This document shows, piece after piece, positions 1-39,793 of a stretch of DNA of 39,793 bases; position 1 is the first letter of the stretch, and each line of letters begins with the position of its first letter. A program made the translations under genes and the position numbers. Origin of the DNA: Desulfotomaculum sp. (GTDB taxonomy: Bacteria > Bacillota > Desulfotomaculia > Desulfotomaculales > Desulfallaceae); contig JAENYQ010000027.1 of NCBI GenBank assembly GCA_016841675.1, forward strand, positions 1-39,793. Direction: 5' to 3'. Below the pieces are notes generated by a model. The model did not search any database, was not told the origin of the DNA, and worked only from the letters and a program-made list of their open reading frames with translations.

Positions 1-48
1 TGGGACTTTCAGTCCCAATCAAACCCACCTGCTTTTAGCAGGTGGTCA
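1..48. repeat. Two small hairpins, possible end of an IS200/IS605-type element or a terminator
   Basis: Bases 1-17 form a hairpin with 7-bp arms TGGGACT/AGTCCCA. Bases 27-47 form another, CCACCTGC/GCAGGTGG around TTTTA. A GC-rich stem with a TTTTA-like loop is common at the right end of IS200/IS605 elements, and a terminator of an upstream gene is equally possible. The rest of the element, if there is one, lies outside the window. Confidence 0.3.
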
Positions 49-82
49 GTTTAGTAAACAATTGTGCACCGCGAGGGGAGAG

Positions 83-380
83 CTGTCATCTAAGAGCGTT
101 AGCAAAGGATCTAGATTCTTCACTTTGTTCAAAATTACCACGCGTACCCGCACCACGATAAACGAATACAACTTACCGGCTGTTATTTCTTGTCATCCTG
201 AGCGTAGCGAAGGATCTCTGGTTTTAAGATTCTTCGCTACGCTCAGAATGACGGGCTTATAAGGTTTTTAAATTCTTGTATTCATAGCAATGACATGCTT
301 AATGACAAGGTTCTTCACTTCGTTGTATACATAGCAATGACACGACGCTGTACCACTTACTGAGTTAACGATATAATCAT
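83..380. repeat. Composite dispersed intergenic repeat, left copy
   Basis: This stretch is a mosaic of three modules that recur in the window. Module A (139-188) recurs at 39564-39613 and inverted at 29731-29764. Module B (192-252) is a hairpin whose arms read GTCATCCTGAGCGTAGCGAA and the near complement ending CTCAGAATGAC; a degenerate copy precedes it at 83-137. Module C (about 320-380) contains GTACCACTTACTGAGTTAAC. A short open frame at 62-262 is made of this repeat and is not a gene. Confidence 0.85.
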
Positions 381-395
381 AAATTTAAGTACTTG

Positions 396-424
396 TTGAA
401 ATATTCTAAATAATGTGTTAACAT
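396..424 (+). promoter_or_regulatory. Possible sigma-A promoter of the acyl-CoA ligase gene
   Basis: TTGAAA (396-401) is followed by a 17-bp spacer and TAACAT (419-424). The hexamers are imperfect, but the spacing is ideal and the position suits the gene starting at 518. A start site about 7 bp further on would place the operator at 437-454 at the beginning of the transcript, which suits repression. Confidence 0.4.
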
Positions 425-436
425 TTAAATATTAAC

Positions 437-454
437 TGAATGAATAATCAGTCA
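437..454 (+). promoter_or_regulatory. FadR-like (TetR family) operator
   Basis: The sequence TGAATGAATAATCAGTCA matches the Bacillus FadR consensus TGAATGAMTANTCATTCA at 17 of 18 positions (from memory of the published consensus). Bacillus FadR represses fatty-acid degradation genes, including long-chain acyl-CoA ligase, and releases DNA on binding long-chain acyl-CoA. The site is 63 bp upstream of an acyl-CoA ligase start. The regulator gene is not in the window. Confidence 0.65.
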
Positions 455-517
455 TTATATTTGGCATATTGAAGGTTGAATTATGAACAAAATTACATAT
501 CGGGGAGGCTGGCGTTA

Positions 518-2248
518 GTGAGTAACGTGGATTTTTTTTGGCTTAAACATTATCCGCAGGGTGTTCCTGAACATGTAGACATTCCCGACATGCCTCTGTT
601 TGGTTTGCTAGAGAACGCTGCCAGTAAGTACCCGTCCAACAACGCTATAATATTTATGGGTCTTAATATGTCCTATGCCCAGCTCAAAGATAATGTGGAC
701 CGGCTTGCCACCGCCCTTCACTCCATAGGGGTAAAAAAAGGTGACCGGGTGGCCATCATGCTACCCAACTGTCCCCAGGCTGTAATATCTTATTATGCTG
801 TGATACGCATTGGGGCCGTGGCTGTGATGACTAACCCGTTATATGTGGAAAGGGAACTTTCCCACCAAATGAAAGACTCCGGTTCAGAAACAATTATTTT
901 CCTGGACGCCTTACATGCTAAAGTTTTAAAAGTAGCCCCGGACACCAGGATCAAAAATCTGATTGTTACCGGTATTCAGGACTACCTGCCCTTTCCCCTG
1001 AACTGTCTGTATCCCATTAAGGCCAAAAAACAGGGCATGAATCTCGATGTGCCTTCAGATAAGGGCATATTAAAATTTAAAGATTTGGTTAAAAGAAACC
1101 AGCCATCGCCGCCGCCGGTGGAAATTGACAGTGCCAACGACCTGGTACTGCTGCAGTATACCGGAGGCACCACCGGGCTTTCCAAAGGAGCTATGTTAAC
1201 CCATAAGAATCTGGTTGCCAATGCAATACAAATTAAAGCCTGGCTCACCGACTGCCAGGAGGGCGGCGAGCGTATGCTGGGCGCATTGCCTTTCTTCCAT
1301 GTATTCGGCATGACCGTGGCGATGAATTTTACCATTCTTACCGGTTCAACCATGATTCTCCTGCCGCGCTTCGAAATAGAAACTGTGTTGAAGCAAATCA
1401 ATAAATATAAACCAACCCTGTTCCCCGGTGCGCCCACCATGTACGTGGCTGTAATTGCGCATCCGGATGTCCAAAAGTACGACATTTCTTCAATCAAGGC
1501 CTGCATTAGCGGCGCCGCTCCGCTGCCGGTAGAGGTACAGCAAAAATTTGAGTCCCTGACCGGCGGTAAACTTGTGGAGGGTTACGGTCTTACGGAATCT
1601 TCCCCGGTTACGCACTGCAACCCTATCAACGGTATAAGAGTGGCAGGATCCATCGGCCAGCCCCTGCCGAACACCAACGTAAAGGTAATGGATTTGGACC
1701 TGGGAACTGAGGAGATGCCGCTGGGTGAAGTGGGTGAGCTTTGTATCCAGGGTCCTCAGGTAATGAAAGGTTACTGGAATATGCCCCAGGAAACGGCCGA
1801 AACAATTCGGGACGGTTGGCTGTACACCGGTGATATGGCCCGGATCACCGAAAATGGTTTCACCTATATCGTTGATCGTAAAAAGGATATGATTATTTCC
1901 GGTGGGTATAACGTTTACCCGCGGGAAGTGGAAGAAGTGCTCTATGAACATCCGAAGCTTAAAGAAGCGGTTGCGGCCGGGATACCTGACCCCTACCACG
2001 GTGAGACGCTGAAGGCTTATTGTGTAATTAAAGAAGGTGAAACTGCTACTGAAAAGGAAATTATGGACTTTTGCAAGCAAAACCTGGCCAAATATAAAGT
2101 ACCTAAGATGGTTGAATTCCGTACCGACCTGCCCAAAACCATGGTAGGCAAAATCTTGCGCCGCGTGCTGGTGGAAGAGGAACAGGCCAAGATTGAGAAT
2201 CAAAAAGGTTCTGCAGATGAAGCGGCGGCAAGTAAAGAAAAAAACTAA
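518..2248 (+). CDS. fadD: Long-chain fatty acid--CoA ligase (AMP-forming)
   Basis: This enzyme activates fatty acids to acyl-CoA with ATP through an acyl-adenylate, the first step of fatty-acid use. It belongs to the ANL adenylate-forming superfamily. The P-loop-like motif YTGGTTGLSKGA, the motif EGYGLTESSP, the hinge motif GWLYTGDM, the DRKKDMIISGGYNVYPREVE segment, and the C-terminal catalytic-lysine motif near PKTMVGKILRR are all present. The frame is open from a TTG at 476, but the GTG at 518 has GGGGAGG 9 nt upstream and gives a normal 576-aa protein, so I chose it. The C-terminal tail is Lys/Glu-rich. A FadR-like operator lies just upstream. The substrate chain length cannot be read from sequence; medium or aromatic acids are possible. 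Confidence 0.93.
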   Translation: MSNVDFFWLKHYPQGVPEHVDIPDMPLFGLLENAASKYPSNNAIIFMGLNMSYAQLKDNVDRLATALHSIGVKKGDRVAIMLPNCPQAVISYYAVIRIGAVAVMTNPLYVERELSHQMKDSGSETIIFLDALHAKVLKVAPDTRIKNLIVTGIQDYLPFPLNCLYPIKAKKQGMNLDVPSDKGILKFKDLVKRNQPSPPPVEIDSANDLVLLQYTGGTTGLSKGAMLTHKNLVANAIQIKAWLTDCQEGGERMLGALPFFHVFGMTVAMNFTILTGSTMILLPRFEIETVLKQINKYKPTLFPGAPTMYVAVIAHPDVQKYDISSIKACISGAAPLPVEVQQKFESLTGGKLVEGYGLTESSPVTHCNPINGIRVAGSIGQPLPNTNVKVMDLDLGTEEMPLGEVGELCIQGPQVMKGYWNMPQETAETIRDGWLYTGDMARITENGFTYIVDRKKDMIISGGYNVYPREVEEVLYEHPKLKEAVAAGIPDPYHGETLKAYCVIKEGETATEKEIMDFCKQNLAKYKVPKMVEFRTDLPKTMVGKILRRVLVEEEQAKIENQKGSADEAAASKEKN

Positions 2249-2250
2249 AA

Positions 2251-2284
2251 ATGATTATACCGTTAACTCAGTAATTGCACAGCG
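2251..2284 (-). repeat. Inverted copy of repeat module C
   Basis: The sequence begins two bases after the acyl-CoA ligase stop codon and is the reverse complement of the module ending GAGTTAACGGTATAATCAT. It fills the gap between this gene and the convergent remnant at 2285-2482. Confidence 0.75.
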
Positions 2285-2482
2285 TTATCTCTTTGCCCCA
2301 TCTTCATAGCCGAAAAGCTCCGACTCGATCAGATGTTCAGGCAGGGCGGCGCAATTAATGGCAATAAATGGTTCATGACTTCGCCGGCTCATCATGTATA
2401 CGGCACGAGCCAGAACTTCCTTGCCCACCCCACTTTCGTAACAGGCCTTACATTTGTCTTTAATGGTAGTTACAACCGACAT
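2285..2482 (-). pseudogene. Chimeric remnant: ferredoxin-like N-terminus joined to a sigma-54 activator AAA+ fragment
   Basis: The frame starts at ATG 2482 behind a good ribosome site (GGGAGGTG). The first 14 or so residues ([15 protein letters not shown]) resemble the start of 4Fe-4S ferredoxin / iron-hydrogenase-like sensor proteins. From there the sequence is that of an enhancer-binding-protein AAA+ domain: [13 protein letters not shown] (Walker A), then [23 protein letters not shown], breaking off before the GAFTGA loop. The natural reading is a deletion that fused two neighbouring genes inside codons they share by chance (CYE / GES). At 65 aa it cannot be a working ATPase. It sits 35 bp after hypF on the same strand, so it may be co-transcribed. 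The ferredoxin part is short and less certain than the AAA+ part. Confidence 0.7.
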
Positions 2483-2517
2483 TAGCACACCTCCCGCAGC
2501 AAAGAAGTACTTACTCT

Positions 2518-4845
2518 TCAGGAATTAAAATTAGTAGTCAGAATACTTCTCGCAAATCCCACCATTGCCTGCCCCAGGGATATACCACCATCCCCTGGGG
2601 GAACAAGCCGATGATAATGGACATCAAATCCTTTGCTTTGCAGTAACTGACGAGTACGTGCAAAAAGATAATTATTGTGCCAGCACCCGCCACTTAATAC
2701 CACCATATTGATGCGCTTTTCTTTTCTGGCCTTCTCCGCCCCCTCCACCGCCATAGCCACCACTGTATCATGATAACGGCGGGCAATTTCCCGCACCGGG
2801 ATACCTGACTGTAAATCTTTTAAAATTGCCCCAAACATAGGGGCCGGATTGATGATATCGTCTATTATTGAAAAGGCATAAGGCCTTAAATCAAGCTCTG
2901 CCATTTCTTCATAAGTTGGGAACATTGCCCTTTCTTGAGATGAAAAAACAGTCTCTCCCAGTTCAATGGCCGCCTGACCGTCATAGGTGTTTACTCTACA
3001 AATACCCAGTATGGCGGCCACCGCGTCGAACAGCCGGCCACAGCTGGAAGCAGGGGGACAATTGATTTGGCCTTTGATCATTTTATTTATAATTTTTATT
3101 TCAGCAGTTTGATTCGGAAAAAGGGACTGGGCAGCCTCATATCCGGCGTCCCCCAGAAAAGTAATTAAACAGGATACAGCACAGACCCAAGGGTTTTTAA
3201 TCGCCCTCGCCCCCCCGGGCAACGGCAGGTAGGCCAAATGGCAAATCCGATCAAAGTCCATATAATCACCGGTTAAAATTTCAAAACCCCATATATGACC
3301 ATCCAAGCCATAACCAGTACCATCCATGATTAATCCAATTACCGGCTCATCAATCCCGTTTTCCGCCATACAGGCCGCCATATGGGCATGATGGTGTTGC
3401 ACGTTAAACCGCCGACGGCATTGTAAAGATGCGGTTAATCTGGCTGCATGATAATCGGGATGAGCATCAAGGGCCACCACATCTGGATTAATGCCCAAAA
3501 GACGGCAATAGCTGTCCAGAGAGTTTTGGTAACTCTCTTGTCCCTCTAACAGGGAAACATCCCCAATATGCTGGCTTAAGTAGGCTTTTCCATCTTTTAA
3601 AAGGCAAAAAGTATTCTTCATCTCGCCACCGCTCCCCAACACCACCGGCCCTTCCTTAACCGGCACCGCTACGGGTGTAGGCACATAGCCCCGGGAGCGC
3701 CTAAAGAATTGCTCCTCCCCGGAATTAATAGCTACGACCGAATCATCACAACGGTTTAATATTTCACGGTTGTGCATGAGAAAAAAGTCTGCGATGCCAC
3801 CCAGTTCAGTATAAGCCGTCTGGTTATCTATAATCAGGGGTAGGCCGCTGATATTACCGCTGGTCATCACCAGTACGGCAGCGGAATAGGCCAATAAAAC
3901 CAAATGCAATGGGGTATAGGGCAGCATGACACCCAAAGTGGCCACTCCAGGAGCCAGTTCCTCCGGCAAATTGGCTTTGTTTTTCTTAGCCAGCAATACA
4001 ATGGGGGCATGGTATGACTTTAATAATTCATCCTCTTGGTGAGAAACGATACAGTAATCTTTGACAGTATCCATATCCCGGCACATCACCGCCAAAGGTT
4101 TGGCGGGCCGGCTCTTTTTTTGGCGTAATTTAATAATAGTTTCTCTTTGATAGGCATCACAAACCAGGTGGAATCCCCCCAACCCCTTCACCGCCAGTAT
4201 GGCCCCTTGATTAAGCAATCGCCCGCATTCTCGGGCCCAAAAACCATCCAGGCTATTACCCCGGCCATCGGTTAACCAGACCTTGGGCCCACAAACCGGG
4301 CAGGCCACCGGTTGAGCATGATACCTGCGTTCCCGGGGTTCATTGTATTCCCTGGCACACTCCGGGCACATGGAGAAAACCTGCATAGTGGTATTCACCC
4401 GGTCATAAGGTAACCTGGCAGTGATGGTAAATCTCGGACCGCAGTTGGTGCAGTTGTTAAAAGGGTAAAGATAGCGACGGTCTCGGCGGGAAAGTATCTC
4501 CTCCCGGCACTGGGGGCAAAGGGCCGCGTCCGGCGGCACCACCGAAGCCCCTTTGGCTACACCGTCACTGGGCATAATGGTAAATCCCTGCAAACCTCGC
4601 ATGGGGACAAATACCACATCATATTTATTAATTTTGGCCAGGGGTGGATGATTGATTTCCATCCCCCGGATAAACTTATTGACTCTCTCAGCCTCTCCCT
4701 CCAATTCGACCAGTACACCCTCACCGGTGTTGCCCACTGCACCGCAAAGACCCAGGGATAATGCTAGATTATATACATAGGGGCGAAAACCCACACCCTG
4801 CACGGTGCCGGTATATATAATCCGGCAGCCTTGGCAATCCCCCAT
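2518..4845 (-). CDS. hypF: Carbamoyltransferase HypF, [NiFe]-hydrogenase maturation
   Basis: HypF converts carbamoyl phosphate and ATP to carbamoyl-adenylate and transfers the carbamoyl group to the C-terminal Cys of HypE, the source of the cyanide ligands of the hydrogenase iron. The 775-aa length is normal. Domains in order: acylphosphatase-like (about 1-90, [13 protein letters not shown]), two zinc-finger repeats (about 107-190, CPQC/CTNC and CPEC/CPVC), a YrdC-like nucleotide-binding domain (about 205-390), and a Kae1-like transferase domain with [16 protein letters not shown]. The start ATG has AGGAGGG upstream. It is the last complete hyp gene of the operon, 89 bp after hypE. Confidence 0.96.
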
Positions 4846-4934
4846 GCCTAACCCTCCTGTTCAGTCCAAATCAAATGTAGAAAATTAAAGACAATCTACA
4901 ACTTTTGATAACTTTCTGACTTTAGACTAATGGT

Positions 4935-5999
4935 CTAGCATATTCTGGGCAGAGGGTCTCCGGCCAGTAAATCCAGCACCTGTGTACCGCCCAGCATTGT
5001 TTTTAATAAAACGTTACCTCTGCCCTTCGTTACCTCGCCAATAATGGCGGCTTGGCCGCCTAAAGAGTCGTTGGCCATTATATCTATAACCATGGGGGCA
5101 TCCTCGGGAGCTGCAAAAACAACAAATTTGCCTTCGTTGGCCATATAAAGAGGCTCAAGCCCCAGGATACCCAGGGCCCCCCTGACTTCATCATCCACCG
5201 GAATGGAAGGTTCATCCAACCATATATCCACCCCGGCTCCGAGAGCAATTTCTTTAACCGCTGTAGCCAGCCCCCCCCGGGTAAGGTCCCGCATCATTTT
5301 GATACCGGGGACTTTTTCCAATATTTTGGCGATTATTTCGTTTAAAGGGGCACAGTCGCTAGTCACCCCGGACTCCAGCCCCAGATTTTCCCTTTCCAGT
5401 AACACCGCCAATCCATGATTACCCATTGGTCCGTTGACAATAACCAAATCTCCCGGGGCTAATCTATGCTGCCCCAAATCCAGGTTCGCAGGGATTAACC
5501 CTATGCCTGCCGTATTGATAAATATCAAATCCCCGTGACCTTTTTCCACCACTTTAGTGTCCCCAGCCACTACTTTAACCCCGGCCGTTTGGCAGGTCTC
5601 ACCCAGTGAGCGGGTAACTTGCTCCAGTACACTTAAAGGCAGACCCTCTTCAATAATAAAGGAGGCCGTTAAAAACAAAGGTTTGGCTCCGCTAACCGCC
5701 AAGTCATTAACAGTGCCGCAAACAGCCAGTTTGCCAATATCCCCGCCCGGGAAAAAAAGTGGTCTCACCACAAAGGAATCGGTGGTGAAAGCTAGCCTGC
5801 AGCCGGGGAAATCAAGGACTGCGGCATCAGCCAAGGGTTTTAATGTTTCGTTATTAAAATATTTAAAAAAAATATTTTCAACTAATTGTCTGGATAATTC
5901 TCCACCGGCACCATGGGCTAGTAATATTTGGGGTCCGATATCTTTCGTTGAGGACATTGCATCGTGTCCCCTTTCTCTTTTCTTGTCTCCCAGGCTCAA
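4935..5999 (-). CDS. hypE: Hydrogenase expression/formation protein HypE
   Basis: HypE dehydrates the thiocarboxamide formed on its C-terminal cysteine by HypF to a thiocyanate, which supplies CN to the HypCD iron complex. It is a PurM/AIR-synthase-like ATPase. The protein ends in the diagnostic PRIC, so the acceptor cysteine is present. The Gly-rich HGAGGE motif near the N-terminus and RDLTRGGLATAVKEIA are typical. The TTG at 5999 has AAGGAGG 7 nt upstream; an ATG at 5957, giving a start SSTKDIGPQILLAHGAGG closer to most family members, is an alternative with a weaker site. Confidence 0.95.
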   Translation of the reverse strand: MSLGDKKRERGHDAMSSTKDIGPQILLAHGAGGELSRQLVENIFFKYFNNETLKPLADAAVLDFPGCRLAFTTDSFVVRPLFFPGGDIGKLAVCGTVNDLAVSGAKPLFLTASFIIEEGLPLSVLEQVTRSLGETCQTAGVKVVAGDTKVVEKGHGDLIFINTAGIGLIPANLDLGQHRLAPGDLVIVNGPMGNHGLAVLLERENLGLESGVTSDCAPLNEIIAKILEKVPGIKMMRDLTRGGLATAVKEIALGAGVDIWLDEPSIPVDDEVRGALGILGLEPLYMANEGKFVVFAAPEDAPMVIDIMANDSLGGQAAIIGEVTKGRGNVLLKTMLGGTQVLDLLAGDPLPRIC

Positions 6000-6066
6000 A
6001 AAAAGCCCTCCTTAAGGCAAAAAGTGAAATGTCAAATAATAAAAAATTCATTATAAACGAAATAAT

Positions 6067-7188
6067 CTAGACATTTTTAGCTCTATGATAGCGGTAGTAG
6101 ACGGCACATGCCCCCTCGGAAGATACCATGCACGGTCCCACCGGAGTAACCGGGGTGCATGAACGGGCGAAAAGACTACAATCACTGGGATATATTTGCC
6201 CCTTTAAAAGGTCACCGCAACGACAGGGGGTTTTGGGAGCGGGCAAGGAAACCCCGGTATGATACTTGAGCGAAGCATCAAAATCACTATACCCTTCTCT
6301 GAAAGCCAGACCGCTTTTAGCTATTTCTCCGAATCCCCGCCAATGTACATCCACCGGGGTAAAAAATTTTTCCATAATTTTTTGGGCCTGTATATTGCCA
6401 TCCTCTTTAACCACTCTGGGGTAGCAGTTAACTGTAGAGGTACAACCACCCAATATTGCTTCCAGCAGAGAGTGAATGGCGACCAAAACATCCAAGACCT
6501 CAAAACCAGCAATAGCAGCCGGCACGCCATATTTTACGGCAACAAAGTCAAAAGCCCGGCGTCCGGTAATAACACAGACGTGTCCCGGCAAGATAAGGCC
6601 GTCCACCTTGACTTCTCCTGTCGCCAGCAGGCTATGTAACACCGGAGGGACTATTTTGTGCAGTGACAGCACGCTATAATTTGTTAACCCCGTTTCCCTG
6701 GCGTCCTCCACACTTAAGGCCATCAGAGGAGCAGTGGTTTCAAAGCCTACTCCTATAAATACCACTTCTTCTTCCGGATGGCACCGGGCGTAATCAACAG
6801 CATCCCCGGGGGAATAAAAAATCTTGATGTTAGCACCCCGAGCCCTTTCCTGTTCCAAAGAGGAACTTATTCCGGGCACCCTGAGCATGTCTCCAAAAGT
6901 GGCAATAGTTACTCCGGGAAAGCGGGAAAGGTTTACCGCCGTTTCTATATCACCGGCTGCAGTAACGCATACCGGGCAACCCGGACCGCTGCGCAATTCC
7001 AGAAGATCGACAAACAGCTCCCGGATACCGCTTTTGGAAATGGCGGCAGTATGGGTACCGCAGACCTCCATCAACATAATTGGCCGTCCCAATCGGTCAA
7101 CTGCCTGCCGGGCTAAGGACCTGACCCTGGCGATCATTCTTTTGCCTAAATCCGGATCGTTAAATTTAGTAAGGACTTTCATTTCCAA
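6067..7188 (-). CDS. hypD: Hydrogenase formation protein HypD
   Basis: HypD is the iron-sulfur scaffold on which, with HypC, the Fe(CN)2CO unit is built before insertion into the hydrogenase large subunit. The 373-aa length is normal. Family motifs present are MEVCGTHTAAISKSGIRELF, RSGPGCPVCVT, GFETTAP, and a Cys-rich C-terminal region (CRCGDLLKG and later Cys) for the 4Fe-4S cluster. The TTG at 7188 has GGGAGG 6 nt upstream and overlaps the end of hypC by 23 bp. An ATG two codons later (7182) is the alternative. The overlap suggests translational coupling with hypC. Confidence 0.95.
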   Translation of the reverse strand: MEMKVLTKFNDPDLGKRMIARVRSLARQAVDRLGRPIMLMEVCGTHTAAISKSGIRELFVDLLELRSGPGCPVCVTAAGDIETAVNLSRFPGVTIATFGDMLRVPGISSSLEQERARGANIKIFYSPGDAVDYARCHPEEEVVFIGVGFETTAPLMALSVEDARETGLTNYSVLSLHKIVPPVLHSLLATGEVKVDGLILPGHVCVITGRRAFDFVAVKYGVPAAIAGFEVLDVLVAIHSLLEAILGGCTSTVNCYPRVVKEDGNIQAQKIMEKFFTPVDVHWRGFGEIAKSGLAFREGYSDFDASLKYHTGVSLPAPKTPCRCGDLLKGQIYPSDCSLFARSCTPVTPVGPCMVSSEGACAVYYRYHRAKNV

Positions 7189-7399
7189 GAATATCCTCCC
7201 ATAAGCGGATCATTTCCAGGGCCAGGTCGGTATTTATTTTTTCTATGGCATAACCCGCATGCACCATTAAATAATCTCCGGGCTGAACCTGCTCCACCAG
7301 TTGGGTGCCTACCTGCCGCTTTACCCCCATGGTTTCAATCACTGCCCTGTGCCCTGTCGTGCTAACTTCCACAACCTTACCGGGTACGCCCAGACACAT
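7166..7399 (-). CDS. hypC: Hydrogenase assembly chaperone HypC
   Basis: HypC is a small chaperone that partners HypD and then carries the iron unit to the hydrogenase large-subunit precursor. The protein is 77 aa and starts MCLGVPGKVVEV. Cys2, which must be exposed at the N-terminus after methionine removal, is present. The segment DYLMVHAGYAIEKI is typical. It overlaps hypD at its 3' end, and a strong RNA hairpin separates it from hypB upstream. Confidence 0.95.
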   Translation of the reverse strand: MCLGVPGKVVEVSTTGHRAVIETMGVKRQVGTQLVEQVQPGDYLMVHAGYAIEKINTDLALEMIRLWEDILGNESPY

Positions 7400-7419
7400 T
7401 TATTGCACCTCTTTTGGTT

Positions 7420-7448
7420 AGGGGTTTGGTGTTATCCACCAAACCCCT
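7420..7448 (-). promoter_or_regulatory. Intercistronic hairpin between hypB and hypC
   Basis: A perfect 12-bp stem (AGGGGTTTGGTG / CACCAAACCCCT) with a 5-nt loop fills the 57-bp gap between hypB and hypC. On the operon strand it is not followed by a T run, so it is a poor terminator there. It is more likely an RNA processing or stability element that sets hypAB apart from hypCDEF. Confidence 0.6.
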
Positions 7449-7456
7449 TTAGTTTT

Positions 7457-8116
7457 TCAGTGGGAACTAACTAACTGAACCCTTTCTTCCACCCAGGCGA
7501 GCCACTTTTCCATACCTTCACCGGTTTTAGCAGAAACTACGCATATTTCCGAGCGGGGATTGATTCCCTGCAGCTCTTTAATACACCCGGACAAATCGAA
7601 ATCTGTATAGGGTAATAAATCCGCCTTACTAATCACAACTACCTGGGCTTCTTTAAACAATTCAGGATATTTGGCTGGTTTATCACTGCCTTCCGGCACG
7701 CTAAGCACCGCCACCTTGCACGTTTCTCCCAGGTAAAAGGAGGCCGGACAAACCAAATTGCCCACGTTCTCAATAATAACTATGTCCAAGGATGCCAAAG
7801 GCATATCTTCCAAGGCCTTGGCCACCATATCCGCATTCAGGTGGCATATCCCGCAAGTATTAATTTGCACAATGGCCCGGGCGTGCTCCAATAAACGCAC
7901 TGCATCCCGGGAGGTATATAAATCTCCCTCAATTACCCCAAAATTGTATTTATCTTTTAATAATCTCATGGTAATTTCCAGCAAAGTTGTCTTGCCCGCA
8001 CCGGGGGAACTAATTATATTTAATGTCAACAGACCATTGCTTTCTAAAATCTCCCGGTTATTTTCCCCCTTAATGGCATTAACACTAAGTAAATCCCTGG
8101 CCAAGATTACCTTCAA
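7457..8116 (-). CDS. hypB: Hydrogenase nickel-insertion GTPase HypB
   Basis: HypB is a SIMIBI-class GTPase that delivers nickel with HypA. The P-loop SSPGAGKTTLLE, the metal-site region TCGICHLNADMV with its Cys-His pair, IIENVGNLVCPA, and the VISKADLLPY guanine-specificity motif are visible. At 219 aa it lacks the His-rich N-terminal extension found in some species, so nickel storage is not expected. It starts at TTG 8116 with AAGGGGG about 8 nt upstream, and lies 12 bp after hypA. Confidence 0.95.
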   Translation of the reverse strand: MKVILARDLLSVNAIKGENNREILESNGLLTLNIISSPGAGKTTLLEITMRLLKDKYNFGVIEGDLYTSRDAVRLLEHARAIVQINTCGICHLNADMVAKALEDMPLASLDIVIIENVGNLVCPASFYLGETCKVAVLSVPEGSDKPAKYPELFKEAQVVVISKADLLPYTDFDLSGCIKELQGINPRSEICVVSAKTGEGMEKWLAWVEERVQLVSSH

Positions 8117-8128
8117 AAAACTACCCCC

Positions 8129-8470
8129 TTATTCACCTTCAAAGTAATCTATTCGCAATTCCCTGCCGGAGATAATATCCAAATAAAATGAGCCACACTC
8201 CGGACACATACTTTGCAATATGGCATAGGAAAATTCATGGCCGCAAGTAGTGCACAGCAATATTCCTTTTTTAGTCTCAATCTCTAATTCAGCATCACTG
8301 CATACAGTGTCTGAAGATAAGGCCTTGAATGCAAAGCTTAGTGCTTCCGGAAGAGCACCATGACACTCCCCGACAATTAATTTTATTTTGGCAACATTGC
8401 TAATGCCATTTTTCTCAGCACTCTCCATAACTGTTTCCAAAAGTTCGCTAATTAGCGAGAATTCATGCAC
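8129..8470 (-). CDS. hypA: Hydrogenase nickel-binding protein HypA
   Basis: HypA binds nickel through its N-terminal Met-His-Glu and hands it to the hydrogenase large subunit. The frame can be extended to a GTG at 8479, but that would bury His2. The GTG at 8470 gives MHEFSLI and is preceded by AAGGA at about 10 nt, so it is chosen on functional grounds (113 aa). The zinc site CTTC...CPEC is intact. It is the first gene of the hypABCDEF operon. Confidence 0.93.
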   Translation of the reverse strand: MHEFSLISELLETVMESAEKNGISNVAKIKLIVGECHGALPEALSFAFKALSSDTVCSDAELEIETKKGILLCTTCGHEFSYAILQSMCPECGSFYLDIISGRELRIDYFEGE

Positions 8471-8527
8471 GTTTAGCACATCCTTATTATGGCATAAATC
8501 CTAATACATACTTTACGCAGGAAATCA

Positions 8528-8555
8528 ATAGTAATAATTTATAAAATGTCGCCAA
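8528..8555 (-). promoter_or_regulatory. Possible promoter of the hyp operon
   Basis: On the minus strand, TTGGCG (8550-8555) and TACTAT (8528-8533) are separated by 16 bp, about 60 bp upstream of hypA. The AT-rich surroundings also hold a small dyad, CCTATA/TATAGG, at about 8602-8615. The assignment is tentative. Confidence 0.35.
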
Positions 8556-8740
8556 TTTTATAAATATTCAATTATTAAAAGAAAGATGTCTACAAAAATT
8601 ACCTATACATATAGGCTAAAAAAATTCATTTTTTAAACACGCTCAGTTGATATAATCACTCTGAACGGTAATTATTTGGGCTAAATGGTTTTGAACTAAT
8701 TTAAAAAAACACCAAGAGTCACATTTGTTTTTTTTGACAT

Positions 8741-8769
8741 TTGACATCTACCAACTCCAATAGTATACA
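8741..8769 (+). promoter_or_regulatory. Strong sigma-A-like promoter upstream of pstC
   Basis: TTGACA (8741-8746) and TATACA (8764-8769) are separated by exactly 17 bp. A second TTGACA lies 7 bp earlier (8734-8739). It reads toward pstC, about 70 bp before the Pho box. Confidence 0.55.
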
Positions 8770-8841
8770 GCGACACTAACAGTTGTGATTTAAAAGCAGC
8801 TTTAATTTACTTTACCAACCTAAACAAATTCCAGGTGCAAC

Positions 8842-8880
8842 TTAACAAACAATTTACTTATAATTAACAAATTGTTTACT
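8842..8880 (+). promoter_or_regulatory. PhoP-type Pho box, four direct repeats
   Basis: Four hexamers, TTAACA, TTTACT, TTAACA and TTTACT, begin at 8842, 8853, 8864 and 8875. The period is exactly 11 bp with 5-bp spacers. This matches the Gram-positive PhoP box, tandem TT(A/C/T)ACA-like repeats on one face of the helix. A TACTAA about 28 bp downstream (8908-8913) could be the -10 element. It predicts induction of pstC by phosphate starvation. Confidence 0.8.
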
Positions 8881-8957
8881 GTCGAGGGCTGGGATTTAAC
8901 ACTGGGATACTAAAATAACATATGTACGTATCAGTTCTTATTATCCCGAGGTGTACA

Positions 8958-9779
8958 ATGTTTAAGAAAAACGAAACCGTGATTGGAAAATTACTGTTTC
9001 CAAGCGCTGTGGCTTCAATTTTTATAGTATTAATACTTACGCTTTTTATTTTATATGAGAGATTGCCCATATTCACTGAGTACAGTCTAAATGGCTTTTT
9101 ATTAGGACATCAATGGTACCCGGAAATAATTGTAGGGACTTTTTACGTTACCCTGGGAGCGTTATTAATGGGAGTACCGCTTGGATTGGGTTGTGCCATT
9201 TTACTGGCCGAATTTATCCCCCCGCGATTGAGTAGACTAATTCGGCCGGGTATAGAACTCTTGGCGGCTATTCCTTCTGTGGTATACGGTTTTTGGGGCT
9301 TGATGGTTATAGCGCCGTTTGTAAGAACGTATCTGGTTGGGCCGGGTTACAACATATTAACAGGGGCCATAATTCTGGCCATTATGATGCTGCCCACCAT
9401 TATCATTATCTCTGAAAACTCCTTTAGGGCAGTTCCCGGGAAGTTTAAAGAAGGTTCGCTGGCATTAGGAGCTAATCACTGGCAAACCATTAAAGAAATA
9501 ACGCTACCCACCACAAAATCAAGTATTATTGCCGCTGTTGTGCTAGGTATGGGCAGAGCAGTAGGTGAAACAATGGCGGTAATTATGGTCGTGGGCCATG
9601 TAAAGGCAATGCCAGGTGCAATAATTGGTCCGGTGCGACTCCTTACCACAAATGTGTTAGCTAGCGAAAGAATATCCTTTCAGATGGATTATGGAACCGT
9701 AGTAATTTTACTTATTACTATTACTTTTATCAATGCCATCGCCAACCTGATAATACACAAAATGACTTCTAGAGTCTGA
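8958..9779 (+). CDS. pstC: Phosphate ABC transporter permease PstC
   Basis: PstC is one of the two membrane subunits of the high-affinity phosphate importer. About six hydrophobic segments are visible, with the binding-protein-dependent permease motif in EGSLALGANHWQTIKEITLP and the family segments AAIPSVVYGFWGL and GRAVGETMAVIMVVGH. The frame runs from ATG 8922, but ATG 8958 follows GAGGTG and gives a conventional 273-aa protein starting MFKKNETVIGKL. It is preceded by a Pho box. Oddly, no pstS, pstA, pstB or phoU follows; the next 250 bp hold only a terminator. The partner subunits must be elsewhere or lost. Confidence 0.92.
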   Translation: MFKKNETVIGKLLFPSAVASIFIVLILTLFILYERLPIFTEYSLNGFLLGHQWYPEIIVGTFYVTLGALLMGVPLGLGCAILLAEFIPPRLSRLIRPGIELLAAIPSVVYGFWGLMVIAPFVRTYLVGPGYNILTGAIILAIMMLPTIIIISENSFRAVPGKFKEGSLALGANHWQTIKEITLPTTKSSIIAAVVLGMGRAVGETMAVIMVVGHVKAMPGAIIGPVRLLTTNVLASERISFQMDYGTVVILLITITFINAIANLIIHKMTSRV

Positions 9780-9881
9780 TGAGTCTAGTGCCGGTATTTT
9801 ACAAACAGCAATAAGCAATCACAGGGCTGAGTACATTTCTCTAAATCACATTTCATATTAAATCAATCTTGACCAGTCCTG

Positions 9882-9913
9882 AAGAGCCACTTGAATAAAA
9901 GTGGCTCTTGTCT
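9882..9913 (+). terminator. Rho-independent terminator after pstC
   Basis: A perfect 11-bp stem (AAGAGCCACTT / AAGTGGCTCTT) with a 6-nt loop is followed by a short T-rich tail. The 100 bp between pstC and this hairpin show no gene. Confidence 0.7.
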
Positions 9914-10028
9914 TGTGTGCATTCAACATTCTTATCCACTACAGGTATTATTAAGATAGTGTTTTAACAGCGCTTAGCGGAGAAAATATTTTAAGTTTAA
10001 GAATCAAATAAACTGGAGGTGTTTTTGT

Positions 10029-10352
10029 ATGCAATTAAAATCTAATAATATGCAGGGAGATTACGACCCTAGAACAGGGGTAGCTGTTAAGTTTTTACAC
10101 CCCGACAAAAGCGATGTAACCATTATTTACAACGGATTACTGGCCCAATCGGGAACCAGCCAGGTTTACCTCCATACGGGATTAGGAAACAGTTGGGATA
10201 AAGAATATGACCACCGAATGGAGCCAATTTCTGCGGGCTGGGAGAAGACCTTGCAAATGGAAAATAATGAAATGAATTTTTGTTTCAAAGACAGTGCCAA
10301 TAACTGGGATAATAACAATGGTCAAAACTGGTCGTTTACACTTTCCAGGTAG
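10029..10352 (+). CDS. Small stand-alone carbohydrate-binding module protein (CBM25/53-like)
   Basis: The protein is 107 aa with no signal peptide or catalytic domain. The order VTIIYNGLL, VYLHTGLGNSWD, the conserved MEPISAGWEKTLQM strand, MNFCFKDSANNWDNNNGQNWSFTL is the pattern of starch-binding CBM25/CBM53 modules, where Trp residues stack on alpha-glucan. The ribosome site GGAGGTG lies 9 nt upstream of ATG. It is a single-gene unit between two terminators. A role in binding intracellular glycogen or starch is inference. It may equally be a spore or storage protein. Confidence 0.7.
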   Translation: MQLKSNNMQGDYDPRTGVAVKFLHPDKSDVTIIYNGLLAQSGTSQVYLHTGLGNSWDKEYDHRMEPISAGWEKTLQMENNEMNFCFKDSANNWDNNNGQNWSFTLSR

Positions 10353-10406
10353 TCTTTATTAACCTGAAATCTTGGCCACAAGTATTATTCATCTCAACAC
10401 GTAAAA

Positions 10407-10446
10407 ATCCGACAGGCTTATATTGTGCCTGTCGGATGATGGTTTT
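10407..10446 (+). terminator. Rho-independent terminator after the CBM-like gene
   Basis: A perfect 11-bp stem (ATCCGACAGGC / GCCTGTCGGAT) with a 9-nt loop is followed by a T-rich stretch. Confidence 0.75.
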
Positions 10447-10537
10447 CTTTTAATATAGTTAACATAGATTCAAGCTTCTTTACCTGAAATCTTAGCTGTC
10501 ATAATACTATATTACATCATTCATACCATCAAGACCC

Positions 10538-10593
10538 AAAAGGGGACAGGCATCTGATTTTCAGAAACCGAAAAAAGCAGCCTGTCCCCTTTT
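10538..10593. repeat. Palindromic repeat with GGGGACAGGC arms
   Basis: The arms AAAAGGGGACAGGC (10538-10551) and GCCTGTCCCCTTTT (10580-10593) are perfect complements around 28 nt. Degenerate or half copies occur at about 29877-29935 and 30599-30620. Such elements often depend on REP-associated transposases, and none is seen here. The remainder of 10447-10658 shows no gene. Confidence 0.7.
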
Positions 10594-10658
10594 AGTGCAC
10601 TTTCCTTACAATAAAAAAACCCGGCAAAATAAATATCGGTGCTCTTCATGTATCGATA

Positions 10659-11339
10659 TTAACCGCCCAGGGTGACGTCCTGGTCCTCGTACCACCTTAA
10701 GGCCTCATAAAAATGTTCTTTGTCAAAATCCGGCCACATATCATCTACCACATAAAAATCAGCATATATTGACTGTACCGGCAATAAGCCGCTTAATCTG
10801 CGTCGCCCGCCCCAACGCACAATTAGGTCCACCCGGGAAATATCATTGGAAGCCACTGCCTTGTGAATATTAGCCGGTCCCACGGTTGGGCCGCCGCCGT
10901 TGCCGGCTGGTTTAGTCATGTGGTAAAGATCCCACTTCCAGCCGTAATTAACAAGGAAGTTAATTCTAATCGTACCCTTACCAAAGGTTTTCCGGGTAGT
11001 ATACTCAGTAAGTTCCTCGGGGAATAGCGGCGAAGTATAGTCGCCAATAACCAGTAGCGCAGCGTCCCGCTCAGACAACCTGCGCACAGCATCCACACAA
11101 GCCTTGCGGAATGCCGTGGTCTGCACAGCCGGGCGTTTGGTATTATCCTGGGTAAAACCGTAAAAAGTCAGCTCGGGAATACCCAGTTCCAGGCACATCT
11201 CGTACAGCATGATACCGGGATCGAGTCCGCTCTGGTAGCCATCCTGCTTGGGAAGACCTTTACTTTGCGCCCACCTTCTGTTACCGTCGGGAATAATAGC
11301 TACGTGCCCGGGCAAACGTTTAAACTTGGGTCCGGTCAT
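10659..11339 (-). CDS. Divergent cis-prenyltransferase (undecaprenyl diphosphate synthase family)
   Basis: Family members condense isopentenyl diphosphate in cis to make polyprenyl carriers for cell-wall and glycan synthesis. The N-terminal HVAIIPDGNRRWA keeps the catalytic Asp (D18) and Asn, and TFYGFTQDNTKRP and the C-terminal SIYADFYVVDDMWPDF are recognisable. The usual RTSGExRxS segment is replaced by RWGGRRRLSG, and the protein is 226 aa. With rearranged substrate-binding residues it is probably a paralogue of the housekeeping enzyme with a different product or chain length (inference). The ribosome site GGAGGT is 12 nt upstream. Confidence 0.85.
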   Translation of the reverse strand: MTGPKFKRLPGHVAIIPDGNRRWAQSKGLPKQDGYQSGLDPGIMLYEMCLELGIPELTFYGFTQDNTKRPAVQTTAFRKACVDAVRRLSERDAALLVIGDYTSPLFPEELTEYTTRKTFGKGTIRINFLVNYGWKWDLYHMTKPAGNGGGPTVGPANIHKAVASNDISRVDLIVRWGGRRRLSGLLPVQSIYADFYVVDDMWPDFDKEHFYEALRWYEDQDVTLGG

Positions 11340-11530
11340 AGGTTTTCGTTTACCTCCGTCAAAAAAGTGAAATTGGACGGGTTTTTACCCGGTAAATATT
11401 AAGATACCCAATTTTACCGGTGTTTATTTTAAAACCGTTGTTAAAATGCATGAAACATATTACGATGAAGGTAACGCCTGCCGCCTCGTAAATGAATCCA
11501 ATTAGATCGGGTTCCGCATAATAAAAGAAA

Positions 11531-11571
11531 GCCGGTATCATACTAAACAAATGATTAAGTATGATACCGGC
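11531..11571. terminator. Strong hairpin between the prenyltransferase and fdhD
   Basis: A perfect 14-bp stem (GCCGGTATCATACT and its complement) with a 13-nt loop is T-rich on both sides, so it can act in either direction. It lies between two divergent genes, so its role is unclear: it may insulate fdhD or be a leftover of a lost gene. The rest of 11340-11667 shows no convincing gene; an inverted copy of repeat module C lies at 11585-11612. Confidence 0.6.
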
Positions 11572-11667
11572 GCTATTTTAGTTAATGATTATGGCGTTAG
11601 CTCAGTAAGTGGGAAGCTTAAAACTGTTTAGAGCAATAACTTTAAAAGTTGCTAAGGAGGAAGAAGT

Positions 11668-12480
11668 GTGTTTGAACTAAAAGAAACATGTACTAAAGTG
11701 CCGGTAATCAGGTACAGAAATGGTGCCTTTGCCACTGGCGAAGATTTGATCATCAGGGAGGTACCCGTTACCTTAATTTTAAATAATTTTGAATTTGCTA
11801 CTATGGTTTGCTCCCCATGCGACCTTAAAGAAATGGCGGTAGGTTTTTTATATTCCGAGGGATTAGTACAACAGCCGGCAGACTTAAAAGGTATTACTGT
11901 TGATGAGACCAACCTAACAATCAGGGTGGAGACTACTGAAGAAGCTCTTACTGAAGAAAGGTTTGTCAAACGTTTAGTTACCACAAGTTGCACCCGGGGA
12001 GGTCCCTCCCTTTACTTTTTTAATAACGCCAAAAGAGTGGTCCCCGTCTCCACCGATATTAAAATAACACCCGGCGAAATCTTTTTTTTATGCGATGAGG
12101 TGGAAAAAGTTTCTCCCCTGTTCCAGGCCACCGGTGGCTCGCACAGTGCGGCTCTCTGTGTAAACGGGGAGATAATTGTTTTTTTTGAAGATGTCGGTAG
12201 ACACAACGCCGTAGACAGGGTATCAGGCCGCTGTCTGTTAGATAATATTACTATGTCGGATAAAATTTTAGTATTCAGTGGGCGGGTTTCCTCTGAGATT
12301 TTAATCAAGGTAGCCAAGATGGGTATCCCACTAATTGCTGCTCGCTCCGCCCCTACTGAACTGGCTGTCAATCTGGCCAAAGAATTAGGTATTACTATTG
12401 TAGGATTTATCCGCACCGACAGGCTAACTATTTACTCGCATGAAAACCGTGTAGTAGAGAGAAGTTCAAGGCAGCAATAA
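11668..12480 (+). CDS. fdhD: Formate dehydrogenase accessory sulfurtransferase FdhD
   Basis: FdhD transfers sulfur from a cysteine desulfurase to the molybdenum/tungsten cofactor of formate dehydrogenase. Visible features are SPCDLKEMAVGFLYSEGLV, the TTSCTRGGP segment in the region of the sulfur-carrying Cys, FEDVGRHNAVDRVSG, FSGRVSSEI and the GIPLIAARSAPT segment. The length of 270 aa is normal. It starts at GTG 11668 with AAGGAGG 7 nt upstream. No formate dehydrogenase is in the window, so it works on an enzyme encoded elsewhere. Confidence 0.95.
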   Translation: MFELKETCTKVPVIRYRNGAFATGEDLIIREVPVTLILNNFEFATMVCSPCDLKEMAVGFLYSEGLVQQPADLKGITVDETNLTIRVETTEEALTEERFVKRLVTTSCTRGGPSLYFFNNAKRVVPVSTDIKITPGEIFFLCDEVEKVSPLFQATGGSHSAALCVNGEIIVFFEDVGRHNAVDRVSGRCLLDNITMSDKILVFSGRVSSEILIKVAKMGIPLIAARSAPTELAVNLAKELGITIVGFIRTDRLTIYSHENRVVERSSRQQ

Positions 12481-12519
12481 TCCGGGAATAAACCTGTCTT
12501 AAATGGGCTCAGGACAAAA

Positions 12520-13197
12520 CTAGTCAAGCATCGCGTGGACAATAGCTACCCCCGAGCTAGTGCCGATGCGGCTCGCCCCGGCCCGAATCATGTCCAGGGC
12601 CTGGCCCGCTGTTTTAATACCGCCGGAAGCCTTAACACCTATTCCCGGGCCGACGACACTGCGCATTAGAAACACATCCTCAACCGCAGCACCGCCATCC
12701 CCGAAGCCGGTACTGGTCTTGACAAAGCAGGCCCCGGCTTCGGGGGCCAACCGGCAGGCCGCTCTTTTTTCGTCATTAGTCAGAAAACATGTTTCTATAA
12801 TCACCTTGACCAAAGCATCCGGGTGGGCAGCAGTAGCAGCTTGCACCACTGCCTGGATATCTTCAACCACAACATTGTACCGAGCCTCTTTAAGGGCACC
12901 GATATTCAGCACCATATCCACCTCTGCAGCACCGGACCGCACCGCTTCTGCAGATTCGAAGGCTTTTACAGCCGATGCATTGCATCCCAGGGGAAACCCC
13001 ACCACTGCGCAGACTTTAACCCCGGTTCCGTCAAGAAGCTTCGCCGCCAGGGGCACCCAAAAGGGGTTGACGCACACCGAGAAAAACCGATGCTCCTCGG
13101 CCTCCATGCATAACCGGTTAATATCTTCTTGGGTGGCAGTTGGTTTTAAAAGCGTATGGTCGATCAGAGCAGCCATTTCCCGCCGGGTCAGTTTCAT
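12520..13197 (-). CDS. deoC: Deoxyribose-phosphate aldolase
   Basis: The enzyme splits 2-deoxyribose 5-phosphate to glyceraldehyde 3-phosphate and acetaldehyde in deoxynucleoside breakdown. The class I aldolase motifs are present: LIDHTLLKP near the N-terminus, [21 protein letters not shown], and the Schiff-base lysine motif FVKTSTGFG, then GVKASGGI. I start it at ATG 13197 (225 aa), 8 nt after AGGAGG, and not at the TTG at 13203 that nearly abuts that site. It follows htpG by 35 bp on the same strand and may be read through from it. Confidence 0.95.
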
Positions 13198-13232
13198 TAA
13201 CAATACCTCCTGAGGCTAAGAGCCGCATAAGT

Positions 13233-15110
13233 TTAATTCCCTTGCACCGCCCGTTCCAGGATCTGATACATGCGGTTTACCATACCCCTGGAATCTGAAA
13301 CCAAACCCGCAGCGATAAGCGCGTTATCATAAATTTGCTCTACCGCCATGGTGGCAAAAGCCTCGTCTTTTAGTCGAAGCGCGGCCAGGCCCCTGACTAA
13401 TCCGTGTGACGGGTTTATCTCCAGGGCTTTGCGGCCAACGCCGGCTGTATCCTGGTTCATGGCCCGGATAACCCGCTGCATGCTGCTGGTCATATACTCG
13501 TCCAGGTTAATCAGCACTGCCGGGCTGTCCACCAGTCTTTTTGATTCCCGTACTTCGTCCACCCGGTCGCCAAGAGTCTGCTTCATCCAGGCCATCAGGG
13601 TTTTCAAGTCTCCACCGGCCAGTTTCTCGTTTGCCGAGGTTTCACTAACCTCATTTTCCGGCAGGTCCAGTTCGGCTTGGTCAGCAGAGACTAGTTTTTT
13701 ATCCCGGTATTCGGCCAGTTTGCTAAGCACAAAGTCGTCCACCGGTTCATGGGTGTAAAGCACCTCTATATCCCTGGTGCGAAACGCCTCCAGGTAGGGA
13801 CCGGCCTCAATAGCCTCCCGAGTGGGGCCGTTAATATAGTAAATATGCTTCTGGTTTTCCTTCATCCCGTCCACATACTGGTCCAGGGATACATATTTGC
13901 CGGGTTCGGAACGGGATGATTCAAAACGCAGCAGAGGCGCAATGTCCTTGTAATGGTTAAAGTCGGAAGCTGCTCCTTCCTTGAGGAATATACCAAAGAT
14001 ATCCCAGAAGCCAGCATATTTATCAGGGTCTGTCTTGGCCTGTTCACCCAAAAACTTAAGAAACCGCCCGGTAATTACCCGGCGCAGTTTAGCCATCAAA
14101 GCGCTGTCCTGCATAGTCTCCCGGGATATATTCAGCGGAATGTCCTCGCTGTCCACCACGCCTCGCACAAACCGCAGCCATTCCGGCAGCAGACCCACGG
14201 CGTTTTGTTGGATCATCACCTTGCGGCAATACAGATGCACCCCGGGGTCCAGTTTGCCAAAACCGAACCGTTCCATGTTTTCCCCAGGCACATACAGTAA
14301 CGCATTAATGGCCAGCGGCGCGTCAACTGAAAAATGCATCCGGTACTGGGGCTCTTCGTAGGCGTTGGCAATAAACTTGTAAAACTCGTTGTATTCCTCT
14401 TCTTTGATCTCATTCTTATTGCGAGTCCAGATGGCCTGGACGGTGTTAACCTTTTCGCCTCCCAGCATAATAGGAAAGGGCACGAAGTTAGAATACTTCT
14501 GGATTATTTGCTTTACCGTGGCCGGACTGGCAAATTCATCAGCGTTTTCCTTAAGCTCCATAATGATTTTGGTACCACGCTGCAGCCCTTGAGCCGGAAT
14601 TACAGAATATCCGCCCATACCATCGGAGATCCACTCCACACCTTGGGCTTCGGGACGATAGGAACGGGTCAACACGCGCACTTGTTTAGCTGCCATGAAC
14701 GCCGCGTAAAAGCCCACCCCGAATTGACCGATTAAATTAAGATCCTTGCGTTCTGATTCGGCCATCTGGCGAAAGAAAGACCTGGAACCCGAGTGAGCAA
14801 TGGTGCCCAGATTCTCTACCAGTTCGTCTCGGGTCATGCCCACGCCGGTGTCCGCCACAGTTACTGTTTTGTTCTGCTCGTCCACTTCGATGGTTATTTC
14901 CAGCGGCAGGTCGGCGTCTGCCACTTCCTTATCGGTAATGCTCAGGTAGCGAAATTTTTCCAAGGCATCAGTAGCATTGGATATTAATTCACGCAGAAAA
15001 ATCTCCCGGTCGGTGTAAAGGGAGTTAATTACGATGTTAAGCAGTTCCTTGACTTCGGCCTGAAATTCCATCGTTTGTTGCCCCTGGGTTTTAGTTTCCT
15101 CTGTCATCAT
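13233..15110 (-). CDS. htpG: Molecular chaperone HtpG (bacterial Hsp90)
   Basis: HtpG is the ATP-dependent cytosolic Hsp90 homologue. At 625 aa it is full length, with the GHKL ATPase motifs ELISNATDALEK, VADTGVGM, GTIAHSGS and GQFGVGFYAAF in the N-terminal domain, a middle client/hydrolysis domain, and a C-terminal dimerisation domain. AAAGGAGGG precedes two adjacent ATG codons; either can serve. A CIRCE operator and a promoter lie 160-220 bp upstream, and a stable hairpin sits in the leader. HrcA control is therefore predicted, which differs from Bacillus subtilis, where htpG is not in the CIRCE regulon. Confidence 0.96.
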   Translation of the reverse strand: MMTEETKTQGQQTMEFQAEVKELLNIVINSLYTDREIFLRELISNATDALEKFRYLSITDKEVADADLPLEITIEVDEQNKTVTVADTGVGMTRDELVENLGTIAHSGSRSFFRQMAESERKDLNLIGQFGVGFYAAFMAAKQVRVLTRSYRPEAQGVEWISDGMGGYSVIPAQGLQRGTKIIMELKENADEFASPATVKQIIQKYSNFVPFPIMLGGEKVNTVQAIWTRNKNEIKEEEYNEFYKFIANAYEEPQYRMHFSVDAPLAINALLYVPGENMERFGFGKLDPGVHLYCRKVMIQQNAVGLLPEWLRFVRGVVDSEDIPLNISRETMQDSALMAKLRRVITGRFLKFLGEQAKTDPDKYAGFWDIFGIFLKEGAASDFNHYKDIAPLLRFESSRSEPGKYVSLDQYVDGMKENQKHIYYINGPTREAIEAGPYLEAFRTRDIEVLYTHEPVDDFVLSKLAEYRDKKLVSADQAELDLPENEVSETSANEKLAGGDLKTLMAWMKQTLGDRVDEVRESKRLVDSPAVLINLDEYMTSSMQRVIRAMNQDTAGVGRKALEINPSHGLVRGLAALRLKDEAFATMAVEQIYDNALIAAGLVSDSRGMVNRMYQILERAVQGN

Positions 15111-15161
15111 GCGCCCTCCTTTAATACCTGTTAGTTTATATACCTGTTAAACAACACCGAT

Positions 15162-15183
15162 ACCCCAGGTATTAACCTGGGGT
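15162..15183 (-). promoter_or_regulatory. Leader hairpin upstream of htpG
   Basis: A perfect 9-bp stem, ACCCCAGGT/ACCTGGGGT with a 4-nt loop, lies in the predicted htpG leader about 50 nt before the start codon. No T run follows in the htpG direction, so an mRNA stability or translation role is more likely than termination. Confidence 0.5.
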
Positions 15184-15268
15184 CGGCCTATTAATGCCAC
15201 CCACTTATTTTACTAAACCGGTACAGTTTAATCATCCAACCCCGTTGCACCAAATGTTTAATATTTTG

Positions 15269-15295
15269 CTAGCACTCTCATTAAATGAGTGCTAA
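15269..15295. promoter_or_regulatory. CIRCE operator (HrcA binding site)
   Basis: The arms CTAGCACTC and GAGTGCTAA flank a 9-bp spacer. This is the CIRCE consensus TTAGCACTC-N9-GAGTGCTAA with one mismatch. It lies directly downstream of the promoter at 15304-15332 on the minus strand, so HrcA bound here would block htpG transcription. No gene lies in the other direction for several hundred bases. Confidence 0.9.
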
Positions 15296-15303
15296 TTAAG
15301 TTG

Positions 15304-15332
15304 ATAGTACAAAATAAGATTTTAAAAAGCAA
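15304..15332 (-). promoter_or_regulatory. htpG promoter
   Basis: On the minus strand TTGCTT (15327-15332) and TACTAT (15304-15309) are spaced by 17 bp, just upstream of CIRCE. Start of transcription would fall at the edge of CIRCE. Confidence 0.65.
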
Positions 15333-15711
15333 GTGCCTCAGACATAAAAAATATACAAATAGCCCTATTTTTTATGAATTATTGCCATATTGCTTCGATT
15401 TTTATACCCAGATAAAAAAACAAAGTCGCATACCTTGTATAATCCTAGCGCCTGCGGGGTAAAAACTGATCTACCCGGAGACAATAAAACAACGCTACTT
15501 AGATATATATTACCCTAAAAATAGACTTTAAGGTTGTCAACAATTTATATGCACCAACAATATCCCAATCGTTGTCGTAGGGGCACCCCTCACCCTGAGC
15601 GTTAACGAAGGACCATTCTTCATGCGTTCAAAATGACTGTCTTATAAGCTGTTTTATAAATAGATATCATCCTTCTATTTTACTTGGGCCGCAATAAATT
15701 TACTACAGTGT
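15333..15711. other. Intergenic region with a degenerate module-B repeat
   Basis: No gene is seen. A degraded copy of repeat module B spans 15589-15638. A short GC-rich stem, GGGTA/TACCC, at about 15457-15476 follows a TATAAT at 15438-15443, but no known RNA class is recognisable. Confidence 0.4.
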
Positions 15712-15742
15712 CAAAACCGGGCCTGACGAGGGCCCGGTTTTG
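15712..15742 (-). terminator. Bidirectional terminator after the kinase remnant
   Basis: A perfect 12-bp stem (CAAAACCGGGCC and its complement) with a 7-nt loop lies 14 bp after the stop codon of the remnant at 15756-15977. Its survival marks the end of a once-functional minus-strand transcript. Confidence 0.7.
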
Positions 15743-15755
15743 CTGTGCTGGCCGA

Positions 15756-15977
15756 TTATTCCAACCATAAGGGCATTTCTACAAGCGCTTTGAATAAATC
15801 ACCATCAATTTCGATCTTAAACCTGCCTCCCTGGATATTGGTTAAGCTTTGGGCAATAGAAAGACCCAGGCCTGACCCTTCCGTCGTTCTGGATACATCC
15901 CCTCGAACAAACCGGTCTGTCAGCTGTTCAGGGGGCAGATCAAGGGGATTGGCAGATATGTTTTTTATGGTTAGCAA
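15756..15977 (-). pseudogene. C-terminal remnant of a sensor histidine kinase
   Basis: Only the last 73 or so residues remain. They hold the HATPase G2 region DVSRTTEGSGLGLSIAQSL and the end of the ATP-binding domain (GGRFKIEIDGDLFKALVEMP), similar to clostridial VanS/PhoR-like kinases. The membrane part, HisKA domain and N box are missing, and no response regulator lies nearby. It is a decay product; its terminator is retained. Confidence 0.8.
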
Positions 15978-16191
15978 TCCATATGGTCATTTTGGGCAAG
16001 GGTAGCAAAAAGGTTTTCAACAATAGACAACGAAAAAATAAACTACTATGATAGTAATTACGAGTACTACTAAAAAAAAGCCAACAAAAGGTGCAAAAGT
16101 GCTTAACGCGCAAAGTAAACGACTTAACTAGGGAAGCAATCAATCAACTACTTATAACTATAGGCAATATAATGAATGTGGAGATATGCAA

Positions 16192-17394
16192 ATGAATAAA
16201 GCGGTACCCCAATTATGGACCAAAGATTTTATTATTATTTCGGCTGCCAATTTTTTTCTTGCCATAACCTTTTTATTATTGATGACTAATTTAGCGGTTT
16301 ATGCTATTGAAGAATTTAATGCTTCACAAAGCAAGGCCGGCCTTGCTTCCAGCATATTCATCATTGGTACGGTGGTTTTCCGCCTTTTTACAGGTAAATA
16401 TATTGAAAGAATTGGCCGAAAAAAGGTACTATTCGGAGGATTGTTTTTATTCTTATTGGCTACGCTGTTGTATTTTGTCATAGAAGACTTGAACCTACTG
16501 CTTCTGGTTCGTTTTATGCACGGGGCAGCGTTCGGCGTTACGGCGACCGCACTAGCAACAGCTATAATGGATATTATCCCCAGAGAGCGTTTGGGTGAAG
16601 GGACAAGTTACTTTTCCATGAGCGCTACAATGGGTATGGCCATTGGACCCTTCCTGGGCGTTTTTATCAGCCAGCATGCAGGTTTTACCATGATGTTTGT
16701 AGTCTGTACTCTTTTTACTGTGATCAGTATTTTAATATCTTTCTTTTTATATATCCCTGAAACCAAGCTAAATAAAAAACAGCTTGAAGCAATGAAAGGT
16801 TTTAGATTGAAAGATTTCTTTGAAGTAAAGGCTGTGCCAATTTCCATCATTATGGGCATCATGGGTTTTTCTTTCTCAGGCATCCTGGCATTCTTAACAA
16901 CTTATACCAAAGAAATTGAATTAATTCACGCGGCAAGCTTCTTCTTTATTGTATATGCTGTATTTATCTTAATTTCCAGACCATTCACCGGCCGGCTGCT
17001 TGATCAAAAAGGGGCCAATCTGATTATTTACCCCTCGCTAATTATTTTTACGTTAGGCTTAGGATTACTTAGTCAAGTCCATCACAGCTTCACTCTCTTG
17101 TTAGCCGCTGCATTAATTGGTCTTGGGTATGGGACTATTGTGTCTTGTACCCAGGCCATTGCCGTAAAAGAATCACCTAAGCACCGCATCGGACTTGCTA
17201 CGTCAACCTTTTTCATTTGCCTGGATGGAGGAATAGGGATTGGTCCTTTCTTACTAGGCTATATCATCCCGATACTTGGTTTCCGTGGCATGTATGTGGC
17301 GCTGGGCGTAGTTGTATTTGCGTGTATCTTTATATACCATTTACTGCACGGAAAAAAGGAGTTATCTAGAAAACAGTATTTTATAGCGAGCTAA
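16192..17394 (+). CDS. MFS transporter, 12 membrane segments
   Basis: The 400-aa protein has about twelve hydrophobic segments and the MFS motif A region GKYIERIGRKKVLFGG between the second and third segments. RFMHGAAFGVTATALATAIMDIIPRERLGEG is typical of the YfkF/arabinose-efflux-like subgroup of drug exporters. The ATG at 16192 is 8 nt from GGAG; an ATG at 16186 is too close to it. A TATAAT lies at 16168-16173 without a clear -35 hexamer. Substrate is unknown. 15978-16191 shows nothing else. Confidence 0.88.
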   Translation: MNKAVPQLWTKDFIIISAANFFLAITFLLLMTNLAVYAIEEFNASQSKAGLASSIFIIGTVVFRLFTGKYIERIGRKKVLFGGLFLFLLATLLYFVIEDLNLLLLVRFMHGAAFGVTATALATAIMDIIPRERLGEGTSYFSMSATMGMAIGPFLGVFISQHAGFTMMFVVCTLFTVISILISFFLYIPETKLNKKQLEAMKGFRLKDFFEVKAVPISIIMGIMGFSFSGILAFLTTYTKEIELIHAASFFFIVYAVFILISRPFTGRLLDQKGANLIIYPSLIIFTLGLGLLSQVHHSFTLLLAAALIGLGYGTIVSCTQAIAVKESPKHRIGLATSTFFICLDGGIGIGPFLLGYIIPILGFRGMYVALGVVVFACIFIYHLLHGKKELSRKQYFIAS

Positions 17395-17446
17395 AAAAAG
17401 GGGGAGCGCAGCGATATAACAGTTGATTTGGGGGAGGTGAATATAA

Positions 17447-18415
17447 ATGAAAACCAGAATAACCAAACTATTAGGCATTAAATATCCGATTATTCAGGGC
17501 GGCATGCAGTGGCTTTCCAGGGCTGAACTGGCCGCTGCAGTGTCCAACGCCGGCGGTTTGGGCATTATAACTGCTGCCACCCAGCCCACCAAACAGGATC
17601 TGGTGAAAGAAATTCGTAAAACCCGGGAGCTGACGGACAAACCCTTTGGGGTTAATGTTTCTATGTTACCCGATGCGGGCCCCCAGGATAAAACCTTGGC
17701 ATATTTCGAAGCCGTAATCGAAGAGCGGGTGCCCGTGGTAGAAACCTCGGGACGCAGCCCGGAACAGATTGCGCCTCACCTTAGAAAGGCGGGGATAAAA
17801 CTAATCCACAAAGTGCCGGCTGTGCGTTTTGCCGAAAAGGCTGAGCGTGTGGGGGCGGATGCCGTGACTATTGTTGGCTTTGAATGCGGCGGTCATCCCG
17901 GCATGGACGATGTAACCACCATGATTCTGACGCCCAAGGCTGCCAGCAGACTGTCTATACCGGTCATAGCCGGCGGCGGTATAGCCGATTCCCATGGTTT
18001 GGTAGCCGCTATGGCACTGGGAGCCGAGGCCGTAGTAATGGGCACCAGGTTTGTAGCCACCACCGAATCCCTGGCCCACCCCAACTTCAAGGCATGGATT
18101 GTCAAGGCCCGGGAAACCGACACCGTGATGATCCAACGGTCTATTGGCAACGGCGCCAGGGTAATGAAAAACGCCGCCGCAGCCAGGGTGCTTAAAATGG
18201 AAGAGCGAGGCGCCAGCCTAGATGAGTTGCTCACTGTTATCAGCGGTCAGGTGGGGCGGCAGGCCCTATACGACGGCGACACCGACGGGGGCACCTTACC
18301 GCTGGGGCAGTGCATCGGTCTGATTGGTGAGGTTAAACCTGTGCAAGATATTATTGAAGAAATAATGGCCGGCGCCGAGGATGTTTTGGCCCGGCTGCAG
18401 CAGATATGGTCCTAG
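17447..18415 (+). CDS. Nitronate monooxygenase / FabK-like FMN flavoprotein
   Basis: The protein is a TIM-barrel FMN enzyme of the 2-nitropropane dioxygenase family: YPIIQGGMQWLSRAELAAAVSNAGGLGII at the N-terminus, the AVTIVGFECGGHPG segment, and the phosphate-binding VIAGGGIADSHG followed by GAEAVVMGTRFVATTES. Members oxidise nitronates or act as enoyl-ACP reductase II; the His in GGHPG is shared by both. At 322 aa, without fatty-acid synthesis genes nearby, nitronate monooxygenase is the safer name. GGGGGAGGTG precedes the ATG. Confidence 0.85.
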   Translation: MKTRITKLLGIKYPIIQGGMQWLSRAELAAAVSNAGGLGIITAATQPTKQDLVKEIRKTRELTDKPFGVNVSMLPDAGPQDKTLAYFEAVIEERVPVVETSGRSPEQIAPHLRKAGIKLIHKVPAVRFAEKAERVGADAVTIVGFECGGHPGMDDVTTMILTPKAASRLSIPVIAGGGIADSHGLVAAMALGAEAVVMGTRFVATTESLAHPNFKAWIVKARETDTVMIQRSIGNGARVMKNAAAARVLKMEERGASLDELLTVISGQVGRQALYDGDTDGGTLPLGQCIGLIGEVKPVQDIIEEIMAGAEDVLARLQQIWS

Positions 18416-18451
18416 GAGTCTGACTTAACAACTAGTCCACTCTCCGTTATT

Positions 18452-18486
18452 GACGCTACCAGACAGAATGGGGGCGTCTTTTTTTA
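18452..18486 (+). terminator. Terminator after the flavoprotein gene
   Basis: A short GACGC/GCGTC stem (18452-18456 and 18474-18478) is followed directly by a run of seven T. Confidence 0.6.
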
Positions 18487-18489
18487 CAT

Positions 18490-18534
18490 TTTTTAGTTTG
18501 TTTAGTTGCAACTAAACAAACTAAAAACTATAAT
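18490..18534 (+). promoter_or_regulatory. Promoter with 38-bp perfect palindromic operator for the GbsR-type regulator operon
   Basis: Bases 18490-18527 form a perfect palindrome with 18-bp arms (TTTTTAGTTTGTTTAGTT) joined by GC at the centre. TTGCAA (18506-18511) at the palindrome centre and TATAAT (18529-18534) are spaced 17 bp, so the operator covers the -35 box and spacer. The regulator gene starts 24 bp after the -10. Binding of a dimer, or two dimers, here would shut off the operon: autoregulation is predicted. Confidence 0.8.
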
Positions 18535-18557
18535 GCTATTAAGGAGGTGGTGCAACC

Positions 18558-19040
18558 ATCAACGAACAAGAACTTCAATTCGTGGAAGAACTGGGCTTGT
18601 TAATGGAGAGTTCCGGTGCATCCAAGACCCTGGGCCGCACCTTTGGCTACCTGCTGCTGGCTAATCAGCCCAAAACCCTGGACGAGATAGCCACAGATTT
18701 GATGTTTAGCAAGGCCACGGCATCTCTTACCATTCGCCAGGGTCTGTTGATGCACATATTTGAAAAGCTAAGCATCCCGGGAGAACGCAAAGCCCGTTAC
18801 CTGGCCAATACCCAGTCCTGGATTAAGGCTTCGCTTGAAAAGGCCGGCGCGATGCAGTTGTGGGCACAAGTAATCGACCTGGGGCTTAGTACTGTGCCAG
18901 CCCAAAACCGGGAATCCAGGGAAAATCTGACGGTGCTGAAAGATTATTTTAGTTTTATCAACTGGTATTTAGCAGATTTAACGGTTCAATATGAGCGCTG
19001 GACAAAGGGTGCAATAGACGAAGCTTCGGAAAAACCTTGA
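18558..19040 (+). CDS. GbsR/MarR-type winged-helix transcriptional regulator
   Basis: The protein resembles the GbsR branch of MarR regulators: an N-terminal helix (FVEELGLLMESSGASKTLGRTFGYLLLANQPKTLDEIATDL) and a recognition helix (SKATASLTIRQGL). It probably controls the export genes that follow, by way of the palindrome upstream. The first standard start in frame is GTG 18582, with no ribosome site and the family's N-terminal residues cut off. The frame is open back to 18543, and AAGGAGG stands 9-10 nt before an ATC codon at 18558, which gives xNEQELQFVEELGLL. I take ATC as the likely start (160 aa); this is unusual. Confidence 0.8.
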   Translation: MNEQELQFVEELGLLMESSGASKTLGRTFGYLLLANQPKTLDEIATDLMFSKATASLTIRQGLLMHIFEKLSIPGERKARYLANTQSWIKASLEKAGAMQLWAQVIDLGLSTVPAQNRESRENLTVLKDYFSFINWYLADLTVQYERWTKGAIDEASEKP

Positions 19041-19053
19041 AAGGCGTGCGGAC

Positions 19054-19764
19054 ATGACCAATAATGTACTAATGCGTTTAAACGGCGTAACCAGAACTTA
19101 TCACATGGGCGAAGTAACGGTAAATGCCCTGGGGGAAACCTCCCTGGACATCTACCAGGGGGAAATAGTGGTCATCCTGGGCCCCAGCGGGTCTGGGAAA
19201 AGTACCCTGCTTAATATCATGGGGGGCATGGACCTCCCTACCGCAGGTGATGTTTTTTTTGACAATGATAACCTCGGGCTGGCTAATGACAACCAGTTAA
19301 CCCGTTACCGAAGAAATGAAATCGGCTTTGTTTTTCAATTTTATAACCTGATCCCCGACCTGACCGCCCGAGAGAACGTGGAACTGGCCGCCGACCTGGT
19401 GGACGAACCGCTGGCAGTAACCGAAGTATTAAGCGACGTGGGTCTGGCCGACCGGATGGACCATTTCCCCTCCCAGATGAGTGGCGGGGAACAGCAACGG
19501 GTATCCATCGCCCGGGCGGCAGTTAAAAATCCCCGTCTGCTGCTCTGTGATGAGCCCACCGGTGCCCTGGATTACCAGACCGGGATACTCATCCTGGCTC
19601 TTTTAGTCAAAATCAATCGGGCCAGGGGCAGCACCGTGGTCATCGTCACCCACAATACCCCCATTGGAGACATGGCCCACCGGGTAATTCGGATGCGAGA
19701 CGGATTGATAGCCGAAATCCGGGAGAATGCCTCCCCCCTGCCACCAGAAAGGATTGAGTGGTAA
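19054..19764 (+). CDS. ABC transporter ATPase, LolD/MacB type
   Basis: This is the ATP-hydrolysing subunit of a type VII (MacB-like) ABC system. Walker A is GPSGSGKST, the Q-loop region is [18 protein letters not shown], the signature is [14 protein letters not shown], Walker B is [12 protein letters not shown], and the switch His lies in VIVTHN. The 236-aa length is normal. The stop codon overlaps the ATG of the permease (TAATG), implying translational coupling. Confidence 0.95.
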
Positions 19765-22172
19765 TGGGGGCCCTATATAAAAAATTATGGCGCACCATCG
19801 GCAAGACCAAGGGGCAGTTTATAGCCGTGGCGGCGGTGGTTACGATGGGCATCGCCGTTTATATCGGTATGACCACCGCGTACTTTAACTTGAACGAATC
19901 AAAGGATCAGTTTTATCGGGATCATCATTTTGCGGACTATTACTTTCACGTGGTTAAAGCCCCACAACAAGTGACTAAACAGATTGAGGCCCTACCAGGG
20001 GTCACCGGGGTCACCGGGCGCATCCAAAAGGACGTGACTCTGGTAAACGAACATAATAAACGGGCCACCGCCCGTTTAACCAGCTATACCTTGCCCATGG
20101 AACGCGAAATCAACAGCCTGCAGCTACTCACCGGTCGCTTTTTTGCCACCGAGGGTGTGGCTGCCCGGCCCGGGGAACAACACACCCGCACCGGGGACAC
20201 CGAGATTCTGGTCGATCCCCAGTATGCCGCTGCCAACGACCTGGACTTTAACGACGTTGTCACCATCGTAGCCGAGGGCAAAACGGTACCCCTAACCATG
20301 GTGGGCACCGCCACCGGGCCGGAATTTATTTACCTGATGAAGGACGCTGCCACCCTGTTACCCGACCCCAAGTCCTTCGGCATTATCACCATGTCCCGCG
20401 AAAGGGCCCAGCAGCTATTAAACTTGCAAGGACAGGTGAACCAGGTTCTGGTTACCTTGGCCCCGGGCACCGATGAAGAAAAGCTGGCCCAACAGGTTAA
20501 AAGCATCCTGGAGCCCTACGGCAATCTGGCCGCTTACCCGCGCAAACAACAGCTCAGTTACGCCATGCTGGAGGGAGAACTGGACGGCCTAAAAGCAGCG
20601 GCCCGTTTTATGCCGGCCATTTTCTTGGGTATTGCCGCCGCCATCCAGTTTGTCATCCTGGGACGCATGGTCCGCGCCCAGCGCCTGCAAATCGGGGTCA
20701 TGAAAGCCATTGGTTACAATAGCCGGCAAGTAATACTGCATTACACCAGTTATTCCGTACTGGTAGCTTTATGCGGCGCCGGTCTGGGCACACTGCTGGG
20801 TCTGGCTTTGGCTGCGATAATGTCCCAGGCCTATGCCATGTTTTTCAACCTGCCGGCCACCATTGGTGCTGTGAACACCGAGGCCATCCTATACGGTTTC
20901 CTGCTCAGCCTTGGCGTGAGCATCCTGGCCGGCTTGACCGCCTGCCGCAGTATTACCGCCATCAGCCCCGCGGAAGCCATGCGCCCCGAGCCGCCCAAAG
21001 GTGGTGGCAAAACCCTGGTTGAGAATTTGTCATGGCTATGGCATCGGCTGGATACCGCCTGGAAAATGAGCATCAGGTCCGCCGCTCGTAACCGCGGCCG
21101 CTTCGCCATCACCTTGGTGGGTGTTGTTTTTGCCGTGGGCATGTTGGTGGTGTCCCTGTTCACCATTGACGCCGTCGACTATATGGTCGAATCTCATTTT
21201 CACCAGAATCAGCGTTATGATTACCTGGTCCGGTTTGCCGCACCGGTTAAGGAAAATGAAATTCTGAATATCACCCGTTTGGAAGGGATCCAGAGATCGG
21301 AACCATTAATGGAAATACCGGCTAAAATTAAGTTTAACGGCCAAAGTGAAGATGATGCCATTACCGGCATGAACCCTCAAGCCACCTTGAAAAGGTTGTT
21401 TGACCACCGGCAGCAGCCCGCCCAAGTGCCCGAAGAAGGCTTGCTAATTAACCAGCGGACAGCCAAGAAACTGGGAGCCCGGGTCGGCGATATGGTGGAA
21501 GTGGAAACCTTGCTGGGTATCGGCCCGGCCAGACATAGCCTGGTTAAAATCGTAGGCATCAACATGCAACTGGTAGGGGGAGGCTCCTTCGTTTCCCTGG
21601 AACAGGCCAACCGCATGCTGCAGGAGAGGCAGCTAGCCTCCGGTGTAATGCTGAAGGTGGACCCGGCCTTTGCCGCCCGGCTAGAAGAGGATTTGGAGGA
21701 GATGACCGGCGTGTCATCCATCCTGAGCCGCCAAAAAGACCTGGACAATTTCAATCAAAATATGGACGCCATGATTTATTCGATTTCTATGCTGGTCTTC
21801 TTCGCCCTGCTGCTAGGCTTCGCCATCGTGTACAACTCTGCGGTGATTAGTTTCTCGGAAAGGCAGCGCGAATTGGCCTCGCTGCGGGTGCTGGGCTTTT
21901 CGGTAAAAGAAGTCTCCGGCATCCTGTTGAAAGAGAATCTGCTGCAGTCCGTGCTGGGAGTGGCGCTGGGCCTGCCTTTCGGATACCTGATGGCTAAGGG
22001 CTACATGAATGCGGTGAGCACCGACCTTTTTACCCTGCCGGTAACCATCTACCCGACCACTTATATATATGCTGCACTGGGTGGTTTTTTCTTCATCCTG
22101 GTAGCCCACCTGCTGGGTGTCCGGGGTGTCAAACAGCTTAATTTGGTGGAAGTATTGAAGAATAAGGATTAA
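19764..22172 (+). CDS. ABC transporter permease, FtsX/MacB-like
   Basis: The 802-aa membrane subunit has two FtsX-type modules. A first membrane segment (about 18-38) precedes a large extracellular domain; a cluster of three segments (about 265-405) follows; then a second N-terminal segment (about 440-460), a second extracellular domain, and a final three-segment cluster (about 670-795, ending LLGVRGVKQLNLVEVLKNKD). The conserved RxLGF-type coupling helix is in ASLRVLGFSVKEV. This duplicated form is common in Firmicutes exporters of peptides or lipids. The ATG at 19764 is used because it overlaps the ATPase stop. Confidence 0.92.
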   Translation: MGALYKKLWRTIGKTKGQFIAVAAVVTMGIAVYIGMTTAYFNLNESKDQFYRDHHFADYYFHVVKAPQQVTKQIEALPGVTGVTGRIQKDVTLVNEHNKRATARLTSYTLPMEREINSLQLLTGRFFATEGVAARPGEQHTRTGDTEILVDPQYAAANDLDFNDVVTIVAEGKTVPLTMVGTATGPEFIYLMKDAATLLPDPKSFGIITMSRERAQQLLNLQGQVNQVLVTLAPGTDEEKLAQQVKSILEPYGNLAAYPRKQQLSYAMLEGELDGLKAAARFMPAIFLGIAAAIQFVILGRMVRAQRLQIGVMKAIGYNSRQVILHYTSYSVLVALCGAGLGTLLGLALAAIMSQAYAMFFNLPATIGAVNTEAILYGFLLSLGVSILAGLTACRSITAISPAEAMRPEPPKGGGKTLVENLSWLWHRLDTAWKMSIRSAARNRGRFAITLVGVVFAVGMLVVSLFTIDAVDYMVESHFHQNQRYDYLVRFAAPVKENEILNITRLEGIQRSEPLMEIPAKIKFNGQSEDDAITGMNPQATLKRLFDHRQQPAQVPEEGLLINQRTAKKLGARVGDMVEVETLLGIGPARHSLVKIVGINMQLVGGGSFVSLEQANRMLQERQLASGVMLKVDPAFAARLEEDLEEMTGVSSILSRQKDLDNFNQNMDAMIYSISMLVFFALLLGFAIVYNSAVISFSERQRELASLRVLGFSVKEVSGILLKENLLQSVLGVALGLPFGYLMAKGYMNAVSTDLFTLPVTIYPTTYIYAALGGFFFILVAHLLGVRGVKQLNLVEVLKNKD

Positions 22173-22186
22173 TTTCTTGTGGAGAC

Positions 22187-22213
22187 AAGAGTCAGAAGTC
22201 AGGAGTCAGAATA
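22187..22213. repeat. Heptamer tandem repeat, GTCAGAA type
   Basis: About three imperfect units of AGTCAGA/AGTCAGG occur in the 78-bp gap between permease and adaptor genes. The same heptamer recurs at 27324-27352 and, inverted, at 27443-27483. Confidence 0.6.
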
Positions 22214-22250
22214 AAAGAATGCTCATGAATAATAACCAGGAGGTCTGATT

Positions 22251-23432
22251 ATGAAGCCGGTTGTTAAAAAAAGAAAAAAGATATTCCTATGGGTGAGCAT
22301 CGTGGTGATATTGGGGTTAATAGCCACGGCCGCAGTTTTAACCGGTGGAACCGAGGCGGAAACAGTGCAGGCCCAAACCGGGGATATCATCCGGTCCGTT
22401 GAGGATACCGGTTATATTCAGTCTGCCACCAACTACGACCTGCACGCTGTTCAAAACGCCAGAGTTGTACAAGTTCCCGTTGCCACCGGTCAACAAGTTA
22501 AAGCGGGACAGACCTTAATGGTACTGGAAAACCTGGATCTGTCTATTCAAATTGAAGACACCCGCTCTCAATTATCCCAAACCATAGCATCCATCCCCGC
22601 AGCCCAAGCAGCTGTGCAGCGTATCGATCTGGAATTGCAAAAGGCCGGGGAAAACCTGGAGCGCCTCCGGTCACTGCATGAGGCAGGAGCCATTCCCACA
22701 GTGGAATATGAAGAAGCCGAACATAGGGTTAAAACCATGGAGCAAAACCTGCAGGAGCAAACAGCGCTGTTAGAAAGCGCCCGGGCACAAGAGGCTGGCA
22801 TGAACCAATCGCTGCAGAACCTTAACCGCAAAGAGCAGCAACTGACGCTGCAAAGCCCCGTAGACGGCATTATCCTCGGTTTGCCGGCCAAACAGGAACA
22901 GGTGGTCAACCCGGGTGCACTGCTGGCCAGTGTGGCGGTGCCGGACAAACTTGAAATCAAGGCGGATATCCTCAGCGACGACCTGGGTGAAGTAAAACTG
23001 GGCCAACGGGTAACCATTACCGCTCCGGTTCTTGGTACAAAGGTATTGTACAGCGAAGTCAGGGAGATATATCCCCTGGCCGTAGAAAAACAATCCGCCC
23101 TGGGGGTAATCCAGAGACGGGTGCCTGTAATGATTACCCTAGACGACCCGGCCAACCTGAAACCCGGTTATGAGGTAAAGGTGGCCATTGAAACATCAGC
23201 CGCGCAGGGTGTACTGGTAATCCCCCGGGAAGCTGTGCGTACCCTAAAAGATGGCGGCAGGGAAGTGATGGTGGTAATTGATAACCGGGTTAAACGCAGG
23301 TTGGTGCAAACAGGCATTGGGGACAGGGAAAATATTGAAATAACGGAAGGCCTGGCAGTAGGGGCGATAATTATCCGGGACGGAAACCTGGATTTAAAGG
23401 AAAACACCAGGATTAAACCAATTGAAAATTAA
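22251..23432 (+). CDS. HlyD/MacA-type membrane fusion (adaptor) protein
   Basis: The adaptor completes a MacAB-like export machine with the two preceding genes. A single N-terminal membrane anchor (about 12-32) is followed by a lipoyl-like half (VVQVPVATGQQVKAGQTLMVLE), a coiled-coil hairpin (about 95-195, rich in Gln/Glu/Leu), the second lipoyl half (LQSPVDGIILGLPAKQEQVVNPG), a beta-barrel and a membrane-proximal domain. The length of 393 aa is normal. The ATG has AGGAGG 8 nt upstream. In a single-membrane cell it probably guides substrate outside the membrane. Confidence 0.92.
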   Translation: MKPVVKKRKKIFLWVSIVVILGLIATAAVLTGGTEAETVQAQTGDIIRSVEDTGYIQSATNYDLHAVQNARVVQVPVATGQQVKAGQTLMVLENLDLSIQIEDTRSQLSQTIASIPAAQAAVQRIDLELQKAGENLERLRSLHEAGAIPTVEYEEAEHRVKTMEQNLQEQTALLESARAQEAGMNQSLQNLNRKEQQLTLQSPVDGIILGLPAKQEQVVNPGALLASVAVPDKLEIKADILSDDLGEVKLGQRVTITAPVLGTKVLYSEVREIYPLAVEKQSALGVIQRRVPVMITLDDPANLKPGYEVKVAIETSAAQGVLVIPREAVRTLKDGGREVMVVIDNRVKRRLVQTGIGDRENIEITEGLAVGAIIIRDGNLDLKENTRIKPIEN

Positions 23433-23450
23433 CATATTGTTATTATTTAC

Positions 23451-23645
23451 ATGATTATATCGTTAACTCTGTAAGTGGTACAGCGACGTGTCGTTGCTAT
23501 GAATGCTAGAGTTGAAGAACCTTTTAAGCCTGTCATTGCTTGAAGAATCTTTTAAGTCTGTTATTGCTATGAATACAAAAAATCTGTCATTCTGAGCGTA
23601 GCGAAGAATCTTAAAACCAGATTCTTTACTGCGCTCAGGATGACA
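23451..23645. repeat. Composite dispersed repeat (modules C and B)
   Basis: An inverted module C (23451-about 23505) is followed by degenerate fragments and a full module B hairpin (23585-23645). No gene is seen between the adaptor gene and the convergent gene ending at 23670. Confidence 0.8.
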
Positions 23646-23669
23646 AGCTTAATTTGAACAGAGGGGTTT

Positions 23670-24146
23670 TTATTCTTCCACTAGCGGTATCTTATTATCT
23701 TCGCACCATTCCCGTGCTATTTGTACTATTGATTGGTGCTTATAAGCATACCAGCTATCTTCCAAGTCATGCCGAATTATTAAATCTTTAAACCGCCGGA
23801 ACGCCCCCCTGCCGGATATAGCGTTACAAAGCTTGTTACTTAACCTTGCATCCTCAATGGAATTACAAAACTCCTCCATAATGCTATATTCATGAATTTC
23901 ATATCGATCTGGCAGCTCAATATAATCGTTCCAATTATATAAAATGTCAATGGCTTCATTGATTGCTTCCCTTTCCCAGCCACTATATTCGCCAAAATCA
24001 TCTTCTTCATCCGAATCCTCGATAATAGCTAAACATTCAACTTGTACCTCTGTAATTTGGCCGGTTTTTTTGTTATAGTACACCTTCCAGCCATCCATTA
24101 GACAATCCAAATGTACTACAATGTCATTTAACTTTACAGGTTTCAT
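23670..24146 (-). CDS. UPF0158 family protein
   Basis: The 158-aa acidic protein begins MKPVKLNDIVVHLDCLMDGWKVYYNKKTG and contains IELPDRYEIHEYSIMEEFC and GAFRRFKDLIIRHDLEDSWYAYKHQS, the pattern of the UPF0158 family, whose function is unknown. The frame extends to 24191, but ATG 24146 has GGAGGGG 6-7 nt upstream. No membrane segment or signal peptide is seen. Confidence 0.85.
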   Translation of the reverse strand: MKPVKLNDIVVHLDCLMDGWKVYYNKKTGQITEVQVECLAIIEDSDEEDDFGEYSGWEREAINEAIDILYNWNDYIELPDRYEIHEYSIMEEFCNSIEDARLSNKLCNAISGRGAFRRFKDLIIRHDLEDSWYAYKHQSIVQIAREWCEDNKIPLVEE

Positions 24147-24268
24147 AGCACCCCTCCATTTAACGTTGGACAATACTTTTTTTAGTAGCATATTTTTTAA
24201 TTCTAGATTAAATGTTAATCATGAAACAATAGAAAAGCAAACATCCAATGCTCTAAAATTGGTCTGTC

Positions 24269-25027
24269 TTAAATGCAAATACCGAAATGTTGTTTTAAAA
24301 GCTTTAAAAATTGTTCATTATTGGCGATGACCTGTTTCGTTTTAATCCCATTTACAGTTTCAATAATTTTTAGATCTTTAAAAGTAACTCGTCCATTCGC
24401 TTTTGGCATAGTGCACAAACGTTTCTGAGTGAACAAGGATTCTGGGGAGGTTTGGTGAAATTGACACATATCATAATAATCTTCTAGTTTACGACTCTTT
24501 AAAGTAAAGATGTACAAAACATTAAAATTTATTCCATCTTCTGAACGACATAATCTCAGATATTTTTGATCATGTCTAACAATTTTATAAAATCCGGAGC
24601 TATCCCTTTGATGAGATTCTAACCCTATTCGAATCGGCTCTAAGAAACTATCCCCGAAACCCACATCCACTAACCATGATTGCTGCAGATCAACAATTAT
24701 GGCCATATGGTCGAACTCTTCTTTATATTTACCGTTTGCCCCCAGGACCCTGCCCGATATCATTTTGGCTTTAAAACCGAGTTTCTTGAGTAATGTGTAA
24801 AATAAAGCATTAAGTTCGTAACATATACCGCCCCGGTTTCTTTCAATAATCTTTTCCCATAAATATGCCACATTTAAATAAATTGGTTTTCCAAAATGGA
24901 TGTCTAAGTTTTCAAATGGAACATTAAATATATGGCATTTGTGCAAAGCTTTTAGAGTTTGCAGATCTACAGCAGGATCTCCATAAAAACGAATTCGTTC
25001 AAGATATTCCCTTGTGTTAAAATACAT
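24269..25027 (-). CDS. nat: Arylamine N-acetyltransferase
   Basis: The enzyme transfers acetyl from acetyl-CoA to aromatic amines or related acceptors by a cysteine ping-pong mechanism. The full Cys-His-Asp triad is visible: C69 in RGGICYELN, H107 in EFDHMAII, and D121 in WLVDVGFGD. The N-terminal FNVPFENLDIHFGKPI is also typical. At 252 aa it is close to the usual 260-280. AAGGTGG precedes the ATG. The 77 bp to the next minus-strand gene show no terminator. Confidence 0.93.
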   Translation of the reverse strand: MYFNTREYLERIRFYGDPAVDLQTLKALHKCHIFNVPFENLDIHFGKPIYLNVAYLWEKIIERNRGGICYELNALFYTLLKKLGFKAKMISGRVLGANGKYKEEFDHMAIIVDLQQSWLVDVGFGDSFLEPIRIGLESHQRDSSGFYKIVRHDQKYLRLCRSEDGINFNVLYIFTLKSRKLEDYYDMCQFHQTSPESLFTQKRLCTMPKANGRVTFKDLKIIETVNGIKTKQVIANNEQFLKLLKQHFGICI

Positions 25028-25097
25028 ATGCTTCCACCTTAAAGTACATATAGTTCATGGAGCTATCCCTCCAGTTATCAGTAATACATCTGATTGA

Positions 25098-27197
25098 TCA
25101 AATTGCCAAACCTTGGTCCCTAAGCCGGCTCATCTTGCGCACGATGGTGGATTGGTCTACCATCAGCGCCCCGGCGGCTTTGTTGGCGCTGCCGAATTCC
25201 CTGATAGCATTGCCAATCAGCTGTCTTTCCAGCTGCATCACTGCGCTCTTCAGGGGCATGACCCCTTTTACATACACTTCCGGTTGCTGCTGTTCAAGGT
25301 TTTTAAACACGTGTGCCGGCAGGTCGCCCACCGTGATTTCCTGGCCGAGAGTGGTCACCATTAGCCTCTCGATGATATTGTCGAGCTCCCGCACATTACC
25401 CGGCCAGTGATAGTTCAGCAGGGCCTCGTAAACCCGGGGGTCGATGTTTTTGCGCAGTCCATACTGCCGTTCGTATTTTTCTCTGAACACCTGCACCAGC
25501 GGGATAATGTCTTCCTTGCGCTCCCTCAGGGGCCATATCTTAAGGGGCACCACGTTAATCCGAAAGTACAGGTCTTCCCTGAACCTGCCCTCCCGCACCA
25601 GCGTCTCCAGGTCACGGTTAGTCGCCGCCAAAATGCGCACGTTGATGGGGCGCGTCTTGCTTCCGCCCACCCGGAGCACTACCCTTTCCTGGATGACCCG
25701 CAGCAGCTTAACCTGAAAGCCCGGGGGCAAATCGCCAATTTCGTCCAGAAACAGAGTACCGTTGTGCGCCAGCTCGAATATGCCCGCCTTGCCCTCCCGG
25801 TTTGCCCCGGTGAAGGCGCCCCGCTCGTAGCCGAACAGCTCAGACTCCAGCAGGTTCTCCGGTATGGCCCCGCAGTTTACGGTAATAAACGGGCCGTCCT
25901 TGCGCTTGCTTTTGCTGTGGATCGTCGTAGCGATAACCTCTTTGCCCACCCCTGATTCCCCCAGGATTAAAACCGTGGTGTCCACCGCAGCCAAGCGCGA
26001 GGCCACCTGCAGCAGCTCAATCATTTTGGGCGAGTTAAACACCAGCCCCTCCTGGATGATCAGCTTACCCCGCAATTCGTTGAGCTCCCCCTGATAGCGT
26101 TCGCTCAGCTCCCTGGTCTGCTCCAGCTGCTCCCGCAAACTGTTCAGCTCGGTGAGGTCACGGATGTTAACCACGACGCGGACTATTTCCCCGCCCTGGT
26201 CCCTGACTGGGCTGCCGGTAATTAGGAAATGTTTTTTCTCCAATATGGTCACCGGCTTGCCCTCACGCATCACCTCGTCCACGATGGAACGCGAGTAGAC
26301 CCCGGTTTGTACCAGTTCGGACATGCTGCGGCCCTGGATTTCAGACGAGGGCAAACCGGTAATGCGTTCATGAGCCTGGTTGGCCTTCAAGATACAGCCA
26401 TCCCGATCGGTCAGCAGGATTCCGTCGTAGGACGACTCAATAATCAAATTGAGTTTGCTGTTTAGTTGTTTAACTGAATTAAGCTCTTGAGAAATCTGCT
26501 CCACTTCGGAAATATCTTGGAATATGGCCACTGCGCCTACGATTTGGCCGTTCTCGTAAATTGAACTGCGGTTGGTCAAGTAAGTTCGGTCGCCCTTGGC
26601 GTAAGTCACGGAAAGCTTACACTCGGTTTGACTCCGACCCTCATCGAGGAACTCCATTAACCCCTGGGGGATAATCACCTCCGAAAGGTGCCTACCCATA
26701 GCCTGGCTCTTGGGTCGCCGGGTCATTTTCTCGGCCGCCCGATTGTACAGGGAAACAATACCCTGGTTGTTGACGGCGATGATGCCGTTGCCCACCGAGT
26801 CCAGGATGGTTTCCACTTGTAGAAAAATCCAGTTGGCTTTTTTAAAAAGCTCTACTACTACCCTGTTTTTGTCCACCATACCGCACAGTTTGTTTGCACC
26901 GTTCAGCACCGGGAAAACTTGCCCGTGCAATGCCCAGGCGTCAACCAGGGGGACGTCTTGCTGCAGCGGAGATATCCGAGCGTCTATCACATCAACAACC
27001 CGTACCGAGCCGTTAAATACTTCGGGGCCAGCCTCAAATAAGGCATCCCTGGTGACCATCCCGACGATTTCCCCGCCCGGCCCCGCCACTGGCAAGCCCG
27101 CCACCTTATGTTCCCGGATCAACCGCCAGGCTTCGGATGCCGGCTGACCTGGACTCAGACTAATTGTTACGGGGGTCATGACATCCTTGATTAACAC
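25098..27197 (-). CDS. Sigma-54-dependent activator with CBS, PAS, PAS, AAA+ and HTH domains
   Basis: Activators of this type bind upstream sites and use ATP to open sigma-54 promoters. Domains from the chosen start: paired CBS motifs (about 3-118, starting DVMTPVTISLSPGQPASEAW), two PAS domains (about 125-235 and 250-360), a coiled-coil linker, AAA+ (Walker A GESGVGKE at 413-420, GAFTGA at 460-465, Walker B LFLDEI at 482-487), and a TyrR/Fis-like HTH at the end (GSANKAAGALMVDQSTIVRKM). The frame is open to 27281; GTG 27197 follows GGAAGGGG and gives 699 aa. CBS domains usually sense adenine nucleotides and PAS domains small ligands or redox state. It faces away from the OadB-type operon, and the gap holds the expected promoter and binding sites. 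Confidence 0.94.
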   Translation of the reverse strand: MLIKDVMTPVTISLSPGQPASEAWRLIREHKVAGLPVAGPGGEIVGMVTRDALFEAGPEVFNGSVRVVDVIDARISPLQQDVPLVDAWALHGQVFPVLNGANKLCGMVDKNRVVVELFKKANWIFLQVETILDSVGNGIIAVNNQGIVSLYNRAAEKMTRRPKSQAMGRHLSEVIIPQGLMEFLDEGRSQTECKLSVTYAKGDRTYLTNRSSIYENGQIVGAVAIFQDISEVEQISQELNSVKQLNSKLNLIIESSYDGILLTDRDGCILKANQAHERITGLPSSEIQGRSMSELVQTGVYSRSIVDEVMREGKPVTILEKKHFLITGSPVRDQGGEIVRVVVNIRDLTELNSLREQLEQTRELSERYQGELNELRGKLIIQEGLVFNSPKMIELLQVASRLAAVDTTVLILGESGVGKEVIATTIHSKSKRKDGPFITVNCGAIPENLLESELFGYERGAFTGANREGKAGIFELAHNGTLFLDEIGDLPPGFQVKLLRVIQERVVLRVGGSKTRPINVRILAATNRDLETLVREGRFREDLYFRINVVPLKIWPLRERKEDIIPLVQVFREKYERQYGLRKNIDPRVYEALLNYHWPGNVRELDNIIERLMVTTLGQEITVGDLPAHVFKNLEQQQPEVYVKGVMPLKSAVMQLERQLIGNAIREFGSANKAAGALMVDQSTIVRKMSRLRDQGLAI

Positions 27198-27293
27198 GAA
27201 TATAGCCCCTTCCAAACTTATAATTTTTGGTTGCCCAAACACCGAACTATTTAATCTATTTAGCAAAAATAATACCAACACCAGAATATCACA

Positions 27294-27311
27294 TTATGTA
27301 ATATTGCATAA
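27294..27311. promoter_or_regulatory. Candidate activator site 1
   Basis: TTATGT-AATATT-GCATAA is a dyad with 6-bp arms and a 6-bp spacer (one arm mismatch), about 100 bp upstream of the activator gene. It closely resembles site 4 at 27561-27578. Confidence 0.55.
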
Positions 27312-27323
27312 CCCATGTGTTGA

Positions 27324-27352
27324 TCTTCAGTAGTCAGTAGTCAGTAGTCAGA
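27324..27352. repeat. Tandem repeat of AGTAGTC/GTCAGAA type
   Basis: About four units of TCAGTAG occur here, ending GTCAGAA. The array at 27443-27483 is the inverted counterpart, so a long imperfect hairpin could form between them. Confidence 0.7.
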
Positions 27353-27442
27353 ACTTAAAATTCAAGAGTGCCTGGATTTTGCAAAATAAGCATGTATTTT
27401 GAAACATCCCAAATGCTTCAATTGTTTTTGCAGGTTGTTTCC

Positions 27443-27483
27443 TTCTGACTTCTGACTTCTGACTTCTGACTTCTGACTCCTGC
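27443..27483. repeat. Tandem heptamer array TTCTGAC, five units
   Basis: Five consecutive TTCTGAC units are followed by TCCTGC. The array is complementary to the one at 27324-27352 and to 22187-22213. Confidence 0.8.
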
Positions 27484-27484
27484 T

Positions 27485-27502
27485 ATATGTATTTTTACAT
27501 AA
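27485..27502. promoter_or_regulatory. Candidate activator site 2
   Basis: ATATGT-ATTTTT-ACATAA matches site 1 at 14 of 18 positions and contains a perfect inner dyad, TATGTA/TACATA. Confidence 0.45.
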
Positions 27503-27503
27503 C

Positions 27504-27521
27504 CTATGTATTGTTGCAATG
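27504..27521. promoter_or_regulatory. Candidate activator site 3
   Basis: CTATGT-ATTGTT-GCAATG matches site 1 at about 12 of 18 positions. It lies one base after site 2, in a paired arrangement. Confidence 0.4.
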
Positions 27522-27560
27522 GCATTAAAAGTCTTATTCCATCTGGTTTACTCAGGCTTG

Positions 27561-27578
27561 TTATGCAGATACGCATAA
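27561..27578. promoter_or_regulatory. Candidate activator site 4 (best dyad)
   Basis: TTATGC-AGATAC-GCATAA is a perfect 6-6-6 dyad. It lies 45 bp upstream of the -24 element of the sigma-54 promoter. Confidence 0.55.
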
Positions 27579-27621
27579 ATACGGTTCCTTTAACCTTGCC
27601 CCTACGGAGATTATATCACTG

Positions 27622-27637
27622 GCATCTAAATTGCTTA
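27622..27637 (+). promoter_or_regulatory. Sigma-54 promoter of the OadB-type operon
   Basis: TGGCATCTAAATTGCT has the invariant GG (27623-27624) and GC (27635-27636) separated by exactly 10 nt and matches the TGGCAC-N5-TTGCW consensus at nearly all positions. It points to the operon at 27951-29547. The leader would be about 300 nt and contains repeat modules B (27779-27842) and C (27862-27927). Confidence 0.8.
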
Positions 27638-27778
27638 ATCAATAAACAAGCGCCAGTAAAATAAGCGTCCTAGTTCAAGTAAATATGGTATGTGAGATTT
27701 GCCACAGGCACGAGGCGCGATAATGATAGACTAAAAAAAATCATGATTATTCCGTCAGTAATCCCCATTGGGGAAAGC

Positions 27779-27927
27779 TGTCATCCTGAGCGTTAGCGAA
27801 GGATCTGGGCTTTAAGATTCTTCGCTGCGCTCAGAATGACAGGCTTAATGACAAGGTTTTTCACTTCGTTGTATTCATAGCAATGACACAACGCTGTACC
27901 ATTTACTGAGTTAACGGTATAACCATG
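27779..27927. repeat. Composite dispersed repeat (modules B and C) in the operon leader
   Basis: A module B hairpin (27779-27842) and a direct module C (about 27862-27927, ending GAGTTAACGGTATAACCATG) lie inside the predicted leader of the OadB-type operon, just before the first ribosome site. Confidence 0.8.
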
Positions 27928-27950
27928 AAAAAAATTAAGGAGTGAGTGAA

Positions 27951-28124
27951 ATGATTGTTACCGAATCCGTTGTCATCGCCCTAATCGTTTTCTTTGCGGG
28001 AGCACTAATCTCCTACATGGTGGCCGGCTTAATCAAAGGAATTTTTTGGGGCATCAGGTTCCGGGGGAACGTGAAAATAAGAGCGGAGAAATGGAAAGGC
28101 GCCACGGCGGCAACCAAATCATAA
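27951..28124 (+). CDS. Small single-pass membrane protein, first gene of the OadB-type operon
   Basis: The 57-aa protein has one long hydrophobic segment (about 4-33, VTESVVIALIVFFAGALISYMVAGLI) and a basic tail (RFRGNVKIRAEKWKG). I do not recognise a family with certainty. Size and place recall the small gamma subunit (OadG) of sodium-pumping decarboxylases, which also has one N-terminal membrane helix, but the zinc-binding/proline-rich tail of OadG is absent. ATG 27951 is 8 nt after AAGGAG; a GTG at 27942 in the same frame is too close. 26 bp separate it from the next gene. Confidence 0.8.
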   Translation: MIVTESVVIALIVFFAGALISYMVAGLIKGIFWGIRFRGNVKIRAEKWKGATAATKS

Positions 28125-28150
28125 CCTGCGTAGCGAAAGAGGGGTAAAAA

Positions 28151-29365
28151 ATGCCGGACATTGAATTCGTCAACCTGTTCCAGGGCATTGCCACACTACT
28201 GGCCGCCGACACTTCCATAACCGTGGCTAGGCTGGCGCTGATTGCGCTTGGCATTGCTCTTGTTTATCTGGGGGCTAAAAATTTGCTCGATCCGCTGCTG
28301 ATGATCCCCATGGGTTTCGGCATGGCCTCGGTCAACGCGGCTGTGTTGTTCCTGGCCGGCGGGCAGATGGGCACAATATTCATTGACCCGCTGGTGAGCA
28401 ACCCTTCACAGCTGATGGCAGTATTGCAGATTGACTTCCTCCAACCCTTGTACACCTTAACATTCAGTAACGGGCTGATTGCCTGCTTTATCTTCCTGGG
28501 CATCGGCGTGATGACCGAGGTCGGCTACGTGCTGGCCAACCCCTTCAGCAGCATGTTTATTGCCATCTGCGCTGAGCTTGGTACAGTAGCCACCTTTCCC
28601 ATCGCTGTTGCGATGGGGCTGGATTACAACGAAGCGGCTTCCATAGCCATGGTCGGCGGCGCCGACGGACCCATGGTCCTCTACACTTCCCTAATGTTGG
28701 CTCCGGACCTGTTCGTGCCCATAACTATAGTAGCTTATCTGTATCTCAGTCTTACTTACGGCGGTTATCCGTACTTAATTAAACTACTCATTCCCAAACG
28801 CCTGCGGGGCATCCAAATGGACCTGAGCAAGATACCCACCGTCACACCGGGGGAGAAAATAGCTTTTTCCATTATCACCAGCACAGTGCTGAGCCTTTTG
28901 TTCCCCGTGGCTGCCCCCTTGTTTATGTCCTTTTTCCTGGGGGTGACCGTCAGGGAGGCCAACCTGAAACACTATATCTCTTTCATTGAAGGGCCCCTTC
29001 TGTACGGGTCCACATTCTTCCTGGGAATTCTGCTGGGGGTATTATGCGAGGCCAACACTATTATGAACCCCAAAATTCTCATTCTGCTGGTGCTGGGCAT
29101 CCTGGCCCTGCTGTTGTCAGGAGTGGGGGGCATCGTCGGCGGATACGTGCTGTACTTTATCAACAAAGGAAAATTTAACCCCGTAATCGGGATCGCCGGG
29201 GTCTCCTGCATTCCAACCACCGGTAAAGTGGCCCAGAAAGCGGTCACCGAGGCCAACCCCCAGTCGCTTATCCTGCCCTATGCCATCGGGGCTAATATCA
29301 GCGGGGTAATCACGTCTGCCATCATTACAGGCATCTACGTAACCCTGATTCCAGTGCTAAAATGA
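28151..29365 (+). CDS. Sodium-ion-translocating decarboxylase beta subunit (OadB/GcdB/MmdB family)
   Basis: This is the membrane subunit that couples decarboxylation to sodium export in oxaloacetate, glutaconyl-CoA or methylmalonyl-CoA decarboxylases. The 404-aa protein has about nine to eleven membrane segments. MIPMGFG and the re-entrant motif GGADGP (Asp172) are present, and the last segments keep the Asn, Gly and Ser of ANISGVITSAI that align with sodium-site residues of Klebsiella OadB. In most relatives GGADGP is followed by T; here it is M. No alpha (carboxyltransferase) or biotin-carrier gene is adjacent. It is likely under sigma-54 control through the promoter at 27622. Confidence 0.93.
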   Translation: MPDIEFVNLFQGIATLLAADTSITVARLALIALGIALVYLGAKNLLDPLLMIPMGFGMASVNAAVLFLAGGQMGTIFIDPLVSNPSQLMAVLQIDFLQPLYTLTFSNGLIACFIFLGIGVMTEVGYVLANPFSSMFIAICAELGTVATFPIAVAMGLDYNEAASIAMVGGADGPMVLYTSLMLAPDLFVPITIVAYLYLSLTYGGYPYLIKLLIPKRLRGIQMDLSKIPTVTPGEKIAFSIITSTVLSLLFPVAAPLFMSFFLGVTVREANLKHYISFIEGPLLYGSTFFLGILLGVLCEANTIMNPKILILLVLGILALLLSGVGGIVGGYVLYFINKGKFNPVIGIAGVSCIPTTGKVAQKAVTEANPQSLILPYAIGANISGVITSAIITGIYVTLIPVLK

Positions 29366-29547
29366 CGACCTACAGGCGAGTCTACTGGGTGGCGGGGACG
29401 TGCACAGCTTTTGCAGGGGTTTACCTGGTCCGAGCGCTATCGCTACAAGCGACGGACAACTGGAGATTCGGGGTTTTGCTGGGGGGCTACGCGTTGGCCA
29501 TTCTGGGCCTGTTCGTAATCACAATGGGCACGCGAAGAAAAGAATAA
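29362..29547 (+). CDS. Small two-helix membrane protein, third gene of the OadB-type operon
   Basis: The 61-aa protein has two hydrophobic segments (about 6-25 and 36-55) joined by a short polar loop, with a basic C-terminus (TRRKE). Its ATG overlaps the pump stop codon (ATGA), which is good evidence for a real, coupled gene. No family recognised. A structural partner of the pump is inferred from coupling alone. Confidence 0.78.
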   Translation: MTTYRRVYWVAGTCTAFAGVYLVRALSLQATDNWRFGVLLGGYALAILGLFVITMGTRRKE

Positions 29548-29599
29548 AATTCCCAACTTCTATACGCAATTATCAGCATATGTTACTGAAAAAGTCAAT

Positions 29600-29935
29600 T
29601 AATATGGCATAACCAAGATTGGCATTGCTATGAATATCAAGAAGGATCCTGTCATTCTGAGCGCAGCGAAGAATCTTAAAAGATAAGATCCTTCGCTATC
29701 GCTCAGGATGACAAGCTTAATCTGAACAAAGGTAAGTTGTTCATTTATCGTGGTGCGAGTACGCATGTTAATTCTGAGCGTAGCGAAGAATCTAAGTATT
29801 TTTTAAGCTGCTTTAGAGATTCTTCATTTCACTTCATTTAATTCAAAATGACACGGACCTAGACTTTTTCAGTGCCCTCGGGGGCAGACATCTTTTTTCG
29901 AAAACCGTAAATAGCTGCCTGTACCCTTTTTGGTA
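29600..29935. repeat. Cluster of dispersed repeats between 29547 and 29992
   Basis: In order: a fragment of module C (about 29615-29640), a module B hairpin (29650-29713), an inverted module A (29731-29764), a degenerate module B (29768-29853), and a degenerate GGGGACAGGC-type palindrome (about 29877-29935). No gene is seen. Confidence 0.75.
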
Positions 29936-29991
29936 CTTAACAATAAAAAAAGCCGGGATTATGGGGTTTGATGCGACTGCAGCATGTGGGT

Positions 29992-30507
29992 CTACCCGAC
30001 AATGCGGGATAGGTTGTAAAATATGCCGCTGATACCGTCAAGCATATCCAAGTAAATAGCGGAAGATTTAGACTGGCAGATACCCTGGATTAACCTTTCT
30101 TCGTGCTTGGTGGCAGCATCCCTGGCAAACCGGGCATACTTCTCAGCTTCATTCTTAATATGCTGCTCTAAAACCTTATTCCCGGTTAACTGGTAATCAT
30201 GAACATTTACAGTGTAGTCGATCAGTGCGTTAAAAAGTGTGTACAGTTCACTGACTGCGTTTTCAGTAAAAATTATCCCAGCGGTCACTTTTTGTTCCAC
30301 GGCTGCCGCCAGTTTATCCAGATTTTGCCTGACACTTTCAATATAGTCAACATTCTGTTCATCCCGGCTGTCTTTTATTTTCTGCTCCAGCAGCAGGCTG
30401 TCCCGTTTGATTTTGGCAACCAACTCACTGTTATGGGTACGAAAACTAACCGAAATGTTAATCACTAGCTCCGCAATGGATTCAATTAATTTTCTGGTAT
30501 CAATCAA
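29992..30507 (-). CDS. Uncharacterised all-helical protein
   Basis: The 171-aa protein has no signal peptide or membrane segment and looks like a bundle of long amphipathic helices (for example KRDSLLLEQKIKDSRDEQNVDYIESVRQNLDKLAAAVEQKV). The overall pattern recalls PhoU-like bundles, without a metal-binding motif that would confirm it. It starts at TTG 30507, about 8 nt after GGGAGG. It stands alone between repeat clusters. Function not known. Confidence 0.75.
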   Translation of the reverse strand: MIDTRKLIESIAELVINISVSFRTHNSELVAKIKRDSLLLEQKIKDSRDEQNVDYIESVRQNLDKLAAAVEQKVTAGIIFTENAVSELYTLFNALIDYTVNVHDYQLTGNKVLEQHIKNEAEKYARFARDAATKHEERLIQGICQSKSSAIYLDMLDGISGIFYNLSRIVG

Positions 30508-30598
30508 TGGGTCAACCTCCCTGTTTACCTTTATTATATGTTATAATAGCTGTCAGTTAAAAGACAATAATATGAATACGAAGCGAAAAAAAGAGAAA

Positions 30599-30664
30599 AC
30601 AAAAAGGGGACAGGCATCTGATATGAACAAAGCAGGTTACATAAGTTTGCAAACCTGCTTTCTT
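30599..30664. repeat. Half palindromic repeat plus hairpin
   Basis: AAAAGGGGACAGGCATCTGA (about 30601-30620) equals the left arm of the palindrome at 10538. It is followed by a 10-bp hairpin, AAAGCAGGTT/AACCTGCTTT (30628-30660), which could terminate the minus-strand gene ending at 30705. Confidence 0.6.
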
Positions 30665-30704
30665 GTGGGGTTTGTTCTATGCACCACTGCGAAGCGGGTA
30701 TCTA

Positions 30705-31172
30705 TTAGATTTCTTTATTAACTAAACGACGTTGAAAATATAGAAAAACCGGTAACGGGATTATGATCCAGCCAAAACTTTTAATAAGGTAATTCTTGGC
30801 TCTATTAGCTTGCCTTTCACTTTCCATTAATACCATTGCATCATATTGTTGCCTCAGCTCTTCTTCCGACAGATTAGCTTCCTGGTCTATGGTATTTGCA
30901 CCAATACGAGGTTCCTTAACGTCAAAACGCTTAAATTCCTCAAAGGTTTGATAATAAGGAACAGGTTGGATTATATCGGCAACGGCCATAAAAGCGCCTA
31001 CGCTTCCACCGATGGTCATCATTAATGTAGCAAATAGCACCAAATATATATAAACATTTTTTATCATGTTTTTTCCTCCATTGTCCGTTTCAGCTTTAAG
31101 CCCCGTAACTATCAGAACAATTACCACAACAACAATCAGTAATAACCCGATACTAATTAAAGAAAAAACCAT
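30705..31172 (-). CDS. Uncharacterised membrane protein
   Basis: Three hydrophobic segments are visible: one near the N-terminus, one at about 36-65 (NVYIYLVLFATLMMTIGGSVGAFMAVADII), and one near the end (SFGWIIIPLPVFLYF). The polar stretch between the last two is acidic and Gln/Glu-rich. The ATG at 31172 has a moderate ribosome site. An internal ATG at 31067 has a much stronger one (GGAGG at 7 nt) and would give a 120-aa, two-segment protein starting MIKNVYIYLV; both may be used. A DUF5671-like relation is possible but unproven. Confidence 0.7.
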   Translation of the reverse strand: MVFSLISIGLLLIVVVVIVLIVTGLKAETDNGGKNMIKNVYIYLVLFATLMMTIGGSVGAFMAVADIIQPVPYYQTFEEFKRFDVKEPRIGANTIDQEANLSEEELRQQYDAMVLMESERQANRAKNYLIKSFGWIIIPLPVFLYFQRRLVNKEI

Positions 31173-31251
31173 ATTTCATCCCCATCTTAGCCAAATATTT
31201 AATTACAGACAAACCCCTTAACCCATAATACACTATTTGGGCCATTAGCTG

Positions 31252-32022
31252 TTAAGAAAAATCGCCCATTCCAGTGTAAATTAAAATTGCATCTCTTAAG
31301 AACGCAGCCACGCCGGGTTGTTGCTTATCATAGTAGGCAGTAAATCTCTCGTCATCCACATACATCTGGGCCAGACCGGCATGTGCTTCTTTGGTATAGC
31401 AATCCCAATAAAAGCTCAGCCACTGGCGATGTAAATCTGCAGTTTTTTGGGCCAGCTCACCTGCTGGGTCGCCTGTAACCATGGCTGCTTTTAGCGTTTC
31501 AATCACGCTGGCACCCAGTTTTTCCACCTGCAGATATTGCTCCTCGGTCATGTCTTTGATTACTTTATTTGATTTACCGACCCGCTCATCGCCATACTTG
31601 GCTCGGATTTCCTTACCATACTTTTTCTCATTGACATCAATCATTTTTTGCTTGAAGCCTGCAAATTTCTCTTTATCAGTCATAATTATCTTCCCTTCCA
31701 TTAAGGCTATGGTCTTATCCACATTGGTTATTAATAAATCCAATTGCTTCCTTTTATCAAAAAGCTTTTCGCGATGATTCTTCAGTGCCTTTGAACCATC
31801 AAAAGACGGTGCAGTTACTATATCTTTGATATTTTCCAAACTTACGCCAAGCTCTTTGTAAAAGAGAATTTGCTGCAACTTGTCTACTTCAGCCCGACCA
31901 TATATGCGATACCCCGACGAATTGATTCGGGCCGGCTTAAGAATCCCAATCTCATCATAATATCGCAGCGTTCTAGTGCTGATGCCGGCCAGCAGTCCTA
32001 ATTTCTGCACTGTATATTCCAC
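31252..32022 (-). CDS. MerR-family regulator with TipAS-like effector domain
   Basis: An N-terminal MerR winged helix (YTVQKLGLLAGISTRTLRYYDEIGILKP, then SGYRIYGRAEVDKLQQILFYKELG) is followed by a coiled-coil dimer helix and a TipAS-type domain (about 125-256, with MTEEQYLQVEKLG and HRQWLSFYW) that in TipA binds thiopeptides and other drugs. The frame extends to 32040, but GTG 32022 has AGGAGGTG 6 nt upstream and gives MEYTVQKLG. The promoter at 32045-32075 has the 19-bp spacer typical of MerR-activated genes. Confidence 0.92.
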   Translation of the reverse strand: MEYTVQKLGLLAGISTRTLRYYDEIGILKPARINSSGYRIYGRAEVDKLQQILFYKELGVSLENIKDIVTAPSFDGSKALKNHREKLFDKRKQLDLLITNVDKTIALMEGKIIMTDKEKFAGFKQKMIDVNEKKYGKEIRAKYGDERVGKSNKVIKDMTEEQYLQVEKLGASVIETLKAAMVTGDPAGELAQKTADLHRQWLSFYWDCYTKEAHAGLAQMYVDDERFTAYYDKQQPGVAAFLRDAILIYTGMGDFS

Positions 32023-32044
32023 GTTCTCACCTCCTGACAAAACA

Positions 32045-32075
32045 ACTATACACCTTTACGTAACGTAAATGTCAA
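32045..32075 (-). promoter_or_regulatory. MerR-type promoter with 19-bp spacer
   Basis: On the minus strand TTGACA (32070-32075) and TATAGT (32045-32050) are separated by 19 bp. The spacer holds a palindrome TTTACGT-T-ACGTAAA. Overlong spacers carrying a dyad are the hallmark of promoters that MerR proteins untwist, so the regulator probably activates its own gene. Confidence 0.8.
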
Positions 32076-32090
32076 TAGGTTTTAGATGTA

Positions 32091-32142
32091 TTGACATTTA
32101 CGTTACACCTGTAATATATTTATTACAGGTGTAACGTAAATG
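32091..32142 (+). promoter_or_regulatory. Second promoter and inverted operator copies facing the ArsR operon
   Basis: TTGACA (32091-32096) followed at 18 bp by TATATT (32115-32120) points toward the ArsR-type operon. Two perfect inverted copies with 22-bp arms (32095-32116 and 32121-32142, 4-bp gap) repeat the CATTTACGTTAC core that is also in the MerR promoter. Another 17-bp perfect inverted repeat links 32061-32077 with 32089-32105. One regulator probably controls both directions. Confidence 0.65.
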
Positions 32143-32215
32143 ATTGTTTATGGTTGTGACGCTGATGAGCTAAAGGAGGAATCAGGAAATAAATGATCGT
32201 AGTGAATTAACACCA

Positions 32216-32572
32216 ATGTCACCTGCTGGAGATGATTTAATCAAGGTGCTGGAGGCATTAGCAAACCCGCACCGGTTAAGGATTATTGCCTTGTTGGCGG
32301 GCAAACGTATCCACGTAAGTCAACTCGCCCGTGAGGTAATGATTAGCCGGCCATTATTATACATGCACCTGAAGCGCCTGGAGAATGCTGGATTGGTGAC
32401 CAGCAAAATGGAATTGTCGGAGGATGGCAAAGCAATGAATTATTACGAAGTCACACTGTTTGCATTCCACTTAAGCCCGGAGAGCATCGCTGAAGCGGTA
32501 AAAACGCTCACGATTAAAAAAACTGGTGCTACCGCAAATGTTAAAGATGAAAAGGGGGATAAAAATGAATGA
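32216..32572 (+). CDS. ArsR-family winged-helix regulator
   Basis: The DNA-binding region is LIKVLEALANPHRLRIIALL...HVSQLAREVMISRPLLYMHLKRLENAGLV. There is no Cys-based metal site, so the signal is probably not a metal. ATG 32216 has no ribosome site of its own. AGGAGG at 32174-32179 is well placed either for an in-frame ATA at 32189 (extending the protein by INDRSELTP) or, less well, for a five-codon ORF (ATG 32193 to TAA 32210) that ends 5 nt before ATG 32216 and could allow re-initiation. The 3' end overlaps the next gene by 8 bp. Confidence 0.85.
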   Translation: MSPAGDDLIKVLEALANPHRLRIIALLAGKRIHVSQLAREVMISRPLLYMHLKRLENAGLVTSKMELSEDGKAMNYYEVTLFAFHLSPESIAEAVKTLTIKKTGATANVKDEKGDKNE

Positions 32573-32834
32573 AGAAATAATTTTTGGCATTGGCGGCATG
32601 GGATTTGTGCTTGTTATTCTGTCACTGATTACCATATTGGCTACGGTTGTGATATCACAAGGTTTAAAAACCGCACGTGCCAAAACTGTAAGCATGGCTG
32701 AAATCGCCCGGGACGAGGCGTATCGCAAACTCGCGGAAGAAGCCGTCTCTGTACAGCGGAAGATAGCTGAGGATCTATCCGACCTGCGAACACGCATAGT
32801 CTCCATGGAAAAAATGCTTCGCGAGGTTGATTGA
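32565..32834 (+). CDS. Small membrane/coiled-coil protein, PspB-like
   Basis: The 89-aa protein has one N-terminal membrane segment (IIFGIGGMGFVLVILSLITILATVVIS) followed by a basic stretch and a coiled coil ending LSDLRTRIVSMEKMLREVD, the layout and C-terminal pattern of PspB of the phage-shock system. Homology is suggested, not proven. The ATG at 32565 follows a GGGGG run and overlaps the ArsR gene, so the two are translated together. Confidence 0.75.
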   Translation: MNEEIIFGIGGMGFVLVILSLITILATVVISQGLKTARAKTVSMAEIARDEAYRKLAEEAVSVQRKIAEDLSDLRTRIVSMEKMLREVD

Positions 32835-32856
32835 AGTGAAAAAAGGGTGATAAAAG

Positions 32857-33471
32857 TTGAGCATATTGTTCGGTTTATTAACAACACTTCTTTTGCTCGT
32901 TGGACTGACTTTAATACTGGTGATAATAGGTAAATCTAAGTCTAAAAAATTAAGTAGTAAACAGAAAAATTGGTGGTTGATCATCCATATTGTTTTTGTA
33001 ATTGTTTATTTCAGCGGTCTATTTGGTACACTTTTACTGGCTGTTTCGACAACATTCATTACTGATAGTAAGTTAATTTATGCGGCACATTTATTTATCC
33101 AGTACTTCGACTGGTTCTTGATTATCCCTGGTGCATTTGGTTCTATCCTTACAGGTGTTTGGCTTGCCGTACGGACGCATTGGGGACTCACCAAACATTA
33201 TTGGGTTATGGCTAAATGGCTCGGCAACATTTCAGCAATTCTTTTCGGCGCTAATTTCATGCGGATCTGGATTAATGATTCATTTACTGAAATATTTTCT
33301 GACAGCAGCCTTCATCCTTTGCAAAATTTGGCTTATCTTGAAAATCGTGAAATGCTGTTCATGGGTACGGCAATTAGTTTTAGTATTTTAATCATCTTAG
33401 TGGTGGTCTCTTATTTAAAGCCGTGGGGAAAAAGAATTGCTCCGGGGTCAGGCTTGAACAATTTTAAGTAG
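32857..33471 (+). CDS. DUF2269-like integral membrane protein
   Basis: The 204-aa protein has about five hydrophobic segments, with polar motifs HIVFVIVYFSGLFG and GVWLAVRTHWGLTKHYWVMAKW that resemble the DUF2269 group. Histidines lie close to predicted membrane segments, which might bind metal or heme; this is inference. It starts at TTG 32857 behind AAAGGGTG, 22 bp after the PspB-like gene, as third gene of the ArsR operon. Confidence 0.78.
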   Translation: MSILFGLLTTLLLLVGLTLILVIIGKSKSKKLSSKQKNWWLIIHIVFVIVYFSGLFGTLLLAVSTTFITDSKLIYAAHLFIQYFDWFLIIPGAFGSILTGVWLAVRTHWGLTKHYWVMAKWLGNISAILFGANFMRIWINDSFTEIFSDSSLHPLQNLAYLENREMLFMGTAISFSILIILVVVSYLKPWGKRIAPGSGLNNFK

Positions 33472-33540
33472 TAATAATAAGAAGGTGTAACAAAGCCCTT
33501 GATGTATATTTAAGGGCTTTGTTACACCTTCTTATTATTA
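33472..33540. terminator. Perfect 29-bp-arm hairpin after the ArsR operon
   Basis: The arms 33472-33500 and 33512-33540 are exact complements over 29 bp around an 11-nt loop. The inner GC-rich part (GTGTAACAAAGCCCTT) could stop transcription, but no T run follows. The length and perfection exceed a normal terminator and suggest a mobile palindromic unit or recent element. Confidence 0.75.
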
Positions 33541-33744
33541 GCTCCTGTAAACAGGGCATCTACCCACATTCTGAAGCCTTGAGCATTTAAACTGGTAGCA
33601 AACAACGGCGCTGAGGCGGTGGTGGAGGTCTCCAGCGGACCGGTTAAACAGGTTTACTTGCAGCGGCTTTCCAGGCAGGACGAGACAAGAGGGAAGCAAG
33701 GGGACGGTTCTTGAAGGGAACAATCGGAAGTTTTGCGCTGATAA

Positions 33745-33783
33745 AAGGCTCAACCGTCAAGTATTAACTGACAGTTGAGCCTT
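33745..33783. terminator. Hairpin near the IS91-type element
   Basis: A 10-bp stem (AAGGCTCAAC / GTTGAGCCTT) has an inner GTCA/TGAC stem. 33541-33744 holds no convincing gene; a GGGGACGGTTCTT motif of a kind frequent in dispersed repeats lies at about 33699. Confidence 0.55.
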
Positions 33784-34024
33784 AGAAACACCCCTGGCAT
33801 AATAACCAAAGCGCAAAATTTTTGATTGTCCCAGAAGAATGAAGTCGCGATTAGTATAGGGTATGGCCTATGGGTTTTTAATCTTTTGTGTTTGGTTTTG
33901 ACGAGTCACTTATCCTGTTTTTTGCACATAGCGTACGCATTTTTTCAAATAAGTCGGCCCGTTTGGACATACCTGCCCCCTCCCCACAAAGGGTCTTTGA
34001 AGTATGTATAAAGTTTCATAGCCA

Positions 34025-34593
34025 TTATGGTGAAGCCCTGGCTGATAACGAATTCTTTAACTGCATTTTACCTTTTCTGCATTCCGGACACACCGTTACA
34101 TCCTTACCTACAAGCATACAAATAATCTCAATGGTACTAAACCCCTCGAATCTTGGTGTGCAAGTAGGGCTACCGGTTAGTTTTCTGCACAGCTCAAGCT
34201 TTGTCTTTTTGTTCCGGTTAGCCAGTATCCCATAATGCCTGATTTTGATAAACCCTTTCGGTAGTACATGCATCAGAAACCGCCGGATGAATTCAACACC
34301 TTCTAGCGTCAGAGTCTTTGTTTGGTTATTGTTTTTCTTGTCTCTTACGGTAATTGTCACCGTATGCTCATCCATTGTAACTATTCGGGTGTTGGATATG
34401 GCAATCCGGTGTGTATACCTGCCCAGGTATTTGACAACAGCCAACGGGCCCGAAAAGGTCCTTTTGAACCACCTAAAGCCGCAGTCCTGCAGCGCATGAT
34501 GTCATTACTGGCCTTGGCTTGCTGCGCAGACGGGGTATAGCTTTGTTCATATCGGGGGTAAAACCGCAGGAAAACATCCTGCACGGTAGTCAT
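34025..34593 (-). pseudogene. IS91-family transposase with its core deleted
   Basis: Two pieces in different frames remain. From 34593 to about 34480 lies the N-terminus (VQDVFLRFYPRYEQ...IMRCRTAALGG). From about 34465 to 34025 lies the C-terminus (KYLGRYTHRIAISN, EFIRRFLMHVLPKGFIKIRHYGILANR, then CPECRKGK). The whole zinc-binding and HUH/Y2 catalytic core, roughly 200 or more residues, is missing at the junction near 34470-34480. It cannot be active. It overlaps the upstream recombinase gene by 4 bp, as expected for an intact ancestral operon. Confidence 0.88.
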
Positions 34594-35465
34594 TTTGTCG
34601 GGCCATCATAACAAGTGTCAAGGGGACTTTTGATACCCATCAAGCTTTTTGATGTCATGTGCAGGTATGTCATCGTAGTTTTAATACTTTTATGACCCAG
34701 CATTTGCTGGATGAATACGGGATCGACTCCATCTTCTAAGGTATGGGTAGCAAAACAGTGCCGCAATGTATGGGCAGAAATGTTCTGGTCTAGTTGCAGC
34801 CGGTTCCGCAGTTTAATCAGGGTATTTTTTATGGTTTTAACATGGATGTGTTTGCTCTTGTCTTGGCCGGGAAACAGCCAGTCTTCAGGTTTGTAGTCGG
34901 TAGAGGACAAATAGGCCCTGAAATATTCACGCAGCACTTCAAGCGCTGTGTTCGATAATATGGTGTACCGATTTGTGTTATGTTTGGCATGCTCTACCCG
35001 CACACGCATGGTTTTACTGCAAATATCACGGATCTTTAACTTTGCTACTTCGCCAACACGTAAACCGCTGCCGTAAATCAACGCTAAAATGGCTTTATGC
35101 TTGAGATTTGCAGTTGCGTTTAGGATCGCCAGCACATCTTGTTTGGGAGGAACTACCGGGAAGTGGTGGGGTCTTTTCATCCGGGGGATTTTTTTGGGGT
35201 TCCACTCCTTATTCAATATATAGGTATAGAAAAACTTGATGCCGGAAATGTAGTTGTTGATGGTTCCTGCTGAAAGGCCTTTCTCGTTTTTAAGATAAAT
35301 GATGTATTGCTGAATATCGCCTTCGGCAATGTCTTCGATGCACTTATTCTGATTCTGTATGAAGTTGATAAATGCATGTATCCTACGCAAATATGATTCT
35401 TTTGAAGAGTCTGGTGCACCTTTTAGCTCAAAGTATAGGCAGAGCTCTTGTTCGTATTGTTGCAT
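34590..35465 (-). CDS. Tyrosine recombinase of the IS91-type element
   Basis: The 291-aa site-specific recombinase has a SAM-like N-terminal domain (about 1-95) and a catalytic domain with all expected residues: R136 (GSGLRVGEV), K161, H232 and R235 (HTLRH), H258 (GHKS), and nucleophile Y267 (TMTYLH). Some IS91-family elements carry such a gene in front of the transposase. It starts at ATG 35465 with GAGGGG 7 nt upstream; the frame extends to 35507. It looks intact although its partner is broken, so it could act on other copies. Confidence 0.92.
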   Translation of the reverse strand: MQQYEQELCLYFELKGAPDSSKESYLRRIHAFINFIQNQNKCIEDIAEGDIQQYIIYLKNEKGLSAGTINNYISGIKFFYTYILNKEWNPKKIPRMKRPHHFPVVPPKQDVLAILNATANLKHKAILALIYGSGLRVGEVAKLKIRDICSKTMRVRVEHAKHNTNRYTILSNTALEVLREYFRAYLSSTDYKPEDWLFPGQDKSKHIHVKTIKNTLIKLRNRLQLDQNISAHTLRHCFATHTLEDGVDPVFIQQMLGHKSIKTTMTYLHMTSKSLMGIKSPLDTCYDGPTK

Positions 35466-35751
35466 GGAAAAACCCCTCGTTTCTGATTGATTTTTGTATG
35501 AGATCAATCAGTAAACAGGAGGGGACCTGGCGGTTTTAGGTAATTTATTTAATTGTCTGGTGATGATTGCACATGGTATAATCATATATGAGTGAAAAGT
35601 GTTTTTTTTGGGGTTTGTTTGGTTTGGCGATTAAACAATACCACAAAAGGAGCATCTTTTCACTTTTTATTTAAGGCTTTGAAAAAAGATCTTTCCCTTA
35701 AAACCATCGCGCAGCGATTTCGTTCTTCTCTTGCTTCCCCCTTGTTTCCTC
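35466..35751. other. Intergenic region at the right side of the IS91-type element
   Basis: A 9-bp inverted pair, AGTGAAAAG (about 35591) and CTTTTCACT (about 35656), may mark element structure. The exact end of the element is not evident. No gene is seen. Confidence 0.35.
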
Positions 35752-37359
35752 TTACTCTTTGGCATCGCTGTAGTATTCATCTCCCTGGAGGGTGCGCTCC
35801 GGCAAGAAGAAGGTGCCGAAGAAACATAGTATGGCGAACACCAGACCGACTGCAAACAATTCGTTGATACCGGCGGTGAGCGAAACCTTCACGGCGTATA
35901 AAAGTTCGTGATACATTGCCTGGCCAGCCGGGCCTAACTGAGCGAACTGTTCGGCAATAGAACTTTGAGCTTGCTCGGTGAGCAGGGTCTGGGGGTCAAG
36001 TCGGGACATGCCGCCGGTTAACTCCTGCACTCCTTCCGGCAAGATGGCGCTAAAGCGCTCCTGGAAGCCGCGGTTTAAAATTGAGCCGAAGATGGGGGAT
36101 GCAATTACGCCACCCAAAGAGGCCACAAACTGCTGGGTGGCACTGACGGTACCCATAATCCGGTATGGGAAAGCATTTTGCACGGCAATATTGAGTAACG
36201 GCATCAGCGCCCCCACCCCCAGTCCCAGTACCACCATATTGACGATGACGGTTAGATAACCGGTGTTGATATCCATCTTCATGAACAGAATAGTACCCAG
36301 GACAATGGCTGCTGCACTAATGTTAGCGAGTCGCAGGTACTTCCCTGTTTTGGTCATTATCTGCCCGGAAATGATACTCCCGACCACAAAACTAATCATC
36401 ATTGGCGACATCACCAGTCCGCTGTCCCGGGGGTTTAAGCCGATGACACCCTGAATAAACAGGGGCAGGAACATCACGCTGCCGAACATAGCCATGGATA
36501 CAAGAAGCCCAAGCACCAGCGAAGCGGAAAAAATCCGGTTGCGGAACAAAGTTGGCGTTATAATTGGGTCGGAAACCTTGCGCTCAAACCAAATAAACAA
36601 CGCCAGCATCATGGCGCCGCTGCCGAACAAAGTTAACAGTGTTGGCGAAGTCCAGGCGTATTTGGTTCCGGCCCAGGTAAGCCCCAGTAAAATAGGTACC
36701 AGTCCGGCAATCAGCAACAACGAGCCCAGCCAGTCAATCTTTACCTGTTCGCTTAACCGTACTTTGGGCAACGTAAGCATAACGCCGATAATAGTCAACA
36801 CTGTAAAGGGTATGTTGATATAAAAAACCCAGCGCCAGGAGTAGGTGTCGGTAATCCAGCCACCAACTACGGGACCGATAATGCTGGATAACCCAAACAC
36901 CGCCCCCATAACCCCCATCCAGCGCGCCCGTTCCTTGGGGTTTAAAATGTCCCCAATGGTCGCTCGGGGCATACTCATCATGGAGCCGGCGCCGATGCCC
37001 TGCAGTCCGCGAGCCAGCACCAGTTCCAGCATTGTGTCGGCCTGGCCGCAGATGAACGATCCAATTCCGAACATCACCAGCCCAAAGATATAAAAAGGTT
37101 TGCGTCCGTACACATCGGATAGTTTCCCGTAAATGGGGATGGAAACCGCCGAAGTAAGCATATAAGCGCTAAATACCCAGGCGTAAAGGGCAAACCCTTG
37201 TAAGTCTCCGATGATGGTGGGAATAGCGGTGGCAATGATAGTCTGATACATAGAGGCAAAAAACATGGTCACCATAACAGTGACCAGCGCCCACCATTTC
37301 CGTTGTCCCGTTATTTGATTTGTGGTTTGCACTTTTGATTTTAAGGCGCTTTTTTTCAT
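35752..37359 (-). CDS. DHA2-family multidrug MFS exporter (EmrB/QacA type)
   Basis: The 535-aa protein has 14 predicted membrane segments. Motif A is GKLSDVYGRKP, the acidic residue of motif D1 is in the first segment region (TIIATAIPTIIGDL), and motif C of drug antiporters is GPVVGGWITDTYSWRWVFYINIPF. It exchanges drugs for protons. ATG 37359 follows GGAGAG. The gene is transcribed away from the hemerythrin gene, with a 300-bp gap between them. Confidence 0.93.
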   Translation of the reverse strand: MKKSALKSKVQTTNQITGQRKWWALVTVMVTMFFASMYQTIIATAIPTIIGDLQGFALYAWVFSAYMLTSAVSIPIYGKLSDVYGRKPFYIFGLVMFGIGSFICGQADTMLELVLARGLQGIGAGSMMSMPRATIGDILNPKERARWMGVMGAVFGLSSIIGPVVGGWITDTYSWRWVFYINIPFTVLTIIGVMLTLPKVRLSEQVKIDWLGSLLLIAGLVPILLGLTWAGTKYAWTSPTLLTLFGSGAMMLALFIWFERKVSDPIITPTLFRNRIFSASLVLGLLVSMAMFGSVMFLPLFIQGVIGLNPRDSGLVMSPMMISFVVGSIISGQIMTKTGKYLRLANISAAAIVLGTILFMKMDINTGYLTVIVNMVVLGLGVGALMPLLNIAVQNAFPYRIMGTVSATQQFVASLGGVIASPIFGSILNRGFQERFSAILPEGVQELTGGMSRLDPQTLLTEQAQSSIAEQFAQLGPAGQAMYHELLYAVKVSLTAGINELFAVGLVFAILCFFGTFFLPERTLQGDEYYSDAKE

Positions 37360-37567
37360 ACTTAAACTCTCCGGTTAACTTTCATATTTATGACTTTAAC
37401 GCATAACTCCAGTCTTATAGTAATACGCTTGTCCTTCGACTATACACCAATTCCATGCTTTACACACCCATATAAACTATGTTCTACAGGCATTGTAAAA
37501 TATTTCGTTTAACTTTGAAAGAGCTCTTTACTGCATCCTGATAAGTTTAGCGGTGCATACCAGACGG

Positions 37568-37583
37568 TGTGATGAACATCACA
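37568..37583. promoter_or_regulatory. CRP/FNR-superfamily binding site (HcpR-like)
   Basis: TGTGATGAACATCACA is a perfect TGTGA-N6-TCACA dyad. In anaerobes, HcpR (a CRP/FNR protein that controls nitrosative-stress genes) uses a nearly identical TTGTGA-N6-TCACAA site. It lies 77 bp upstream of the hemerythrin gene and about 210 bp upstream of the divergent exporter. The other parts of 37360-37660 show nothing further. Confidence 0.7.
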
Positions 37584-37660
37584 AAAAACAGTGAACTAGG
37601 TTAATGAACATTGAATTTAAAAAGGTTAAAATGGAAAAAACCATTACAGAGGTGAATACA

Positions 37661-38218
37661 ATGACCGGAACTGAAGTGCTAAGGACCGAACACAGAGAAA
37701 TTAAGATCATGCTCAAAGTATGTAACATAAGCGCCAGTAGAATTCAAAACGGTGATTTAGCTGAGCTGGATACCATAGCTAAAGCGGTAGATTTCTTCAA
37801 AGACTTCATCGACGGCTGCCATCACAAAAAGGAAGAAGACATACTCTTTCCCCTGCTGATTAAAAAGGGCACCCCTGAACAGAATGCTTCTGTCAGCGCC
37901 TTGCTGGACGATCACATGCAGGGTAGAGAACTAACTAAATTAATTAATAAAAATTTGGGTGAGTTACAAAACAGCGTTGGCGACACTGCCCTGCTGGCAA
38001 GCAGTATTACCGCATACACTGACCTTCTGGAAAAACACATAGCCAAGGAAGACCACACATTGTTTAATATAACTGAAAGCATAATAAACCCGGACGAACA
38101 GCAGCATCTTTACGAAGCATTTGAGTTACTGGAAGAAGAGGAAATTGGCGCCGGAGTCCATGAAAAGTTTCATCACATGATACACGAACTAGCGCACAAA
38201 TACAAGCTAAAAGGCTAG
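37661..38218 (+). CDS. Hemerythrin-like HHE-domain protein
   Basis: The 185-aa protein carries the di-iron pattern of hemerythrins: H in LRTEHREIK, HHKKEED (HxxxE), DDHMQGREL, and EKHIAKEDHTLF (HxxxD). Such cytosolic proteins bind O2 or NO or help repair iron centres under nitrosative stress. The frame is open from ATG 37604, but ATG 37661 has GAGGTG 6 nt upstream and fits the family start MTGTEVLRTEH. The CRP/FNR/HcpR-like site upstream supports a stress role. Confidence 0.88.
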   Translation: MTGTEVLRTEHREIKIMLKVCNISASRIQNGDLAELDTIAKAVDFFKDFIDGCHHKKEEDILFPLLIKKGTPEQNASVSALLDDHMQGRELTKLINKNLGELQNSVGDTALLASSITAYTDLLEKHIAKEDHTLFNITESIINPDEQQHLYEAFELLEEEEIGAGVHEKFHHMIHELAHKYKLKG

Positions 38219-38242
38219 TTTAATATCTTAAGACATTAAGCG

Positions 38243-38279
38243 AGATCCCACCAACGGCATCCAGGTGGGATCTTGTCCG
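38243..38279 (+). terminator. Terminator after the hemerythrin gene
   Basis: A perfect 10-bp stem (AGATCCCACC / GGTGGGATCT) with an 11-nt loop lies 25 bp after the stop codon. 38280-38460 is AT-rich with no gene. Confidence 0.75.
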
Positions 38280-38467
38280 TAAAATATGGTGATAAATTAC
38301 ATGGAACATCTTCGTTATTTAAATCGTCTAATAAATCAAACGTGAAATTAAGAATATTGTAATCATTTGTTTATGATTTCTTAAAAACAAAACTTTATAA
38401 TTATTACAATAAGCAAAACAAAGAGTGCAACCGACACATCACTTGATTATTAAAGGAGGTTAATAGT

Positions 38468-38563
38468 ATGTTAACTGCTATAGTTATGGTACTGCTAGGT
38501 GCGTTCGGCATCCCACTGCTTACGCGAAAGCTGATGAATCCCGAGGATTTAAATAATATTTAA
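38468..38563 (+). CDS. 31-residue membrane peptide
   Basis: ATG 38468 follows AAAGGAGGTT at ideal distance. The product begins MLTAIVMVLLGAFGIPLLTRK and ends MNPEDLNNI: one hydrophobic helix, then a charged tail. The gene is bracketed by terminators at 38243 and 38627, which supports a separate transcript. No family recognised. It may be a stabilising subunit of a larger membrane complex, as are KdpF- or CydX-sized peptides. Confidence 0.6.
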   Translation: MLTAIVMVLLGAFGIPLLTRKLMNPEDLNNI

Positions 38564-38626
38564 CCAGTTAACTAGTGACCAATTTTAAACAAGACAAAAT
38601 AGCTTGCACCTCTTCATATAACGGTA

Positions 38627-38654
38627 CCCCTGAGCCAAAGCTCAGGGGTTTTTT
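38627..38654. terminator. Terminator between the 31-aa gene and the lipoprotein gene
   Basis: CCCCTGAGC-CAAA-GCTCAGGGG is followed by six T. It serves the plus-strand peptide gene and, since it is 3 bp from the lipoprotein stop on the other strand, may serve both. Confidence 0.85.
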
Positions 38655-38656
38655 AG

Positions 38657-39331
38657 TTAATCGCCATTGGGGGTATCAGGAGTTGGCTGTTGTTGATCAT
38701 TAGCTTTTGTTTCGTTATCTTGATCTGGTGATTGTTTTTGGGGTTGTTTTTCCTCCGGGCTGATTTGCCGGTTCGGAGCGGGTTTAGCCTGACTGGCCGG
38801 TTCCCTGGTTGTTGTTGTCGGTGCCGGTGTCGGTGTCGGTGCCGGTGCGGCTTGTGATTTTTCCTCCTCCGGCTCTTCCTTATCTTCTTCCTGCAGTTCA
38901 AAACCGACTCCGTTAATGGTCTTATCTGTTTTTTCCAATTTAACAACTGCTAATTTTTGGTTGTTGTTGTCATCTTTTCCATTATCCTCATCGGTATAAT
39001 CCAACTGCACATCAAGCCATAGAAAATCCTGCACGGGAACCCTTTGAATCACTTTATTCACTTTTACGGCTTGCTCATCCTGTCCGGTGTTTAACATTAT
39101 GTAGCTGTTATTATCGTCCTGCGCCCAAGTTAGCATTGGCCTATTCTCCATGGCGGAAGCTATTTTTTTGATGGATGCGGGCACTTCGTCAATGTCAACC
39201 TGGCTGAACCCAAGGGATGACTCCTGGGGAATCAACCTTGGTTCCGGGTCTGGGGCCGGCTTTCTCTCGGCGTTGCAGCCAAAAATAACTAAAGTGGACA
39301 AGACTAAAACCCAAAAGACTACTTTTTTCAC
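38657..39331 (-). CDS. Predicted lipoprotein with proline/threonine-rich C-terminal tail
   Basis: From GTG 39331 (behind GGGGGTGG) the 224-aa product starts VKKVVFWVLVLSTLVIFGC: a signal peptide with lipobox IFGC, lipidated Cys at position 19. A globular part (about 30-140, with MLTWAQDDNNSYIMLNTG) is followed by an acidic stretch and a low-complexity tail of Pro, Thr, Ala, Gln and Asp. The matching DNA (about 38818-38850) is a GGTGTC/GGTGCC hexamer array, so tail length may vary between strains. No known family recognised; it is anchored outside the membrane. Confidence 0.82.
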   Translation of the reverse strand: MKKVVFWVLVLSTLVIFGCNAERKPAPDPEPRLIPQESSLGFSQVDIDEVPASIKKIASAMENRPMLTWAQDDNNSYIMLNTGQDEQAVKVNKVIQRVPVQDFLWLDVQLDYTDEDNGKDDNNNQKLAVVKLEKTDKTINGVGFELQEEDKEEPEEEKSQAAPAPTPTPAPTTTTREPASQAKPAPNRQISPEEKQPQKQSPDQDNETKANDQQQPTPDTPNGD

Positions 39332-39415
39332 CTCTCCACCCCCTCTTTTTTTGATATATCTTTTGCTTAAAACCACCGCTCTATTCAAAGTCTTGGAATT
39401 CATTGATTCTTAATA

Positions 39416-39793
39416 AACAATTGCGCACCACAGTTGTCATCTAAGAGCAGTAGCGAAGGATCTAAGATTCTTCGCTACGCTCAGAATGACATGACGTCAG
39501 CTTACTACCTAAACTATACGTTATAGTCAATGGTTCTAGATTCTTCGCTTCGCTCAGAATTGCAACGCGTACCCGCACCACGATAAACGAATACAACTTA
39601 CCGGTTGTTATTTATAATTGACAAAATTATTCACTCTGTTCAAATTAAGCTTGTCATCCTGAGCGCAGCGAAGGATCTGGTTTTAAGATTCTTCGCTGCG
39701 CTCAGAATGACAGGCTTAAAAGGTTCTTCAATTCTTGTATTCATAGCAATGACATGACGCTGTACCACTTAATGAGTTAAAGGTATAATCATG
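39416..39793. repeat. Composite dispersed repeat, right copy
   Basis: The order is similar to the left edge of the window: a start resembling 57-75 (AAACAATTG.GCACC), module B (39435-39490), half a module B (39537-39560), module A (39564-39613), module B (39651-39712), and module C (about 39731-39793). No gene is seen. Confidence 0.85.

Follow-up and report, generated by a model that had tools for sequence, protein, structure and literature searches.

Three essential enhancer sites scaffold assembly of the NorR oligomer (PMC2941729). The locus described here lies in a 39.8-kb stretch of Desulfotomaculum DNA, which is termed the window. As in NorR/norVW of E. coli, the gene for a sigma-54 activator (bEBP) is divergent from the proposed target, and there are three sites. 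The NorR sites are likewise short-spacer dyads, GT-N7-AC. The window sites read TGY-N6-RCA, are set out in steps of 19 bp and 57–60 bp, and adjoin the gene for an activator with a CBS/PAS sensor where NorR has GAF.

TyrR is the second point of comparison. TyrR boxes have the form TGTAAA-N6-TTTACA with an invariant G-N14-C, and a strong box lies next to a weak box (PMC4374768). The window shares with TyrR an HTH of the HTH_50 family, an 18-bp dyad of 6-6-6 layout, and strong and weak neighbours. TyrR works with sigma-70 in E. coli. In contrast, the window has an activator with GAFTGA and a -24/-12 promoter. We considered and rejected the identity of the dyads as TyrR boxes. The window sites conform to TTATGY-N6-RCATAA and are not TyrR boxes because only 8 bp, not 14, separate their invariant G5 from C14.

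Nie et al. 2019 describe UAS motifs of bEBPs in Clostridiales (PMC6615313). There too, the EBP gene adjoins its operon and multiple UAS accompany a sigma-54 promoter. In that description, the XhpR and PrdR motifs are TGT/ACA with a 10–12-bp spacer. Judged by the motif so described, the window dyads stand apart from the TGT-N10-12-ACA class because their spacer is 6 bp. The same work gives an XhpR target in Desulfotomaculum and others, 'hyp-memP' (a small hypothetical and a membrane protein), which could be the window's operon. A literature search on the motif letters found no relevant paper.

The dyads very probably belong to a known kind, the upstream activator sequences (UAS) of bEBPs. The example itself is new. 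We place at roughly 90% the probability that the dyads are enhancer sites of the adjacent activator, driving a sodium-pump-like operon of oadG-like and oadB-like genes. Support for this predicted role comes from a motif above chance, a conserved three-site geometry, dyads that track the activator and a mirror-image cassette at a paralog. The expected setting for a UAS is also present. The adjacent activator combines AAA+/GAFTGA with an HTH, a -24/-12 element lies downstream, rpoN is in the genome, and repeated dyads are conserved across orthologous loci at promoter distances varying from 59 to 236 bp.

Activator, promoter and putative target operon

The activator gene occupies 25098–27197 on the minus strand (ORF 25098–27281, translation and Pfam). 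GTG 27197 is the likely start, because it stands behind the ribosome-binding site GGAAGGGG and because of where the CBS domain begins. The encoded protein consists of CBS, PAS, PAS, an AAA+ domain with a GAFTGA loop, and a TyrR-type HTH. Pfam matches are to Sigma54_activat (PF00158, 1.5e-70), CBS (4e-12), PAS, HTH_50 (3.9e-08) and AAA_lid_14, and the translation contains both GAFTGA and Walker motifs. The best NCBIfam match is PrdR, below its cut-off. The rpoN gene of the host genome was recognised by Sigma54_DBD (1.5e-60).

A gap of ~751 bp separates the activator start from a 57-aa ORF that begins at 27951 on the plus strand. The sequence-only reading had put a sigma-54 promoter downstream of the dyads. 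We located it at 27620–27635 on the plus strand, where TGGCATCTAAATTGCT matches TGGCAY-N5-TTGCW at 11/11 positions. This is the sole 11/11 sigma-54 match within the window, and such a match arises in 0.0008 of gap shuffles. All three orthologous gaps contain a perfect counterpart.

The 57-aa ORF (27951–28124) encodes a membrane protein that matches an OadG-like gamma subunit in location and type. Its tblastn counterparts lie upstream of oadB in L051, L053, L055 and L066, and a search of Pfam and NCBIfam profiles gave zero matches. Next is a 404-aa OadB/MadB-like carboxybiotin decarboxylase beta subunit (28151–29365, plus strand; PF03977, 6e-110). This protein scores above the cut-off of TIGR01109. 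The malonate-type profile TIGR03136 is closest, at 520 bits against a cut-off of 597. Neither a carboxyltransferase nor a biotin carrier gene adjoins the oadB-like gene. A 61-aa ORF (29362–29547, plus strand) overlaps the oadB stop codon, and the operon probably ends with it. A family search with this ORF gave zero matches; it is possibly a small pump subunit. By eye, GTCATNCTGAGCG...TTCTTCGCTGCGCTCAGAATGACAG-like palindromic repeats are visible between the sigma-54 promoter and oadG (27781–27842), and again behind the operon (29652–29717 and from 29771 onward).

Dyads in the intergenic gap

The sequence-only reading had listed four 18-bp dyads of common form TTATGY-N6-GCATAA, the last of them perfect and two side by side. 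All four 18-mers are there. We scored each by its matches, out of 12, to TTATGY-N6-RCATAA. Dyad 1, TTATGTAATATTGCATAA (TTATGT-AATATT-GCATAA; 27294–27311), scores 12/12 and is a 5/6 inverted repeat. Dyad 2, ATATGTATTTTTACATAA (ATATGT-ATTTTT-ACATAA; 27485–27502), scores 11/12 and is the first of the pair. Its weak partner, dyad 3, CTATGTATTGTTGCAATG (CTATGT-ATTGTT-GCAATG; 27504–27521), begins 19 bp on, scores 8/12 and is not significant by itself. Dyad 4, TTATGCAGATACGCATAA (TTATGC-AGATAC-GCATAA; 27561–27578), is the third site of the cassette described below; it scores 12/12 and is indeed a perfect 6-6-6 palindrome. The common form thus holds strongly at 27294, 27485 and 27561 but only weakly at 27504.

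The bare core TGY-N6-RCA occurs exactly four times in the gap, at these four sites. Three sites reach at least 11/12. Among 5000 dinucleotide shuffles of the gap the maximum was one such site, seen in 102. Palindromy was not enriched: the gap contains six 6-6-6 inverted repeats of at least 5/6, with 4.7 expected. Hence, significance rests on the common sequence. This near-shuffle count would fit dyads that are chance palindromes in AT-rich DNA. However, the common sequence, its conservation and its fixed spacing in otherwise diverged gaps go far beyond shuffles. Conservation already refutes a chance origin, to which we attach next to no probability.

Across the 3.84-Mb genome, TTATGY-N6-GCATAA has four exact places, two of them inside the gap. 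We rejected other genome-wide matches as chance. These are C93:15046, within a coding region; C125:18970, behind a heterodisulfide-reductase-like operon and with no sigma-54 site identified; and C114:8039, behind a tRNA-like stretch.

Conservation in orthologous gaps and in other relatives

The sequence-only reading had proposed to check whether orthologous gaps conserve the dyads, and the dyads passed this check in 3/3 activator/oadG-oadB gaps. The gaps are from G004, G013 and G007, which are other genera of the same family (activator 70–78% and OadB 84–90% identical). We relied on three other genera because three congeners have neither the oadB operon nor an activator of comparable closeness. 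Each gap has a dyad pair 19 bp apart and, counting from the first dyad, a third at +76 to +79. Dyad 2 is kept in L051, L053 and L055, and the dyad 3 core, ATGY-N6-GCA, is kept at +19 in all three gaps. Every gap also has a counterpart of dyad 4, offset by +76 to +79 relative to dyad 2. The cassette (0, +19, +76 to +79) was seen zero times in 3000 shuffles of each of the four gaps. In a MAFFT alignment of the four gaps, most invariant columns belong to the dyad pair or the -24/-12 element, and the DNA has otherwise diverged; the third dyad is misaligned because of indels. The distance from third dyad to sigma-54 promoter is 59 bp in the window, 88 bp in G007, 136 bp in G004 and 236 bp in G013. 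Such freely varying distance is as expected of an enhancer.

Dyad 1 behaves differently. Counterparts at the same place are absent from L051 and L053, and L055 has a dyad near the activator. A GTCAG-repeat element separates dyad 1 from the conserved cassette. The GTCAGWA-type repeats (27327–27354 and 27442–27479) form inverted arms around ~88 bp, and the arms have several further genome copies with differing interiors. Dyad 1 may be a species-specific extra copy with a different role, perhaps on the activator's own promoter. On these comparisons the predicted functional unit is the three-site cassette at 27485–27578, not four sites. The enhancer role proposed at the outset is therefore upheld by orthologous conservation and by a motif that tracks the activator, but for three sites instead of four.

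The activator gene has a candidate -24/-12 promoter, TGGTATTATTTTTGCT, on the minus strand at 27262–27277 (10/11), 17 bp from dyad 1. This sigma-54-like site probably serves the activator gene itself. In each of the four divergently arranged loci, a sigma-54 site of 10–11/11 points toward the activator, 44–201 bp upstream of the start (shuffle p per locus 0.0175, 0.0325, 0.007 and 0.0005). The divergent sigma-54 promoters in these loci, together with the 27262–27277 site and the extra dyad at 27294, suggest autoregulation of the activator.

The activator (68–71%) is encoded with no adjoining oadB in five further relatives (G006, G009, G012, G014 and G015), yet its gene is still preceded by 1–2 dyads. 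Pairs are spaced 17 bp before these lone activators, versus 19 bp before targets, and sit ~50–180 bp from the activator start. In these five loci without a divergent target we found no sigma-54 site near the activator. Hence, the dyads there must act otherwise, perhaps as autorepressor sites. Relatives that keep the pair beside a lone activator, like the minus-strand sigma-54-like site in the window, could mean that the four dyads mainly serve autoregulation, with the oadB operon controlled otherwise. Against this, an ArsB/DASS-like transporter gene sits between activator and oadG-oadB in G007, and the cassette has remained by the promoter of oadG-oadB, 1.4 kb away from the dyad that accompanies the activator. 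G012 has a pair, along with a 10/11 sigma-54 site, in front of another, separate oadG-oadB operon ~6 kb off. The arrangement in G015 is similar, with motif and sigma-54 site before another oadG-oadB operon. We consider a mainly autoregulatory role very improbable and favour control of the oadG-like/oadB-like operon.

The pair pattern occurs in 6/113 genomes of the order, and all six carry the orthologous activator. It was not found in the remaining 107 genomes searched. Among more distant activators (L059–L062 and L065–L067) the TTATGY dyad cassette is absent, and some of these loci have sigma-54 sites. The cassette is also absent at OadB homologues (80–83%) in another family (L066 and L068).

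A mirrored paralogous cassette and the proposed mechanism

The same genome encodes a second CBS-PAS activator (G000:C4:10074-12182), 53% identical to that of the window. Its gene adjoins an operon of the methylmalonyl-CoA-decarboxylase type, with mmdA-like, biotin-carrier and OadB genes. Upstream of this operon (L090 3600–3830; G000:C4:6099-6329), a 10/11 sigma-54 site is accompanied by three related dyads. In mmdA-type promoters a single TGY-N6-RCA site comes first, and a pair 19 bp apart follows 53–57 bp on. This cassette, ~126–160 bp from the promoter, is the mirror image of that in the window. The mirror geometry is present in 7/9 mmdA-type promoters of the host and relatives, and in 0/2000 shuffles of each. 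What the paralogs share is thus a pair 19 bp apart and a single site ~53–60 bp away.

Window-type and mmdA-type dyads have the inner core ATGYA/TRCAT in common. Of 44 window-type half-sites, 27 have TTA as the outer triplet; in the mmdA type this triplet is mostly CAA, TAA, CGA or TGA. Both HTHs contain the recognition segment DQST-VRK, and their first helices read SANKAA/SANRAA (window) versus STYKAA/STHKAA (mmd). The likeness and difference of the HTHs match those of the dyads, whose inner ATGY/RCAT core is common to both types and whose outer bases differ.

These data also bear on whether some other dimeric regulator, such as a repressor, uses the dyads as its operators and also controls the region. 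An 18-bp palindrome does not by itself identify the binding protein, and the pair before lone activators is in a place fit for repression. However, the motif follows the activator gene wherever it is located, the 107 other genomes searched in the order yielded no pair pattern, and each of the four cassettes is followed by a perfect -24/-12 site. Moreover, for an unrelated regulator it would have to be coincidence that this geometry recurs at the paralog's target with its outer bases shifted. We regard a different regulator as improbable, and the adjacent activator as the protein expected to bind.

The mechanism that we propose is as follows. Dimers of the activator would bind the dyads through their C-terminal HTH. 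The strong site at 27485 and the weak one at 27504, together with 27561, would gather dimers, probably as a hexamer, the weak site being filled cooperatively beside the strong one. Three dyads are conserved, as many as a hexamer has dimers. DNA looping would then bring the AAA+ ring into contact with RNA polymerase-sigma-54 at 27620–27635. ATP-driven remodelling would allow transcription of the oadG-like/oadB-like operon to begin. As the inducing cue, the CBS/PAS part probably senses a metabolite.

Tentatively, and with the odds somewhat against so specific a claim, we suggest that two paralogous CBS-PAS activators have kept a fixed three-dyad cassette matched to the three dimers of a hexamer. 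The orientations are opposite and the promoter distances differ. Under this suggestion the outer bases, TTA versus mostly CAA/TAA/NGA, would separate two sodium-pump regulons in one cell. The locus offers a compact putative sigma-54 enhancer from a bacterial group with few dissected examples, and it connects a CBS-PAS activator with OadB/MadB-like sodium-pump genes. The mirror cassette is a natural test of whether a bEBP hexamer reads geometry, or orientation and promoter distance. The paralogous pair also bears on the specificity of activators with nearly identical recognition helices.

A further target is possible in G009. Here, a 61-aa Cys-rich ORF is preceded by a perfect sigma-54 site, with four dyads upstream of that site. 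The region is L093 2844–3260 (G009:C1:1774843-1775259), and the ORF begins MKTNIVKTPCKTCKNCGGTNCF.
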